Positions 1 to 64,000 are shown, counted from the stretch's first letter. The stretch: DNA of 64,000 nucleotides from an uncultured Planctomyces sp. (GCA_937904325.1 CALGTK010000457.1:1-64000); one strand, 5' to 3'. A program made the numbers and translations. Notes: generated by a model not told the origin, from the sequence alone.

Positions 1-414
1 TCTACGGAAGTGATCGAAAGCGTAAGACGCTGCTTGAGAGTCCGGTGGGGTGGAGTCGGTCTGCAGACCACTCTGAATTGATACATCCGCCATAAACATC
101 GCTATCCGGGAAAAACTCAGCATTTCAATATCGAGAGGAATCATGGTTCTAAAACAGGCAAATGCATGGATCAGGATCATCGTCGGCACGTGACAGAGTT
201 GTCTCGCGACGCTGTCCCATGTTTCAGCAAAGAAATCTCAAACTATTTCAATACGTGCCGGTCCGGCACGTAAATCTGCCGATGACCGACCAGGCAGCCG
301 CTCAGATCTACGTTCAATCCGATGCACCGACCGTATGGTCGAGCGGCTACGGTAAGGATGTTCCTACCCAGAAGTAGAAGCGGCAGGACATTCTGACCGT
401 TGCAGTCGAGGACT
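1..414. other. No recognisable gene at left edge
   Basis: Short frames on both strands show no family signature I recognise. The stretch lies directly upstream of the decayed aminotransferase and may hold its eroded 5' part, but I cannot align it to anything. A 71-codon plus-strand frame at 162-377 has the composition of chance translation. Confidence 0.4.
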
Positions 415-1190
415 GGTTTTCAGGTCGGCTCATTCGGCTGGCTCATCAAACAGGAAGCAGTGGTACCGCTTCGAAACTCGAATCGAACGAAACTCGAACT
501 GCTCGACGCAGCACGACGCGAAAGTGACATTCCTGGTCCTCGGCTGGGTGGCTGATCAGATGCCAGAACTAATTTCCGAGGTCGCCAGCCTGGGCTAAGC
601 ATGGAGCTACGGCGACGCCAACGCTGGCCACTACTTTGTCGCCCCGAATTACCGCATGAGTGAACCTCAGGGGGCTGTCTCGCTTGCTCAGCTTGGGAAA
701 CTCGCTTGGATTCGACAGCCGCGTTCGCACGGCCGATGCTCTGACAGGGCAACTGCGAGGCCTGGCCGGAGTCGAAACACCCGTCGTCACCGACGGAGCC
801 GTTCACACCTACTGGTAAGTACTGCCTGCGAGTTGACGAGTCTGTCATCGAAAGCGGAGCTGTCGGCCTGGGAGTCAAGCTCCGCGAGAAAGGCATCGCG
901 TGCGCACCACGCTACATTCAGAAGCCAGCGTTCTCGTGCCAGATTTTCTGCGGCCAGGTCACGTTCGGCGAAAGCCGCTGGCCCTTCACGCTCGCCCGTC
1001 CGGAAGCCGTCGACTATGACGCGGCTCTCTTCCCCTGAACGTACGAATCCCTGCGAGACGTTCTGGCTTCTTCCATGGAACGAAGTCTACGGCCAGGAAC
1101 ACAACGACGACATCGCCGGATCCGTTCGATCCGCGGTTTCAGAATTGACTCGACCTGCCATGGAAACGCCCTCGTTGACGATCTGAGCCA
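415..1190 (+). pseudogene. Decayed DegT/DnrJ/EryC1/StrS-type sugar aminotransferase
   Basis: Pieces of a PLP-dependent nucleotide-sugar aminotransferase are spread over all three plus frames. Frame 2 (about 542-703) reads AWSYGDANAGHYFVAPNYRM and then SEPQGAVSLAQLGKL, close to the family's NYRMSELQGAVALAQL block, with a TAA at 596-598. Frame 3 (711-815) reads FDSRVRTADALTGQL...TDGAVHTYW. Frame 1 (820-1038) reads YCLRVDESVIESG...REKGIACAPRYIQKP, matching the family's C-terminal substrate domain, and ends at TGA 1036-1038. Frame 2 (about 1070-1154) carries LLPWNEVYGQEHNDDIAGSV, matching the usual C-terminal LPWNE..T..HV.YIA block. Order and spacing fit one gene with at least three frameshifts and two nonsense codons. 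The PLP-lysine region is not clearly visible. These enzymes make amino sugars for surface glycans. Confidence 0.8.
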
Positions 1191-1345
1191 GTGCTGCGAA
1201 CGGCCAACTCCTGCTCTTGAGCTAACGCTTAAGAAGGTTCAGGCACGACTATGAAAAAGATGTCCCGAGGCGATTCATGTTTCTATGGGTTCATTGCGAG
1301 TCCTGGGGCAGCAACAGCGCTGTGCCTCGCAGAAATGTTCCTGCT

Positions 1346-1825
1346 ATGCTGATCCTCATTCGTCAGCTCATCATTGCCTCAACAATCCTATTGAGAGCTG
1401 CCGGTTCCGTCTTCGGAAGCGAAGTCACGATCAAATACCTGGGGCATATCAAAGTGCCGTACGAGGGCCAGGTTTACGAAGACGGCAAACACTTCGGTTA
1501 CTCGAGAGGCACGCTCTGCTGCATCCCGGAGCGTGACTCGTTCCTGATGCTCGGTCATCCGTACTCGCAGAAGTTTGCCGAGCTGTCGAATCCCGGCCTC
1601 GGCAACCGAGCAGAAGTCGTCAAAAACTTTGTCGACCCGACTCGGGGAGAGCACGCCGAACAGGAGCGGGAAACGGATTCGCAGATTCATCTGCAGGCAT
1701 TGCTTTACGACCGAGGCTGTATCTACCTCGCGGGTGAAAAGTGGTACAACGTCACGGCGACTCATGCTCGACCGCACGGTTCGTTTTCAGTAAACGTTGA
1801 CACCTCGAAATTCTCCGGCGTCTGA
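1346..1825 (+). CDS. Possible secreted protein or gene remnant, unknown function
   Basis: A 159-codon frame starts at ATG 1346 with a hydrophobic leader (MLILIRQLIIASTILLRAAG) followed by VFGSEVTIKYLG, which looks like a cleavable signal peptide. The body (YEGQVYEDGKHFGYSRGTL, CCIPERDSFLMLGHPYSQKF) has ordinary protein composition but no family I recognise. Beyond the TGA at 1823-1825 the same frame continues with RVGNRSGQVTGCYMARIPDQ before another stop. The first stop may therefore be a nonsense mutation, as in the neighbouring pseudogene. A longer start at 1277 is also open. Whether it is expressed cannot be told from sequence. Confidence 0.35.
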   Translation: MLILIRQLIIASTILLRAAGSVFGSEVTIKYLGHIKVPYEGQVYEDGKHFGYSRGTLCCIPERDSFLMLGHPYSQKFAELSNPGLGNRAEVVKNFVDPTRGEHAEQERETDSQIHLQALLYDRGCIYLAGEKWYNVTATHARPHGSFSVNVDTSKFSGV

Positions 1826-1994
1826 CGAGTCGGAAATCGCTCCGGCCAGGTCACCGGCTGCTACATGGCCCGCATTCCAGATCAGTATGTCGCAAACGGC
1901 AACTGACAGCTAACCGGTGGCAGCGCCTCGTGGCGAGATGGCAGCAGCTCCGGGCCATGCGCAATCCTCGCAAATCCCGGCGATGCTTTAGCCC

Positions 1995-2077
1995 ATCATA
2001 CCCGCGCAGGCAGGTACCCGGTTCTTAGCGCATTTACTTACCTTGCCGTCTGGTTTCCCGCCTGTGCAGGAATGACG
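1995..2077. repeat. Imperfect inverted-repeat (REP/MITE-like) element
   Basis: The left end (1995-2021, TCATACCCGCGCAGGCAGGT) and right end (2050-2077, TTTCCCGCCTGTGCAGGAAT followed by GACG) are imperfect reverse complements flanking a spacer of about 28 bases. The CCCGCCTGnGCAGGAATGACG core resembles intergenic repeats seen in many bacterial genomes. It sits in the non-coding stretch between the decayed left-edge genes and the epimerase gene. No transposase is adjacent. Confidence 0.6.
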
Positions 2078-2181
2078 CGAGAAGTAATGGCCGCTGTTTC
2101 TTTCCAAGTGAATCGGCTATTCCTGCGTGAACCCAGGTTTCTACCTGAACGCCTCAAAGACTCCCTCGTCAGGAATGTGCC

Positions 2182-2874
2182 GTGATCCCCGAAGTGATGT
2201 CCCGCGAAGAAGTTCGCGATGTCGACCGACGTGCCATTGAAGAATTTGGTCTACCCGGTGGAGTCCTGATGGAAAACGCCGGCCGAGGCTGCGTCGACTG
2301 GCTGGCAGAACTCGGAGCTTCAGGGCAAGTCGTCATCTGTGCCGGAAAAGGAAATAACGGCGGTGACGGATTCGTGATTGCCCGGCATCTCGAAAATCGC
2401 GGAATCGATGTCCGAGTGCTGCTGTTCGTGAATCCTGAAGCGCTCCAGGGCGACGCAAAGATCAATTACGTGACCATCGAACGAGCGGCAACTCCGATCC
2501 GAGTCCTTGCTGACATCCAATCAGAAGAAAAATTTGAATCAGTCGTTAACGAGGAACTTGCAAGCGCTGACTGGATCATCGACGCGTTGCTCGGCACGGG
2601 AACGAAGGGCTCGCTGCGTGAGCCGTTCCCAGCAATCATCAACGCCATCAATCGAGCGTCTGCTCACACGCTGGCGATCGACTTACCCAGCGGCCTCGAT
2701 TGTGACACTGGGCTGCCCATTAATTCTGGGAACCCGGTTGCCGTTACCGCGAACTTCACAGCTACATTCGTGGCTCGAAAAATGGGATTCGAAAACTATT
2801 CATCCAGAGCTTTTACCGGGGATGTCCGAGTCATCGATATCGGCGTTCCCCATTCAATGTTTCAGGCAGAATGA
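2182..2874 (+). CDS. nnrE: NAD(P)H-hydrate epimerase (YjeF N-terminal domain)
   Basis: This cytoplasmic repair enzyme interconverts the R and S forms of hydrated NAD(P)H so that the ADP/ATP-dependent dehydratase can restore the cofactor. The protein is a single YjeF-N domain. Visible family features are GVLMENAGRGCVDWL near the N-terminus, the glycine-rich VICAGKGNNGGDGFVIARHL, the WIIDALLGTGTKG loop, and LAIDLPSGLDCDTG near the C-terminus. The C-terminal dehydratase (NnrD) domain of bifunctional proteins is absent, so NnrD should be encoded elsewhere. Two starts are possible: GTG 2182 and ATG 2197 (MSREEVRDVDRRAIEEFGL). The second matches the usual family beginning and neither has a strong Shine-Dalgarno. 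About 300 bases without a recognised gene follow. Confidence 0.93.
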   Translation: MIPEVMSREEVRDVDRRAIEEFGLPGGVLMENAGRGCVDWLAELGASGQVVICAGKGNNGGDGFVIARHLENRGIDVRVLLFVNPEALQGDAKINYVTIERAATPIRVLADIQSEEKFESVVNEELASADWIIDALLGTGTKGSLREPFPAIINAINRASAHTLAIDLPSGLDCDTGLPINSGNPVAVTANFTATFVARKMGFENYSSRAFTGDVRVIDIGVPHSMFQAE

Positions 2875-3164
2875 GTTCTTACTGACTCTCGGCTCTCAGC
2901 CCACGACCGCATCCTCATACTGACCGACATCGAAAACATGACCAAGAGAATTGGCAACCGAGCCGCATTGAACGATGTCTTCGGGAGCCTGCATGGGAAC
3001 AAGCTGCTGCCGCACCCATGCCATCAAGATTGCAGGCGATGGAATGCGAATACATTTCTCGATAATGGCCGATCTTCCATCGAAAATGCCCCGCCGGTTC
3101 GACGGAGCAGTATGTTTTGACGTGACTTACTGGAACGATTCTCGTGACTCAAAGAGCGTAGCTA

Positions 3165-4034
3165 TCAGTAACGCAGGATGAAGGATACCTGGCCGCCATA
3201 CTCATCGATCCGAGTCTTTCGATTACCGGCGTCCGAGTCGAAACGGTCCCATTCATAGTAGGGACGAACTTCAATCTCACCACGTGAGCAAACGCGAAAA
3301 GTAACCGGGGCATCCAGTCGGTAAGTCAGGTCATGCTCAGCTTCGTCTGGTATGGTGAATGCGGCAGCAGTTACGAGCTGCTCATCCTCGATCTTCCATT
3401 GGAGTCGAGCATCCAGGCCGATTGCGATTGTGTCAGTCAGAAGAAAGTCCGTGCGGACACCGAAGGGAGCAGTCCAGACATCCTGATCAACATTCAAGTT
3501 CAGCGGAGAACCCAGGACATTTTCAGCTTCTCTATACCGAATTCCAGTGTACGGAGTGACGAATAATGATCGACACTCATTCGTGAACGTGTAGCCTACA
3601 AGAGCTTCAATTTGCCATTCTTCGTAGTCTGTTCGACCGCCAGTGGTGGGCTTGAATTCGCCGTCGTTAAAGACTCCTTCAACACTGAGAAAAACCGCAT
3701 CAGCATTTCTTGATCGCCACCCAACGCTGACTCCGTTGATAGATCCCTCAACAGGAAATGCTGCGTCATTTCCTGAACGACGCTCCCAACGCGGGCCGAC
3801 CCACAGGCGATTACCCATTGTCGTTTCTTCATCGGAACATCCCATGAGTGCAGAGGCCCAGAACGAGTTTGAGTGGAAAATATTTTCGAGACTATCCTCA
3901 CCACAGCAGCCTGCTTCACGACCACCACATTGAGCAAATACATCTTGCATTTGAGGATTGGCAAATAGCCCAGCTGCAACCATTACTAATAGCCAGAAAT
4001 TCCCAGTTGCTGTAGCACCTTTAGTTCCGTTCAT
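3165..4034 (-). CDS. Secreted, probable outer-membrane beta-barrel protein of unknown function
   Basis: 289 residues from ATG 4034, chosen because GGAG lies 7-10 bases upstream and the signal peptide (FWLLVMVAAGLFANPQMQDV, then FAQ) begins close to it. A longer frame opens at 4082. The mature N-terminus has a cysteine cluster (CGGREAGCCGEDS). The rest is alternating polar/aromatic strands such as RLWVGPRWERR, VGYTFTNECRSLFVTPYTG and RPYYEWDRF, and the chain ends in FILRY. A terminal aromatic residue is common in outer-membrane barrels. I do not recognise a named family; planctomycetes carry many such lineage-specific barrel proteins. It is monocistronic, with gaps on both sides. Confidence 0.7.
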   Translation of the reverse strand: MNGTKGATATGNFWLLVMVAAGLFANPQMQDVFAQCGGREAGCCGEDSLENIFHSNSFWASALMGCSDEETTMGNRLWVGPRWERRSGNDAAFPVEGSINGVSVGWRSRNADAVFLSVEGVFNDGEFKPTTGGRTDYEEWQIEALVGYTFTNECRSLFVTPYTGIRYREAENVLGSPLNLNVDQDVWTAPFGVRTDFLLTDTIAIGLDARLQWKIEDEQLVTAAAFTIPDEAEHDLTYRLDAPVTFRVCSRGEIEVRPYYEWDRFDSDAGNRKTRIDEYGGQVSFILRY

Positions 4035-4478
4035 TTGATTCTCCATTCGAATGGTCCTGACAGGTGTCCGGTGTAGTTCCAATTTTCGACACTGAAGCTT
4101 TGGAGAAACACCAGCCAGCCCATAAGTTGATATCTGCTGTCCCCAATGGGACTATTCGGAACAATCGTGGATACCCGCCCATACGAGCAGGGTAAATCAT
4201 TACAAAACAGAGTCTGGCACGGAGCAGAGAACGAACAGGCAAACGGTACCGGACAGATAACGATTGCCGACGAGGTAAGTTGTGACGCGCATGAGAAAGC
4301 TGAGGGGCACGCGAGCTATCTCTCGTGGCTGGCTGTGTTATGAAAGCGGCCACCAGACAAACAGCGGATTTTCACAAAGCCACTCCCGGAATACATGGCG
4401 GTATTCCAGAACACTCGCAGGAATGAACTTCTTGCCACAACTGAGTGGTGCTCTACCAACACCACAAGAATTGACCTG
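4035..4478. other. Intergenic stretch, no gene seen
   Basis: Open frames on either strand lack family signatures, good starts and ribosome binding sites. On the minus strand this is the region downstream of the sulfatase stop and upstream of the barrel gene, so it should hold a terminator and a promoter, but I cannot pin either down. Confidence 0.4.
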
Positions 4479-5990
4479 CTAATAGTCAGCCGTCGTCAAA
4501 CTGTTTAGAACGGACTGCTGCCATTCTCGCAGTTCCTGCTGCATTGCCGATGCGACTTTCGGTTTGGCGGCGACCAGGTTTTTCGATTCCGCGGGGTCGT
4601 CTCGCAGATCGAACAGTTCGCTTTTGAGTTCTCCGCCGCGGTTACTTTGCACGACGAGTTTGTAGCGGTTGCCGAGGAGCACTCTTGAGCCGGCGAAGTC
4701 GTCGTCAACGATGGTCGAGTGGTGATAGTTCTTGAAGTTTCGGGTGTAGATGTCGCCCATCATTTTAACGAGAGGCGTCGTTCCTTGCTGGAACTTTGCG
4801 TCGATGTACGGTTTGTTCTTTGCTTCAGCTCCCGTAGAGAATGCCCAGAAGCCTACCGGTTCCGGGCGTTCCGTCATGTTACCATCGATCACTGGAGACA
4901 GACTGATGCCGTCGAGCGGTCGATCTGGGATGGCCGTGCTGGTCAACGTGCAAAGTGTCGGCAGGATATCGCTGGTGATTGCGTTAACTTTAGATGTTAC
5001 AGGTTTACTGATCTTTGCTGGCCATTCGATGACGCCGGGCACTCGGAGACCACCTTCGTACATGTTTCCTTTTTGCCCACGGTACGGGGATGTGACGATA
5101 CCGTCACCGGGTGTGCCATTGTCGCCGCAGTACCAAAGGAGTGTGTTGTCGCGGAGACCTTGCTGCTGAAGCCAATTACGAAGCTGACCGATCGAACGGT
5201 CCATCGCAGTAATTTCGGCGTACCGTTCCTGCAGTACATCGCGAAGCGGTCGTCTGGTTGGTCGCCCGGTTTCGTTCGACGTCAGTCTGACTTGCTTATC
5301 TGCGTATGCGGCGGGCAGGTCGTCGTACAATGCAAGGTCTTTTTTGAGGCCGCTGTAGGGTTCGTGAGGAGACCCGAACCAGACGACGGTAAAGAATGGT
5401 TGCTTCTTTTGCTGAGCCGTCGCCAGAAACTTGATCGTTTCGGCAATCACTATCTCAGAACTTTCGCCTTCAAACTTCTGAGGCTTGCCTCCGTTTCGCG
5501 AAAAAACCGGATCCAGTTCAAAGAAATTGTCATGAGACAGCCATTCGTGAAAGCCCATCGCTCCGGGGTTTGTTGGTGATGAAGATTTGACAGGACCAAG
5601 ATGCCACTTGCCGAAATGACCGCAGATGTACCCCGCCTCATTTAAGAGATGGGCAATCGTGACTTCTTCCGGACGAATCGAATAACCCGGCGAGAAAGTT
5701 CCGTAGCGATTTGGGTGCCGGCCGGTCATGACACTGCCGCGCGTCGGCGAGCAGGACGGATGTGCCGAATAAAACCGATCAAGCCGAAGTCCTGTCGAAG
5801 CCATCTCGTCCAGCACCGGCGTCTTGAGATGCGGATGCCCGTTGTACCCGGTTTCGTCCCAACCATGGTCATCTCCCATCAGAAGAATGATGTTAGGACG
5901 CTCCGCGGCGAGAGTGGGGTCGACAACTGCACACAGCACTACAACCATGGCAAGTTGAGGTAGACTGATGAGGGACTTCAAATGGTTCAT
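4479..5990 (-). CDS. Secreted formylglycine-dependent sulfatase (arylsulfatase family)
   Basis: Hydrolyses sulfate esters, probably on sulfated polysaccharides, in the periplasm or outside. 503 residues from ATG 5990, preceded by AGGAAAGCC. A signal peptide covers about residues 1-28 (ending TLAA). Metal-binding Asp40-Asp41 lie in ILLMGDDHGW. Residues 80-85 (CSPTRG) are the C-x-P-x-R-G motif whose Cys80 is converted to formylglycine, followed by SVMTGRHPNRYG. A second metal-site block is LLWYCGDNGTPGDG. An anaerobic-type or FGE maturase must be encoded elsewhere. Length is normal for the family. The next gene on the same strand encodes a DUF1080 protein, a common planctomycete pairing for glycan breakdown. 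The substrate cannot be predicted. Confidence 0.95.
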   Translation of the reverse strand: MNHLKSLISLPQLAMVVVLCAVVDPTLAAERPNIILLMGDDHGWDETGYNGHPHLKTPVLDEMASTGLRLDRFYSAHPSCSPTRGSVMTGRHPNRYGTFSPGYSIRPEEVTIAHLLNEAGYICGHFGKWHLGPVKSSSPTNPGAMGFHEWLSHDNFFELDPVFSRNGGKPQKFEGESSEIVIAETIKFLATAQQKKQPFFTVVWFGSPHEPYSGLKKDLALYDDLPAAYADKQVRLTSNETGRPTRRPLRDVLQERYAEITAMDRSIGQLRNWLQQQGLRDNTLLWYCGDNGTPGDGIVTSPYRGQKGNMYEGGLRVPGVIEWPAKISKPVTSKVNAITSDILPTLCTLTSTAIPDRPLDGISLSPVIDGNMTERPEPVGFWAFSTGAEAKNKPYIDAKFQQGTTPLVKMMGDIYTRNFKNYHHSTIVDDDFAGSRVLLGNRYKLVVQSNRGGELKSELFDLRDDPAESKNLVAAKPKVASAMQQELREWQQSVLNSLTTADY

Positions 5991-6045
5991 GGCTTTCCTA
6001 TAGAGATTCTACCAGTAGTTTATCGCCCCAGCTCCACGCAGGATC

Positions 6046-6804
6046 CTACTTCTTCAATTCTCTGACCCGGAGATTTTTGAAGAGAACCTTACCCTTCGTG
6101 CCCTTGTGGATTTGCAGACCAAAGAAGCCTTTCGGGTAGGTGCCGTCGTCGACCCAGTGAGCGGCGGGGACTCCGTTGATCCAGGTTTTAACAACTTTGC
6201 CTCTGGCGGAGACCGTCAAGCGATTCCATTCACCTTCCTGAGCGGCTGCGCGAGCCCCTTTGTGCTCCTTCAGCCATAGTGGGTAGAAGTATCCGCCGCA
6301 GCTCTGACCGTAGATGCCGCCCGACCAGTGTCGGTCGCTGGAGAATCCTTCCATCTCGGCCTGAGGACCGAAAACTGTTTCGGTGTCATTCTTGCCGGGC
6401 TTCGTCTGGGCTCGAAACATGACTCCGGTGTTACAGTCAACTTTCCACAGCATGTCACAACTGAATACAAAATCCGTGAAGTCGGCTCTCTCTGTCGACA
6501 GGTAAGTGCTGTTCGAACCCGGAACGCAGGTGCCGACGATCATTCCATCCTTTGCCTTGAACGTGCAAACTCCACCTTTCAGAGTCCAGCCTGTCAGATC
6601 CTTGCCATTGAACAGCGAAACAAACCCGTCTTCGATGTTCGGTTCAGCGTCGATGTTGAGTAGTTGTTCTTCCGGCCTGGGGACGTTGGCTTGCTTCTTA
6701 TAACTTTTGATCCATTGTTCCTGTTGAGGATCATATTCTCCTGCGGAGGCGATACCGGAAATGCAAAAACAAAGCATGATCGAGCGAACATTGAAGCGAG
6801 TCAT
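6046..6804 (-). CDS. Secreted DUF1080 (3-keto-disaccharide hydrolase type) protein
   Basis: 252 residues from ATG 6804; the upstream extension to 6933 is rejected because it lacks a leader and runs through the 11-bp tandem repeats. A signal peptide (VRSIMLCFCISGIASA) is followed by the family hallmark LFNGKDLTGWTLKGG and then GIYGQSCGGYFYP and KTWINGVPAAHW. DUF1080 domains have a concanavalin-like fold and some members cleave 3-keto-glycosides. Catalytic identity is not certain from sequence alone. The gene lies upstream of the sulfatase on the same strand with a 55-base gap, so the two may be co-transcribed for glycan degradation. Confidence 0.9.
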   Translation of the reverse strand: MTRFNVRSIMLCFCISGIASAGEYDPQQEQWIKSYKKQANVPRPEEQLLNIDAEPNIEDGFVSLFNGKDLTGWTLKGGVCTFKAKDGMIVGTCVPGSNSTYLSTERADFTDFVFSCDMLWKVDCNTGVMFRAQTKPGKNDTETVFGPQAEMEGFSSDRHWSGGIYGQSCGGYFYPLWLKEHKGARAAAQEGEWNRLTVSARGKVVKTWINGVPAAHWVDDGTYPKGFFGLQIHKGTKGKVLFKNLRVRELKK

Positions 6805-6865
6805 TAAAAGAATTCCGAGTGAGTATTGATCATCTTCCGATGAGACAAAGCAACCGTCATAGCGG

Positions 6866-6909
6866 CTGCTGAAAACCTGCTGAAAACCTGCTGAAAACCT
6901 GCCGAAAAT
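6866..6909. repeat. 11-bp tandem repeat, four units
   Basis: Three perfect copies of CTGCTGAAAAC (6866-6898) and a fourth, diverged copy CTGCCGAAAAT (6899-6909). The array lies about 60 bases upstream of the DUF1080 start, in the leader region of that gene. The unit length is close to one helical turn, so bound factors would face the same side. No known operator is recognised. Confidence 0.85.
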
Positions 6910-7122
6910 AGCGGAGCAATAGTTTATCGACATTACACCGTCGTGTCACAGATGCTCGGCACGCCCCCAGGCAGGGCGTTAAGAATGTGAAGGTGTAGAC
7001 TGGATTAAGTGCAGCGACGCTCCGGTCAATTCTAAATTCTCCGTGAATCATTGATGCCGGAACTACACATCTTTCCACAGGAGCTGGAATCTTATTGATT
7101 AAAGCTGGATCGAATAACGACC

Positions 7123-8586
7123 TCACAGTGGGTGAGGGCTTGGGGGGACGATGGCCGCTGGGACTCGGCTGGCTAGAAGTTGTTCGAGCTGCTCGATGAC
7201 TTCCGCGCCGAGGACGTGTTCGATGTCATCGGCGTCACGGTCGACATGGCTGGGAGCGATCTCGGCGTGCGAGATCAGATACATCTCCCACAAACGGTGA
7301 TTGCGGACAGCGCGACGAGCGATTTTGGCACCAGACCTTGTCAGTCTCCAGCCGGTCTCTGAATCTATCCGGACCGTACCTTCACGCTCGGCCGCCGCAA
7401 TGACCTGCCGAACGCGCCGCACAGACCAGGAGCGATGATTGAACAGCTCTGAAATCTGCACGGCCTGCTCAGCAAACAATGCTGACTCTTCTTCAGTGGC
7501 CTCGCTGCCACTTAGCGATGAGCTGATGTTGAGACCGTTTTCGGTGACCGACTGGTCATTGGCTGATACCAGCCGAGCTTCGATGATCTCGTACATCGCC
7601 CGCAGCAAATCGTCACGTCCGATGCGACGTCGATTGGCAGCGTGACGAAGCCAGCCTTGCACGATGCCTCGGCGAGTCCCAAATAACATGCTGAGGGCAA
7701 AGAACGCCGTACCGGAAAGCACGATGGTCGGACCACCAGCCAGCTTTGGCACGATTGCACTCAGCAGGCAACCGACGGTCGCGCTGGCTCCTCCAATGGC
7801 GGCAGCGACGAGTGTCATCCTTGCGAAGTTGTCCGTCCAGAATCTTGCCGCCGTTGGAGGCGTGATCAGCAGCGCGACCATCAGAATGCCGACGCTTTCC
7901 AGGCCGATGACCGTAATACCGACGACGAGGCCGGTTAAGCCAAGGTCGAGCATTCCGACCGGCCAACCCTGAACTGCGGCGAAGTCTTCGTCGAAGCTCA
8001 AAATTGATAGCTCTTTAAAAAGAAGCAGACTGAGCACCAGCACGACGGCGGTGGCTTTCGCAATGATCGCGACGTCGGATGCGATCATGGTCGACGCTGA
8101 ACCGAGAATAAATTGCTGGAGGCCCGCCTGGTTGCCGGTCGGTAGTTCCTGGACGGTCTTAAAGAGGACAGCTCCGAAGCCGAAGAAGACTCCCAGCACA
8201 GTTGCCATCGCGGCGTCGGGTTTGACAACCGAGTATCGCCGGATAATTCCTACACAAACGACGGAGAGTAATCCTGTCGCGGCGGCTCCCGTGAGCAACC
8301 AGTGCAGCGAGCGTCCTGATCCCGGCGAAACGGCTTCGCCGATCAGAAACGCGATGGCAACACCAGGTAATGCCGAATGGCTGACGACGTCGCCGATCAA
8401 TGCCTGCCGCCTGAGTAGCATGAAAGTGCCGACGATTCCCGACGTTACTCCAAGCAGCAGCGTCCCCAACAGCACGACTCTTGTATTGTAATCCTGCAGG
8501 GTTAGAACGCGGACGATGTCGTTGGATTCGGCCGCGAACGTCGAAGCAGGAATCGCAAAGACGATAAGGAAGAGGAACATCGTCAC
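7123..8586 (-). CDS. Mn/Zn-type ABC transporter permease with C-terminal DtxR-like regulator domain
   Basis: Inner-membrane channel of a TroABC/ZnuABC-type importer, fused to a regulatory domain. 487 residues. A signal-like N-terminus is followed by about eight to nine hydrophobic segments of the ABC-3 family between residues 30 and 330, including LLGTLLLGVTSGIVGTFML and GLTGLVVGITVIGLESVGIL. From about residue 345 the sequence becomes soluble. RSWSVRRVRQVIAAAEREGT looks like a winged helix, and LTRSGAKIARRAVRNHRLWE and DADDIEHVLGAEV match the metal-sensing helices of DtxR/MntR proteins. The stop of the upstream ATPase gene overlaps this start by 4 bases (ATGA), so they are translationally coupled. 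Whether the domain binds DNA or only senses cytoplasmic metal is unknown. Confidence 0.92.
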   Translation of the reverse strand: MTMFLFLIVFAIPASTFAAESNDIVRVLTLQDYNTRVVLLGTLLLGVTSGIVGTFMLLRRQALIGDVVSHSALPGVAIAFLIGEAVSPGSGRSLHWLLTGAAATGLLSVVCVGIIRRYSVVKPDAAMATVLGVFFGFGAVLFKTVQELPTGNQAGLQQFILGSASTMIASDVAIIAKATAVVLVLSLLLFKELSILSFDEDFAAVQGWPVGMLDLGLTGLVVGITVIGLESVGILMVALLITPPTAARFWTDNFARMTLVAAAIGGASATVGCLLSAIVPKLAGGPTIVLSGTAFFALSMLFGTRRGIVQGWLRHAANRRRIGRDDLLRAMYEIIEARLVSANDQSVTENGLNISSSLSGSEATEEESALFAEQAVQISELFNHRSWSVRRVRQVIAAAEREGTVRIDSETGWRLTRSGAKIARRAVRNHRLWEMYLISHAEIAPSHVDRDADDIEHVLGAEVIEQLEQLLASRVPAAIVPPSPHPL

Positions 8587-9398
8587 CGCTCGCCTCGCAT
8601 CGTCATGCGGTGGCCGACCTGATCGAGCAATGCAAGTTTGCCGCCATAGGTGGCGCGCAGGTTTTCTGTGGTGAAGACTTCTTTAACCGGGCCGCTGGCA
8701 ACGAGGCGGAGATTCAACAGGATGACTTCGTCGAAGTACTCGGCGACAGTTTGAAGATCGTGATGCACGACCAGCGCTGTTTTGCCAGCCTGTTGAAGAT
8801 CCTTGAGTACGTCGACGATGGCTCGTTCAGTCGCGGCGTCAACGCCGGCGAAGGGTTCGTCCATGAGGTACAGATCGGCTTCCTGCGCGAGGGCTCTTGC
8901 CAGGAAGACTCGCTGCTGCTGTCCACCTGAAAGGTGGCTGATCTGCCGCATTGCGAAGTCCTGCATGCCGACTCGAACGAGTGCTTTCATCGCCAGCTGA
9001 CGATGGTGCTTTCGTACCGGACGGAACCAGCCGATCTTTCGATACAGGCCCATCGTAACAGCTTCCAGGGCGTTGACCGGAAAGTCCCAGTCAACAGAAC
9101 TTCGCTGAGGAACATAGCCAACTCGGCCTCGCTGTGTTCGGTACTGACCACCGAACACCGCAACGCTTCCCGAAATCGTCGGGACAAGATTCAACGCCGC
9201 CTTAATAAGCGTACTCTTGCCGGCGCCGTTTGGACCGACGATCGCGATCAGCTTTCCGGGTGGGGCGTCGTAGTCGATGTCCCACAGGACCGGTTGCCGA
9301 TGGTACGCGACGGTCATGTCGTGAATTGAAAGCGGCGACCACTCTGGATGCGTCACTTCACCCGTCGTGGATTCAAGGTTGGAAGGTACTGATTCCAT
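8583..9398 (-). CDS. Mn/Zn-type ABC transporter ATP-binding protein
   Basis: Energises the metal importer at the cytoplasmic face. 271 residues from ATG 9398, which follows the substrate-binding gene's TAA with one intervening base; a longer frame to 9473 would overlap that gene and is not preferred. All ABC motifs are present: Walker A GPNGAGKST near residue 55, Q-loop YVPQRSSVDWDFP, signature LSGGQQQR near 160, Walker B LYLMDEPFAGVD and switch histidine VVHHD. The PQR-x-x-VDWDFP context is typical of Mn/Zn (TroB/ZnuC/MntB) ATPases. It is the middle gene of a three-gene operon: binding protein, ATPase, permease-regulator. Confidence 0.95.
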   Translation of the reverse strand: MESVPSNLESTTGEVTHPEWSPLSIHDMTVAYHRQPVLWDIDYDAPPGKLIAIVGPNGAGKSTLIKAALNLVPTISGSVAVFGGQYRTQRGRVGYVPQRSSVDWDFPVNALEAVTMGLYRKIGWFRPVRKHHRQLAMKALVRVGMQDFAMRQISHLSGGQQQRVFLARALAQEADLYLMDEPFAGVDAATERAIVDVLKDLQQAGKTALVVHHDLQTVAEYFDEVILLNLRLVASGPVKEVFTTENLRATYGGKLALLDQVGHRMTMRGER

Positions 9399-9399
9399 C

Positions 9400-10461
9400 T
9401 TAGTGTTCGGTCTTATCGCTGAGTTTGCCTTGCCATCCCTTTTCCGGGGCTTCGCCACCGAGGGCTCTCGCAATCTTTGTCGCGTTGTGATCCATCATCC
9501 CGATGTAAGTACCTTCGTACTTTCCCGGATCGCCCATCGCGTCTGAGTAAAGCTCCGCCCCGATCTTGAGTGTCCAGCCACGTGACTCGCAGCCTTCGAT
9601 AACAGCTTCGATGTTTTTCTGAGATACACTGGATTCAACGAAGATCGCCGGTACTTTGTTTTCGACGATGAAGTCTACGAGCGAGTTAATATCTGAGATT
9701 GCGGCCTGCGAATCAGTGGAAATTCCCTGGATTGCCTTAACCTCAACCCCATAAGCCTGAGCGAAATACCCGAATGCGTCATGGGCAGTCACCAGATAGC
9801 ATTGCTCTTTCGGGATCGTGGCGATGACTTTCCGAATGTAGCTGTCGAGTTCGGTCAGTCGCTGGCGGTATTCGTCTGCGCGGGCCTGGTAGTCACTCGC
9901 CGCACCTGAATCCATTGCGCCAAGTTCCCTGGAGATTTGTCCGACGCACTCACTCCACAATTCGACATTCATCCAGACGTGCGGATCCCAGTGACCTTCG
10001 AACTCGGGCGGTTCACGGAGTTTTTCTCGATCCAGCCCTTCTGTGACTGGGAAGACCGGCTTGCCTTTACGACCGACCAATGCGAAGTCGTCAGCCATGC
10101 GTCCTTCGAGCATCAGACCGGTGTAGAAAATGGCGTCGGCACTAAGCATGTCATTCACGTCGTTCCGCCCGGTTGTGAACATGTGGGGGTCCTGAGTCCC
10201 CTTGATCAGGCCGGTGACGATCGCTCGATCGCCGGCGACGGCTGTAACGATGTCGTTGACCATCGCCGTTGTGGTGACGATGTTGAGCTTCCCGCTTTCG
10301 GAAGCTGATCCAAATGTCCCGGTTTCTTCGGACGAGCCGTTGGTTGGTGCTGGATGGTTCGAGCCGGAGCACCCGCACACGAGTGCCGCCGCAATGGCGA
10401 TTCCGCTCAGCCCGGCGAAGTGAGCGGTCGATGTCAGTGGTCCATAGCTTTGGCACCGCAT
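9400..10461 (-). CDS. TroA-type Mn/Zn ABC transporter substrate-binding lipoprotein
   Basis: Captures divalent metal for the importer. 353 residues from ATG 10461, where an N-terminal lipoprotein signal starts (GLSGIAIAAALVCGC; lipidated Cys about residue 31). Family blocks are TTAMVNDIVTAVAGD, KGTQDPHMF (first ligand His), HWDPHVW (second ligand His), VTAHDAFGYFAQAYGV, AIFVESSVSQ and YSDAMGDPGKYEGTY with a candidate Asp ligand. This resembles TroA/MntA/PsaA proteins more than ZnuA, because no His-rich loop is present. First gene of the operon; the palindrome at 10492-10515 lies about 30 bases upstream of its start. Mn, Zn and Fe cannot be separated by sequence alone. Confidence 0.94.
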   Translation of the reverse strand: MRCQSYGPLTSTAHFAGLSGIAIAAALVCGCSGSNHPAPTNGSSEETGTFGSASESGKLNIVTTTAMVNDIVTAVAGDRAIVTGLIKGTQDPHMFTTGRNDVNDMLSADAIFYTGLMLEGRMADDFALVGRKGKPVFPVTEGLDREKLREPPEFEGHWDPHVWMNVELWSECVGQISRELGAMDSGAASDYQARADEYRQRLTELDSYIRKVIATIPKEQCYLVTAHDAFGYFAQAYGVEVKAIQGISTDSQAAISDINSLVDFIVENKVPAIFVESSVSQKNIEAVIEGCESRGWTLKIGAELYSDAMGDPGKYEGTYIGMMDHNATKIARALGGEAPEKGWQGKLSDKTEH

Positions 10462-10491
10462 CTCAAGATCTCCGAGCGGACGATATTTCGT

Positions 10492-10515
10492 TATTTTTTG
10501 ATTAGTCAAAAAATA
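10492..10515 (-). promoter_or_regulatory. Perfect 10-bp-arm palindrome, candidate metalloregulator operator
   Basis: TATTTTTTGA and its exact complement TCAAAAAATA are separated by four bases. The site is 30 bases upstream of the metal-binding-protein start, where a repressor would block initiation. No stop or transcript end lies here, so a terminator role is unlikely. The sequence is not the canonical DtxR or MntR box. Assignment to a metal regulator rests on context, including the DtxR-like domain encoded at the end of the same operon. Confidence 0.6.
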
Positions 10516-10903
10516 TCGCGGCCGGTTTCTTACTGCAAGGCAACCACTATCAAACAATACTAACTTAAATGAACTAATTCCGTCTCCTGCGATAACCATA
10601 CACCATATTCCGCGGCTGATTCGATCACGTCAATCAGCGACCAGAACGCCATAACTGCGCAGTCTCACTGGCTTGGTTGCCGGTGTCAGGACGGACTGGC
10701 ATAATCGGCAGCCCATCAGGAGCTTCCGGCGATTTTCCGCACTGCAGAATGGAATAATTCGGCAGAGGCGATCGAACCCGGCGGCGGCGCAGTCGCTCAA
10801 AGCTTTCAGCGAAGTTCGGCCACGGAATGGATTGGGCCGCCCCATTCTGCCGGCCCCACCTCCGGCTTCCAGACAAAACTCCCCACAGTTCTCAGAGCTA
10901 TCC
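10516..10903. other. Divergent intergenic region between metal importer operon and aceE
   Basis: Promoters for both directions must lie here. The aceE frame is open upstream to 10673, but the translated extension has no E1 similarity and looks like non-coding sequence. I see no further palindromes or riboswitch-like structure that I can support. Confidence 0.4.
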
Positions 10904-13603
10904 ATGACTGAAAACGTCACGCAAGCCACAGGCGTCGATCCCACTGCTCACTTTGATCCGGCAGAACTGGACGAGTGGTTTGATTCGCTCGACGATCTGC
11001 TGCATCGGTACGGGCGCGAGCGGGTTCAGCAGATGCTTACGTTGCTCCAGGAGCGAGCCTACCAGTGCGGAGTGCATTTACCATTCACAGCGAATACGCC
11101 GTACATCAACACAATTCCGACTCAGGATCAGCCGCCGTACCCTGGCGATCGCGATCTTGAGCGACGAATTAAGAGCATCATTCGCTGGAACGCAATGGCA
11201 ATGGTCGTGAGAGCGAACCGGGACTACGCCGGAGTCGGCGGTCACATTTCGACGTTCGCTTCCTGTGCGACGCTTTACGAAGTCGGCTTCAACCATTTCT
11301 TCCACGCTCGAACTGACGACCACACCGGCGACCTGGTTTACTTCCAGGGACATTCTTCGCCAGGCGTGTACTCGCGAGCGTTCATGGAAGGCCGGCTTAG
11401 TGAAGACAATCTGCTTCGTTTCCGTCGAGAGATTCCACGCGGCGGTGGACTGTCGTCTTATCCGCATCCATGGCTGATGCCGGACTTCTGGCAGTTCCCA
11501 ACCGTGTCGATGGGTCTTGGCCCGATCACCGCGATCTATCACGCTCGCTTTTTACGTTACCTGGAACACCGCGGTCTGCAGGACACTTCCAAATCCAACG
11601 TCTGGGCTTTTTTGGGCGATGGCGAAATCGACGAACCGGAATCGCTCGGCGCGCTGACGCTAGCGTCACGAGAAAACCTCGACAACCTGACGTTCGTTGT
11701 GAACTGCAACCTGCAGCGACTCGATGGTCCTGTTCGAGGCAACGGCAAGATTATTCAGGAACTCGAAGCCGCCTTCCGAGGCGCCGGCTGGAACGTCATC
11801 AAAGTCATCTGGGGCGGATTGTGGGAACAGCTGCTTCAGGCTGATGAGGACGGCATCCTGGTACGACGCATGGGCGAAGTCGTCGACGGGCAGTACCAGA
11901 AGTATTCGGTCGAAACGGGTGCGTACATCCGCGAGCACTTCTTCAACACTCCCGAGCTCCAGAAGATGGTCGAGCATCTGTCTGACAACCAGCTCGAAAA
12001 GCTTAACCGCGGCGGTCACGATCCTGAAAAAGTCTACGCCGCCTACAAAGCCGCGATGGATCACAAGGGCTCGCCGACAGTCATCCTTGCTAAGACCATC
12101 AAAGGATACGGTCTTGGAGAAGCCGGCGAAGGTCGCAACGTTGCTCACAACGTCAAGAAGGCGAATGAGCAGGAGCTGATGGAGTTCCGCAATCGCTTCG
12201 GCATTCCAGTCAGTGACGAAGACGTCGAAGAAATCGATTTCTACCAGCCTCCGGCTGAGAGCAACGAATCGAAATATCTCCACGAGCGACGTGAAGCTCT
12301 TGGCGGGTTCCTGCCAGCTCGACGGCCGACTGACGAGAAGATAGAGCTTCCGTCTTTCGAAACCTGCATCGAGTTTCACGATAAACGTCTCGTCGATAAG
12401 TCGGGATCGACAACGGGCGTCTTTGGCCAGTTCCTCAGTTTTCTCTTGAAAGACAAGTCAATCGGCAAGCGGCTCGTACCGATCATTCCAGACGAAGCCC
12501 GTACGTTTGGCATGGAAGGGCTCTTTAAACAGTGCGGTATCTACTCCAGCAAGGGACAGCTTTACGAGCCGGTCGACCGCAACCAGTTGATGTACTATCG
12601 AGAGGCCAAAGACGGGCAGATCCTCGAAGAAGGGATCAACGAAGCGGGTGCGTTGTCATCGTTCATCGCCGCCGGCACGGCGTATTCGAACCTCGGCGTC
12701 AACATGATTCCGATGTACATCTTCTATTCGATGTTCGGCTTCCAGCGAGTCGGCGATCTGATCTGGTGTGCTGCTGATTCGCGAGCGAAGGGCTTCCTGC
12801 TCGGTGGTACTTCCGGTCGCACAACGCTCAACGGCGAAGGTCTGCAACACGAAGATGGACACAGCCATTTGATCGCGACAACCGTTCCGAATTGCGTCGC
12901 CTACGACCCAGCTTACGGCTACGAACTGATCGCCATTATTCGTGACGGCATGAAGCGAATGTACCAGGACGACGAGTCGCTGATTTACTACCTCAGCGTT
13001 TACAACGAGGACTACCAGATGGTGGCCATGCCGGAAGGCAGCCACGACGGCATCCTCAGCGGCATGTACAAACTGAGAAGCACTGAATCTTCCGACGCCA
13101 ACCCGAAGCAGCGGCCTCAGTTGTTTGGTAGCGGAACGATCCTCAACGAAGTTCTGCGAGCTCAGGATATGCTGGCTTCGCAGTATGGAATTGGCACTGA
13201 CGTCTGGAGTGTCACCAGCTACTCCGAACTTTGTCGCGAAGCAATGCAGGCTCAACGCTGGAATCGTCTGCATCCGACCGAACCTGCAAAGTCGAGCTAC
13301 CTGGAGCAAACACTGGAAGACATTGACGGACCTTTCATTTCGTCCAGCGACAACGTTCGACTGGTCGCCGACCAGATTCGCGAGTGGGTTCCGGGCGACT
13401 ATGTCATCCTCGGAACCGACGGTTTCGGGCGATCAGACACTCGACCACAACTACGTCGTCACTTCGAAATCGACGCCGAATGTGTCACCTACGCGACTCT
13501 GGCAGCGCTCGCGAAGAACGGAAACTTTCCCGCAGCCAAACTTCCGCAAGTGCTCGCGGACCTGCAGATCGATCCTGAAAAAGTCGATCCGCTTTATGCT
13601 TGA
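10904..13603 (+). CDS. aceE: Pyruvate dehydrogenase E1 component, homodimeric type
   Basis: Thiamine-diphosphate enzyme that decarboxylates pyruvate and reductively acetylates the lipoyl arm of E2. 899 residues from ATG 10904 (MTENVTQ), close to the 887 of the E. coli enzyme. The N-terminus DEWFDSLDDLLHRYG is typical of AceE. The ThDP-binding motif starts at FLGDGEIDEPESLGALTLAS and ends around VVNCNLQRLDGP. GGHVSTFASCATLYEVGFNH-like (here GGHISTFAS) and HSSPGVYSRAFMEGRL blocks are present, as is GRTTLNGEGLQHEDGHSHL in the transketolase-like half. It is followed after 122 bases by the E2 gene, forming a PDH operon. E3 (lipoamide dehydrogenase) is not in the window. Confidence 0.97.
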   Translation: MTENVTQATGVDPTAHFDPAELDEWFDSLDDLLHRYGRERVQQMLTLLQERAYQCGVHLPFTANTPYINTIPTQDQPPYPGDRDLERRIKSIIRWNAMAMVVRANRDYAGVGGHISTFASCATLYEVGFNHFFHARTDDHTGDLVYFQGHSSPGVYSRAFMEGRLSEDNLLRFRREIPRGGGLSSYPHPWLMPDFWQFPTVSMGLGPITAIYHARFLRYLEHRGLQDTSKSNVWAFLGDGEIDEPESLGALTLASRENLDNLTFVVNCNLQRLDGPVRGNGKIIQELEAAFRGAGWNVIKVIWGGLWEQLLQADEDGILVRRMGEVVDGQYQKYSVETGAYIREHFFNTPELQKMVEHLSDNQLEKLNRGGHDPEKVYAAYKAAMDHKGSPTVILAKTIKGYGLGEAGEGRNVAHNVKKANEQELMEFRNRFGIPVSDEDVEEIDFYQPPAESNESKYLHERREALGGFLPARRPTDEKIELPSFETCIEFHDKRLVDKSGSTTGVFGQFLSFLLKDKSIGKRLVPIIPDEARTFGMEGLFKQCGIYSSKGQLYEPVDRNQLMYYREAKDGQILEEGINEAGALSSFIAAGTAYSNLGVNMIPMYIFYSMFGFQRVGDLIWCAADSRAKGFLLGGTSGRTTLNGEGLQHEDGHSHLIATTVPNCVAYDPAYGYELIAIIRDGMKRMYQDDESLIYYLSVYNEDYQMVAMPEGSHDGILSGMYKLRSTESSDANPKQRPQLFGSGTILNEVLRAQDMLASQYGIGTDVWSVTSYSELCREAMQAQRWNRLHPTEPAKSSYLEQTLEDIDGPFISSSDNVRLVADQIREWVPGDYVILGTDGFGRSDTRPQLRRHFEIDAECVTYATLAALAKNGNFPAAKLPQVLADLQIDPEKVDPLYA

Positions 13604-13725
13604 TGCAGTGTGCGTCTTGACGCGCCACTGGAAACGACAGCAAATTTGATCGTTGCGTCGAGATACACCCGACGGATTCCACTTCAAAATAAATCGATCA
13701 CCACTCACGACCAGAAGAGACAACC

Positions 13726-15051
13726 ATGGCCGAGTTCAAAATCCCGGACGTCGGGGAAGGCATCTCAGAAGTCGATCTCGCGGCACTCAGCGTTTCCGTT
13801 GGAGACGTCATCGAGCCAGGCACGATCGTTGCCGAGGTTGAAACAGAAAAAGCCGCCACCGATGTCGACTGCTCGATTGGTGGTAAGGTTGTGAAAATTC
13901 ACGCCCGTCCTGGCGACACTCTGGCAGTCGGTGCCGTGCTGCTCACGATTGAATCCTCAGATGCTGGTGCTGTATCGGCCGAAGAAGCACCGGCCAAAGA
14001 AGCACCGGCAGTTCCCGCAGCAGCCGAATCCGCTGCCACTTCTGCCGCCGCTCCGACATCTCAACCTGTAGCGGCCGCGCCCTCTGCTCCGGCCGCAGCA
14101 ACGCCAGCGCCGGTTGCAAGTGCTGCCCCGGCGGATGACCGAGCTCCGGCGCCAGCTGGCCCGGCAACTCGTCGATTGGCACGTCAGTTGGGAGTCGATC
14201 TTCACGACGTTTCCGGGTCGGCCGCTGGCGGACGAATTACGCAGGAAGACGTGAAGTCACACGTAAAACGAGTTATGGAAGGTGGCAGTGCCGCTTCGGG
14301 TGGAGGAAGTTATGCTCCACCACCGCTGCCAGACTTCACGAAGTGGGGACCGGTCGAACGTGAGCCGATGAATAAGATCTCCCGATCGGCTGCCGCAAAC
14401 CTCAGTATGTGCTGGAACGTAATTCCTCACGTGACCCAGCACGACCTCGTCGACATCACCGATCTTGAAGCCGCACGGCGACGTTACTCAGAAATGGCGA
14501 AGAAAACCGGAGCACCCAAAGTCACGATGACAGCCATCGCGATGAAGGCGTCCGTCGTTTGCCTGAAAGAGTTTCCGAAGTTCAATTCCAGCCTCGATCC
14601 GCAGACGAACGAAATCGTTTATCGCAAATTCTTCAACATCGGATGTGCGGTCGATACTCCGAACGGTCTGCTCGTTCCAGTGATCAAAGACTGCGATAAG
14701 AAGAGCGTTGCAGAAATTGGTATTGAGCTGTCTGATGTCGCCGGCCGAGCCCGGGATCGCAAAGTCACGATGGACGAGATGCAGGGAGCATGTTTCACGA
14801 TCACCAATCTCGGCGGCATCGGCGGAACGGCGTTCACGCCGATCGTGAACTATCCCGAAGTTGCCATCCTGGGAATGTCGCGAGGCCGCAATGAATTGCA
14901 GATTCGCGATGGCGAAATCGAAGAACGATTCATGCTGCCGCTGTCGATGTCGTATGACCATCGAGTCATTAACGGAGCTGACGCTGCTCGATTCGTCGTT
15001 CGGCTCGGACAACTGCTGACTGACGCGTTTAACCTGGCATCGACGATTTGA
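13726..15051 (+). CDS. aceF: Pyruvate dehydrogenase E2, dihydrolipoamide acetyltransferase
   Basis: Transfers acetyl groups from lipoate to CoA and forms the PDH core. 441 residues. A single lipoyl domain comes first, with the lysine in VAEVETEKAATDVDC (about residue 43). An Ala/Pro-rich flexible linker spans about residues 85-145. The peripheral subunit-binding domain (TRRLARQLGVDLHDVSGSA, then GGRITQEDV) follows, then the catalytic domain to the end. The active-site motif is DHRVINGADAARF: His is present and the usual Asp of DHRxxDG is Asn, a variant also known from Azotobacter vinelandii E2p. E. coli has three lipoyl domains, here only one. Likely co-transcribed with aceE. Confidence 0.96.
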   Translation: MAEFKIPDVGEGISEVDLAALSVSVGDVIEPGTIVAEVETEKAATDVDCSIGGKVVKIHARPGDTLAVGAVLLTIESSDAGAVSAEEAPAKEAPAVPAAAESAATSAAAPTSQPVAAAPSAPAAATPAPVASAAPADDRAPAPAGPATRRLARQLGVDLHDVSGSAAGGRITQEDVKSHVKRVMEGGSAASGGGSYAPPPLPDFTKWGPVEREPMNKISRSAAANLSMCWNVIPHVTQHDLVDITDLEAARRRYSEMAKKTGAPKVTMTAIAMKASVVCLKEFPKFNSSLDPQTNEIVYRKFFNIGCAVDTPNGLLVPVIKDCDKKSVAEIGIELSDVAGRARDRKVTMDEMQGACFTITNLGGIGGTAFTPIVNYPEVAILGMSRGRNELQIRDGEIEERFMLPLSMSYDHRVINGADAARFVVRLGQLLTDAFNLASTI

Positions 15052-15228
15052 GTCTTGCACAAAGCCGGCCGGGAAATTCTGCGACAGCCGAAAACGCATC
15101 CATTGACGGTTATGCGTGAATTACAATCAGACATGGTCAACCCTCGCATCATTGACATCGTGCGTTGATATTCTTAATGAAACGTACAGAACGGTAGCGG
15201 GCAGCAACCGAAGTGAATGGGCTGTACG

Positions 15229-15588
15229 ATGTCACAATCTGATCTGGAAATCCTGAAAATCGACGGCGTTACTGTCATCGTTCTGGGTGAACAGTACGAC
15301 AACCTGGACGAGCCGGGCCTCGAAGCAGCGTCCACCAAGCTGCTGGAAATCGCTCGGTCGGCGGATCCACCTTTGATCGTTGTCGATATGGCCCGGACAA
15401 AGTTCTTCGGGTCGTCGTTCCTGGGAACTCTGTTCCGAATCTGGCGGCGACTGACGACCCGCAATGGCAAGCTGTCTGTATGTAATGCAAAAGGCCCGTG
15501 TGCCGACGTTCTGGAAGTCACGCAGGTTGAGAGGCTCTGGAATCTTTTCGACACTCGTGACGCGGCTGTCGAATCGCTGAAATCCTGA
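15229..15588 (+). CDS. STAS-domain protein, anti-sigma-factor antagonist type
   Basis: A single STAS domain of 119 residues from ATG 15229 ([13 protein letters not shown]); ATG 15217 is an alternative in the same frame. STAS proteins are small switch proteins whose serine is phosphorylated by a partner kinase. Here the loop [20 protein letters not shown] carries the expected Ser62/Ser63 after a beta strand LIVVDMA. No kinase or phosphatase gene is adjacent, so the partner is unknown. It lies between aceF and asnS on the same strand, with 177- and 76-base gaps. Confidence 0.85.
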
Positions 15589-15664
15589 AAGCCGACGGCT
15601 GATTGATCGCAACTGGATGTTGCGTGTCACGAGTCGGCGCATCACCAACCGACGGAGCGAAGTC

Positions 15665-17053
15665 ATGGTGCGAACTCACGTCTCAAAGGTTCTGAAGGAC
15701 GCCCAGCCGGGCGACACTGTTAAGGTCGGAGGCTGGGTTCGAACTCGCCGCGACTCGAAGCAGGGATTTTCATTCGTCGAACTGAACGACGGAAGCTGCT
15801 TCAGCAGTATTCAGGTCGTCGTCGACTCAGATACACCCGGTTACGACTGCATCAAAGATGTTACGACCGGAAGCTGTGTTTCGGTCAACGGTGAGGTGAA
15901 AGACTCGCCCGGTAAAGGTCAGCGAGTCGAACTTCACGCCACGGAACTGATTCTCCACGGTACGGCCGAAAGCGACACTTACCCGCTGCAGAAGAAGCGG
16001 CATAGCTTCGAGTTTCTCCGCGAGATTGCTCACCTTCGTCCACGAACTAACACGTTTGGCGCGATCACTCGAGTTCGAAATGCGGCGTCAGCGGCCGTTC
16101 ACGAGTTCTTCCAGGATCGCGGGTTTTATTACATCCAGACACCCGTCATCACGACCAGTGACTGCGAAGGCGCCGGGCAAATGTTTGGCGTCACAACATT
16201 GAACCTGGAACGACTCGCCGCAGTTCAGACGAAGCTCGACTACGCACAGGACTTCTTCGGCAAGCGAGCGGCGCTGACCGTCAGCGGGCAACTCGAAGCT
16301 GAGATCTTTGCCTGCGGAATGGGCGAGTGTTACACATTCGGCCCGACGTTCCGAGCTGAGAATTCCAACACGACGCGACATCTGGCTGAGTTCTGGATGA
16401 TCGAACCGGAGATGCCTTTTTACGAACTGACCGACAACATGGAGCTCGCTGAGAAGTTCGTTCAGCACGTCATCAATCGAGTACTCGAACGATGCGCGGA
16501 AGATATGGAGTTCTTCAACCTCCGCATCGACAAGACCGTGCTGGAGACACTCCGCAACATCACCGAAAATAAGTTCATCCGACTGCCTTACACAGAAGCG
16601 GTCGACATCCTCCAGAAGAGTGGACAGAAGTTCGAATACCCCGTCGAGTGGGGACATGATCTTCAGGCAGAGCACGAACGCTTCCTGACTGAACAGCACT
16701 TCAAACAGCCGGTCATTCTGTTCGACTACCCGCGGACGATTAAACCGTTCTACATGCGGTGCAACGACGACAGCAAAACTGTCCGAGCGATGGACGTTCT
16801 AGTGCCACGGATCGGAGAAATCATTGGCGGCAGTCAGCGTGAAGAACGTCTGGACGTTCTGGAATTACGCATGAAAGAGTGCGGGCTCGAGCCGGAAGAA
16901 TACTGGTGGTACGTCGATCTTCGACGGTATGGAACAGTGCCGCATTCCGGATTTGGACTGGGCTTCGAGCGTCTGATCCAACTGATGACCGGCATGCAGA
17001 ATATCCGAGACTGTATCCCGTTTCCACGAGTGCCAAAGAGCGCCGATTTTTAG
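15665..17053 (+). CDS. asnS: Asparaginyl-tRNA synthetase
   Basis: Charges tRNA-Asn. 462 residues from ATG 15665 ([12 protein letters not shown]), preceded by GGAG about 10 bases upstream; a longer frame from 15617 is not preferred. An OB-fold anticodon-binding domain ([20 protein letters not shown]) comes first, then the class II catalytic core. Motif 2 is [19 protein letters not shown] and motif 3 is [20 protein letters not shown]. Length agrees with E. coli AsnS (466). The AsnRS rather than AspRS identity follows from the short form and from [10 protein letters not shown]. The gene converges with the GGDEF/HD-GYP pseudogene 18 bases downstream. Confidence 0.96.
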
Positions 17054-17070
17054 CCGAATCGCAGTCGTGG

Positions 17071-18661
17071 TTAGCGAGCGACGAATTCGTCAGTTCGCAG
17101 CCAGGCTGACTGTGTTGAACGGCAAAGTTCGATTAGCTCGTTGGCACAGTCCAGAATGTCGAGTAGTTGGCCGTCTGACGTAAAGACGTCGCGCAGCCGT
17201 TCGGCACGCCTGGCAAATAATGGCAAGCCAGCCTGTTCAGCAATTGAATGCAACTGTGTGGCCATAGCATTCATGCCATCAAAATCCTGCGTCTCCAACG
17301 CGTTGATCAGACGTTCAATGTGCTGACCGATCCCGAGTGCCGAATCCCGTGACAGAGATGCCGTCGAATCGTTAAACTCCTCTGGTCGTACGTTGGCCAG
17401 AACCATCGCGATGAAACGTTCTACCATTTGCGGATCGAATTGATTATTTCCGCACTGTCGCAATTCGTCGAATGCCTCTTCCTGCGAAAGTACTTTTCGG
17501 TAAGGCCGGCCAGTTGTCATCGCAGCGTAGGCATCGGCGATGGCCGGAACACGAGCCCCAACCGGAATTGCATCACCGGATGGCAGACCTCGTCGATTAC
17601 GAGTCCCGCCAAAGTGAGCACGGTAAGACTCGACGATCGAAGTAACGGATTCGCAGTCGAACGAAGCTCGCACGAGCTCTACACCGATGCGATCGTGCTG
17701 CCGCATGACTTCCCATTCGTCGAGGGACAACGGACCGTTCTTTAACAGTATGGCATCGGGCACGCCGATTTTGCCGATGTCGTGCAACAATGCCGCAATC
17801 TCAAGAGTGCAAGTGTCTTTCGGAGTAAGCAGCCCTTCGGCAGCCATCAGGCAAAGGTCGGCAACCCGTCGACTGTGCCCCGCCGTTTCTGAATGCCGAT
17901 ACGCGAGCGGCGACAGCCCGGTATGGTACTTGTGTTGTGCCGTGTGATTCGAAACTGGATTCTTCAGACCGAGTCCGCGCCACCGCCGATTCGTCGACCT
18001 TAACGTCTTCTGGTACCTGGTCGAACCGTACGACTTGATTTCGACCGTTCCGTTTGGCGACGTACAGGCACTTGTCGGCCTGATCGAGCATGTCGTGCGG
18101 TTCTTTGGGGCCGAGTGTGATCGAGAGTAGCGGAAACTTAGTGCCTGCAACCGCTGCTCGAATTTTCTCGCCGATCGCTGTTGCCGCATCGATATCCGTA
18201 ATGAGGAAGGATGACGCAAAATTCTTCGCCACGGTACCGGCAAACCAGGTCGCCGAGTCGCACGGCATCCCGCAGCGTGGCCGCGATACCACGCAGTACG
18301 TCGTCCCCCACCGAGTGGCCACGGTCATCGTTAATCGACTTGCAGAAGTCGATGTCGACCATGATTCCCGAGATTGGCAGTTTGTCGTCGACCGCTCGAG
18401 CCCAGTATTCCTCGCAGCAGGTGAAGAACGATCGCCGATTCAAACACTCGGTTAACGGGTCAGTTGTGGCCAGTTTTTCCAGTTCTTCATTCTGTCGGCG
18501 ATAACCCAGAGGGCCATTTGCGATCGGGAATCCAGAACCAACGACGAGATCGGCAGAGATTCCGTGATCACCATGGTACTCCTGAGCGTGACGGATGGCC
18601 GGTCCTGCCCGAAGCCCGTTTCGTGCCGAAAAGTGACAGCCAGATCGACTGGTCCAGACAT
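17071..18661 (-). pseudogene. Frameshifted GGDEF/HD-GYP signalling protein
   Basis: One gene broken into four minus-strand pieces. Piece 1 (18661 to about 18505) is an N-terminal region with AVTFRHETGFG. Piece 2 (about 18505-18205) reads RRQNEELEKLATTDPLTECL, then GIMVDIDFCKSINDDRGHSVGD and CRYRGEEFCVILPH, a GGDEF domain with a GEEF active loop. Piece 3 (about 18205-17965) continues with TDIDAATAIGEKIRAAVAG and ADKCLYVAKRNGRN. Piece 4 (about 17965-17071) is an HD-GYP domain (HSETAGHSRRVADL, LLHDIGKIGVPDAIL), with GYP altered to GLP, followed by an Hpt-like helical tail. Each junction needs a frame change. As a c-di-GMP synthesis/hydrolysis protein it is inactive unless frameshifting rescues it. 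The upstream limit is uncertain. Confidence 0.85.
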
Positions 18662-18768
18662 GATGACCGTGATGGCTTGCCGGACGGCTCGTTCCAGGAA
18701 ATCATTACAGTCTGTCCTGACACACGCTGAGTGGATTTCCAGATCGAACCAGAAGACGGAGAGTTATC

Positions 18769-20091
18769 ATGGACCGTCGTGAGTTTCTGAAAAGTTCATC
18801 GTCAACCGCAGCTGCGGCGACAGTTCTTGCCGGACATCAAGTGGCCAATGCGGCGGCCAGCGAGCGTCTTCGCGTTGGCGTGGTCGGTGGCGGCGGACGA
18901 GCGCTCTCGCTGAACCGTACGTTCGCTTCGAATCCGAACGCCGAAATTGTTGCGATCGCCGATCTGGACTCGGCGAAACGTGACAAAGCCGTTGCGGAAG
19001 TAACGAAACGGCAAGGGACGAAACCTTCCGCCGAGAAAGACTTCCGGCGACTCATTGACGATTACAAGCTCGACGCTTTAGTCGTCGGCACGCCCGATCA
19101 CTGGCACGCCATTCCGACAATCATGGCCTGTCAGGCGGACATCGATGTTTATGTCGAGAAACCGGACGGCCACAACATTGTTGAAGGACAGACGATGGTC
19201 GCGGCTCTGAAAAAGCACAAACGTGTGGTGCAGATGGGGTCGCAACACCGCTCGACTGACCGTATTAAGTCGGCGTTAGAGTTTATTCGAACGGGAGCAC
19301 TCGGTCGTTGTATGGTGGCCAAAGCCTGGGAAAGCACGAAGCAGGGGTCGATTGGTTTTCCGCCAGACAGCGATCCGCCTCCGGGAATCGATTATGATTT
19401 CTGGTTGGGAGCGGCTCCGAAGCGACCGTTCAATCGCAACCGTTTTCACGGACGATGGCGATGGTTCTATGACTACGGAACCGGCGACCTTGGCAATGAC
19501 GGAGTCCATCGTCTCGATATGGCCGTCGCGGCTTTGTCGGCTGCTTGCGAAGCTCAGGGCGATCCACTCCCCGACATCCCTCGCAAGATCCAGGCTTCAG
19601 GCGGCAAGTGGTACTTCGACGATGCTCAGGAGTTCCCCGACACGCTGCAGGTCAACTACGAATATCACTCGGGTGAGCATCGTAAACTCCTGACGTACGA
19701 AATGCGCATCTGGGCGCCGTACTCGTTCCATCAGAACTCCGAAGGTGCGGCCGTCTACGGCGACCAGGGTTACATCATCATCGGCAACACAGGCTGGAGT
19801 GCCTACACGGCTCGAAACAAACTGATCAAACAGGTCAGCGGTGACAGCTTCGAAGGTCCACACGTGCAGAACTTTATCGACTGCATCAAGTCGCGCGAAA
19901 AACCCGCGTGCGATCTTGAAACTGTCGGACACCCGGCGTCGCTCCTTTGTCACGCGGGTAACGTTGCCGCGCGAGTCGGCCGCCAGCTGATTTTCGACGC
20001 GAAGACAGAAACCTTTGAAAACGACATCGAAGCTAATGCACTGCGAAGCCGTCCGGAATACCGCAAGCCGTGGATACTCCCAGTCGTCTGA
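18769..20091 (+). CDS. Tat-exported Gfo/Idh/MocA family oxidoreductase
   Basis: NAD(P)-dependent sugar or inositol-type dehydrogenase acting in the periplasm, where the tightly bound cofactor is exported with the folded protein. 440 residues. The twin-arginine signal MDRREFLKSSSSTAAAATVL ends near ANA (residue 28). The Rossmann motif is VGVVGGGGRALSLNRTF, and the family's EKP motif appears in DVYVEKPDGHNI. The C-terminal domain includes DYDFWLGAAPKRPFN and DYGTGDLGNDGVHRLDM, which places it in a planctomycete-expanded Gfo/Idh group. It precedes the CehA-type and DUF1501 genes on the same strand. The substrate is unknown. Confidence 0.94.
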   Translation: MDRREFLKSSSSTAAAATVLAGHQVANAAASERLRVGVVGGGGRALSLNRTFASNPNAEIVAIADLDSAKRDKAVAEVTKRQGTKPSAEKDFRRLIDDYKLDALVVGTPDHWHAIPTIMACQADIDVYVEKPDGHNIVEGQTMVAALKKHKRVVQMGSQHRSTDRIKSALEFIRTGALGRCMVAKAWESTKQGSIGFPPDSDPPPGIDYDFWLGAAPKRPFNRNRFHGRWRWFYDYGTGDLGNDGVHRLDMAVAALSAACEAQGDPLPDIPRKIQASGGKWYFDDAQEFPDTLQVNYEYHSGEHRKLLTYEMRIWAPYSFHQNSEGAAVYGDQGYIIIGNTGWSAYTARNKLIKQVSGDSFEGPHVQNFIDCIKSREKPACDLETVGHPASLLCHAGNVAARVGRQLIFDAKTETFENDIEANALRSRPEYRKPWILPVV

Positions 20092-20120
20092 GGCTAGCCC
20101 TCGATGCGACCATTGAACCG

Positions 20121-20178
20121 TAGGGTGGGCATCGCTCACCCTACTGATCGCCATTGGTGGGCAGTGCCTGACCTACCC
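20121..20178. repeat. Dispersed GGGTGGGC-type inverted repeat, copy 1
   Basis: TAGGGTG and CACCCTA pair across nine bases at 20121-20143. A second block, TTGGTGGGCAGTGCCTGACC, follows at about 20155. The same vocabulary (TAGGGTG, then TGGTGGGCAGTGCCCACC) recurs at 43471-43540. Both copies lie between two co-oriented genes. Confidence 0.65.
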
Positions 20179-20201
20179 GCTCTTACGTCGGATTTTCTGC
20201 C

Positions 20202-22694
20202 ATGCGACAACTTTGGATTATAAAAGTGGTGTTTCTTTTCGCCGCTTATGGATGCACGTTTTCTAATTCCAATGCTGCAGAAATCTCCTACGAGCCTGTC
20301 GAAGGGCAACCACTTGCGGCGAATGTCGGACGGCTTGTCGAGGCATTGAAATTTCTCGGACAGCCGCTGCCCGAATCACTTTCAAATCAGCTAGCGGCGG
20401 CACGGAAGGAACGCGACGCGAAGGGAATTCAGAAACTACTGGATCCACATGTAATCGCTGTCGTCTCGTTGAATCCCGAAGTTCGTGTGAAGGTCGAACG
20501 TGGCCCCGAAGATGCGACTATTCAGCAAGGAGGATTCACGCCGCTACTGATTAAAGTTGTCAACCACAGCACCGTCGCTAATCAACTGCGAGTTCGCAGT
20601 CCCCAGGGTGGAGCCGTTTATGCGGGAGCGGCGGAAGCGATTCTGCAGCGACAAGCGCAGACAGAGCTCAACCAGAGTGAGAATACCGAAGGTAAGACTG
20701 ACCGTTTCCTGTCAGTTGAAATGTTTCAGCGTCCGCCGATGACCAGGCAGCTCAGCGGGCTGGAAGTCGAGTATGCGATTGTCCTGGTTTACTCCAGCGA
20801 GTTCGGCAAACGCGAAGCGACTCTGGGTTTCGATGTCGGAACTGGCACGCAGGACATTGGGTTTCGCGGCGAAGTTCCGATCCTGTTTGATGTGAAGCCT
20901 GCCGTGCCCGTCAAGCTGGAGCTACATGACGTCGACGGCCAACCCACCGTCGGGCGACTGATCATCCGCGACAAGTTCGATCGAATTTATCCGTCACAGG
21001 CGAAACGGCTGGCACCCGACTTCTTCTTTCAACCGCAGATCTATCGCCGACACGGAGACGTCGTACTGTTGCCGCCTGGTGAGTTTACATTCCACTTTTC
21101 TCGCGGCCCCGAATACTACGTTCAGCAGAAGAAGATCGTGGTACAGGACACCAACGATCCGCCCGTCAAATTCAGAATGAATCGTTGGGTCGATCCGATG
21201 GCCAGTGGGTTCTATTGCGGCGACCATCACATTCACGGAGCAGGTTGTTCACACTACGACTCGCCAACTAAGGGTGTCAGTCCGCAGGACATGTTTCTGC
21301 AGGTCAAAGGAGAAGGATTGAACGTTGGCTGTGTGCTGACGTGGGGACCGTGCTTTGACTTTCAACGAAACTACTTCAGTCCGAAAGCCGATGCGATCAG
21401 CGAGTCGACGACACTGCTGAAGTATGACCTGGAAATCAGCGGGTTCGGATCAGCGTCACTTGGCCATGTATGTCTGCTTAACCTGAAGAATCAGACTTAC
21501 CCTGGTTCTAACGGTTCAAAGGATCGCGGTTGGCCGACGTGGACGGTGCCCGTCCTGAAATGGTGTAAAGATCAGGGTGGAGTTACCGGGTACCCGCACT
21601 CGGCACTGCAGGTGAATCCCGGCTACGAGGGAAAACGGCTGTTAGAGACGTGGGACATCGACGCCAGCGAAGGCCTGGACAAACAGGAAATCCAGCATGC
21701 CCTGATGCCTGAGCCGTTTGCAAAGATCGACACCGACGGTAACCGGCAATTGACGTTTGCAGAACTGTCACGCAGCGTCGAACGCGCCGCCAACAAACTG
21801 CCCAACACAGCGATCCCGTTCATGAATGGCGGCGGAGCATTGGAGATTTGTGTCAGCACGGCCGAGGGAGTCTGCGATTTCATCAGTGCGATGGACACCG
21901 CACGAATTCCTGAATGGAACACCTGGTACCATCTCATGAACTGCGGATTCCCGATCAAGCTGAGTGGTGAAACTGACTTTCCCTGCATGAGCAGTCGGCG
22001 CGTTGGGCAAGGTCGAGTCTACGTGCAACTCGGCAAGGTTGCGCAACTCGACTTTGGTGACTGGTGTGACGGCATCGCGGCCGGCAAGTCGTACGTTTCG
22101 GACGGATTTGCGCACGCGCTGGGTTTCTCGGTCGAGAGTCAGTGTCCTGGCTTTGGCGATGTCAAGCTGCAGGGCCCCGGTAAGGTCAAAGTAAAAGCGA
22201 CTGTTTCCTTTGCGCCCGCTACGCCAATCGGCGTAGCGTACGGAAACGTCATGCCGTCTGCCGGGCGAAGGATCGTCGGCGACACAGTCAATTTGCACGC
22301 GCCGCGTTCGGTGGACTATGTCAAAGGAGGAAAGCGGAAAGTCGAAATCGTCGTCAATGGCGAAGCAGTTGCTTCCGCCTACGTCCTCGCTGATGGGAAA
22401 CCGCATGACGTTGAGTTTTCAGTCAACATTGTGGAGAGTAGCTGGGTCGCTCTAAGACACTTTCCGCAGCTTCACACAAACCCGGTTAACGTCATCGTCG
22501 AAAGAAAGCCGATCCGAGCATCAGCGGACAGCGCTCGCTGGTGTCTGGATGTCATCGATCAATTGTGGCAATTTCGCAGCAATAGGATTTCAGAAAAAGA
22601 ACGTCCGGCTGCACGAGCAGCCTACGATCGTGCCGAAGCAAAGTTCAGTAAGATCGCTGAAGAGGCGGCAGTTCGTAGAAAAGCACTGAAATGA
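20202..22694 (+). CDS. Secreted CehA/McbA-family metallohydrolase with paired EF-hands
   Basis: 830 residues with a signal peptide (IKVVFLFAAYGCTFSNSNA). The catalytic PHP-like region starts at Asp341 with GDHHIHGAGCSHYD, the metal-binding DHHxH signature of CehA/McbA proteins, followed by GEGLNVGCVLTWGP and GGVTGYPHSALQV. Embedded in it are two canonical calcium-binding EF-hand loops: DIDASEGLDKQE, and DTDGNRQLTFAE at residues 510-521. Family members hydrolyse carbamate, ester or phosphoester substrates; here the substrate is unknown. The N-terminal about 320 residues are beta-rich and may position substrate. The start ATG 20202 follows a weak ribosome binding site. The EF-hands suggest calcium-dependent stability outside the cell. 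Confidence 0.9.
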   Translation: MRQLWIIKVVFLFAAYGCTFSNSNAAEISYEPVEGQPLAANVGRLVEALKFLGQPLPESLSNQLAAARKERDAKGIQKLLDPHVIAVVSLNPEVRVKVERGPEDATIQQGGFTPLLIKVVNHSTVANQLRVRSPQGGAVYAGAAEAILQRQAQTELNQSENTEGKTDRFLSVEMFQRPPMTRQLSGLEVEYAIVLVYSSEFGKREATLGFDVGTGTQDIGFRGEVPILFDVKPAVPVKLELHDVDGQPTVGRLIIRDKFDRIYPSQAKRLAPDFFFQPQIYRRHGDVVLLPPGEFTFHFSRGPEYYVQQKKIVVQDTNDPPVKFRMNRWVDPMASGFYCGDHHIHGAGCSHYDSPTKGVSPQDMFLQVKGEGLNVGCVLTWGPCFDFQRNYFSPKADAISESTTLLKYDLEISGFGSASLGHVCLLNLKNQTYPGSNGSKDRGWPTWTVPVLKWCKDQGGVTGYPHSALQVNPGYEGKRLLETWDIDASEGLDKQEIQHALMPEPFAKIDTDGNRQLTFAELSRSVERAANKLPNTAIPFMNGGGALEICVSTAEGVCDFISAMDTARIPEWNTWYHLMNCGFPIKLSGETDFPCMSSRRVGQGRVYVQLGKVAQLDFGDWCDGIAAGKSYVSDGFAHALGFSVESQCPGFGDVKLQGPGKVKVKATVSFAPATPIGVAYGNVMPSAGRRIVGDTVNLHAPRSVDYVKGGKRKVEIVVNGEAVASAYVLADGKPHDVEFSVNIVESSWVALRHFPQLHTNPVNVIVERKPIRASADSARWCLDVIDQLWQFRSNRISEKERPAARAAYDRAEAKFSKIAEEAAVRRKALK

Positions 22695-22807
22695 ACGGGA
22701 CTTGCCCGCGTAATTCGTGACACAGTTTCATAAGATTGTCAGACATTCATACACGTCGTTTTGGGTTTACCTGCTGACACGGCCTGAGAGTCAGAGACTT
22801 GCGAAAT

Positions 22808-24169
22808 ATGAATCCCTCGAACATCCATTCTCAACGGGCATCACGGCGGGAGATGTTGCAGGTTGGTGGTTTGGGACTGATGGGTGTCACGCTGTCGCGG
22901 TTGTTGCAGGCTGAAGAAAGTACAGCGGCGAAGGGTTTCAACGCGAGTGCCGATGCCTGCATTGTGATCTTCTTAAACGGAGGGCCATCGCATCTCGACA
23001 TGTGGGATATGAAGCCGAACGAGAGCGAAGGGATCCGCGGCGAGTTCAAGCCGATCGCGACTTCGCTACCCGGCTACCAGATGTCGGAACACCTTCCACG
23101 TATGGCTCGGCTAGCTCATCACTCGACGATTGTTCGGTCGATGCATCACGGAGTCAACAACGCTCACGCTGCCGCTGTTTATGCGGCGATGACCGGTCAT
23201 GATCGAGGCGAGATCGGGGGCGGAGCGAAGCAGACGGATTACCCGACGCTCGGGTCGGTCGCCAGCATGATCCGCCCACCGAAGCAAAACGCTGTTTCGC
23301 ATGTCGTCCTGCCATACATTACGAAGGAAGGGGCCAAGGGGCCTCCACAGCCTGGCTTCTTCGCCGGGTTTATGGGGCGACGTCACGATCCTTTGTTCGT
23401 GCTGAAAGATCCCAACTCCGCCGACTTTTCGATTCCGGAATTGACGCTGCAGACGGGTGTGTCCGCCGAGCGTTTGCAGGCTCGACGAAATCTGTTCGAC
23501 GGGCTGGATGTGCGAGTGTCAGAACAAATCCAATCAAAGGGGATGACCGGCCTTCAGAACAGAGCGATCGATCTGTTGACCTCGTCTGCCGCTCAACAGG
23601 CCTTTCAGATTTCATCCGAACGGGATTCACTACGTGATTCATACGGAAGAAATATCTACGGACAAAGCCTTCTGCTGGCTCGTCGGCTGCTTGAAGCTGG
23701 CACGCGGCTGGTCACCTTGTCCTGGGCGCCCGATGCCAACGCGACGTGGGATTCACACAGCAGCAATTTTGTCAAACTCAAGAAGACTTTGCTGCCACAG
23801 CTCGACGCCGGTGTGGCCAGTCTTGTTGGAGACCTCGCTGACCGCGGCATGCTGGAACGCACTGTCGTCGCGATCATGGGCGACTTTGGTCGAACGCCAA
23901 AGGTTAACGGAAACAATGCAGGCCGCGACCACTGGAACTATTGCTATAGCCTTCAGCTTATCGGCGGCGGGTTCAAAGAAGGTATGATCTATGGATCGAG
24001 CGACAAGACTGGCGCCTTTCCATCTCGCGATGCGCTGATTCCGGGCGATATCGTGTCGACGATTTATCACTGTCTGGGAATTCGACACGATAGTTTCATC
24101 CCCGACCAACTAGACCGTCCGCACCGACTCGTTCCAACAGGCGACGTTGTTTACGATTTACTCGGATAA
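22808..24169 (+). CDS. DUF1501 family protein, Tat-exported
   Basis: Alkaline-phosphatase-like fold protein of the large planctomycete DUF1501 family; enzymatic activity is not established. About 453 residues from ATG 22808; a TTG three codons earlier is not preferred. A Tat signal is visible as SRREMLQVGGLGLMGVTLSR. Family landmarks are FLNGGPSHLDMWDMKPN, VRSMHHGVNNAHAAA, and the C-terminal GDFGRTPKVNGNNAGRDHW. It is followed 59 bases later by a second DUF1501 gene, and the pair probably forms a transcription unit with the preceding secreted hydrolase. Many DUF1501 genes sit beside PSD1/DUF1549 cytochrome genes; none is present here. Confidence 0.93.
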   Translation: MNPSNIHSQRASRREMLQVGGLGLMGVTLSRLLQAEESTAAKGFNASADACIVIFLNGGPSHLDMWDMKPNESEGIRGEFKPIATSLPGYQMSEHLPRMARLAHHSTIVRSMHHGVNNAHAAAVYAAMTGHDRGEIGGGAKQTDYPTLGSVASMIRPPKQNAVSHVVLPYITKEGAKGPPQPGFFAGFMGRRHDPLFVLKDPNSADFSIPELTLQTGVSAERLQARRNLFDGLDVRVSEQIQSKGMTGLQNRAIDLLTSSAAQQAFQISSERDSLRDSYGRNIYGQSLLLARRLLEAGTRLVTLSWAPDANATWDSHSSNFVKLKKTLLPQLDAGVASLVGDLADRGMLERTVVAIMGDFGRTPKVNGNNAGRDHWNYCYSLQLIGGGFKEGMIYGSSDKTGAFPSRDALIPGDIVSTIYHCLGIRHDSFIPDQLDRPHRLVPTGDVVYDLLG

Positions 24170-24228
24170 TTACAGACGCTTTCAGCTGTCGATCAGCAGC
24201 CTGAATGCTAATCAGCAGGATTAAGAAA

Positions 24229-25650
24229 ATGTTCAACGAATCACTCGCCCGCCGTGCGTTTCTCGGTCGATCGTCACAGGGACTTGGTGCTTACGCGCTG
24301 GCTTCGATGCTGAAGCAGTCTGTTGCTCAGGCCACTAAGCCGAAGCAGCAGGTGGATCGCTGGACGGGAGCGGTCAAGAAACTGCACGCTCCACAGAAGG
24401 CAAAGCGAGTAATCTTCCTCTGCATGGCCGGAGGAAGTTCGCACCTGGAGACGTTCGACAATAAGCCAAAGCTTGCCGACATGGACGGTAAACCGATGCC
24501 CGATTCCTACACGAAGGGGCAGCCGATCGCGCAGTTACAGGGGAAGCAACTCAAGTGCATGGCTCCCCAGCACCCGTTTAAGAAGTGTGGTGAATCCGGT
24601 ATAGAGATGGCGTCGATCTTTCCGCACCTCGCCGAAGTTGCCGACGAGATGTGTATCATTCGGTCGCTCAAGACCGAAGCCATCAACCACGACCCCGCCC
24701 ACACTTTCATGAACACAGGAACGTCAATCAGTGGCCGGCCTTCGATGGGTTCGTGGTTGCTGTACGGGCTTGGTGCTGAAGCCGACAACCTGCCGGGGTT
24801 TGTTGTCATGACTTCGGTCGGCGGTGGGCAGAATCAACCGATCGCCGCGCGGCAATGGCACAGTGGCTTTCTCCAGAGTCGTTTCCAGGGAGTGCAATTT
24901 CACTCGCAGGGTGACCCGGTTCTTTATGTGAAGAACCCGCCAGGGATTTCGATCGAGCAGCAGCGAGAAGCCGTCGACGCCGTTCAGCAACTCAACAGCA
25001 TCCGCAACGAGACGGTCGATGACCCTGAGATCGCAACTCGGATCGCGCAGTACGAACTCGCGTTCCGCATGCAGACAAGTGTGCCGCAGTTAATGGACTT
25101 CTCCGGCGAATCGAAGGAGACGCTCGAGTCGTACGGGACGAAAGGAGCGGACGGAACTTACGCTTCCAACTGTCTGCTCGCTCGGCGATTGGCTGAACGC
25201 GGCGTGCGATTTATTCAGCTCTACCATCGCGGTTGGGATCACCACGGTGGGATCAAAAACGCATCGGCTGGAACGGCAAAACTCTGCGATCAGGGAACGG
25301 CTGCTTTGATCAAAGATCTGAAACAACGAGACATGCTGAAAGACACGTTGATTATCTGGGCCAGCGAATTCGGTCGCACCCCGATGGCTCAGGGCAGCGG
25401 CCGGGATCATCACATCAAGGGTTACTCGATGTGGATGGCCGGCGGCGGAGTGAAAGGCGGAATGACTTACGGAGCGACCGATGAACTCGGCTACAACGCC
25501 GTGGAAGATGTCGTCAGCGTTCACGACATGCACGCCACAATGCTGCATCTGCTCGGAATCGATCACGAGCAGTTGACCGTGAGATTCCAGGGTCGAGACT
25601 TCCGCCTGACCGATGTCCACGGAAACGTGCAGGATCGAATTCTGGCTTGA
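24229..25650 (+). CDS. DUF1501 family protein, second copy
   Basis: 473 residues from ATG 24229, preceded by AGGATTAAGAAA; an upstream ATG at 24205 lies in frame but has a poorer leader. The N-terminus LARRAFLGRSSQGLGAYALA is a twin-arginine export signal. Landmarks are FLCMAGGSSHLETFDNKPK, TGTSISGRPSMGSWLLYGLG, LYHRGWDHHGG, and ASEFGRTPMAQGSGRDHH. It is more diverged from the preceding copy than a recent duplication would give, and represents the longer DUF1501 subtype. Function beyond export and fold is unknown. Confidence 0.93.
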   Translation: MFNESLARRAFLGRSSQGLGAYALASMLKQSVAQATKPKQQVDRWTGAVKKLHAPQKAKRVIFLCMAGGSSHLETFDNKPKLADMDGKPMPDSYTKGQPIAQLQGKQLKCMAPQHPFKKCGESGIEMASIFPHLAEVADEMCIIRSLKTEAINHDPAHTFMNTGTSISGRPSMGSWLLYGLGAEADNLPGFVVMTSVGGGQNQPIAARQWHSGFLQSRFQGVQFHSQGDPVLYVKNPPGISIEQQREAVDAVQQLNSIRNETVDDPEIATRIAQYELAFRMQTSVPQLMDFSGESKETLESYGTKGADGTYASNCLLARRLAERGVRFIQLYHRGWDHHGGIKNASAGTAKLCDQGTAALIKDLKQRDMLKDTLIIWASEFGRTPMAQGSGRDHHIKGYSMWMAGGGVKGGMTYGATDELGYNAVEDVVSVHDMHATMLHLLGIDHEQLTVRFQGRDFRLTDVHGNVQDRILA

Positions 25651-25709
25651 CAGTATTCTTAGTAGAAGTGGCAACACTTCGGCGTTGGCTGGAACTCTTG
25701 CGAGTCCGA

Positions 25710-26539
25710 CTATACATCGAATTGGGAACGTGTCCGAAATAGCCTCTCCACAGAGTCGCACGCCACAGAAAACGGAAAGTTATACTCGACACGTTTCTTA
25801 ACGGTTGCCAAACGCTTTTCGGTAGCGGCTGCCTGGACGAAGAACGATGGTGTCGGCGAGAGGAAGTTACCGACGCCTGATCGGTATTCGCGGCCGCGGT
25901 TGAAGAGGAAACCAACTTCGAAAAACAAAGGTGACTCTTCCTTGTCGCTTGGAATAGTCTCCAAGCCAAATGTTGCGAGGTACTCGATCAATCAGACCAC
26001 GTCGGCGTTACCAGTGTTTCGTTCGATGGCCCAGGCAGAACCGTGGTATTCACCACGGAAATACAGCCATTGATCCTTGTCATTCGTTGTCAGCCATTCG
26101 GACCCGGATCTGTGGACGCGGGAGGTAGAGGTCATCCCTGAATTTGGATTTGGCTCGAAAACGATCGCGCCCGCCGGAAAAATTTCTGTTTGTTCCAGAT
26201 CGAGGTGCGCGAATCCGACGACGATTCGTCCGATTTCAGAGTTACTATGCTGAATGTCGCCGTACGTCACGACGCGTCCTGGGAACCGCCAACCTTCGCG
26301 GACACTGTCTTCGAAGTTTGTGATCAGGCCTGTTTGGAAATTGGCATCGATGCCACGTCCGTAGCTAGTCTCGGCTTTGAAGCGAATCTTCCAGATGATG
26401 GCGAACAGTCGCGGCGGCATGTCGCTACCGATGCGTCCGGATCCGTCGACGAAATGGATGCCTGTTTCGAAGTCGGTCTCCAGCCGGAAGCTTCTGCAAT
26501 GATTGTATTTAGCGTCAGAAACAGCAGAGTCGCCGTCAT
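25710..26539 (-). pseudogene. Broken outer-membrane barrel-like protein gene
   Basis: The gene starts at ATG 26539 with a signal peptide (MTATLLFLTLNTIIAEA). It then changes frame near 26500 into FRLETDFETGIHFVDGSGR and IIWKIRFKAETSYGRGIDAN, amphipathic strands with many aromatic residues. At 25992-25994 a TGA interrupts NADVV|LIEYLATFGLETI; Trp (TGG) would fit. The frame runs on with FFEVGFLFNRGREYRSG. The order, signal plus strands plus a barrel-like tail, suggests a planctomycete outer-membrane protein like the one at 3165-4034. One frameshift and one nonsense codon make it inactive as written. Confidence 0.7.
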
Positions 26540-26805
26540 GGCAGAATCGCTTCGAACAGGACATCGTCCCGCCCGGGTTTGAGGAAGAGACCGCCAGCAA
26601 GGAGCCTCGTCGACAGATCCAGACGAAATCGGGCGATATCGAGTTTGCACCCGACAAAAGGATGTCATGTGTTCGGATTGTTCCGAAAGTTTCAGATCAC
26701 TCCCTGAAACGAATGCATGACGGAGCCTCACCTGTTTGAAACGTGTTTCGAAAGTCGTAGGATGACGGTTACTGATCTAAATGCTCCAAATCAGGGAACC
26801 GTGCT

Positions 26806-27219
26806 GTGACTGAGAACGTAAAACTGGACATGCCTGTATCACAGGCTTCGCTGATTGAGCACATCGCCAGCCAGCTGCAGGAAGTCGTGGACGAAGCCGA
26901 GGCCAACACCAAGCCACTGGAAATGGACCCGTACCGTGGTCGGCTGTTTGAGTTATTCGTGCTCGCCAATGGTGCGGGGCTGACAGACGAAGAAGTCGAG
27001 CCGAATCTGACGTCCGATGCCGTCGCGAGAATTCTGGCCGAACGTTGGGGGTTGCGTCAGGAAGTCAGTTCATCCGCCGAAGCCGCAAAGGCTATTTCGA
27101 ACAACGGGGTCGCAAAAATGCGGCTGCTCTGGTCGCTTTTAAGAATGTGGATGGAGTGGTGCTACGCCTGGGATTGCTGGGCGAAATTCCACGACGAGCC
27201 TCCCAAATCGCCTCGGTAG
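26806..27219 (+). CDS. Conserved-looking small protein, unknown function
   Basis: 137 residues from GTG 26806, with GGGA about 10 bases upstream. The protein is acidic, largely helical, and has no signal or membrane segment. Notable segments are HIASQLQEVVDEAEANTKPL, LTSDAVARILAERWGLRQEV and RMWMEWCYAWDCWAKFHDEP. The last is unusually rich in tryptophan and ends close to the C-terminus. I recognise no family. Composition and codon use look genuine, and the gene stands alone with about 230 non-coding bases before the ComM gene. Confidence 0.6.
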   Translation: MTENVKLDMPVSQASLIEHIASQLQEVVDEAEANTKPLEMDPYRGRLFELFVLANGAGLTDEEVEPNLTSDAVARILAERWGLRQEVSSSAEAAKAISNNGVAKMRLLWSLLRMWMEWCYAWDCWAKFHDEPPKSPR

Positions 27220-27451
27220 ATCAGCGCAGGATGTGATTTTTTCATTTTCCAGCTCTCGTCTGGCGATCGGTAGTTCCGAGCCTGCCTGGTACAAATGTTT
27301 TCAATGGGTTGACATGCTGCCTGTTCTGGCGTGAACTATGCAATTGATCGGCCGATGAAGTCTGACACTGCGAGGTGCCATAGCCATTTGCCGGCTTATT
27401 CAGTCACGATCGGGCGGCCTTAACGCCGTTCCAAACTGGAATGGCGGGCTC

Positions 27452-28987
27452 ATGCTGGGAAAACTGTCGACGTATTCGCTGCTCGGAATTGAGGCGCACC
27501 CTGTCGAGGTTGAGGTCGATATCTCTACGGCCGCGATGCCGAGAACAACGCTGGTGGGTCTCGCCGAGGCCGCCGTCAAAGAGAGCATTCACCGAATCGA
27601 ACGCGCACTGGTCAACAGTGGCTACACGCGGCCGATCGACCGAATCGTGATCAACCTGTCGCCGGCTGATTTACCGAAGGATGCCGCCTCGTTCGACCTG
27701 CCAATTTCTTTGGGCATGCTGGCGGCAAGCGATCAGCTCAACTCCGATCGACTGACCAGGTATTCGTCGGTCGGTGAACTGGCTCTTGATGGAACGGTTC
27801 GGCCGGTTAAGGGCGTTCTTTCCATGGCGATCGCTGCTCGGGATAAGGGTATGCAGGGGATCGTCGTTCCCGTTGAGAACGGTCGAGAAGCCGCGGTTGT
27901 CGAAGGCCTTGAAGTGATTCCAGTTGGAAGCCTGACCGAAGCCGTTGGGTACTTTGTCGAGCAGATTCCGATCGACCCGCTGGCGTTCAGTTGGGAAGAC
28001 AAGATCGAAGAGCTCGATCGGTACGAAGTTGATTACGCCGACGTCAAAGGTCAGGAGAATGCCAAACGAGCTGTTTCTGTGGCCGCCGCAGGAATGCACC
28101 ACCTGCTCATGATCGGATCGCCGGGGACAGGCAAGACACTCCTTGCGCGAAGGCTGGCGACGATTCTGCCGCGTCTACATCCGGAAGAAAGCCTCGAAAC
28201 GACGCGCATCTGGAGTGCTGTTGGAAGGCTGGAACGAGAGCAGGCGTTGATGGCGACTCGGCCGTTTCGGTCGCCGCATCACACGATCAGCGAAGCGGGG
28301 CTCGTGGGTGGAGGCAGCATTCCAGCGCCGGGGGAAATCAGTCTTGCTCATAACGGGATCTTATTTCTCGACGAACTACCCGAGTTCAACCGACGTACTC
28401 TGGAAGTCATGCGTCAGCCTTTGGAAGAAGCTTGCGTGACTATCTCTCGGGCGATGGGTAGCGTGACTTTTCCGGCAAACCTCATGCTCGTGGCTGCGAT
28501 GAATCCCTGCCCGTGCGGTTTCAGGGGAGATCCCAAACGAGGATGCAATTGCAGTCCGATGCAGGTTGAGCGGTACATCGGTCGGATCAGTGGACCACTG
28601 CTTGACCGAATCGACATTCACGTCGAGGTCCCCAATGTTCCATTCCGAGAACTATCCAATAAGACGTCGGGAACCGACAGTTCGAAAATGCGAGGCGACG
28701 TTGTGATAGCGAGGGAAATGCAGACGCGACGTTTCGAAGGTCAGCCGGCGATGGTGAACGGTCGGATGTCCCCAAAGCAGATTCGAATTTACTGCAAGCT
28801 TGAGACTGATGCCGAGAACTTGCTCAAAACGGCGATGGAAGAAATGGGACTATCAGCGCGCGCGCATGACAAGATTCTGCGAGTCAGCCGCACGATCGCC
28901 GATCTCGAAAACGCCGATCAGATTTCAGCGGCTCACCTCAGCGAAGCGATCAACTACCGAACTCTCGACCGCAATTACTGGCAGTAG
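27452..28987 (+). CDS. comM: YifB/ComM family Mg-chelatase-like AAA+ ATPase
   Basis: Hexameric AAA+ helicase; in Vibrio and Acinetobacter ComM promotes branch migration during natural transformation. 511 residues, the usual length. The N-terminal ChlI-like region (TLVGLAEAAVKESIHRIERA) is followed by the AAA+ core with Walker A GSPGTGKTLLARRLATILP and Walker B GILFLDELPEFNRRTLE. The zinc-binding cysteines lie in NPCPCGFRGDPKRGCNCSP, followed by RISGPLLDRIDIHVEVP. The C-terminal lid contains SARAHDKILRVSRTIADLE. Start ATG 27452 gives the standard MLGKLSTYSLLGIEA beginning. It is not in a competence operon here, so a role in uptake is inferred from the family only. Confidence 0.95.
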   Translation: MLGKLSTYSLLGIEAHPVEVEVDISTAAMPRTTLVGLAEAAVKESIHRIERALVNSGYTRPIDRIVINLSPADLPKDAASFDLPISLGMLAASDQLNSDRLTRYSSVGELALDGTVRPVKGVLSMAIAARDKGMQGIVVPVENGREAAVVEGLEVIPVGSLTEAVGYFVEQIPIDPLAFSWEDKIEELDRYEVDYADVKGQENAKRAVSVAAAGMHHLLMIGSPGTGKTLLARRLATILPRLHPEESLETTRIWSAVGRLEREQALMATRPFRSPHHTISEAGLVGGGSIPAPGEISLAHNGILFLDELPEFNRRTLEVMRQPLEEACVTISRAMGSVTFPANLMLVAAMNPCPCGFRGDPKRGCNCSPMQVERYIGRISGPLLDRIDIHVEVPNVPFRELSNKTSGTDSSKMRGDVVIAREMQTRRFEGQPAMVNGRMSPKQIRIYCKLETDAENLLKTAMEEMGLSARAHDKILRVSRTIADLENADQISAAHLSEAINYRTLDRNYWQ

Positions 28988-29000
28988 CCAATCAACCGGA

Positions 29001-30014
29001 TCAGGCTTCAACGATATCGATGTCTGCGCCGTTGTTAAGCGCACAGGACACCTGGCATTCGTAGTCAGCTCCTTCGGGCAGTGACCTGATGAGCTGCACC
29101 GCTCTGTCTGCCATCTCGTCGTCGCTGCACAACACTGCACAAGTCGGCCCCCATGATGACTGAGCGAAACCCTTGATGCCTTTTTCTGCGAGAACGTCGC
29201 GGAATTTCAGCATATTCGGGTCCGCAAAGACTCCGCCCTGGGCCGGTGCAAAATATTCGCCAACCAACTGACCGTACGCGGCCAACGCGGAAGCAACCAG
29301 ATCGAAATTGTGGTCGTGAACGGCGGGCAGCAGTTTCATCAACGAAATCTCGCAGAGCCGCTGGGTCGTTTGCTGTGTCATCCCCGGCAAGTCTTTAAAG
29401 GCCGAGATCTCGTCGTCGCCAGACAATCCTCGGGACGTTTTGGGAAAGATCAGCAGGAAAAGCCAGTAGGACGGAAACAGGACTGCCGCGGAGAGAGAAC
29501 CAACGGGTTCCGATTCCAGCTTGCCGCCGTCGGCGATCAGCCCTCCCGATTCGAAGCCCCAGATGCCGACTGCAGAACGCAGGCCTCGGCCGGTCAGTTG
29601 AGCCAGTTCACTGACAGGAACATGTCCCATCTCCAGACAAGTGTCGATGGCACGCGCAGCAGCGAGCGCGAGTTGCGTGCCGGATCCCAATCCGCGATGC
29701 GACGGGATTGCCGATTCCACTTCGACGGTGAGCGGAGGGATCGTGAGATGTTTTACTCGCCGAAACCGCTCGATAATTTCTGCGACTCGTTTCAATGTTG
29801 CCGGGCAGGCGGTATTAGCTTCGTCAGATACATTGATCATGTCCGACGTTGCTGGCGATCCATCAGCCATTCTTGAAACAGTCAGTTTCCACCCAGGAGA
29901 ACCAATCATGACTCCCAGCCCGCCAAATTCACGGCCGGATTCTGGACGATGGGTCAGCAATCCAAAATGCAGTCGAGATCCTGTTGAAACGGTGACTCGG
30001 AGGCCCTCTGTCAC
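29001..30014 (-). CDS. Beta-ribofuranosylaminobenzene 5'-phosphate synthase family protein
   Basis: First committed step of tetrahydromethanopterin (H4MPT) synthesis: condensation of PRPP with p-aminobenzoate, releasing CO2 and PPi. 337 residues. The protein has the GHMP-kinase-like fold of the family, with STGSRLHFGLLTHRPESGR at the N-terminus, IPSHRGLGSGTQLALAAARA as the glycine-rich loop, and VGIWGFESGGLIADGGK. The C-terminal FAQSSWGPTCAVL is also typical. It overlaps the upstream DUF447 gene by 4 bases (ATGA), so the two are coupled. H4MPT-linked C1 enzymes are widespread in Planctomycetes. Confidence 0.9.
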   Translation of the reverse strand: MTEGLRVTVSTGSRLHFGLLTHRPESGREFGGLGVMIGSPGWKLTVSRMADGSPATSDMINVSDEANTACPATLKRVAEIIERFRRVKHLTIPPLTVEVESAIPSHRGLGSGTQLALAAARAIDTCLEMGHVPVSELAQLTGRGLRSAVGIWGFESGGLIADGGKLESEPVGSLSAAVLFPSYWLFLLIFPKTSRGLSGDDEISAFKDLPGMTQQTTQRLCEISLMKLLPAVHDHNFDLVASALAAYGQLVGEYFAPAQGGVFADPNMLKFRDVLAEKGIKGFAQSSWGPTCAVLCSDDEMADRAVQLIRSLPEGADYECQVSCALNNGADIDIVEA

Positions 30015-30589
30015 GATCCTTCGCCTCCGAAGAGCGAGGACTGGACATACTTGTCAACAAACTGGAAGGCTTCAAGTTCGTCAGGCCCAGCAGTTTTTTC
30101 AACGGGTGAGCGAAGAGCGTCTATCTGGCTGCGGATTTCATCGGCAGGAAGGATGTGAACTCGAGTCGCAAGAATGGCTGCTTCCAGCACTGCATGCTTA
30201 GCTCGATTGAAGCCAAAGAAGTCTCGCAGTCGGCCGGCGTGAACGACGCTTGCTTCGATGAGTATCCGTTCTTCTGAATCGTCGAATGAGTCGACTCGGA
30301 ACTCATACCAGCGACAGGCTGACTTCAACACGTGAGCGGGGATCGTGATGGCCTGAAACGTTTCCGGTGTTTCCACCAGGCAACTGATCGCCGCCTTTGC
30401 TAATAGTAAGACGTCGTCAACAACGTGCAGTACTCCGAACGGGTGCCCGTTCAGGTTCTTATACGTCGTTGAAGTCTGGAAAGGGCGCAGTACGAACGAC
30501 TCCATCGACTCGTCAACGATCGGCCCCATCGGTGCGACGTTTATGTCGCCTGCCGAATTCTGCGTGGTGACTATTCCTTCGAGGATCAT
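30011..30589 (-). CDS. DUF447 family protein associated with H4MPT metabolism
   Basis: 192 residues. The N-terminus ILEGIVTTQNSAGDINVAPM and GPIVDESMESFVLRPFQTS and TYKNLNGHPFGVLHVVDDVL match the DUF447 family, which has a flavin-binding split-barrel type fold. Such genes cluster with H4MPT-pathway genes in methylotrophs, planctomycetes and methanogens. The C-terminal helical half contains FFGFNRAKHAVLEAAILATR. The exact reaction is not established. It is transcribed with the beta-RFAP synthase gene through a 4-base overlap, which supports a C1-metabolism role. Confidence 0.85.
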   Translation of the reverse strand: MILEGIVTTQNSAGDINVAPMGPIVDESMESFVLRPFQTSTTYKNLNGHPFGVLHVVDDVLLLAKAAISCLVETPETFQAITIPAHVLKSACRWYEFRVDSFDDSEERILIEASVVHAGRLRDFFGFNRAKHAVLEAAILATRVHILPADEIRSQIDALRSPVEKTAGPDELEAFQFVDKYVQSSLFGGEGS

Positions 30590-30634
30590 TATCTCGCTGC
30601 TTACTCAAAGGATCGCGAAAATTTCACGAAAAAG

Positions 30635-31045
30635 TCATTTGGGGCCAACAATACTATCCAACACGGAGTCGTCCACAAAGATCGGCAGAACGGGGTCGTG
30701 ATGAACGGCCAGGGCGATCGCGTCGCTCGGGCGACTGTCGACTTCGATCATGTCGCCACCGGCCGTTTTCACTCGCAGCAACGCGTAATAAGTGTGATCG
30801 ACCATGCTTGAGACAACGATGTCCTGCAGTTCGGCACCGACTTCAGTGATCACACTTTTCAGAAGATCGTGCGTCAGAGGTCGTGGCGGTGGCGGAGCAG
30901 TCAGTCTTCGATTGATGCTGGTCGCCTCGAAAATTCCGATCAGAATCGGGAACGATCGCTCGCCCCCGACCTCGCGCAGGTAGACAACCTGCTGATCGTT
31001 GATTTCGCTGATAATGATCCGCGACAGCTCCATTTCGACGAGCAC
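30635..31045 (-). CDS. Bifunctional nuclease family protein (DUF151)
   Basis: 136 residues. The start is GTG 31045, chosen because GAAGGAAAG lies at the right distance upstream and the MLVEMELSRIIISE beginning is typical for this group; ATG 31033 is an alternative. Features are VVYLREVGGERSFPILIGIF, EATSINRRL, PPPPRPLTHDLLKSVI and VDSRPSDAIALAVHHD, the conserved core of the DUF151 fold. Family members in plants show combined DNase/RNase activity; bacterial roles are poorly defined. The gene is 45 bases upstream of the DUF447/beta-RFAP operon on the same strand and may be its first gene. Confidence 0.92.
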   Translation of the reverse strand: MLVEMELSRIIISEINDQQVVYLREVGGERSFPILIGIFEATSINRRLTAPPPPRPLTHDLLKSVITEVGAELQDIVVSSMVDHTYYALLRVKTAGGDMIEVDSRPSDAIALAVHHDPVLPIFVDDSVLDSIVGPK

Positions 31046-31342
31046 GGCGGTTACTTTCCTTCAGAATTCCGAGTGGCTGGCGACTGCGATGGCTTGAATG
31101 AAGCTCTCCCGCGTCGAGATAAGAAAAACGCAAGTATACCTTCGTGTGGAACTGGAACAAGTTCCTCGCCGCCGTGGATATTTCACGGGCATGACGGAAG
31201 TCGTCAATCACTCGGCAGCCGCTTGCTCTGGGATGGCAGGTTGCCCAACATACGTCAGAATGTCGACCACATGAGGGAATGGGTGCCCCATTTAAATAAT
31301 CCAACTTCCACACCCTGGAATGCCGAACTTCAGAGAGACATC

Positions 31343-31669
31343 ATGACTGACAACGCTGATCGCCAACTTGCTCACATCGTTTGCTTCGACCTGATCGATG
31401 ATTCTGCTGAAGCTCGCCAGGCACTGTGCGAAGCCGCTAAGAAATATCTGTCAGGGCATGACGGCACCGTTTACTTCTCGGTCGGAATCGTCGGCGACGA
31501 GTTTACTCGACCGGTCAACGATCACGAGTACAGCGTTTCGCTGCACGTTGTGTTTGAAAATAAAGCCGCGCACGACGTTTACCAGACGCATGAACGGCAT
31601 CTGGCTTACATCGAAGAAAACAAATCGAACTGGAATCGCGTTCGCGTGTTCGACTCTTACCTCGCGTAG
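31343..31669 (+). CDS. Dabb (stress-responsive A/B barrel) domain protein
   Basis: 108 residues from ATG 31343, after AGAGAGACATC. The open frame runs back to 30869, but the extension overlaps the opposite-strand nuclease gene and shows no similarity. The core reads QLAHIVCFDLIDDSAEAR, VYFSVGIVGDEF and EYSVSLHVVFENKAAHDVYQ, then THERHLAYIEENK, the classic dimeric ferredoxin-like A/B barrel pattern. Dabb proteins are small cytoplasmic proteins with diverse or unknown roles, including stress-related and lyase-type functions. No catalytic assignment is possible. It lies 75 bases upstream of the giant multidomain gene. Confidence 0.85.
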   Translation: MTDNADRQLAHIVCFDLIDDSAEARQALCEAAKKYLSGHDGTVYFSVGIVGDEFTRPVNDHEYSVSLHVVFENKAAHDVYQTHERHLAYIEENKSNWNRVRVFDSYLA

Positions 31670-31744
31670 TTTCGCGAGCTCTTTTCGGCTGAGACATCCC
31701 CGTTGATGTAGTTGGCCGGCGGTATTCCAAGCGGAGGCAGGCTG

Positions 31745-34700
31745 ATGTTTCGTCTGTTTATGACCGTTGCTGCGCTGTTGATTTTTCCGTTTACGCTGGC
31801 CGCTGCGGACCTCAGCTATCTTCACGAAAACGATCCGTGGTACCCGCATACAAACTTCCCGAAGTTGACCAGTCCGCAGTGGGTGGGTGAGGAAGGTGTT
31901 GATGCAGTCGTTGTACTGGCTATTGACGACATGCGTGATACGGCGAAGTACGAAGCCTATCTGCGGCCGATCCTGCAGCGGCTGAAGCAGATCGACGGCC
32001 GAGCTCCGGTCAGCATCATGACGTGCAACGTAAAACCGGACGATCCTCAGCTCCAGACGTGGATCGACGAAGGAGTGAGCATCGACGTTCACACAATCGA
32101 TCATCCTTGTCCGATTCTGCAGGGTGACGATCTGGCAAAAGCGAAGTCGACCTACGATCGCTGCGTTGATCTGCTGGGGAAGATTCCAGGTAGCAAGCCG
32201 GTCGCCTTTCGGACTCCGTGTTGTGACTCGCTGAACACGGTGAGCCCGCGGTTCTTCTCGGAGATTTTCAATCGGACGACGGATCAGGGTAATTTTCTCA
32301 GTCTGTCGTCATCGATTTTCAGCATGTACACGTCGGCCGACTCCGACATTCCGAAGGAGTTACTGCTCGATGCCGATGGCCGCGAAAAGTTTCGAAAGTA
32401 CATTCCGAAAGGGATGAAGCGAAACGGCGTTGCTCAGGACAATTTTATTAATTGGATCGAGAATTACCCTTACCCGTACGTGATCAATGGTATGTGCTGG
32501 GAGTTTCCCTGCATGGTGCCGAGCGATTGGGAAGCTCAGTTTCTGCAGCAGCCAAATAATCCCAAAACCGTTGAAGACATGAAGACGGCTCTCGACATCA
32601 CTGTCTTGAAGAAAGGCGTCTTCAATCTCGTCTTTCACCCACACGGCTGGATCAAGGCCGAGCAAGTCGTCGAGTTGATCAACCACGCCGTCGCTAAACA
32701 TGGGAAGAAAGTGAAGTTTCTGAACTTCCGAGAAGCACACGACCGGCTCAATGAGAATTTGCTTGCCGGGCAACCACTGCGAGCAGAGGACGGCAGCGAC
32801 AACGGCGTAAGGATCCTCGATGCAAACAACGACGGATTCATGGACGTCGTGATCGGAAATTCGGACGTTCAGACAACTCGAGTCTGGAAGCAGACGAGCG
32901 GCACATGGCAGGCGCATCCTTTGCCGATTTCGAACATAACTGAGGCTCAGTTTGGTGTTCTGTACAAAGACGGCCGGGCGACGATGATGACTCCCGGCAG
33001 TCCGATCAAACCCGGAAATCGAACCAGCATCTGGACTCGTTGGAACGCCTGGATGTTTACGCCGGAAGGCTGGCTGAATGATCCGCAGGGCACCGCGCTG
33101 GGCGATACGCTGGCAGTTGCCAGGACTTCGTTCCCCCGTAACAAGTCCGGGCGGAATGACATACTTGATTCACTGCGTGACATCGACGGCGATGGTCTAT
33201 GCGAGGCCGTGATGGTCGGTTGGCCAATACAGAACGGAGATAAACGCGAACAATTTATCCGCATCGCTCGGCGAGGCGTTGGGATCATGAACCAACCGGT
33301 CTCCATTCCCGATCACGATTCAACACGCTGGGGAGATTTCGATGACGACGGTGATCTTGACATTCTCATCGGCGAAACTGTGTACTTTTTTGAGAAGGAT
33401 GAGGAGAACTGGGGTGAGTTCAAGAGAGTAATACTCCCCCAGTCGAAAGCTCTTTCGCCGTTATCGGTGCTTCGATTTGATGGGACTGACAACGGTTTCT
33501 TTTTCCGCTCCGGGCTTCTCTACTGGCAGAACGAGTTCACTGCCGGCCTGCCTGATATGGTTCACCGAGTTTCCGTGGAGAAACTGCGTCGTCCGTTGAA
33601 GATTGAACAGGGAGCGGTTTCGCCATTGAGGAAACCTGATCCAACTGCAAATCCGAATTCGTTTCCACTTTCGAAGACTCCCGAGGCATCTCTGGCGACA
33701 ATTCAACTGGCCTCGGGGCTTAAGGCAGAACTCGTCGCCGCTGAACCACTGATTCAGGACCCCGTGGCGTTTGAGTGGGATGTCCAGGGACGGCTGTGGG
33801 TTGTCCAGATGGGCGGATACCCCAACGGCGCTACCGATGAAAATGGAAAGCCCGCTTCCGGCGGGGAAGTTCGAGTTCTGGAAGACGTCGACAACGACGG
33901 CAAGTACGACAGGGCAACGACGTTTCTGGACGGGCTGAATTTTCCGACCGGAATTCATCGCTGGCGAAACGGAGTCATTATTACGGACGCTCCGACGATT
34001 TTTTACGCCGAAGACACAGACGGTGATCTGCAAGCCGACGTTCGGAAAACGCTGTATGACGGCTTTGCCGAGGGCAACCAGCAGCATCGAGTTAACGGGT
34101 TGCGGTACGGCCTTGATAACTGGCTGTATATCGCGAATGGCGACAGCGGGGGCGAAGTCGGGGTCGTCGACAAAGTTGGCGACGAAGAACTGTCCGAGAA
34201 TGAATCCAGATTCCGACGCGTCGATCGCGATCCGTTTGATTCAATTCATAAAGTGACCGGTCCCGGACAGTCGATCAATATTCGAGGTCGCGACGTGCGA
34301 ATTCAGCCGGACTATGGATTGATCGATACAGTGTCAGGGCAAAGTCAGTTTGGCAGGTGCCGCGACGATTGGGGCAACTGGTTCGGCGGGAACAATTCCC
34401 GGCCGATGTGGCACTACGCGCTCGACGATCGGTACATCCGCCGAAATCCTCATGCCGCCGCCGGAGACCCTCGTCGCGAGATCTTCGACCCGCCGGGTGC
34501 ATCGCCTGTATTTCCGATTAGCAAAACACTGGAACGATTCAATGATCATGGTCGAGCCAACCGATTCACATCGGCCTGCAGCGCGATGATCTATCGCGAC
34601 TCGTTGCTTGGTGAAGAGTTCGCTGGTGACGCATTCGTCTGCGAACCGGTTCACAACCTTGTGTCTCGAAGAATCCTCTCTGAAAAGGACGGAGTCTTTA

Positions 34701-37144
34701 CTGCCCGACGTTCAGCCAACGAAAAGTCATCCGAATTTCTGGCATCAAGCGATTCCTGGTTCCGTCCGGTCATGATACGAACCGGCCCGGACGGAGCACT
34801 CTGGGTGGCCGACATGTACCGCTTCGTTATCGAGCACCCCGAATGGATCCCGCCCGCGTGGCAGAACAAACTCAACCTGCAAGCCGGCAACAAGATGGGC
34901 CGCATCTACCGAATCATCCGCGACGAGAACACCGCCTGTTGCGGAATCGTCAATGCAGCATCATCAAAATCGTCGGTTTCCGGTCACACGCTCCGCGATT
35001 GGCTCGCAAATGACTGGGACGAGACGCCGCCGGCAGAGCTGATGAATCGACTTTCAAGTTTCAACGGCTGGTGGCGAGATGCCGCACAGCGAGTTCTAGC
35101 GCATCGAGCTGATGAAGACTTTCAGCTTGAGAAACTGAAAAAGCTGGTACTGAACAGTCCAAATCCGGCGACGCGTCTGCAATCGCTCTGCACGCTTTCC
35201 GCTTGTGAGAAACGTACAGATTTCCAGGTGACAGCGGCAGCAATTGCTGACTCTCACCCTGCGGTCCGCCGTCATGCTGCGCGCCTTTTTGCCGCCTCCG
35301 CAGAACCGCGACAAGGGAAGGACATCGCAATGAGCTGGCGGAAGACTCTTAAGAGTTGCCTTGCTCTCATTGACGATCCAGACCACTCGGTCAGGATGCA
35401 ATTTGCCTACTCCGCCAGACACTTTGATTCGTCGGGCAGAGCGGCTGCACCAATACTGGAACGTTCCAATGACAAAGTTCTGGTCGCTGCCGTTATCAGC
35501 TCACTTGACGAATCGAATATCGAAGCCGTCCTCCGCAAGCTGACAATTGACGATCCCACACCGAACCGAAAAATCGTCCGCAAATTGATTGGTCTGGCTG
35601 CAGCATTCGGTAGATTCGATGTCGTTGCAGATCAGGTTCAACGGGAATTCGATCAAATCGACATAGAAAACTGGTCCGACTCAATTGAACCGTTTACAGA
35701 GTTGATTGCGGAAATCCGGAAACACGATGACGCGTGGGAAAAACTTAAGCAGTTAAAGCTGTCCGATAAACGGCGAATGCCGATCGGTGCGTTTACCGGT
35801 CATTTTGGCCCAAACGTTTTTCGGCTTGCCAGGGACGGAAAGCAATCAGACTCCAAACGAGTTCTCGCCATACGCTATCTGGCTCTCAGCGAAATGCTTA
35901 CCCGGGAACGAGCTACCGCATTGACCACTGAGTTGAACGCTCAGAACTCACCGAAGATACAGACGGCTATCGTTAAGGCTCTCGGCCAGTCGAGGGACTC
36001 GCAAATTCCGAGTCTGCTGCTGTCACGCTGGGCGGTTCTGACTCCTTCCATTCGAGAGCAAATTGTTGACACACTGTTGGGGCGGAGCGGTTGGACCTCG
36101 CATCTTCTGGATGCGATTGGTGTCGGGGAGTTGGCAAATAATCAGTTAGATGCTGCTCAGCGAGAGCGGCTCGTAACGCACCGGGATGCTCAGATTCGTG
36201 AGCGAGCCGTGAAATTGTTTGACGTCGAGGCGGTGTCGGATCGGCAGGCGGTTGTTGCGGACTTTAACCCAGCTTTGAGCCTGAGCGGTGACGATACTCG
36301 TGGTCGAGTCATCTTCGAAAAACGGTGTTCGAGCTGTCATCGATTGCGTGGAATCGGGAAGTCGATCGGCGCTGATCTGACTGCTTTGAAAGATCGAACG
36401 GGCAAAGCATTACTGACAGCAATTCTTGATCCAAACCGAGCCGTCGAGACAAAGTTCCTCAGCTATACCGCAGTGACGACCGCCGGCAAGTCGGTATCGG
36501 GAATGCTGCTCAGCGAAACCGGGAACAGCGTGACACTGGTTTCGGTCGATGGGAAGGAGCATGTTCTGCTTCGCAAAGAACTTGATCAGTTGATCAGCTC
36601 GCAGCGATCCCTGATGCCCGAAGGCCTGGAGAAAGACCTTTCGAAGCAGGGTATCGCCGACGTAATCGCCTTTGTGCAACGGTCCGGCCAAAAGCCAAAA
36701 GAGTTGCCATTCAACAGCCCGGCAATCGTGCGACCAGGTGCTGACGGTTTAATTGTGCTGCCCGCATCTGCAGCTTCGGTGTTCGGTCCAAATCTGATCG
36801 TCGAGGAACAGTTTCGGAACCTCGGCATGTGGCTGAATGAAAACGACCATGCTGTCTGGACTCTGAAATTGCCAGACAGGAAAAGTCACGACTCGTTCGA
36901 CGTCGTATTCGACTTTGCCTGCCACCGGAACTGTGCCGGAAATAAGCTTGTGCTGTCGGTGGCCGGGCAGACGCTGGAAGGCCGGGTTCCATCGACCAAC
37001 CGCTGGGACCGATACTCGACATGGAATGTTGGCACGCTGACTCTTCCGCCAGGGGCATCGCGACTCGTTGTGTTCACGCGGTCGCCGCCGGTTCAAGCGT
37101 TGATCGATTTGCGAAATATTCGGCTTGTCCCTCGTAATGATTGA
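31745..37144 (+). CDS. Giant secreted protein: deacetylase-like, FG-GAP, PVC-type dehydrogenase, HEAT and haem domains
   Basis: 1799 residues from ATG 31745, preceded by GGAGGCAGGCTG. A signal peptide (MFRLFMTVAALLIFPFTLAA) comes first. Residues to about 330 resemble polysaccharide deacetylases (VVVLAIDDMRDTAKYEAYL; DVHTIDHPCP). FG-GAP/VCBS-type repeats follow (ILDANNDGFMDVVIGNS; GDFDDDGDLDILIGE). From about 650 to 1080 is a PVC-type membrane-bound dehydrogenase/beta-propeller region (SGLKAELVAAEPLIQDPVAF; GLRYGLDNWLYIANGDSGG). An alpha-helical HEAT-like stretch comes next. The haem-binding motif Cys1528-S-S-Cys1531-His1532 sits in RCSSCHRLRGIGKSIGADL. A beta-rich C-terminal domain ends the protein. 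This implies periplasmic redox chemistry linked to glycan or sugar turnover. The addition of a deacetylase module at the front is unusual. Confidence 0.9.
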   Translation: MFRLFMTVAALLIFPFTLAAADLSYLHENDPWYPHTNFPKLTSPQWVGEEGVDAVVVLAIDDMRDTAKYEAYLRPILQRLKQIDGRAPVSIMTCNVKPDDPQLQTWIDEGVSIDVHTIDHPCPILQGDDLAKAKSTYDRCVDLLGKIPGSKPVAFRTPCCDSLNTVSPRFFSEIFNRTTDQGNFLSLSSSIFSMYTSADSDIPKELLLDADGREKFRKYIPKGMKRNGVAQDNFINWIENYPYPYVINGMCWEFPCMVPSDWEAQFLQQPNNPKTVEDMKTALDITVLKKGVFNLVFHPHGWIKAEQVVELINHAVAKHGKKVKFLNFREAHDRLNENLLAGQPLRAEDGSDNGVRILDANNDGFMDVVIGNSDVQTTRVWKQTSGTWQAHPLPISNITEAQFGVLYKDGRATMMTPGSPIKPGNRTSIWTRWNAWMFTPEGWLNDPQGTALGDTLAVARTSFPRNKSGRNDILDSLRDIDGDGLCEAVMVGWPIQNGDKREQFIRIARRGVGIMNQPVSIPDHDSTRWGDFDDDGDLDILIGETVYFFEKDEENWGEFKRVILPQSKALSPLSVLRFDGTDNGFFFRSGLLYWQNEFTAGLPDMVHRVSVEKLRRPLKIEQGAVSPLRKPDPTANPNSFPLSKTPEASLATIQLASGLKAELVAAEPLIQDPVAFEWDVQGRLWVVQMGGYPNGATDENGKPASGGEVRVLEDVDNDGKYDRATTFLDGLNFPTGIHRWRNGVIITDAPTIFYAEDTDGDLQADVRKTLYDGFAEGNQQHRVNGLRYGLDNWLYIANGDSGGEVGVVDKVGDEELSENESRFRRVDRDPFDSIHKVTGPGQSINIRGRDVRIQPDYGLIDTVSGQSQFGRCRDDWGNWFGGNNSRPMWHYALDDRYIRRNPHAAAGDPRREIFDPPGASPVFPISKTLERFNDHGRANRFTSACSAMIYRDSLLGEEFAGDAFVCEPVHNLVSRRILSEKDGVFTARRSANEKSSEFLASSDSWFRPVMIRTGPDGALWVADMYRFVIEHPEWIPPAWQNKLNLQAGNKMGRIYRIIRDENTACCGIVNAASSKSSVSGHTLRDWLANDWDETPPAELMNRLSSFNGWWRDAAQRVLAHRADEDFQLEKLKKLVLNSPNPATRLQSLCTLSACEKRTDFQVTAAAIADSHPAVRRHAARLFAASAEPRQGKDIAMSWRKTLKSCLALIDDPDHSVRMQFAYSARHFDSSGRAAAPILERSNDKVLVAAVISSLDESNIEAVLRKLTIDDPTPNRKIVRKLIGLAAAFGRFDVVADQVQREFDQIDIENWSDSIEPFTELIAEIRKHDDAWEKLKQLKLSDKRRMPIGAFTGHFGPNVFRLARDGKQSDSKRVLAIRYLALSEMLTRERATALTTELNAQNSPKIQTAIVKALGQSRDSQIPSLLLSRWAVLTPSIREQIVDTLLGRSGWTSHLLDAIGVGELANNQLDAAQRERLVTHRDAQIRERAVKLFDVEAVSDRQAVVADFNPALSLSGDDTRGRVIFEKRCSSCHRLRGIGKSIGADLTALKDRTGKALLTAILDPNRAVETKFLSYTAVTTAGKSVSGMLLSETGNSVTLVSVDGKEHVLLRKELDQLISSQRSLMPEGLEKDLSKQGIADVIAFVQRSGQKPKELPFNSPAIVRPGADGLIVLPASAASVFGPNLIVEEQFRNLGMWLNENDHAVWTLKLPDRKSHDSFDVVFDFACHRNCAGNKLVLSVAGQTLEGRVPSTNRWDRYSTWNVGTLTLPPGASRLVVFTRSPPVQALIDLRNIRLVPRND

Positions 37145-37198
37145 TCTGCCGTAACTTTACGACTGGAACGCGTTCCTCAACTCAAGAGCGGTCTGACT

Positions 37199-37465
37199 TT
37201 GCCTTCAGTTTCTGTGGAATTCTTTGGGGTTGCTCGCAGCCGCGCGGGTGTCGCGCAAGTCATGCTGGACGCTGATTGTCTGCGAGACGTGCTGGCACAT
37301 ATACAGGAACAGATTCCGGGCCTCGCGGAGCTTTGTATCGAGAATGGCGAACTTACACCGGGCTGGCTGTTAAACATCAATGGCACAGCTTTTACTCGCG
37401 ACCTGAACTTACCACTCATGGACGGCGACAGTGCGTTGTTGATGCCTGCCGATGCTGGCGGTTGA
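37199..37465 (+). CDS. MoaD/ThiS-family sulfur carrier-like protein
   Basis: 88 residues from TTG 37199; GTG 37214 is a shorter alternative in frame. The beta-grasp pattern SVEFFGVARSRAGVAQVML, NINGTAFTRDLNLPLMDGDS and ALLMPADAGG fits MoaD/ThiS proteins, with the essential C-terminal Gly-Gly that is adenylated and thiocarboxylated. No MoaE, MoeB, ThiF or ThiG gene is nearby, so molybdopterin versus thiamine versus another sulfur pathway is open. It follows the giant gene by 54 bases and may be co-transcribed. Confidence 0.8.
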   Translation: MPSVSVEFFGVARSRAGVAQVMLDADCLRDVLAHIQEQIPGLAELCIENGELTPGWLLNINGTAFTRDLNLPLMDGDSALLMPADAGG

Positions 37466-37870
37466 ACTGGTTCTGCGATTGTTTGTGGAAAGTGGATGCT
37501 TCTCCAGGTCCTCAACGATTCGTAGTTCGTCGGGCAGGCGTTGGTTTCACAATTTAACCAGGCAAGAGACCGTGCATCATTCTGCAACTGCTCGGATTCG
37601 CACACTAAGCCGCTCGGTAGGATTCCGTCACGATGCTGGCAGGTTAATATCTGGCTGAAAATGCCTGTAGAAACGGCTCATTGATGTCGGATATGAACAT
37701 CTTCATAATTTAAAAGCGTTTTTCACGGCAGTCGCCTGGGAGAATTCCGCCGACACCAACGCAAGTACTGTCCCGCACTTGCCATTTGTCAAAAAGGAAG
37801 GCGTCCCGAATTTCGGTTTGCGACACTTTTCTTGTTTTACAGTCCAGATTATTCAAGCAGGCAGGATTTG
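37466..37870. other. Intergenic stretch, no gene seen
   Basis: Short open frames only, with no recognised motifs. The stretch lies between convergent genes and so contains two 3' ends. It becomes AT-richer near 37700-37740, with a TTTAAAAGCGTTTTTCACGG segment. I see no hairpin strong enough to call a terminator. Confidence 0.4.
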
Positions 37871-38617
37871 CTATGACGCTGTTCGCGCATTGATGACGTC
37901 AGCGACGGCGGCCAACTGGTCCTGCGTGTTGACGCCCATTGCTTCGTCGATGTCCAGCTTTGCGGCGGCCAGAGATTTCTTTCCTTGCTTCAGCAGTATC
38001 TCGGGGCAGTCGGTCAGGTAGTACTCGCCCTGCGTGTTCAGCGGTTTGACTTCGGCCAGAGACTCGAACAGCGATTTTGCATCGAACGCGTAGCAACCGG
38101 TATTGATTTCTTTGATCGCTCGCTGTTCCTCAGTGGCGTCTTTTTCTTCGACGATGCTGGTGAAAGCTCCATCGGCGCCGCGAACGATTCGGCCAAGCCC
38201 TTGGTTATTGTCGGTGACTGCGGACCCGACGACGGAGACCGCGTTGTTGCCGATCAATTCGTCCAGCAGGCCTTTCAATGATTCGGCTCGCAGCAACGGA
38301 GTGTCGCCTGCCAGAACGAGGACCGGCCCGTCGTACCCCTCAAGCGGAGGTGCGGCCATCTGAACGGCGTGCCCCGTGCCGTTCTGCTCTTCCTGTAGAA
38401 CGAATTCGACATCGGAATGTTGACCGAGTCGTTCTCGCATCAGATCGGCTTTGTGACCGATGACGCAAATTATCCGTGTGACTCCTGCGCCGCGGACCGC
38501 GTCAAAGACGTGTTCGACCATCGACTGGCCACAAACTTCGTGCAGAACTTTCGGCAGGTCGGATTTCATCCGACTGCCTTTTCCGGCGGCAAGTACGATT
38601 GCTACAGCATCACTCAT
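37871..38617 (-). CDS. Single-domain GlmU-like nucleotidyltransferase
   Basis: Transfers UMP from UTP to an N-acetylhexosamine-1-phosphate; UDP-GlcNAc synthesis is the likeliest role. 248 residues from ATG 38617, with AAGGAG upstream. The signature LAAGKGSRMKSDLPKVLHEV is followed by EEQNGTGHAVQMA, LAGDTPLLRAESL and INTGCYAFDAKSLFE. In E. coli GlmU (456 residues) a left-handed beta-helix acetyltransferase domain follows; here the gene stops after the uridylyltransferase domain plus a short tail. The acetyltransferase step must then be encoded elsewhere, or the enzyme serves a different sugar. The gene is followed on the same strand by no close partner. Confidence 0.88.
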   Translation of the reverse strand: MSDAVAIVLAAGKGSRMKSDLPKVLHEVCGQSMVEHVFDAVRGAGVTRIICVIGHKADLMRERLGQHSDVEFVLQEEQNGTGHAVQMAAPPLEGYDGPVLVLAGDTPLLRAESLKGLLDELIGNNAVSVVGSAVTDNNQGLGRIVRGADGAFTSIVEEKDATEEQRAIKEINTGCYAFDAKSLFESLAEVKPLNTQGEYYLTDCPEILLKQGKKSLAAAKLDIDEAMGVNTQDQLAAVADVINARTAS

Positions 38618-38711
38618 CGACTGGACTCCTTTCCAATGTTTGGCGTCGTGGCTCGCGGCGTTTCGGCGAGCGTGCGTTGGCGGTGTTTAACACCGTCGCC
38701 CAACGAGCAGC

Positions 38712-39686
38712 TTATTTTTTGGAAAGCCGCGACTCTCGATCCTTCCACGGAGCGACGTGCTTCATGACGTGATCTTCGAGAAACTTCTGGATTCCTGCCT
38801 GAAGCTGAGGCTGGCGGGCGAGCAGATTGGATCCAGTCAACTTGATGTCCGAGCCAATGTTGTAGATCCGTTTATTCTTCTGATCCTGTTGCGAGCCTCC
38901 AAGCTGTGAATACATCTTTGCGGCTGTTCGAGTGTCGGACGACACTTTCTTCGAAGACATCAACAGGATGGAAATTCCTGTTGCGCGAAGGAAGCGGGTG
39001 GCTTTAATTGTTCCCACGCCACTCAGGGAATCGACCGGTGAAACGAGCACAAGGGCCTGGACGTCCTGGCCACGTGGCGTTCTTGCAGCAAGGGTCGGAG
39101 CGTCATCGAAAGGCTTCTTGGACCAATCATACTGCGCCCAGTTCAGCGCAATGGCGGCACTCATATCAATGGCCACGACGCCGAGCTTTCGCATGTTCAA
39201 CCGCTTCTCCTGATGCTCGGCATAAATGAATTTTTTGACAGCTTCAAGATCGCCGAGAATCATTCCCTCATAATCAAACTTGCTGAGTTTGGCACTTTTC
39301 GCCTGGACAGAAGCGTTTTCGGGAGCCTTTGACTCGCCGTGCTTTCGAAGATCGACGGCGATAACTGCGAACTGCTTTTTTGCCAGTTCTTTTGCCAGAG
39401 GCAGAACTTTCCAGATCAGCCGAGCCTGGCCCTTTCCGTGAAGCAGAATGACGACTGGAGCCTCTTTCCCCATCGGGGATTCCCAGTACGTGTAGTGAAT
39501 ATCCCAACCGTCCGCAGCAGTGACGACTCCGGGAACTCCTTCAGCCTTCTGTTTCGCGTCGTCCTGCGACAACGTCACGTTTGTGCTTAGGCCGAAAACC
39601 ATCGTCACGAGCACGGCCACACTGGCTTGCAGTTTTCGCGATGCAAAGCCGACAAACCCGTTGGGGCGAGACAGTGGAGAAGTCAT
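38712..39686 (-). CDS. Secreted alpha/beta-hydrolase fold protein
   Basis: 324 residues with an N-terminal hydrophobic leader (LQASVAVLVTMVFGLSTNV). The fold is shown by APVVILLHGKGQARLIWKVL (oxyanion-hole HGxG), FAVIAVDLRKHGES, and LGVVAIDMSAAIALNWAQ. In the last, the nucleophile elbow is D-M-S-A-A rather than the usual G-x-S-x-G. This atypical elbow recurs in a planctomycete-specific group and leaves activity uncertain. RFLRATGISILLMSSKKVSSD and the tail after it supply the remaining strands. No partner gene is evident. The substrate is unknown. Confidence 0.82.
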   Translation of the reverse strand: MTSPLSRPNGFVGFASRKLQASVAVLVTMVFGLSTNVTLSQDDAKQKAEGVPGVVTAADGWDIHYTYWESPMGKEAPVVILLHGKGQARLIWKVLPLAKELAKKQFAVIAVDLRKHGESKAPENASVQAKSAKLSKFDYEGMILGDLEAVKKFIYAEHQEKRLNMRKLGVVAIDMSAAIALNWAQYDWSKKPFDDAPTLAARTPRGQDVQALVLVSPVDSLSGVGTIKATRFLRATGISILLMSSKKVSSDTRTAAKMYSQLGGSQQDQKNKRIYNIGSDIKLTGSNLLARQPQLQAGIQKFLEDHVMKHVAPWKDRESRLSKK

Positions 39687-40068
39687 GACAGCAGATCCTG
39701 GGGCAATGAGTTATTTAACCCGGCGGCAGGTCAGCAGTTCAGACTGCCGCAGGTATCAGAAATCGCAGATTCTGGCCGCAAACGTCTACTGGAAAGCACG
39801 CGATCCGCAGCCGGTATCGCAATAGAATCAGACAGAAAATTGAGTGTACGACTGGATCTGATTGCGATCAACCCGCACTGAAATCGCAGGCCGTTCCCTG
39901 ATAATTACGTTCCCGGCCAGCTTCTCGACGGATCGCGAAACTGGAATTGTGGCGTTTTCACGATGTCACGTATCATCTTTCGGTCGTTCGGCATTGTTGT
40001 TCAGGGAGGGACAATAATGAAACAGGAGCCCGAATGACTGACCATGCGATATTCCACAGGGAGGCGGA
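39687..40068. other. Intergenic divergent region, no gene seen
   Basis: Upstream of the leftward hydrolase gene and the rightward unknown/scpB pair, so it should contain both promoters. Frames across it are short and without recognised motifs. The last 12 bases hold GGGAGGCGGA, a strong ribosome binding site for the gene at 40069. Confidence 0.45.
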
Positions 40069-40962
40069 ATGCGTCGTATCCAGAGTCTGTTCAAGACTTT
40101 GCTCATGCTGATTCCAATGACGGCCGTGCCAATGATGGCCATTTTTGGAATCCCAGAGTTCTTTCCGTTGTCTGCGTCGCCATCGGCGAGGACGTCGGAT
40201 TCGGGACAAATACTCGAACGTCGAATCGGCCAGTCTGACTCCTTGCTGGTTCAGAGTCTGGCAATCAGTAAGCCCGCATCGATCGATCTGTTCCAGCCGT
40301 ACGACACCAGTGATCAGTCACTCAGAACGCCGTCCGGCGACGTTGTGGCCAACACTTCATCGAGTGAAATGAGCCGCCGCAGGCTTGCATGGCGCGATCC
40401 TCTGAGCAATTCACAGAACACAAGAACTGAAGTCAGCATCCGCACGACTTCGACAAGTACCCCGCCTGAGAACCGTGTTCAAAACTCGAAGCCATCGGCT
40501 GCTCCTTCACGCAACCGAGGCGCGGCTGAGTCTTTCACACACAATGAACCGTCGTTTTCCGGTCAGGCCGCCATTTCACCTCAGGTAGCGTCTTCACGGA
40601 CTGCTAATTTTCAGACGGCAAACGTTGCTTCAGAAGATATTCGTAGTGATGGCAGCGTAACCGGACGCTATTCACGGTTGATGCACGGCGGCCACGAGAA
40701 TTCGGTAGAGTCTCATTCAGTACCGTCGGCAAAAACTGAAATGTTGACATGGCAGCAGGCTGTCAATCGATTAAACCAGCTTGGAATTAATACTTTCCGA
40801 TTGACCCAGGACTCCAGTCAAAACAGTTATCGATTTGTCTGCCTCGTGACGTCGATCGACGATCCTCGCATCTCGCGACGATTCGAAGCGGAGTCGATCT
40901 ACCCATTGGTCGCCGTTGCGGATGTGCTCGTGCAGGTCGAAAACTGGAACCTGCATCAATGA
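40069..40962 (+). CDS. Planctomycete-type protein of unknown function overlapping scpB
   Basis: 297 residues from ATG 40069, with GGGAGGCGGA directly upstream. The N-terminus is a membrane/signal segment (LLMLIPMTAVPMMAIFGIPE). Residues 35-210 are Ser/Thr/Asn-rich and probably disordered. A compact C-terminal domain of about 75 residues follows, with EMLTWQQAVNRLNQLGINTF, RFVCLVTSIDDPRISRRFE and YPLVAVADVLVQVENWN. The stop overlaps the scpB start by 4 bases (ATGA), which indicates translational coupling. I do not recognise a named domain. A role near chromosome segregation or cell division is only an inference from position. Confidence 0.75.
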   Translation: MRRIQSLFKTLLMLIPMTAVPMMAIFGIPEFFPLSASPSARTSDSGQILERRIGQSDSLLVQSLAISKPASIDLFQPYDTSDQSLRTPSGDVVANTSSSEMSRRRLAWRDPLSNSQNTRTEVSIRTTSTSTPPENRVQNSKPSAAPSRNRGAAESFTHNEPSFSGQAAISPQVASSRTANFQTANVASEDIRSDGSVTGRYSRLMHGGHENSVESHSVPSAKTEMLTWQQAVNRLNQLGINTFRLTQDSSQNSYRFVCLVTSIDDPRISRRFEAESIYPLVAVADVLVQVENWNLHQ

Positions 40963-41918
40963 CCTGCTCAAGCCACTGGCCAGCGGCGACCGGCGTAATG
41001 CAACGTGGTCAACTCGGACGCAATACCGCAGGTCGATTGTCTCCCGAAGCCGGTTACCCTGCCGGTGATTCTATACAGAACGAAGAGTCCGGCTGGCAGT
41101 GGTCGTTCCAGATTCGCTCGGAAACAAACTTATCCGGTGGTTCTTCAGGTGACGGTCAGAGTGATCACCCAACTCGTCGAAGCCGCAAGCTCGCTCGACT
41201 GGAAGCCGTTTTGTTAGTGGCTGACGGAGCGTTGTCGTTCCGCAGGATTTCTCAGTTTGCAACGTTGGCCGATGCGGCGGAAGCTCGTGAACTGGTCGAG
41301 GAACTGAATCACAAGCTCGATCGAAGTGGCGCTGCTTTTCGCATCGAGAAAGTTGCGACCGGAGTTCGCATGATGACTCGCCCGCAGTTTTCGATGTGGC
41401 TTGATCGACTGCACAATCGCCAGGCCAGATCAAAACTCTCGGCGCCAATGCTCGAAACACTTTCGATTGTCGCCTACCAGCAGCCGGTGACTCGTGCAGA
41501 CGTTAACCAGATCCGGGGAGTTCAGGCGTCGGAAATGCTGCGTCAGCTAATGGATCGAGGTCTGATCCGCATCACAGGCGAAGACGATTCCCTCGGCCGA
41601 CCATACCTGTACGGAACGACTCGGCAGTTTCTGGAAGAGTACGGCTTCGGAAATCTCGACGATTTGCCGATGGCCGACACACTTCGGCGACGAGATGAGC
41701 CAACGAAAGTCGAAGAGACGGACGGCAAATCCGAAGTGATTCCACAGCTGTTCGACGAAACAGTAGATGTGGAATCATCGAAAAACGAGCCCGGCGAAGA
41801 GTTAGAAGATGTCACTGACGACTCGGAATCGGGCGAGGATGAAGACCCCGACGAGGATGACGCGTGGGACGAAGATGATAAGGACGACGAGGAGGATGAA
41901 GCAGAGGAAGCCGCTTGA
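40959..41918 (+). CDS. scpB: Segregation and condensation protein B with acidic C-terminal tail
   Basis: Partner of SMC and ScpA in chromosome condensation. 319 residues, longer than the usual 180-210. An unstructured N-terminal extension covers about residues 1-70. Two winged-helix domains follow (RKLARLEAVLLVADGALSFR; KLSAPMLETLSIVAYQQPVT; RADVNQIRGVQASEMLRQLM; GRPYLYGTTRQFLEEYGFG). The last about 70 residues are almost purely acidic (repeated Asp/Glu). The start at 40959 is supported by the ATGA overlap with the preceding gene, but a shorter internal start would remove the unusual N-terminal extension. scpA is not adjacent, unlike in many bacteria. Confidence 0.9.
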   Translation: MTCSSHWPAATGVMQRGQLGRNTAGRLSPEAGYPAGDSIQNEESGWQWSFQIRSETNLSGGSSGDGQSDHPTRRSRKLARLEAVLLVADGALSFRRISQFATLADAAEARELVEELNHKLDRSGAAFRIEKVATGVRMMTRPQFSMWLDRLHNRQARSKLSAPMLETLSIVAYQQPVTRADVNQIRGVQASEMLRQLMDRGLIRITGEDDSLGRPYLYGTTRQFLEEYGFGNLDDLPMADTLRRRDEPTKVEETDGKSEVIPQLFDETVDVESSKNEPGEELEDVTDDSESGEDEDPDEDDAWDEDDKDDEEDEAEEAA

Positions 41919-42386
41919 TTTCGCTTGACTGCGGCTCCAAGTGACGGATTCGTTGCACGCAGGATTCAGGAGTGCCAATTCGGTATCGAATCATCGATTC
42001 AGTGGCCAACTTTTTAATTGCAAGCGAAAACTGTATTATGCGCCTCAAATCCGCGTCCCGTTGGCCGAATGCCAACACTGCACTGACTTTTAAGTCTATG
42101 CCAGCCAGATAGTTGTACTCTTCTGGCAACTCGCGGACGCAACGCCACCGACCAGCAGGGTAGCTCGGCCGGCGACACAGCAAACTAACCGCGTTCGGAT
42201 TCTGTTCGCGAAACACCCAGCGTGGCTGGTCTGTATTAACCAAAGAAAAGCCGTAGACCTCACCGGATAGAGTGTGCCACGCACACAATTTCCGCAAGCA
42301 AACTCAAATTACCCTCGCGCTCGCCGGGGACCTGTTCGCTCAGAAACACAAACTCGAATCGAATTCAGACTTTCAAAGGAAACAAC
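41919..42386. other. Intergenic stretch, no gene supported
   Basis: A 161-codon minus-strand frame (41812-42297) runs into the scpB acidic region and shows no family signature. The upstream region of the KDG kinase gene must lie at its right end, where AAAGGAAACAAC precedes ATG 42387. Confidence 0.45.
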
Positions 42387-43466
42387 ATGCTGACTATTCC
42401 CGCCGAAGGTGGTCTCGACTTTCTCGCGCTCGGAGCCATGGTTAACCGTGTCGATCCGGGCCGCATCCCGTTTCGCAAAGCGACTCAGTGTGCGATTCAT
42501 GTGAGCGGTGGCGAATTTAATTGTGCCGCCAACCTCTCCGATTGCTTCGGCATGAACACCGGCATCGCGACGGCCATGGTTGACTACCCACTGGGCGACC
42601 TGATCAAAGAACGAGTTCGCGCGATGGGCGTGACTCCGTTCTACAAAGAGTATGAGCACAACGGCGTCAACGGCCCGAACATGGCCACCGTTTACAGCGA
42701 CCAGGGCTGTGGCGTCCGTGCTCCAGTCGTCTTCTACAATCGCTCCGACGAAGCGGCTGCTCGACTGAAGCCAGGCGATATCGACTGGAAGAGCATCTTC
42801 GCTGAAGCTGGCGGTTGCCGATGGTTCCACAGTGGCGGTATCTTCGCTGCACTTTCTGCGACGACTCCTGAAGTCATCATCGAAGGCATGAAGGCTGCCA
42901 AAGACGTTGGAGCGATCGTCAGCTTCGATCTGAACTACCGAGCCAAGCTGTGGCAGATTTCCGGCGGTCTGGATACCTGCCAGTCGACGCTGCGAAACAT
43001 CGTCGAACTTTGCGACGTGCTGGTCGGCAACGAAGAAGACCTTCAGATGGGTCTGGGCATCAAAGGCCAGGACGTCGAGTCCAAAGGCAAGCTCGATCCA
43101 AGTGCCTTCTTCGGCATGATGGAAGGCGTTGCGAAAGAGTTGCCGAACGTCAAGGCCGTGGCGACAACGCTTCGCGAAGTTGTCACCACGAATCGTCACA
43201 ACTGGAGTGCCGTGCTGTGGCTGGAAGGCAAAACTTTCCAGGCTCCTCAAGCCTCACTCGACGTGCTCGACCGAGTTGGTGGTGGAGACGGATTTGCTTC
43301 CGGCCTGATCTACGGTCTGCTCAGCGGCAAGTCTCCTGAAGAAGCCCTGCGACTTGGCTGGGCTCACGGAGCGTTGCTGACAACCTTCCCAGGCGATACC
43401 ACGATGGCAATGCTGTCTCAGGTGGAAGACTTCGCCGCCGGCGGTTCCGCGCGCATCCAGCGATGA
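42387..43466 (+). CDS. kdgK: PfkB-family sugar kinase, probable 2-keto-3-deoxygluconate kinase
   Basis: Phosphorylates a sugar or sugar acid in the cytoplasm; 2-keto-3-deoxygluconate is most likely. 359 residues, start ATG 42387 with AAAGGAAAC upstream. The substrate loop VSGGEFNCAANLSDCFGMNT and the C-terminal anion-hole motif DRVGGGDGFASGLIYGL define the PfkB family. FDLNYRAKLWQISGG and DVLVGNEEDLQMGLG match KdgK-type kinases. It is followed by the 6-phosphogluconate dehydrogenase gene, which fits sugar-acid catabolism through the Entner-Doudoroff or pentose phosphate routes. The length is slightly above the typical 310-340, through an insertion around residues 90-120. Confidence 0.9.
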   Translation: MLTIPAEGGLDFLALGAMVNRVDPGRIPFRKATQCAIHVSGGEFNCAANLSDCFGMNTGIATAMVDYPLGDLIKERVRAMGVTPFYKEYEHNGVNGPNMATVYSDQGCGVRAPVVFYNRSDEAAARLKPGDIDWKSIFAEAGGCRWFHSGGIFAALSATTPEVIIEGMKAAKDVGAIVSFDLNYRAKLWQISGGLDTCQSTLRNIVELCDVLVGNEEDLQMGLGIKGQDVESKGKLDPSAFFGMMEGVAKELPNVKAVATTLREVVTTNRHNWSAVLWLEGKTFQAPQASLDVLDRVGGGDGFASGLIYGLLSGKSPEEALRLGWAHGALLTTFPGDTTMAMLSQVEDFAAGGSARIQR

Positions 43467-43470
43467 CCGG

Positions 43471-43540
43471 TAGGGTGAATACCGCCCACCAGCCACAACA
43501 AACGATTCTCAAAACAATGGTGGGCAGTGCCCACCCCACT
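43471..43540. repeat. Dispersed GGGTGGGC-type inverted repeat, copy 2
   Basis: TAGGGTGAATACCGCCCACC at 43471 and a perfect palindrome GGTGGGCAGTGCCCACC (around 43519-43535) fill the gap between kdgK and gnd. It shares sequence with the element at 20121-20178. If transcribed, the palindrome would form a stem of eight base pairs between the two genes. Confidence 0.75.
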
Positions 43541-43556
43541 CTGAAAGTCAGACACA

Positions 43557-45026
<1,470 letters not shown>

Positions 45027-45054
45027 CGATTCGCTCCGAATCTCCATCTCAAAG

Positions 45055-45090
45055 GAAAGCCCGGCCGTCACCAACGACCGGGCTTTCTTC
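45055..45090 (+). terminator. Hairpin terminator after gnd
   Basis: GAAAGCCCGG (45055-45064) and CCGGGCTTTC (45078-45087) are perfect complements around a 13-base loop, followed by TTC. It starts 29 bases after the gnd stop. The stem is GC-rich, but the U-tract is short, so termination may be partial or helped by Rho. Confidence 0.85.
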
Positions 45091-45285
45091 GTATAGACGT
45101 GCTGATAACCGGTTGTCAGTGAGAAACTCAAGAAAACTGGCGAGTTGACAGTTGCTCGCCGCCGGAAGATAAACCTACGGCTAGTTTTCATCCGCGAATC
45201 GATCAGAAATTAATGGAAGAAAACCACTCCCACAGAAATGCTCGTCAAGCGGTAAGCCCGTGCTGACAAGCCGCCAAGGAATGCT

Positions 45286-45954
45286 ATGAAGTTTCGAAAG
45301 AATTTCCAGAACGTGGCAATCTGGTCATTCGCCGTTCTTGTAGTGCTGCTATCAGGCGTCTTTGTGTGGTGGATATTTCATCCTCGCTTCACTCTTCCAA
45401 AAGAAGTCAGGAACACGCCTGTTGAGGCTCCGTTGCAACGGATGCTTGCAGCTTGGACCACTGATGACGTATGGCTCCAGACGAATGCCGGACTGAGAAA
45501 CTTAAACAAACAGAGTGCAGTCGGAGATCACATAGAGCGGATCCGTTCTCAACTTTTTCCAAACGTCGAGTTCTTCAGGGTGCATTTGAGGACCCATCAT
45601 TCTTTGTTTCTTCGCGGTCCATCTGCCCCATTTGAGAATCTGGTGATTGCCGTAGATGGAAAAACCGGTCGTACTTGGTCTTTCCATTCTGGAGAGGTCG
45701 AAAAGGAGGTGATCCCATTCCTTCGAGAACTAGACGTTCCAATCCATAACGAGAAGGATGCTTTGACGTTATGGCAACTGTGTTCGTGCCTTCACCCAGT
45801 TCCACTCACCGAATGCAAAGTTCACCACACAAGTGAAAGCAGATGGTGTGTAATTCCGAAGAATCCGGATGCGATATCGTTGCCAGGGTTGTGCTTCGAT
45901 CTAGATTCAGAGCACTACACAAGAAGTATTCAGATGTTGCCGAAGGGCAGGTGA
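45286..45954 (+). CDS. Membrane-anchored protein of unknown function
   Basis: 222 residues from ATG 45286. One N-terminal transmembrane segment (IWSFAVLVVLLSGVFVWWIF) anchors a soluble domain. Features of that domain are LAAWTTDDVWLQTNAGLRNL, NLVIAVDGKTGRTWSFHSGE and LCFDLDSEHYTRSIQML. I recognise no family. Base composition is visibly more AT-rich and codon choice more relaxed than in the neighbouring gnd gene, which may point to recent acquisition. It stands alone between the gnd terminator and the truncated sigma gene. Confidence 0.6.
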   Translation: MKFRKNFQNVAIWSFAVLVVLLSGVFVWWIFHPRFTLPKEVRNTPVEAPLQRMLAAWTTDDVWLQTNAGLRNLNKQSAVGDHIERIRSQLFPNVEFFRVHLRTHHSLFLRGPSAPFENLVIAVDGKTGRTWSFHSGEVEKEVIPFLRELDVPIHNEKDALTLWQLCSCLHPVPLTECKVHHTSESRWCVIPKNPDAISLPGLCFDLDSEHYTRSIQMLPKGR

Positions 45955-46247
45955 CTCCAAGGTGCGTCCGACTTCACGGGTGACACTGGGTGGCCCAACT
46001 CTTGCAATTGTGTGCCGGATGCACAACAGGTCTCACCGTCAGCTCTCAGAGTTCATTGGACGATGTTTATACCTTTGCCTGCACATGACGAAACATGTTG
46101 GCGCTGCGGGATTCCGGACGGGCCACGCCATGCTCAGTCGTAGCCTTCGCTGCAACCTGTTCGGCGCAGCCGCAAGAGGCAACTCTAGTTTTGTCGCTGA
46201 TTGGTCGAAAAGCTCTTGTCGCTCCGCGACGAATTAAGATTCTGTGA
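45955..46247. other. Intergenic, no gene supported
   Basis: A 91-codon plus frame starting at 45962 has no recognised motif and follows the previous stop too closely to have its own obvious ribosome binding site. Confidence 0.4.
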
Positions 46248-46540
46248 TCACTCGTGGCGGTTCCAAACGCAACCATTGTCGCAGCAGCCGTCGTTGACAG
46301 TTTCGTAGTCGACGACGTTGCCACGGCGGTCGAGTTGGAATTCGCAGCACGATTTCAGCATGGCTTCCAGAGATGCTCGGCCGCGCTGGATACGGGATTT
46401 CGCTCCGGACAACGAGATTGACTCCAGAGCTGCAATGTCTTTCTGTGAGACTCCGTCGAACTCGTACATCGACAGCACTCGTCTTTGGTCGTCTGGAAGT
46501 CGGTCGATCAACGAGTCCAGACAGCGTGCGACATAACGTC
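46248..46540 (-). pseudogene. 5'-truncated SigZ-like ECF sigma factor
   Basis: Only the C-terminal part of an extracytoplasmic-function sigma factor remains. RYVARCLDSLIDRLPDDQRR, VLSMYEFDGVSQKDIAALES and ISLSGAKSRIQRGRASLEAM form region 4 (helix-turn-helix for the -35 element). The CCEFQLDRRGNVVDYETV tail is characteristic of the SigZ type. Upstream in frame there is a TAA, and no region 2 (core binding, -10 recognition) sequence is visible. Longest frame from an alternative start (46511) is 87 codons. Without region 2 it cannot act as a sigma factor. Deletion of the 5' half is more likely than a natural short form. Confidence 0.8.
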
Positions 46541-46661
46541 TGGAACGACTACCTTTTTATACACCAAACGCCACGCACCTCAGTGGGAAAACTCACGGCC
46601 CGCAGGAAGTAGTGTGATACTCAATACCATCGCATTCCCCGCATGATGGCAACAATCGAGG

Positions 46662-46913
46662 CTATAGGCCCGATCCGCTGAACATCAACACTGCAACCAT
46701 CCAGACAAGTGGGCCGACGATGCTCAGAACAATTGCGGTGATGGCATGGCCCATCCCGCCGACCTCCGGATTGGAATTCGACTTTACGACGCCAATGATT
46801 CCACAAATGAAAGCTGGCAGGGCGAGGACAAATCCAAGCAATGGTATAAGGCTACCCACTCCCAGGTAGTAACCAAACAAGGCAGGTGGATTCTTCGCGG
46901 GAATTAATGGCAT
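46662..46913 (-). CDS. Small DUF4190-like membrane protein
   Basis: 83 residues from ATG 46913, with AGGAGAACACCG as ribosome binding site. Two membrane segments are visible: GSLIPLLGFVLALPAFICGI, and AITAIVLSIVGPLVWMVAVL. The ALFGYYLGVGSL...GIIGVVKSNSNPEVGGMGHA layout is that of the DUF4190 family common in planctomycetes and actinobacteria. No enzymatic role is known. It is expressed leftwards and isolated from the pseudogene downstream of it by about 120 bases. Confidence 0.75.
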   Translation of the reverse strand: MPLIPAKNPPALFGYYLGVGSLIPLLGFVLALPAFICGIIGVVKSNSNPEVGGMGHAITAIVLSIVGPLVWMVAVLMFSGSGL

Positions 46914-47938
46914 CGGTGTTCTCCTCGTGTGGAAACGATTCAGGATGATTCAAAGCGTTAGCTGTTGAAAGTGATCCAGCCTCGTGTTTAGACCGATTTT
47001 AACCAGTCGTGGCGTGATCTTGTAATTCATTCCCAAGATGCACCGCCTTGAAGATTTGGGCCAAGGAAGCCGTGGCCGCAAAACAGCCAAAAGCAAACGC
47101 AAGATTCCCAGTCATGTCGTAAGTATAGTTTGCCAATAAGTCGTTTGTCCTCATTCTGCATCGCCGTAACTGGTACAGCAACCCCAACAGAAGAAATCAT
47201 CTTCATCTATATCGCTGCAGAATTTTGCCGCCGCAGCCGAACTCCGCAGGTTCATCGAGCAGTGATGAACCCGATCCAGTCACCAGACATGATGGAGTGG
47301 GCATCTTCTGGAGAAAAGGCGCATCTGATGGATGTGTAGTCGTCACGCTCCGCCCTTACTGCCGCGATACCACCTCCACTTTCAACATATCAGGAAACAC
47401 TGTTGGCGTGCTGTTTTATCTTTCCAGAAACCAGCTCGAAAATCGTCAGTGAATTCGCGACGCAATCGGAGACTGTATAGCCACCGATGTGCTGCTCTCA
47501 GTTCTGCGTTGGCTGCAGTTTCGGACTTGCACAGTCAACGCAAGGCGGTTGATCGATTTCCGAACGTCGAGAGTGTCTTCGTGACCATTCACGGAATGGT
47601 GGAAACTGTGGCGTTTGTTTTCCGCTCAGCCAGTGCCGTAACGATGCGATTTAGATTTGTGGTAACTCAAGCCTGGTGATACTGGCAGTGCCATTTTGTG
47701 TGTGATAGCTTGTGAAAATGTTACAGGGTGCACCTTACTTCTGTGGCTCTGACGATAGCCAGAATCAGGAGTCGACGTTTATTGTTCGTCTGGGAAAACG
47801 ATTAACTGTGGCCACGTCCAGAAGACACTGAATCCAGTTGTCTCATTACACTGTCTCTTGCTGCAGCGGTCGCCTGTCGTGCAACCTTGCTTGCAGATTT
47901 GAGCAAAATCACCGTCGAACATTCACCGGAAAGAGCCA
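46914..47938. other. 1-kb stretch without a recognisable gene
   Basis: Both strands carry only short frames (up to 115 codons) whose translations lack family signatures or plausible starts. The stretch lies between divergent genes and should hold the promoter of the esterase gene at 47939, just before the ribosome binding site GGAAAGAGCC. It may be the remains of a lost gene, in keeping with the neighbouring truncated sigma factor. Confidence 0.45.
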
Positions 47939-50005
47939 ATGCGTATCTACGCCGCCAGCTGTTTTATATTCGCTACGTTATCAGTTCTGACATCGACACC
48001 AGTCGTATGCTTTGCCGACGGACCGGCTGACAACATCCCCGACAACGTGCGATCGGTGCCGCCGCTCGGTATCCAGATCTCTGAGACAGACCGCAAGGAT
48101 TTGGAAGAAGGGCTGAAGAAGCTCGATACGCTGATCGGGCAGATTCGGCTAACGAAACATGCCGACCAGAATCGGGTCAATGCACTGTTGCCGGATGTTG
48201 AAATCTTCTCGCGAGCGATTCATCAGGGGCTGGAGTATCGCGAATTCTTTTCGCCGGGAGACGTTAAAAATGCGGAATCAGTTCTCGCGGAAGGCCAGCG
48301 TCGCGCTGAGCAGCTCGTCAAAGGCGAGGCTGACTGGGTGACTCAGAAGGGGCTTGTCGTTCGCGGTTTCCGCTCGAAGATCGATCAGACCGTGCAGCCG
48401 TACGGTCTTGTGATTCCTGATTCGTACGACGGAACTGGCAAAGCCGACTACCGACTGGATCTCTGGTTTCATGGTCGAGGGGAACGGACGTCGGAATCAG
48501 CGTTCATCAATCAGCGAATGAAACAGGTCGGCCGGGTTGCTCCAAAAGATACGATCGTGCTGCATTCTTACGGGCGGTACAGCAACGCCTTCAAGTTCGC
48601 GGGCGAGGTCGACGTTCTGGAAGGTCTGGAACATGCAAAGAAGAATTACCGCGTCGATGAAGATCGGATTGCAGTTCGAGGATTCTCGATGGGCGGGGCC
48701 GGGTGCTGGCAAATGGCCGTTCATTACCCGGACATGTTTTTTGCCGCGAACCCAGGTGCGGGGTTCTCCGAGACTCCTGAGTTCCTGAAGTTCTTCCAGA
48801 AGGAAACGCTGAATCCGACCTGGTACCAGAAGACGCTCTGGCATCTTTACGACTGTACGGACTGGGCGATCAATCTGAATCAGCTTCCAACCGTTGCCTA
48901 CAGCGGAGAGTTGGACATTCAGAAGCAGGCGGCCGACATTATGGAAGAGACTCTGGCGAAGGAAGGGATCTCTCTCACGCATCTGATCGGGCCGAAGACA
49001 AAGCACACGATTCATCCGGATTCTCTTCGCGAGATTGAAACGCGATTGGCCAGTCTTGCGAAGAAAGGTCGTAATCGGCTGCCACACGAAATTCGTTTCG
49101 TAACCTGGACCCTGAAGTACAACCGGATGCACTGGCTCACCGTGACCGGGATGAAGTCACATTGGGAACCTGCCCGTGTCACGGCAATGCTGGCTCCGGC
49201 GTTTGGATTTTCGGAACAAGCCGACCATCGCATCCATGTGAAACCGGAAAACCTGACAGGATTCCGCATCGATATCGAGCCGGGGCTTGGCCCGTTTTCA
49301 CCAGTGCGACCATTGCACATTTTAGGGCATAAGATTCCTGTCGGCACGGATCGATCTGTCCATGCGGAATTCCATCTCGATGGGGACAAGTGGAAACTCG
49401 GACCGGCGCCGATAGAAGAAGGATCGCTCGTCAAACGTCATGACTTGCAGGGACCGATCGACGATGCCTTCATGGACTCGTTCATCGTTGTGCGGCCGAC
49501 CGGCACGGCGAAACACGAAGCCGTTCAGAAATGGACGACCTCTGAGCTGCAGCACACCGTCGAGCAATGGCGGAAGCAATTTCGCGGCGACGCAATCGTG
49601 AAAGATGATTCCGCGATTTCAGAGAAGGACATCGCGTCGAGCAATCTTGTGCTGTTCGGCGATCCGACCAGCAACTCGATACTCGCGAAGATTATCGACA
49701 AGCTGCCGATCGGCTGGACCGACGATATCGTTCGAGTAGGCAAGCAAAGGTTTGACGCCGCGCATCACGCGCCGGTTATGATCTTCCCAAACCCGCTCAA
49801 CACGGCGCAATATGTAGTGCTGAATAGTGGGTTCACCTATCGCGAGTTTGCCTACCTCAACAATGCGAGACAGGTTCCCAAGCTGCCGGACTGGGCAGTA
49901 GTGGATCTTCGCACGCCACCAGATTCACTCTGGCCAGGAAAGATCGTTGCTGCCGACTTTTTCGACGAGAGCTGGGATCTGAAGGTTCAAGCTGAGTCGA
50001 GGTAA
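47939..50005 (+). CDS. Secreted prolyl-oligopeptidase/esterase-type alpha/beta hydrolase
   Basis: 688 residues from ATG 47939, after GGAAAGAGCCA. A signal peptide ([20 protein letters not shown]) is followed by a helical region to about residue 140. The hydrolase domain then follows: [19 protein letters not shown] as the oxyanion region, and [19 protein letters not shown] with the nucleophile serine in GFSMGG. The catalytic His probably lies in [15 protein letters not shown]. From about residue 380 a beta-rich C-terminal region begins with [19 protein letters not shown], typical of a planctomycete group of secreted peptidase/PHB-depolymerase-like proteins. The substrate (peptide or ester) is not predictable. 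It converges with the HD-GYP regulator gene. Confidence 0.88.
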
Positions 50006-50036
50006 CGTCGACCGTCACCGTCGGACTGAGACGTAA

Positions 50037-51278
50037 CTACTCAAGGTCTGCATAGCGAATTTGAATGTCGATGATGTTGTCGGTTCGGGCAAAGAAGGCG
50101 TCGAGTACTCTCGAGTCGAATTGTGTGCCTCGCTTTTCTTCGAGCATTGCGAAGCACTTTTCGCGAGAAAACGGCTTTTTGTAGGGCCGTGTGCTGCTGA
50201 GTGCGTCGTAGACGTCCGCGACGGCCGTGATGCGGCCCTCGATGGGAATGTCTTCCCCCGCAAGCCCCAACGGATAGCCGTCACCATTCCACCATTCGTG
50301 ATGTGTGAGCGCAATACGTGAAGCCATCCGCATGATCGGTTCAGTCTTGACATCCAGTAGCTGTCCGCCAAGTTTTGTATGGTGCTTAAGATTCTGCCAC
50401 TCACTGTCCGGCATACACTCGATGATCTGCTTACCGTAGCCAGCGTGCTTCTTGATGAAGTCGTATTCTTCCGGATTAAGCTTGCCCGGCTTGCGCAGGA
50501 TGGCATCGGGAATTCCAATCTTGCCCACGTCGTGAAGCTGAGCAGCTTGTTCAAGGCCTCCCACTTGCGACGGTGAATATCCAAGTTCACAAGCGATCGC
50601 ACCGGCGTATTTACCAACTCGAATGACGTGGTGGCCGGTGTCGTTGTCCCGAAACTCCGACGCGCGAGCCAGACAGAAGATAATGTGACGCCGCGATGCT
50701 TCGAGCGCCCGTGTTCGTTCCGTAACCTGCCGTTCGAGATCAACGGAATACTTTGCCAGCATGTCAAAGTTTGCCTTGGCGGCAAGAGCATTTTTAACAC
50801 GCAGGACGAGTTCACTTGGATCGACCGGTTTGGCGAGAAAGTCAGTCACTCCCAATTCCAAAGCCAGCGTCTTCAACGCCGGGTCTGGCGAAGCTGCCAG
50901 AATGATGACGGGAATCGTAGACAGCTCCGGAGTAATATTCATCACTCGCAGAATGTCGATCCCACTGACTTCTGGCATCATGATGTCGAGCAGCACGATA
51001 TCCGGAAGATCGCGTTTCATTAAGTCGATGGCTTGTGGCGACTCGGTCGTGGTTACAAAGCTTTCGTGTCCAGCGCGTTGAAGAAAATTGCGAACAACGA
51101 GCACATTGTACGACTCGTCATCGACGATCATGATCCTGGCTTTTCGCGTCTGATCATGGACACCGTGCGTGTTGCCCTGTGAGTCAAATGGCGACTGATT
51201 CGCAACGGATGGATGTGTTTCCGGCTGAAGATCACTAATCGCTTCATCCAAGTCCATATCGTTGACTGAATTGATCAT
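50037..51278 (-). CDS. Response regulator with HD-GYP output domain
   Basis: 413 residues. The N-terminal receiver domain carries ARIMIVDDESYNVLVVRNFL (acidic pocket), LPDIVLLDIMMPEVSGIDIL with the phospho-accepting Asp, and DFLAKPVDPSELVLRV with the conserved Lys. A coiled linker of about 40 residues (SVDLERQVTERTRALEASRR) follows. The HD-GYP domain has HHVIRVGKYAGAIACELGYS, QLHDVGKIGIPDAILRKPGK, THHEWWNGDGYPLGLAGEDI and FSREKCFAMLEEKRGTQFD. All metal and GYP residues are present, so it should be an active c-di-GMP phosphodiesterase. It lies 256 bases downstream of a destroyed hybrid kinase on the same strand, the likely former partner. Confidence 0.95.
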   Translation of the reverse strand: MINSVNDMDLDEAISDLQPETHPSVANQSPFDSQGNTHGVHDQTRKARIMIVDDESYNVLVVRNFLQRAGHESFVTTTESPQAIDLMKRDLPDIVLLDIMMPEVSGIDILRVMNITPELSTIPVIILAASPDPALKTLALELGVTDFLAKPVDPSELVLRVKNALAAKANFDMLAKYSVDLERQVTERTRALEASRRHIIFCLARASEFRDNDTGHHVIRVGKYAGAIACELGYSPSQVGGLEQAAQLHDVGKIGIPDAILRKPGKLNPEEYDFIKKHAGYGKQIIECMPDSEWQNLKHHTKLGGQLLDVKTEPIMRMASRIALTHHEWWNGDGYPLGLAGEDIPIEGRITAVADVYDALSSTRPYKKPFSREKCFAMLEEKRGTQFDSRVLDAFFARTDNIIDIQIRYADLE

Positions 51279-51534
51279 CTGTTACTCCGGCCGGTACTTC
51301 CGCGGTTTACTTTGACGTTTGCGCCGCGCGTCAAGGAAGTGACAAGACTCCAAGCATAACCTGGTATTTCTTCACTCTGCAGGCGTCGCAAAACCGTGGA
51401 TACATCCTATTTCCTGGAAATTATTGGCCGAGTAAGTCCACTTGCACCGTCACTTCTTAAACGCTGTCATATATTGACTGCAACCTGACTCGTAATCGTG
51501 TTCTACACCGAACCAGGGGCTTCGGCCGCCGTAA

Positions 51535-52300
51535 TCAGTTCGCGGATTGCTGGATCGATGGGTTCGCAAGATTAGCAGCGGTCGAGTCATATTGGTCCGA
51601 TTTAGTCCGGTCTCGGAAGCCCATCGTGCCGGCTGTTGCTTTCAGCCAGTGAGCAATATAGCCGACGGTTTCGAGGTCTCCGTTCTGCCACGCAATCTGC
51701 AATTCTTCCACTTCGGATTTTAGTTTGTCGACGAAGCCAGGAATGATCTCCCGAAACTCCGGATCATCGAATGGCAGTTCGGAGGTAATTGGTTTCCGCG
51801 ATCCAGCCGACGACTGAAGATTCACTGTCAGCTCTGGAGGAAATATTTTACATGTATCGTTCGGGTCACCGCCCTGGGAGTATTCAACCCGGCTGAATTC
51901 GGCGTCCAGAGATCTCGCGACGTTTAAAGCTTCCATCGGATCTGTCGGAGGAAGCTCTACAGGCATCGCAATCGGTGGTGCGTCCTGCTCCACCGGAGTT
52001 CGACATGCCGAGGAGTAAACCGTATTGGTGATTGTGCTTTCCAGTATTACTGGCTGATCGAGATATTCAGTTTGCTGAGCCGGGGCGTCATACATTCCTC
52101 GGCGCGACGCTTCGGTAAACCCGAGCATGGCATTTATCGGTGTTTGGATTTCGTGGCTCATGTTGGCGACAAATTAATTTTTCGCCGGGCTGGCGCTTTG
52201 CAGAATGCGATCTTCCAGATCACTCAGGCCCAACTGGTACGTGGCAGCGCCGTCGGCCCCCTTTGCAGGCAGGTCGATCGTCGCAGCAGCCGACAAACGG
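51535..52300 (-). pseudogene. Gutted hybrid histidine kinase (H-box joined to Hpt)
   Basis: Reading leftwards from about 52300: the end of a PAS/PAC-like region (LPAKGADGAATYQLG, SDLEDRILQSASPAKN), an in-frame TAA, and then FVANMSHEIQTPINAMLGFT, a normal phospho-acceptor H-box. After that the ATPase (N, G1, G2 boxes) and receiver domains are missing. About 100 low-similarity residues lead to an Hpt domain (IIPGFVDKLKSEVEELQIAW, YIAHWLKATAGTMGF), with its phospho-His in AHWLKA. A large internal deletion plus a nonsense codon explain this. Without an ATPase it cannot autophosphorylate. Confidence 0.85.
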
Positions 52301-52738
52301 GCTTTCTGATGGAACATGAGCAGCCGCATCGGAGTCTGTCACAAAACGATGTCTGCGCAAAATTGAACGACTTGTGATTCTGCGCCGTCTCTGAATCGCT
52401 GCGGCGACTGACCAGTCCATTCCAACGGAATACGGATACCCGTACAGCGAGATATCGCAAATGAGCAATTAGGCAGCATGCGAGTCCTGCAGGGAGTTCG
52501 GGGGAAATTGCCGATTACATTAAATGTTCGGATCAGCCAATCTGCACCGAACTGCCAGGGTTTTCCGAATTTATTGATTCTGCAACCACGAACGGCTGGC
52601 GAGTAAATACCTCCGTTGCCGATCAGACGAGAGACCATTCATTGAGTGCGCATCGCCCGGCGTGGCGACGGCTTCTGAATCTGCAGTCGTCGATCCGACG
52701 ACCACTCAGGAATCAACACAATCGGAAATCACCGGGTA
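52301..52738. other. Divergent intergenic region, no gene seen
   Basis: Upstream of the outer-membrane efflux gene and behind the decayed kinase. It probably contains the lost 5' part of the kinase gene and the promoter of the TolC-type gene. Frames here are short and unrecognisable. Confidence 0.4.
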
Positions 52739-55700
52739 ATGAAGTTTCGCACCATCACAGTCTGGGTCGCTCTGGTTTCGACCGGCATGTTGTGCCTGGC
52801 GGTCGGTGCTGTCCGGATTCCGCGAAAGCCCAAACCTGAGTCTGAAAGGCGGGCGACGGACCGGAGCGGCGAATCTGCAACGGTTCCAGTCATACCGATG
52901 CGAGCTTCGTCCCCGGCTGCCACGAACGTCTCAAGCTCGAACGGCGCGACTCGGACCTCGACGCAGTCTCAGCTACCGTTCCAAAAGCAGAGGCAACAGT
53001 CACTCCCACGGCAACAGCAGCAAATCGAGGACTTTGGTCGCCGACCACCTGCCGAACGATTTGCTCAATCCAGATTCGGTGCGGTCGGTAAGTTTGTGAC
53101 ATCATCTTCAGGCGTGCCTTCGAATGGCCAAAGCCAGCAACAACTCGCCTATCAGGAGCCCGAGGTGTGGCCATTCCACAGAAAGTCTAACAGTGGATCA
53201 GGACACTCGTCGCAAACATGGTCCACACAAGAATCTGCCGCACAAGTCCCACCCAATTCTAAAAACAAGCCCCGAGTCGAAGACTGGCCTTACCAGCCAT
53301 CAGCTCGCGAAGCGGTCAACACTGGAACAGTCCAAACGGCGAATGCTAATGCACCAGCTAACTGGCCAACTTCCGCGTCAACGTCGGGGGCAGGGCAATT
53401 GGGTGGTCTGTCCGTGGAGCAGTTCCCAGCAAACACCCCGATTGATTCCTTCAATCAACGATCCGACTTCGCCGCCGCTCAGCGAAGGATACTACAATCT
53501 CAGGTGTCGCCTGAACGCGGTCCGACACCACACAATCTGCTTGACCCGTCGCTTGCCTTTGGCGGCATTCCAACCAACAGAGCAAACTTCCAACCACAAC
53601 ATTCAAAGCAGACGAAGTCGCGATCAACTTACGCGCCAGCTCAATCGCAAGATCAGCCAGTAATTACAAACGACTTCGAGATCACGCAACCTCAACATTC
53701 GCTTAGTCGGATGACGGAGCCATTCGCGGATCATTCAGCGCCGACGACAAGTGGGTCGATTGCCGCGATGCCAGTCCCATCGTCAGTTACGACGCCTGCC
53801 CCTTCGCCATCGCTTGCGAATCTTCCGGCACCAGCACCTACACCAGCGCAAGCAAAGAACGGACTGGAAGCAGGGCACGCCGGCACTGGCAACCGAGTCA
53901 TTCAGGCTTACGCTGATTCCGTGACGCCTCGTAATTACGTCACCGTCGGTCAATGGTCTGGACCGCAGAACCGACCGGTTCAGTCGATTCAGCGAGTCAG
54001 TTTCGAAGCCTGTCCAGATTGCGAGGACGTCAATCAAGTTCCGGCTGAATCGTTGATCAATCCTTACGTTGCGAGAGCAACCAACTATCCAGAGCGATCG
54101 TCGATGCCTATCAGCGATGGCCAGTTAGTCGAGTTGCCACGAGACTACGCTCCCTGGTGGGAAGAGGTCATCAACAAACCGTTGCGGATTGCTCCATCGA
54201 CTCGTCCCGTCAATATTGAATCGCTCATCCTGGAAGCGATCGAGCACTCGCCGCAGGTGACTGCCTTTCGCATCGATCCAATCATTCGTGAAACTCAGAT
54301 TCTCGAAGAAGCGGCCGAGTTCGACTGGCAAACGTTCCTTGAAACGAGGTTTGACGACAGCAACGACCCGATTGGCAACGTGTTGACCACAGGTGACAAC
54401 TCCGATCGCTTTGCAGACAAAAATTTCAGCAGCCGACTTGGCCTTGAAAAACGCATGGCTCAAGGGGGAACACTGGACGTCACGCAAAGCTTCGGTTTGC
54501 AGGATAATAACTCAACGTTCTTCACACCTCGAGATCAGGGAACGTCGCGGATCGAATTAAACTTCACACAGCCACTGCTGCGAGGAGCGGGGCAGACATA
54601 CAACGAGAGTCGCACGATTCTGGCAATGCTGGATTATCAGATTTCAGAAGATGATTTGCAGGACAACCTGCAGGATCATCTGCTGGAAGTTTACACGACC
54701 TACTGGAATCTCTATCGGGCCCGCGCTGTTCGCCTGCAGAAAGAACGTCTTCTCCGGAGGGCGATCGACGTCGAGCAAAAGCTTACGGCACGGCGGGGCA
54801 TCGACTCCGTCAAACGACAAGTGCTGCGTGCTCGCGCGGCAATTGCCAGTCGTCGGTCAGAAATCGCACGGGCAGACATGGAAGTTCGCAATTCCGAATC
54901 ACGGCTCCGGTTACTGGTGAACTCGCCCGGTTTGAAACATAGCACCGTTGTTGAGTTGTTGCCGGTTGAAGCTCCGATGTCAGAACACCTGACTGTGTCA
55001 ATGCGAGGGTCAGTGGAAACCGCGCTGCAAAACCGTCCGGACGTTCGACGTGCCATTACTCAAATGAAAGAAACAGCAATTCGTCTCGAAGTCTCGAAGA
55101 ATGAACTTCTACCAAAACTTGACTTCGTACTTGGCACCTATGTTGCGGGTTTACGAGGCAAGAGTCAGATCGACACGGCCTGGACAAACCAGTTTCGAGA
55201 TGGACGACCCGGCTACTCGGTTGGCCTGATGCTCCAATATCCGCTCGGGAACCGAGCGGCCAGGGCACGATACGCCAAACGCGAATGGGAAGTGGCAAAG
55301 ACTCTGAAAGAGTTCGAAGCCTCAGTTGAATCCAGCATGTCGGAAGTCGAACTGGCGGTGCGAGAATTTGAAACGTCGTATCAGGAAATGCTCAGCCGCT
55401 TCCAGTCGATGATTGCTGCGGACACCGAAGCCAACTACTTGCTGGAACGCTGGCGTCTGTTGCCAGGCAACGACCAGACGACAAGTTTCCTGCTGGAAGA
55501 TCTGCTTGACGCTCAGGAACGCGTCGCGGTGGAAGAACAGGATTTCGTCGAAGCTCAGGTGGCGTACGTTCTCTCAGTGGTTCGCGTGAAGCGAGCCTCC
55601 GGGATTCTATTGAGTTGCGACTGTGGCAACTCACCAGTCTCGTTCATGACTCCGGCGCCGCGAGGGCTTGCTCTGCCACCGCCCCACCCGGCTGGCCAAC

Positions 55701-55894
55701 GCCCAGCGTTGCCAGCGACACTTCCGGCAAATGCAAAACTGACTCCCCCCGTGCCGGTGCTTTCGGCACCTCAAACGTCGGCCGCTCCACGTGCAACAAC
55801 GCCTCAACCGTCGAAAACCTCGCTGGGCCAGCCGTCAATCATTCCATTGCCGGGACCCGCTCCTCTGTCAGTGCCCGCCAGATCGCAACTGTGA
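52739..55894 (+). CDS. TolC-family outer membrane efflux protein with long N-terminal extension
   Basis: Outer-membrane channel of a type I or tripartite export system. 1051 residues from ATG 52739. A signal peptide (VWVALVSTGMLCLAVGAV) is followed by some 450 residues of Gln/Ser/Pro-rich low-complexity sequence. The TolC domain covers about residues 485-955: VNIESLILEAIEHSPQVTAF, LNFTQPLLRGAGQTYNESRT, RPDVRRAITQMKETAIRLEV and KLDFVLGTYVAGLRG are typical. A Pro/Ala-rich tail of about 95 residues ends the protein. The usual TolC is about 450-490 residues, so both extensions are notable; they may cross the planctomycete periplasm or cell wall. It is directly upstream of the SecA-like and M50/HlyD pseudogenes and is intact. 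Confidence 0.92.
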   Translation: MKFRTITVWVALVSTGMLCLAVGAVRIPRKPKPESERRATDRSGESATVPVIPMRASSPAATNVSSSNGATRTSTQSQLPFQKQRQQSLPRQQQQIEDFGRRPPAERFAQSRFGAVGKFVTSSSGVPSNGQSQQQLAYQEPEVWPFHRKSNSGSGHSSQTWSTQESAAQVPPNSKNKPRVEDWPYQPSAREAVNTGTVQTANANAPANWPTSASTSGAGQLGGLSVEQFPANTPIDSFNQRSDFAAAQRRILQSQVSPERGPTPHNLLDPSLAFGGIPTNRANFQPQHSKQTKSRSTYAPAQSQDQPVITNDFEITQPQHSLSRMTEPFADHSAPTTSGSIAAMPVPSSVTTPAPSPSLANLPAPAPTPAQAKNGLEAGHAGTGNRVIQAYADSVTPRNYVTVGQWSGPQNRPVQSIQRVSFEACPDCEDVNQVPAESLINPYVARATNYPERSSMPISDGQLVELPRDYAPWWEEVINKPLRIAPSTRPVNIESLILEAIEHSPQVTAFRIDPIIRETQILEEAAEFDWQTFLETRFDDSNDPIGNVLTTGDNSDRFADKNFSSRLGLEKRMAQGGTLDVTQSFGLQDNNSTFFTPRDQGTSRIELNFTQPLLRGAGQTYNESRTILAMLDYQISEDDLQDNLQDHLLEVYTTYWNLYRARAVRLQKERLLRRAIDVEQKLTARRGIDSVKRQVLRARAAIASRRSEIARADMEVRNSESRLRLLVNSPGLKHSTVVELLPVEAPMSEHLTVSMRGSVETALQNRPDVRRAITQMKETAIRLEVSKNELLPKLDFVLGTYVAGLRGKSQIDTAWTNQFRDGRPGYSVGLMLQYPLGNRAARARYAKREWEVAKTLKEFEASVESSMSEVELAVREFETSYQEMLSRFQSMIAADTEANYLLERWRLLPGNDQTTSFLLEDLLDAQERVAVEEQDFVEAQVAYVLSVVRVKRASGILLSCDCGNSPVSFMTPAPRGLALPPPHPAGQRPALPATLPANAKLTPPVPVLSAPQTSAAPRATTPQPSKTSLGQPSIIPLPGPAPLSVPARSQL

Positions 55895-55978
55895 GTGCAG
55901 CCCGAAAACTCATCGTTCCGAATTTGCGAACCTGCTCCGGCTGTTACCGAACAATCAACTCTGGATTCAGCACAAGAG

Positions 55979-56881
55979 CATGATCGGATTCACAACGAAG
56001 AGTCGCCAGGTTCGAAGGGCCGCAAGTTCGGCTCGATCTGACGTGTACTCGTGACGGCCATTCGTCGTATGGAAGCCGAACCTGGAAATGCCAGCCATCA
56101 GAAGCTGAAAGATCGTGCCGACGAACTGAGGGCCCGCCGCTTTCAACGGAAACCAGACTGGTTGTCTGCTGATGTCCTGACGGAAGCGTGTAGCCTTGCT
56201 TGTGTGGCTGCAAGACAAACACTCGGTCACGGTCTTGACGATGTGCAGCTGCTGGCTGGCCTCGCGATGGCCCGAGGCTCTGTCGCTGAGATGGCAACTG
56301 GCGAGGGGAAGACGTTTACGGCCGCAATTCCTGCTTTCATTCATTCGCTGTCAGGCCGTGGCGTTCACGTCAACACTTCAAACGAGTATCTCTCGCATCG
56401 CGACTGTGAGCAATTACAGCCGTTGTTCGAGTTTATCGATACTTCATGTGCAGACATTCGTACGCAACAGGAACCCGCTGACAAAGCGGCTGCCTACCGC
56501 TGCGACATCACCTACGGCGCCGGTGCCGAATTTGGATTTGATTATCAGCGTGACCAGATCACACTTCGGCAGACACCGGAAACGCGGCTTGGAGCAGATC
56601 TCCTGGGACTTCTTCGAGGTCACGAGCAGGTTCTGCAACCGACTTTCCAACGCGGACTTTCAGTAGCGATCGTCGATGAAATTGACAACGTCCTGATCGA
56701 TCATGCCGGTTCTCCACTTCTGCTGTGCGGCTAGCCGGACGGTCTTGCAACAGACGCGGAAGCTCACCTCGCGGCGTTGAATCTGGCTAACGATCTGCCG
56801 GCAGGTCATGACTTTCACGTCGACTCTGGCATGGGCTCAATCATCCTGACAGATGCCGGCAAGACGCGTATCTGGGAAGCG
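55979..56881 (+). pseudogene. SecA-like translocase ATPase, truncated and interrupted
   Basis: The gene appears to begin at ATG 55979 (MIGFTTKSRQVRRAASSARS) and changes frame near 56045. It then continues from 56051 with AIRRMEAEPGNASHQKLKDR. Walker A (EMATGEGKTFTAAIPAF; Gly at 56300), the SNEYLSHRDCEQL block, DITYGAGAEFGFDYQRDQ and Walker B IVDEIDNVLIDHAGSPLLL are all classic SecA. A TAG at 56732-56734 interrupts CG|PDGL. The same frame then shows HVDSGMGSIILTDAGKTRIW, the start of the preprotein cross-linking region, and breaks off near 56880 where the next gene begins. More than 500 residues of a normal SecA (about 800-900) are missing. It is a diverged paralogue, not the housekeeping SecA. 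Confidence 0.88.
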
Positions 56882-56882
56882 C

Positions 56883-58708
56883 ATGACAACGCTCGTCGAA
56901 CGCCTCAATCCGTTCTGGTTGAAGCTGCCGTTCGGAAAACCCGACGGTCTCATCAGTAAACTGTTGCCGTTGACATGCTGGCTGCACTCATGGGCGGCGA
57001 CCATCGCTTCGTCGTTGATCTGGCTGGCGGCGGCGATCGCGATTACCAGCAATTGGACTCGCTTCGAATCTTCCTGGCCAACGGTTCTACACCGATCTAA
57101 CTGGCTATGGCTGGGAGTTTCCTGGGTATCCCTGAAGATTATCCACGAACTGTCTCACACTGTCGCCTGCCGACGACACGGTGGGAAAGTCCGTGACTCG
57201 GGAATCATTTTATCCTGCTCGCCCCGGTTGCCTACGTGGACGTGACGTCCTCACTGAGCTTCCCATCCCGGTGGCAACGCATTCAGACGGCCGCTGCAGG
57301 AATCTATGTCGAACTGACGGTCGCCGCGTTGGCCGCTATTGCTGGAACAGTGACCGGCTCGCCGTTGTTGTCGCATCATCTGGTCAATCTGATCTGGTCG
57401 ACAAGCGTTACAACGTTCGTCTTCAACGCCAACCCACTAATGAAGTTCGACGGGTACTACATACTGTCCGACCTGCTGGATCGACCGAACCTGTACACGA
57501 ACAGTTCGCTGCATCTTCAGCGAATCGCAAACCGTGTTTTCTTCGGATCAAAGACTGACAGTGTGCGAAGTTCGCGGCAGGACGCGTTGTTACCGGCCAG
57601 CTACGGCGCGGCAGCTTTTGTCTGGCGGATGCTCATTTGTGTTGGGTTGCTGATTTCAGCGTCGATGATGTTTCACGGAGCCGGGATGGTTGCTGCGGCG
57701 GCCGGAGTGCTGCTGTGGTTCGGTCAGCCGATTCTTCAACTGACGCGAAAAATCTGGCACCGTGCACGACTCGATCCGCAAGAATCGCTGCAGGCAATCG
57801 TGCTGAGTTCTGCCGTCACTGCTGTTTTGGGAGCGTTCCTGTTTCTGGTTCCGTGGCCGGCGGGGGCAACCGCGCCGGGTATTATTAATCACTGGGACCT
57901 GGCCGTTGTCCGAGCTGAGACTCCGTGCTTTGTCCGGAACATTCAGGTCGCCGATGGCGAAAGAGTTTCGCAGGGACAACTGCTGATCGAACTTGAAAAC
58001 GAAGAACTGGCCAACGAAGTCGCCGACATTCGAGTGGCGATTCAGCAATCCGACATTCGTCGGAGTCAGTTCATCCGTTAGCACGAAACGGCTTCCGTCC
58101 AGGTGGCAACGAAAAACCACTCGTCGTTGCTGAAGCGTTTGACCGAGAAACAGCAACAGGCCGATCAGCTGACGGTGCGAGCTCCAGTCGCCGGCCGATT
58201 CATGTCTCGATCGCTCGTCTGGGTCATTGATACGTACGCTAAGCCGGATACCGAACTGATCACAATCGGCGATGACTCTCTCAAGGAGCTGCGAGTCAGT
58301 ATTTCGCAGGACGATGCTCGCTGGTTGGATACAGCCACGAAACAGGCTGATGGGAAAACCTCGATTGATGTCCGACTTCGTTCTGTCGGAATCACTAAAG
58401 GGACCGTCCGCCGCATTTTACCCGAAGCGACTCGAACTCCACTCCACGAATCGCTTACCGCGCCAGCCGGTGGGCCGTTGGCCGTGAAAGCGAACTCTGA
58501 CTTAGAGTCAGGTTCGGAAGTCGTACTGAGCGATCCCCGAGTCACTGCCGTTATCGACATTTCCTCTGACGTCGCCGCCAGAATCCCGGCAGGTTCCTTC
58601 GGCCACGTCTGGCTGAAAACAGAATCGGCACCCACAATCGCCGAAGCCGCCATCCGCCTCGCGACTCGCTGGGTCGAATCCAAATTCGAAGCGGCCCAGG
58701 CCGACTGA
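56883..58708 (+). pseudogene. M50 membrane metallopeptidase / HlyD-type adaptor fusion, interrupted
   Basis: Starts at ATG 56883 (MTTLVERLNPFWLKLPFGKP). Transmembrane helices surround the zinc site HELSH (His88; nucleotides 57144-57158). A one-base frameshift at about 57210 moves the frame to LLAPVAYVDVTSSLSFP. The second M50 motif, NANPLMKFDGYYILSDLLDR, and further helices follow. A biotinyl-lipoyl half-motif (VRNIQVADGERVSQGQLLIE) begins the HlyD part. TAG at 58079-58081 interrupts QFIR|HETASVQV; the frame then runs on through TEKQQQADQLTVRAPVAGRF to the HlyD beta-barrel end at 58708. Uninterrupted, the product would have about 608 residues. Such site-2-protease/HlyD fusions occur beside TolC-type genes in other planctomycetes, as far as I recall. 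Confidence 0.88.
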
Positions 58709-58793
58709 CCGCGTTTGATGAAACGTCTGAATCAGTTGGCGGATATTGTGAACCTGCCGCGCAACTGGAGACGGCTAATGTCGTTGAGGCTTT

Positions 58794-61751
58794 TCACAGC
58801 GTCTTCCGGCAACTTGTGCGCATTCGCCGAAGAATCGTCAGGATGGCCGGCAGCGGAACAAGCGAGACAAACAGGCAACTGCCGACGCCAATAACGAGCA
58901 CAAGTCCGACGCTGTAAAGGCCTCGGTGTGCAGCGATCATCATGCTGCCAAAGCCGATCATCGATGTGAGAGATGTCAGCACAATCGCATTCATCGTACT
59001 CGGCGAAATTCGGTAAGAGCCTGGCTGCGAATGGAAGTCGTGCAGCACGTGGACTCCGTCGTCGACTCCGATTCCAAGAATCAATGGAAGCAGAATCAGG
59101 TTCGCCGGATTAAAACTGATGTCCAGTGCCGCCAGAACGCCATAGGAAAGCACACCACCCAGAACCGGTGGCACCAAAGCGAGCATTGTGAACAGGATAC
59201 TGCGAAAATTCAGCACGAACGATATCGACAACATCAAGGTCATAAACGACGCGAGTACGATCCACCAGTTGACGTCTTCCGTTTTTAAAAACTGAGCAAC
59301 CGCCACGCAGCCAGTAATGATGAAAGCAGGCAGCAGCGTCTTAAGGGCGCCATCTGGTCCCAGGAAATTGACCAGCAGCACGAAGGTTACAATGACCAGT
59401 GCGTAGACCGCGGCGTGCTGATAACTCTGCATGATCTGTTGAGACGCTTCGTAATTCTGCAACGGGGTGCCTGTCACTTCAGGATCGACAGTTCTTACGT
59501 CATTGACAAAATCCCGCAGAGGGTCGATATCCCAGATTGGTTTTTTCGGATAGACCTGCAGAAGCCATCGACCGTCGCTGCTGACAAACCGAGACGCCAA
59601 CGCCGAAGGAAGGTCTTTGATTGTAACTGGATCTGTATCCGCAGACTCTGCCAGCAACGTCATTTGCGTGAGCAACGATGCAGTGAGTCGCTGCTGGTAC
59701 TCGGAAAGAACCGTCAGTTGTTCTTCCAACTCGAGTGGGTCCAGTGAGTCCAGCAGACGGTCGATCGAGGCCGCTGTTGCTTTTGCCTGTGGGCGACCCA
59801 TTTCGCTGGTTCGAGTAAAAATTTGCTCGAACATCCGGCCTACCAGGTTTGGATTGATCAGCGGTGGAGGTGGCATCTCGGTCGGCAGTCGCGCAAGTTG
59901 AGCATTGAAACCCTGGATCAGCAACTGCGTTTGCTCGGGCGGAAACTCTGGTAGCCGGGTGGCAAGTTCTTCGACATGATCGACTGATACCAGCTTTTCA
60001 AATTTCGCCTTGAGCTGCCGAGCTTCTCTCGCATTTCTCGCCACAGAAACTGCAAAGAGGAGCGAGTCCTTGCCTGCGCGATTGCCCTCGTTGCTTCTGT
60101 CAAATATTCGACGTTGAATTTCAACAGACTCCAGCCCGTCGGCCTGCAGATTCAGCAGGTTGTAGTCGTAACCAACTGCCGATTGCAGACGGCCATCGCG
60201 AAAGGTGATTCCTTGGCGCCCTACTGCCGCAATTGCCACCAGAGAAGCGATAGCCACAAGACATGGGAATCGATGAATAACCATTCGGAATGCGTCGCCC
60301 TGAAACGGAGTCGGCAGTGCCTGATGTTTCAAACCTCGATCAGCGACGGTTACGAGGGCTGGCAGAACGAGGAACGTGGCCGCGGTACAGATCAGAACTC
60401 CGCTGCCAGCAATCAGACCCAGTTCTGCAACGCCCAGAAACTCCGTAAAGGATGCGCAGTAGAAAGCGAGCGACGTGGTGACTGCGGCGGTAACGATTCC
60501 AACTCCAACGCTTGCCGAACTGGACAACAAGGCTGGTCCGAGATCATCGCCGTGATGCCTTAGTTCGAGGTATCGGGCCAGGTAGTGGATTGCGAAGTCG
60601 ATCCCCAAACCGATCAGAATTGCAGCAAAGGACACGGACAGAATATTGAGATGTCCGATCGCCAAAGTAGTGAAGCCGAAGGTCCAGCACATCCCGACCG
60701 CCAGCATCACCATCGCCAGAAACGGATGCTTCCAGCCTCGAAATCCGACCAGCAGAAGGATCCCCACAAACACGAATGACAGAAGTGACGCGCGAATCAT
60801 GTCATTCTGGGAACGACGCATTTCGTCATTTTCAAGCACCGGAATTCCTGTCAGGCCGATGTTAACTTCCGGATGCTGTGGGCGGACGTTGGCAATTAAC
60901 GCTCGGAGTCGATCGATCGACTTCGTCGCACCGTTGAAGTCGCCTTCGCGGTGTACAGGGCGAGCTTTCAGAAACCCGATCGTTCCGGATTCATTCATCA
61001 AATAAACGACGTCGCCACTTTCACGTTGGAGTTCAGGGTCGACGGAAAGAACCTGCGGCCAGGGACTGATGAACTTGCCTCGCGCCGCAAAGTGATCAAT
61101 GCTCGCTGCCAGCCGTTCAGTCTGACTCAGAATTCCGATCAGTTTCCGTTCGGCGTTCGCAGTCTCCATCGGAGTTAAAGGATCTGCCGCAACTGATACA
61201 TCAGAACTTGCCGCGAGTTTTCGAGACAAGTCATTGACCTGGAACAGGAGCGACGTTGCGAACAGGTCGATCCGCAAACGATTCCAGCCACCGTTGAGAA
61301 TTGGCCGAAACTCTTCAAGATGCTTCAGACCCTGCTCAAGTTGGGTCGGGCTTAGATATTGCAGCCCCTTCCGCTTCAGGCTGCCTGTCTCAACTTTGAA
61401 GAGAACCTGATCGAACAGGTCTGGCTCTGCCGCCAGCCGGTTCCCAAGGTCCTCCATCACCGCTTTAATGGCGTCAGGACGTCGGCCCTCGGCGACAACG
61501 ACAAGGTCAGAGCTGTCACCGAACGATTCGGTGAAGCTGGTCCAGCGCTGGTGGAAGTCGGCAGTTGGATCGATCAGGTCAGAACGCTGTGTCCGAAAAT
61601 CGATGAAGAAAACGGTGATCAAGACGGCGGCGATTACCGACAACGCCGTTACCGCCAGAGTCAAACCTGGACGCGAACAAGCAGCTTCAGTGACCGCGCG
61701 CAGCGGCCCGCTGAGGTGAAACGGGCGAGCTTCGTCGGTCCGTTCTTGCAT
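58794..61751 (-). CDS. MMPL/RND-superfamily exporter
   Basis: Proton-driven inner-membrane exporter of lipids or hydrophobic compounds. 985 residues from ATG 61751 (MQERTDEARPF); a longer frame begins at 61793. The layout is the duplicated RND pattern: one helix (LTLAVTALSVIAAVLITVFF), a periplasmic domain of about 280 residues, a bundle of helices (SFAAILIGLGIDFAIHYLAR; LIAGSGVLICTAATFLVL), a second periplasmic domain, and a second bundle (LILLPLILGIGVDDGVHVLH; IGFGSMMIAAHRGL). The GIDFAIH and GVDDGVH motifs carry the proton-relay aspartates. Similarity is greatest to the HpnN/MMPL branch. It lies 3' to 3' with the M50/HlyD pseudogene, so a functional link is not supported. Confidence 0.92.
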   Translation of the reverse strand: MQERTDEARPFHLSGPLRAVTEAACSRPGLTLAVTALSVIAAVLITVFFIDFRTQRSDLIDPTADFHQRWTSFTESFGDSSDLVVVAEGRRPDAIKAVMEDLGNRLAAEPDLFDQVLFKVETGSLKRKGLQYLSPTQLEQGLKHLEEFRPILNGGWNRLRIDLFATSLLFQVNDLSRKLAASSDVSVAADPLTPMETANAERKLIGILSQTERLAASIDHFAARGKFISPWPQVLSVDPELQRESGDVVYLMNESGTIGFLKARPVHREGDFNGATKSIDRLRALIANVRPQHPEVNIGLTGIPVLENDEMRRSQNDMIRASLLSFVFVGILLLVGFRGWKHPFLAMVMLAVGMCWTFGFTTLAIGHLNILSVSFAAILIGLGIDFAIHYLARYLELRHHGDDLGPALLSSSASVGVGIVTAAVTTSLAFYCASFTEFLGVAELGLIAGSGVLICTAATFLVLPALVTVADRGLKHQALPTPFQGDAFRMVIHRFPCLVAIASLVAIAAVGRQGITFRDGRLQSAVGYDYNLLNLQADGLESVEIQRRIFDRSNEGNRAGKDSLLFAVSVARNAREARQLKAKFEKLVSVDHVEELATRLPEFPPEQTQLLIQGFNAQLARLPTEMPPPPLINPNLVGRMFEQIFTRTSEMGRPQAKATAASIDRLLDSLDPLELEEQLTVLSEYQQRLTASLLTQMTLLAESADTDPVTIKDLPSALASRFVSSDGRWLLQVYPKKPIWDIDPLRDFVNDVRTVDPEVTGTPLQNYEASQQIMQSYQHAAVYALVIVTFVLLVNFLGPDGALKTLLPAFIITGCVAVAQFLKTEDVNWWIVLASFMTLMLSISFVLNFRSILFTMLALVPPVLGGVLSYGVLAALDISFNPANLILLPLILGIGVDDGVHVLHDFHSQPGSYRISPSTMNAIVLTSLTSMIGFGSMMIAAHRGLYSVGLVLVIGVGSCLFVSLVPLPAILTILRRMRTSCRKTL

Positions 61752-61834
61752 GCATTTATTCGTGTCTGGGTAGTTCCGGTGCGTCGGATACATGGCTTTC
61801 GGAATATTTTCCCAAGCCTGTCAAGGATACTCGC

Positions 61835-62782
61835 TCAGGAAAACAGTCCGCTGACAGATTCGGCTCGATGAATTCTGCGAATTGCTTCGCCCAGCAGCGG
61901 AGCGATGGATACGACTCGTAGATTGTCAAACTGTCGCTCAGGAGTGATCGGCAATGTGTTCGTGACGACAACTTCAGTGATCGGAGCGTTACTCAGCTTC
62001 TCAATAGCCGATCCGCAAAACACAGCGTGCGTTGCACTGACGTAGATTTCTCGAGCGCCCAGATCTTTGGCAACCTGTGCCGCACCGACGATTGAGCCTG
62101 CCGTTGAAATCATATCGTCAAATAACAACGCCACCTTGCCTTCGATTGGGCCGCCGATGATGTTGGCCTGCCGAGTCTCAGTGGCACTGGAGCGACGTTT
62201 GTCAACAATCGCAAACTGCCCGCCGAGATTCGAAACGTGCTTCAGAGACCTCTTAATACTTCCTTCGTCAGGGCTGACAATGACGAGGTCTTCCGGCGGA
62301 ATTTTCAGCGAGCGGAAATACTCGTCTGTCGTGCCGGCTGCGTATAGATGGTCGACCGGCACATCGAAGAAGCCCTGAATCTGTGCGGCGTGGAGGTCGA
62401 TTGTCACCACTCGGTCAGCTCCGGCTTTCGTAATGAGGTTGGCGACAAGTTTTGCCGTGATCGGAACTCGGCCTGAATCTTTCCGATCCTGTCGAGCGTA
62501 TCCGTAGTAAGGAATGACTGCCGTGATGCGTTCAGCGCTGGCTCTCGCGCAGGCGTCGATCATGATCAGCAACTCCATCAGATTCTTGTCAACCGGCGGT
62601 CCGGTCGGCTGAATCAGAAATACATCCCGGCCTCGGATGTTTTCGTCCAGCTTGCAGCTGATTTCTCCGTCGGGGAAATCAGCTAACTGAACGGCTCCAA
62701 GGTCGAGACCAAGATGCTGAGCAATTTCGGCAGCGAGGCCGCGGTGGGCGCGTCCGCTGAGCAGGACAAGTCGATCGTACAT
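61835..62782 (-). CDS. prs: Ribose-phosphate pyrophosphokinase (PRPP synthetase)
   Basis: Makes PRPP from ribose 5-phosphate and ATP for nucleotide, His, Trp and NAD synthesis. 315 residues from ATG 62782, exactly the usual family length; in-frame starts at 62821 and 62941 would add a non-conserved extension. Motifs are FPDGEISCKLDENIRGRDVF (ATP loop), YYGYARQDRKDSGRVPITAK, VVTIDLHAAQIQGFFDVPVD (divalent-metal and ribose site) and the PRPP loop LLFDDMISTAGSIVGAA. It also supplies the PRPP substrate used by the beta-RFAP synthase encoded at 29001. Monocistronic here. Confidence 0.97.
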   Translation of the reverse strand: MYDRLVLLSGRAHRGLAAEIAQHLGLDLGAVQLADFPDGEISCKLDENIRGRDVFLIQPTGPPVDKNLMELLIMIDACARASAERITAVIPYYGYARQDRKDSGRVPITAKLVANLITKAGADRVVTIDLHAAQIQGFFDVPVDHLYAAGTTDEYFRSLKIPPEDLVIVSPDEGSIKRSLKHVSNLGGQFAIVDKRRSSATETRQANIIGGPIEGKVALLFDDMISTAGSIVGAAQVAKDLGAREIYVSATHAVFCGSAIEKLSNAPITEVVVTNTLPITPERQFDNLRVVSIAPLLGEAIRRIHRAESVSGLFS

Positions 62783-63598
62783 GATGGTTCCGTGGTTGCC
62801 GCGAATGATTGGTTCGGGCATGTTGGCAGGCCGCCCCTGCTTGATGCAATTCAAACGGCCCCCTGAAACAGCGAAAGACAAAGTTCCCGCGGCGGATCGC
62901 TCTTTGTGATTCAATAGCGACAGGCGATCAGGGCACCGCAATCAGGAATGTTTGCCACAATTTGAACCGCAGCTACGTGTTCAAACGGCGAACACCGATC
63001 AACAACGGTTGATGCCACTCGCCTGCGACTGCGTTGCGCTGTTTATGTGTCATGTCTGACCCAGCAGCGATCACCTGACTTTCAGGAAAAATACAGCCAG
63101 TCGTTATGACTGGTGATTTAGAACGTAATCTTCACAGACGTTATCTGGCACGAACGATGATCTGAAGATGCTCGACTGATAGGATTGGTATCGCGGCCGA
63201 TTTTTCTTATCACTCTGAACGAAACAGATTAGATGAATTATCGAGACTTTCGGAGTCGTTACGGCGATGCTGACAAGACGAATGGTAATAGCTGCACCTG
63301 ACTGATGGATCAATTGTCATGAGCCGGCAATTCCGCAGGCATTGGTGGAACCCGCATGCTTTCCCAATTGAATTGCAACGGGTATGGCCACTGACTAGCG
63401 TTAAGTCCGATTACGGAAGATAGGGGCGAGCACGAACAACGTAGGAACTGAAACGTGTGAGCATTCACATTTCGTGATGATATGCGTTCGGATTGTGTTC
63501 CCGGGCGGAGAAGTCAAGACAAGCAAACAGTTCTGGTCGGATGGAGTTCTCCTTGAGTTAATCCGTGTCAAGCACGGTCCTCTCACAAGATAATTGTA
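62783..63598. other. Divergent intergenic region, no gene seen
   Basis: This 816-base stretch separates the leftward prs gene from the rightward partial gene at 63599. Small frames (up to 70 codons) have no signature. It must contain both promoters. Tracts around 63100-63260 are AT-richer than the surrounding genes. I find no tRNA-like cloverleaf or riboswitch that I could defend. Confidence 0.4.
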
Positions 63599-64000
63599 AT
63601 GACAACCGAATCTCAGGTTGCGGCCGGCAAGGAGCCAGCGACGGAACCTCGACTCGAAATCAGCGGGTCACGACAACTTACAAACTGGATGGCTGACAAT
63701 AAGGTCAGTCTCGGATTCACCACTTATCAAACCGGCAAGGTGTTCCTGATTGGCGTCAAGCCTGGGGACAAGCTTTCGGTCTTTGAACGTACATTTAATA
63801 GATGCATGGGGCTTTGCTCGGACAACGACGGGCAGACGCTCTGGATGAGTTCCCTTTACCAGCTTTGGAGGTTTGAAAACGCTCTCGAGCCGGGGCAGTC
63901 GGCAGACGGGTACGACCGGCTGTACGTTCCCCAGATCGGTTACACCACGGGAGACATTGATGTTCACGATGTTGCCGTCGAATCAAGTGGGCGCGTCGTA
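63599..64000 (+). CDS. TIGR03032-type conserved protein, 3' end outside window
   Basis: The frame starts at ATG 63599 and is still open at the window end, giving 134 residues. ISGSRQLTNWMADNKVSLGF, TTYQTGKVFLIGVKPGDKLS, FNRCMGLCSDNDGQTLWMSS, LYQLWRFENAL and PQIGYTTGDIDVHDVAVESS match the N-terminal part of TIGR03032 (DUF4915-like) proteins, which form a beta-propeller-like fold of unknown function and often occur with glycosyltransferase or TPR genes. No signal peptide is visible. The ribosome binding site is weak. Confidence 0.8.
   Translation, partial: MTTESQVAAGKEPATEPRLEISGSRQLTNWMADNKVSLGFTTYQTGKVFLIGVKPGDKLSVFERTFNRCMGLCSDNDGQTLWMSSLYQLWRFENALEPGQSADGYDRLYVPQIGYTTGDIDVHDVAVESSGRVV

Follow-up and report, generated by a model that had tools for sequence, protein, structure and literature searches.

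Does a planctomycete locus with a TolC-type channel gene and, behind it on the same strand, a SecA paralogue and a single-chain M50 peptidase/HlyD adaptor hold the remains of an export machine, and if so, what did this machine export? The question was raised by a 64,000-nt stretch of DNA from an uncultured Planctomyces sp. (GCA_937904325.1 CALGTK010000457.1:1-64000; referred to as the window), for which an original prediction, made from the sequence alone, had proposed a SecA-powered TolC/M50-HlyD system with two of its three genes broken. The gene content it described was recovered (Table 1). The TolC-type gene is intact, its product having long low-complexity or disordered extensions at both the N- and the C-terminus. 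Both Walker motifs could be located in the SecA paralogue, and the third gene contains the HExxH and NxxxxxDG-type motifs of M50 peptidases along with HlyD lipoyl and HlyD_3 halves. Our analysis supports the view that the window carries a decayed five-gene export operon plus the stub of an adjoining giant-protein gene, i.e. a system in loss.

Table 1. Features of the locus, in order of position in the window
Feature	Position	Strand	Remarks
HisKA/Hpt histidine-kinase-like fragment	51535-52161	-	directly behind the cargo stub
Stub of LEPR-XLL-type giant-protein gene (candidate cargo)	52174-52329	-	51 codons, MRLLMFHQKARL...LSDLEDRILQSASPAKN*
TolC-type outer-membrane channel gene	52739-55894	+	intact, 1051 aa; Pfam OEP (PF02321), E 1.6e-22
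Secondary SecA gene remnant	55971-56890	+	DEAD/Walker part only; 3' half deleted
SecA_DEAD match (Pfam)	56051-56734	+	E 8.7e-59
Walker A, ATGEGKT	56294-56314		SecA remnant
Walker B, VDEID	~56672-56689		SecA remnant
Stop codon TAG	56732-56734		SecA remnant
M50 peptidase/HlyD adaptor remnant	56853-58708 (56880-58708 from the deletion junction)	+	three pieces
4219-bp deletion junction	56880-56894	.	blastn against G003 (L045) and G005 (L046)
HELSH	57144-57158		M50/HlyD remnant
1-bp deletion (frameshift)	near 57211		M50/HlyD remnant
NPLMKFDGYY	57431-57460		M50/HlyD remnant
Stop codon TAG	58079-58081		M50/HlyD remnant

The operon in related planctomycetes

When 40 related genomes were searched at the protein level, SecA paralogues and M50/HlyD proteins were found to share contigs, lying about 5.4 kb apart. 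The gene order in congeners is TolC-SecA (661 aa)-HlyD (296 aa)-HlyD (648 aa)-M50/HlyD (~730 aa from an overlapping start; 730-780 aa among the intact homologues of relatives). In genome G003, all five genes are open and form one block on one contig (locus L045), and in G004 they are intact over two contigs, of which one has TolC and SecA and the other the adaptors and M50/HlyD, with the 296-aa HlyD gene interrupted by the contig end. The same order is near-intact in G001 (SecA frameshifted) and G005 (TolC damaged), and recurs in G011 and G017 at 42-60% identity. Thus, intact homologues of the three genes are indeed neighbours in relatives, and the extra genes for which the original prediction had suggested looking are, at intact congener loci, two HlyD adaptors and a divergent giant gene. 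Conservation of this gene set is far beyond chance.

The window TolC gene is orthologous to L045 3436-6603. Its SecA remnant shares 87% amino acid identity with the intact 661-aa SecA of G003 and is nearest to the secondary SecAs of congeners with a 661-677-aa frame. Downstream, an MMPL gene and a gene that we take to resemble ribose-phosphate pyrophosphokinase are common to the window, G003 and G005.

The G001 lesion is a 2-bp deletion at L047 ~2580, the M50/HlyD gene remaining open; in G005, the giant gene and tolC have both lost their 5' ends and run into one another, interior to interior, at L046 ~4361-4482, either as a real lesion or through faulty assembly. Since G001 has kept its cargo genes despite the frameshifted SecA, and the G005 lesion is a different one, some of these breaks may be assembly errors. 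Elsewhere in the genome of the window (G000; C278, C374, C93 and C51) we found two further secondary SecA genes without an adjoining M50 gene and two more M50/HlyD genes.

A known module and its SecA

A SecA_DEAD/M50/HlyD/OEP neighbourhood has been described by Kamneva, Poudel and Ward in 2015 (PMC4452313) for Planctomycetes, Verrucomicrobia and Proteobacteria, with OEP present only sometimes and with a third protein that has a GAF domain in most, but not all, loci. The proposal of a distinct machine therefore holds insofar as the genes belong together, whereas their association is not new, and we rejected the idea that it was unreported. The window copy belongs to this secondary SecA_DEAD module, which combines a secondary SecA lacking SecA_SW, an M50-HlyD protein, further HlyD proteins and sometimes an OEP. 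The M50 + HlyD protein is present in the window (as a remnant) and in relatives, and the further HlyD/biotin-lipoyl proteins (296 and 648 aa) are present in intact congeners and deleted in the window. The window copy differs from the 2015 module in being broken, and in that paper neither a cargo nor an association with LEPR-XLL nor a domain resembling a RiPP recognition element (RRE) is named. Pfam detected no GAF domain in two HlyD homologues (L045 9501-11444 and L048 10115-12178).

SecA_DEAD, PP_bind and P-loop domains were found in 26/26 secondary SecAs and SecA_SW in none of the 26, whereas the canonical SecA of the window genome has it; for the window copy, whose own C-terminal half is deleted, the absence of SecA_SW rests on its orthologues. 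Like Gram-positive accessory SecA2, the module protein is a second SecA beside a housekeeping one, with a reduced wing/scaffold region, but it is linked to HlyD/TolC and not to SecY2, and it scored below the cut-off of each of the SecA2 models TIGR03714, TIGR04221, TIGR04397 and NF012136.

A scan of genome contigs yielded 80 M50/HlyD loci from many phyla, in which the arrangement HlyD-HlyD-M50, with or without SecA, recurs. Within 44 well-flanked loci, SecA was present in 26 and absent from 18, so "SecA-powered", as originally proposed, cannot fit every member. SecA and M50/HlyD nevertheless co-travel in Gammaproteobacteria: 12 of 143 sampled genomes had a strong M50/HlyD match, and at least 10 of these 12 list a short secondary SecA, mostly directly adjoining M50/HlyD. 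SecA is also absent from the otherwise complete operon of a Thalassospira marina plasmid (L209 15681-22487), where genes for LEPR-XLL, DUF3467, HlyD, M50/HlyD, HlyD and TolC stand in a row; this operon is a natural test of the need for SecA.

Alphaproteobacterial operons (L195, L199, L200, L209) carry a small DUF3467 gene which separates the giant gene from the adaptors, and a 112-aa ORF beside a planctomycete locus (L054 4672-5010) possibly looks similar; it is possible that DUF3467 is another component of the module. In a gammaproteobacterium, a divergent SecA_DEAD protein (G120:C215:45279-46154; 573-aa frame, 96 bits) was seen beside two M50/HlyD-like matches.

Giant LEPR-XLL proteins as candidate cargo

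In G003 and G004, giant ORFs are located upstream of, and divergent from, tolC; their N-termini read LSELEDRILLSASP. This resembles the LEPR-XLL domain of NCBIfam (NF012209), an N-terminal LE.R.LL motif of giant repeat proteins; the planctomycete version, LEDRILLSASP, stays just below the cut-off of 17 bits in all three neighbours compared (15.2, 15.6 and 16.3 bits). In the G003 giant gene (L045 ~2957-3030, minus strand) a stop occurs within the first codons, ahead of an alternative start.

The stub in the window shares 68% identity (E 1.5e-9) with the first 54 residues of the giant protein that is intact in G004 and is the only match to that N-terminus in the window genome, which is 99.87% complete. 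Beyond its 51 codons follows unrelated histidine-kinase sequence, the remainder of the giant gene being gone, and the second G003 giant has no match in the window genome either. Full-length members are kept in G001, G003 and G004, so that machine and cargo gene were lost together in the window genome relative to three congeners. The window genome does retain another giant gene, with the looser motif LEDRMLLTA (L215).

As the 24-residue LEPR-XLL model is too insensitive for sub-threshold matches in whole genomes, these were searched with IUPAC DNA patterns and reversed-pattern controls. A motif scan of ORF N-termini within 1.63 Mb of module loci gave 21 ORFs with LEPR-like N-termini, compared to one for the reversed motif, loci close to one another not being fully independent. 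Most of the 21 adjoin the module, either next to OEP in divergent orientation or immediately behind M50, HlyD or SecA, and those that do span Planctomycetes, Verrucomicrobia, Kiritimatiellae and Gammaproteobacteria. The strict motif (the pattern with final S[AG], fixed from the match list before the M50 search) occurred in 7/11 genomes with strong M50/HlyD versus 1/131 others among 142 non-seed Gammaproteobacteria (p 1.3e-8, or 2.5e-5 if all pattern matches are counted; p-values ignore phylogeny). No motif match was obtained in the four genomes of family f1 that have canonical SecA only (p 0.003). On annotated plasmids, the module operon comes after a giant gene of 10-39 kb, and in all eight operons whose upstream giant gene could be read the motif was present, two plasmid matches (H7 and H9) having been left out of the count because the record edge cuts their operons. 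NCBI gives the name LEPR-XLL to three of the eight giants, from Alphaproteobacteria, and the other five were assigned by reading the motif, which in one of them lies upstream of the annotated start and in another in a split gene.

The association of the module with LEPR-XLL-type giant proteins is thereby established, and these proteins are the probable cargo. A search of open papers retrieved none that joins LEPR-XLL to the SecA/M50/HlyD/OEP module.

The M50/HlyD protein

The M50/HlyD protein of G001 was modelled with AlphaFold2 (pLDDT 90.5). For its C-terminal part, the matches are MexA, MacA and AcrA, and a fold search with the full-length model returned only membrane fusion proteins among the best 50 matches listed. 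The N-terminal 101 residues were therefore modelled alone (pLDDT 90.4). The best matches of this model were the leader-binding domains of TbiB1 and TfuB1, both with leader peptides, and of CteB, although at a moderate level (best E 2.5e-3, probability 1.00, TM ~0.6). Sequence profiles point to PqqD, with weak matches in 7/14 members, and NCBI names the plasmid homologues "PqqD family". At the level of predicted models, resemblance of the N-terminal domain to a RiPP-recognition fold can be regarded as established.

HExxH is invariant in 53 members, across which the NxNPLxxxDG-type motif is conserved as well. Similarity to the daptide intramembrane metalloprotease (NF041824) was found for the M50 part, at E 5e-50 and 170.6 bits against an equivalog cut-off of 300. 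A leader-binding domain, an intramembrane protease and an adaptor in one chain would suit a protein that recognises an N-terminal leader and cuts it.

Proposed machine and alternatives

With a probability of roughly 0.68, we propose that the window contains a pseudogenised secondary-SecA/M50-HlyD/OEP operon which was lost together with its giant cargo gene, and that the intact machine exports LEPR-XLL giants as follows. The cytosolic PqqD/RRE-like N-terminal domain of M50/HlyD would bind the hydrophilic LEPR-XLL leader of the giant repeat protein, and the membrane-embedded HExxH site would cut it. The envelope would be crossed through a conduit made of the HlyD part of the same protein, the TolC-type protein and one or two additional HlyD adaptors. 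At loci that have it, the SecA-like ATPase would drive the protein chain. Canonical SecA uses its wing/scaffold domain at SecYEG, and the ATPase of the module is without this domain. Binding and cutting of the leader by M50/HlyD is what the domain order suggests, and a role of SecA as the motor that supplies the force appears plausible. We lean slightly towards the more general proposal in which several phyla share a trans-envelope pathway dedicated to giant proteins, with or without a SecA-like motor, and LEPR-XLL serves as the N-terminal signal for export and processing, read by the RRE-like domain of the M50/HlyD fusion.

Classical type I secretion (HlyB-HlyD-TolC) likewise combines, within an operon, adaptors of the HlyD type with a TolC-type channel. 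The module differs in that its candidate signal is N-terminal and its intramembrane protease is fused to the adaptor, and none of the ORFs at the G003 locus, which is intact, encodes an ABC transporter. Nevertheless, the giants might cross the inner membrane via canonical SecYEG or another type I route, with M50/HlyD only trimming or anchoring their N-terminus at the envelope. M50 proteases commonly process substrates already inserted into the membrane, and the many loci without SecA would fit such a route, as would a published Vibrio LEPR-XLL protein that also has C-terminal RTX domains (PMC10868602). We nonetheless consider this unlikely. According to a simple hydropathy scan, 16 of 17 motif-bearing N-termini are devoid of a hydrophobic signal segment (maximum 15-residue mean 0.5-1.7); a standard Sec signal is thus improbable for most, as judged by hydropathy rather than by a signal-peptide predictor, although the Gimesia-like cargo candidate of L054 has a transmembrane helix before the motif, which counts against the export proposal. 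With three adaptors plus TolC, moreover, the trans-envelope set is complete, and Gammaproteobacteria inherit SecA jointly with M50/HlyD.

A considerably less probable alternative is that M50/HlyD, HlyD and TolC export a small RiPP-like peptide and that the giant gene is merely a frequent neighbour. It draws on the likeness of the M50 core to the daptide metalloprotease and on that of the N-terminal domain to the RiPP recognition elements of TbiB1, TfuB1 and PqqD. The daptide score is far under the equivalog cut-off, though, and the module differs from daptide and other RiPP systems in the fusion of its protease to an HlyD adaptor and in the size of the neighbouring candidate substrate: what recurs next to it is a giant LEPR-XLL ORF, with co-occurrence and co-loss at the genome level.

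Decay of the operon in the window

The window was compared with its relatives by blastn. Two blocks align with G003, 52184-56894 and 56880-64000; window position 56894 corresponds to L045 7604 and 56880 to L045 11809, which gives a register difference of 4219 bp. The missing segment comprises the 3' half of SecA, the 5' portion of M50/HlyD and, between them, the 296-aa and 648-aa HlyD genes. As 4219 is not divisible by three, an in-frame SecA-M50 fusion was rejected. The histidine-kinase fragment right behind the stub indicates that a second rearrangement seems to have taken the body of the cargo gene. Two broken genes had been predicted, and both are broken, by the deletion, two stops and the 1-bp frameshift; the loss is larger than noted at first, as the deletion took two adaptor genes as well and the cargo stub had been overlooked.

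Substitutions were evaluated in a three-taxon comparison of changes unique to the window lineage, at codon positions 1+2 versus 3. The (1+2)/3 ratio was 0.97 for both SecA and M50/HlyD, as opposed to 0.26-0.46 for the same genes in sister lineages (p 6e-4 and 2e-6). For TolC it was 0.67 (p 0.026), i.e. the frame is open and constraint mildly relaxed. The adjoining MMPL gene had a ratio of 0.38, which does not differ from that of its sister lineages. Since the ratio approaches 2 in a fully neutral history, SecA and M50/HlyD were under constraint until fairly recently. That the lesions are draft-assembly artefacts and the organism itself has an unbroken operon is very improbable: the genome is a 488-contig draft, and single lesions at the operon locus occur in other drafts of the genus, but substitution at positions 1+2 is raised in both remnants and not in the flanking MMPL gene, the deletion has a single clean junction of identical size against both references (G003 and G005), and the cargo gene is gone as well.

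Implications

While the module itself has been known since 2015, what is new here is a candidate cargo and a candidate signal for it. LEPR-XLL proteins are among the largest in bacteria, and the literature searchable here yielded no export route for them; linking them with the module gives both a testable role. A lineage such as that of the window, in which machine and cargo have both been lost, provides a natural control.
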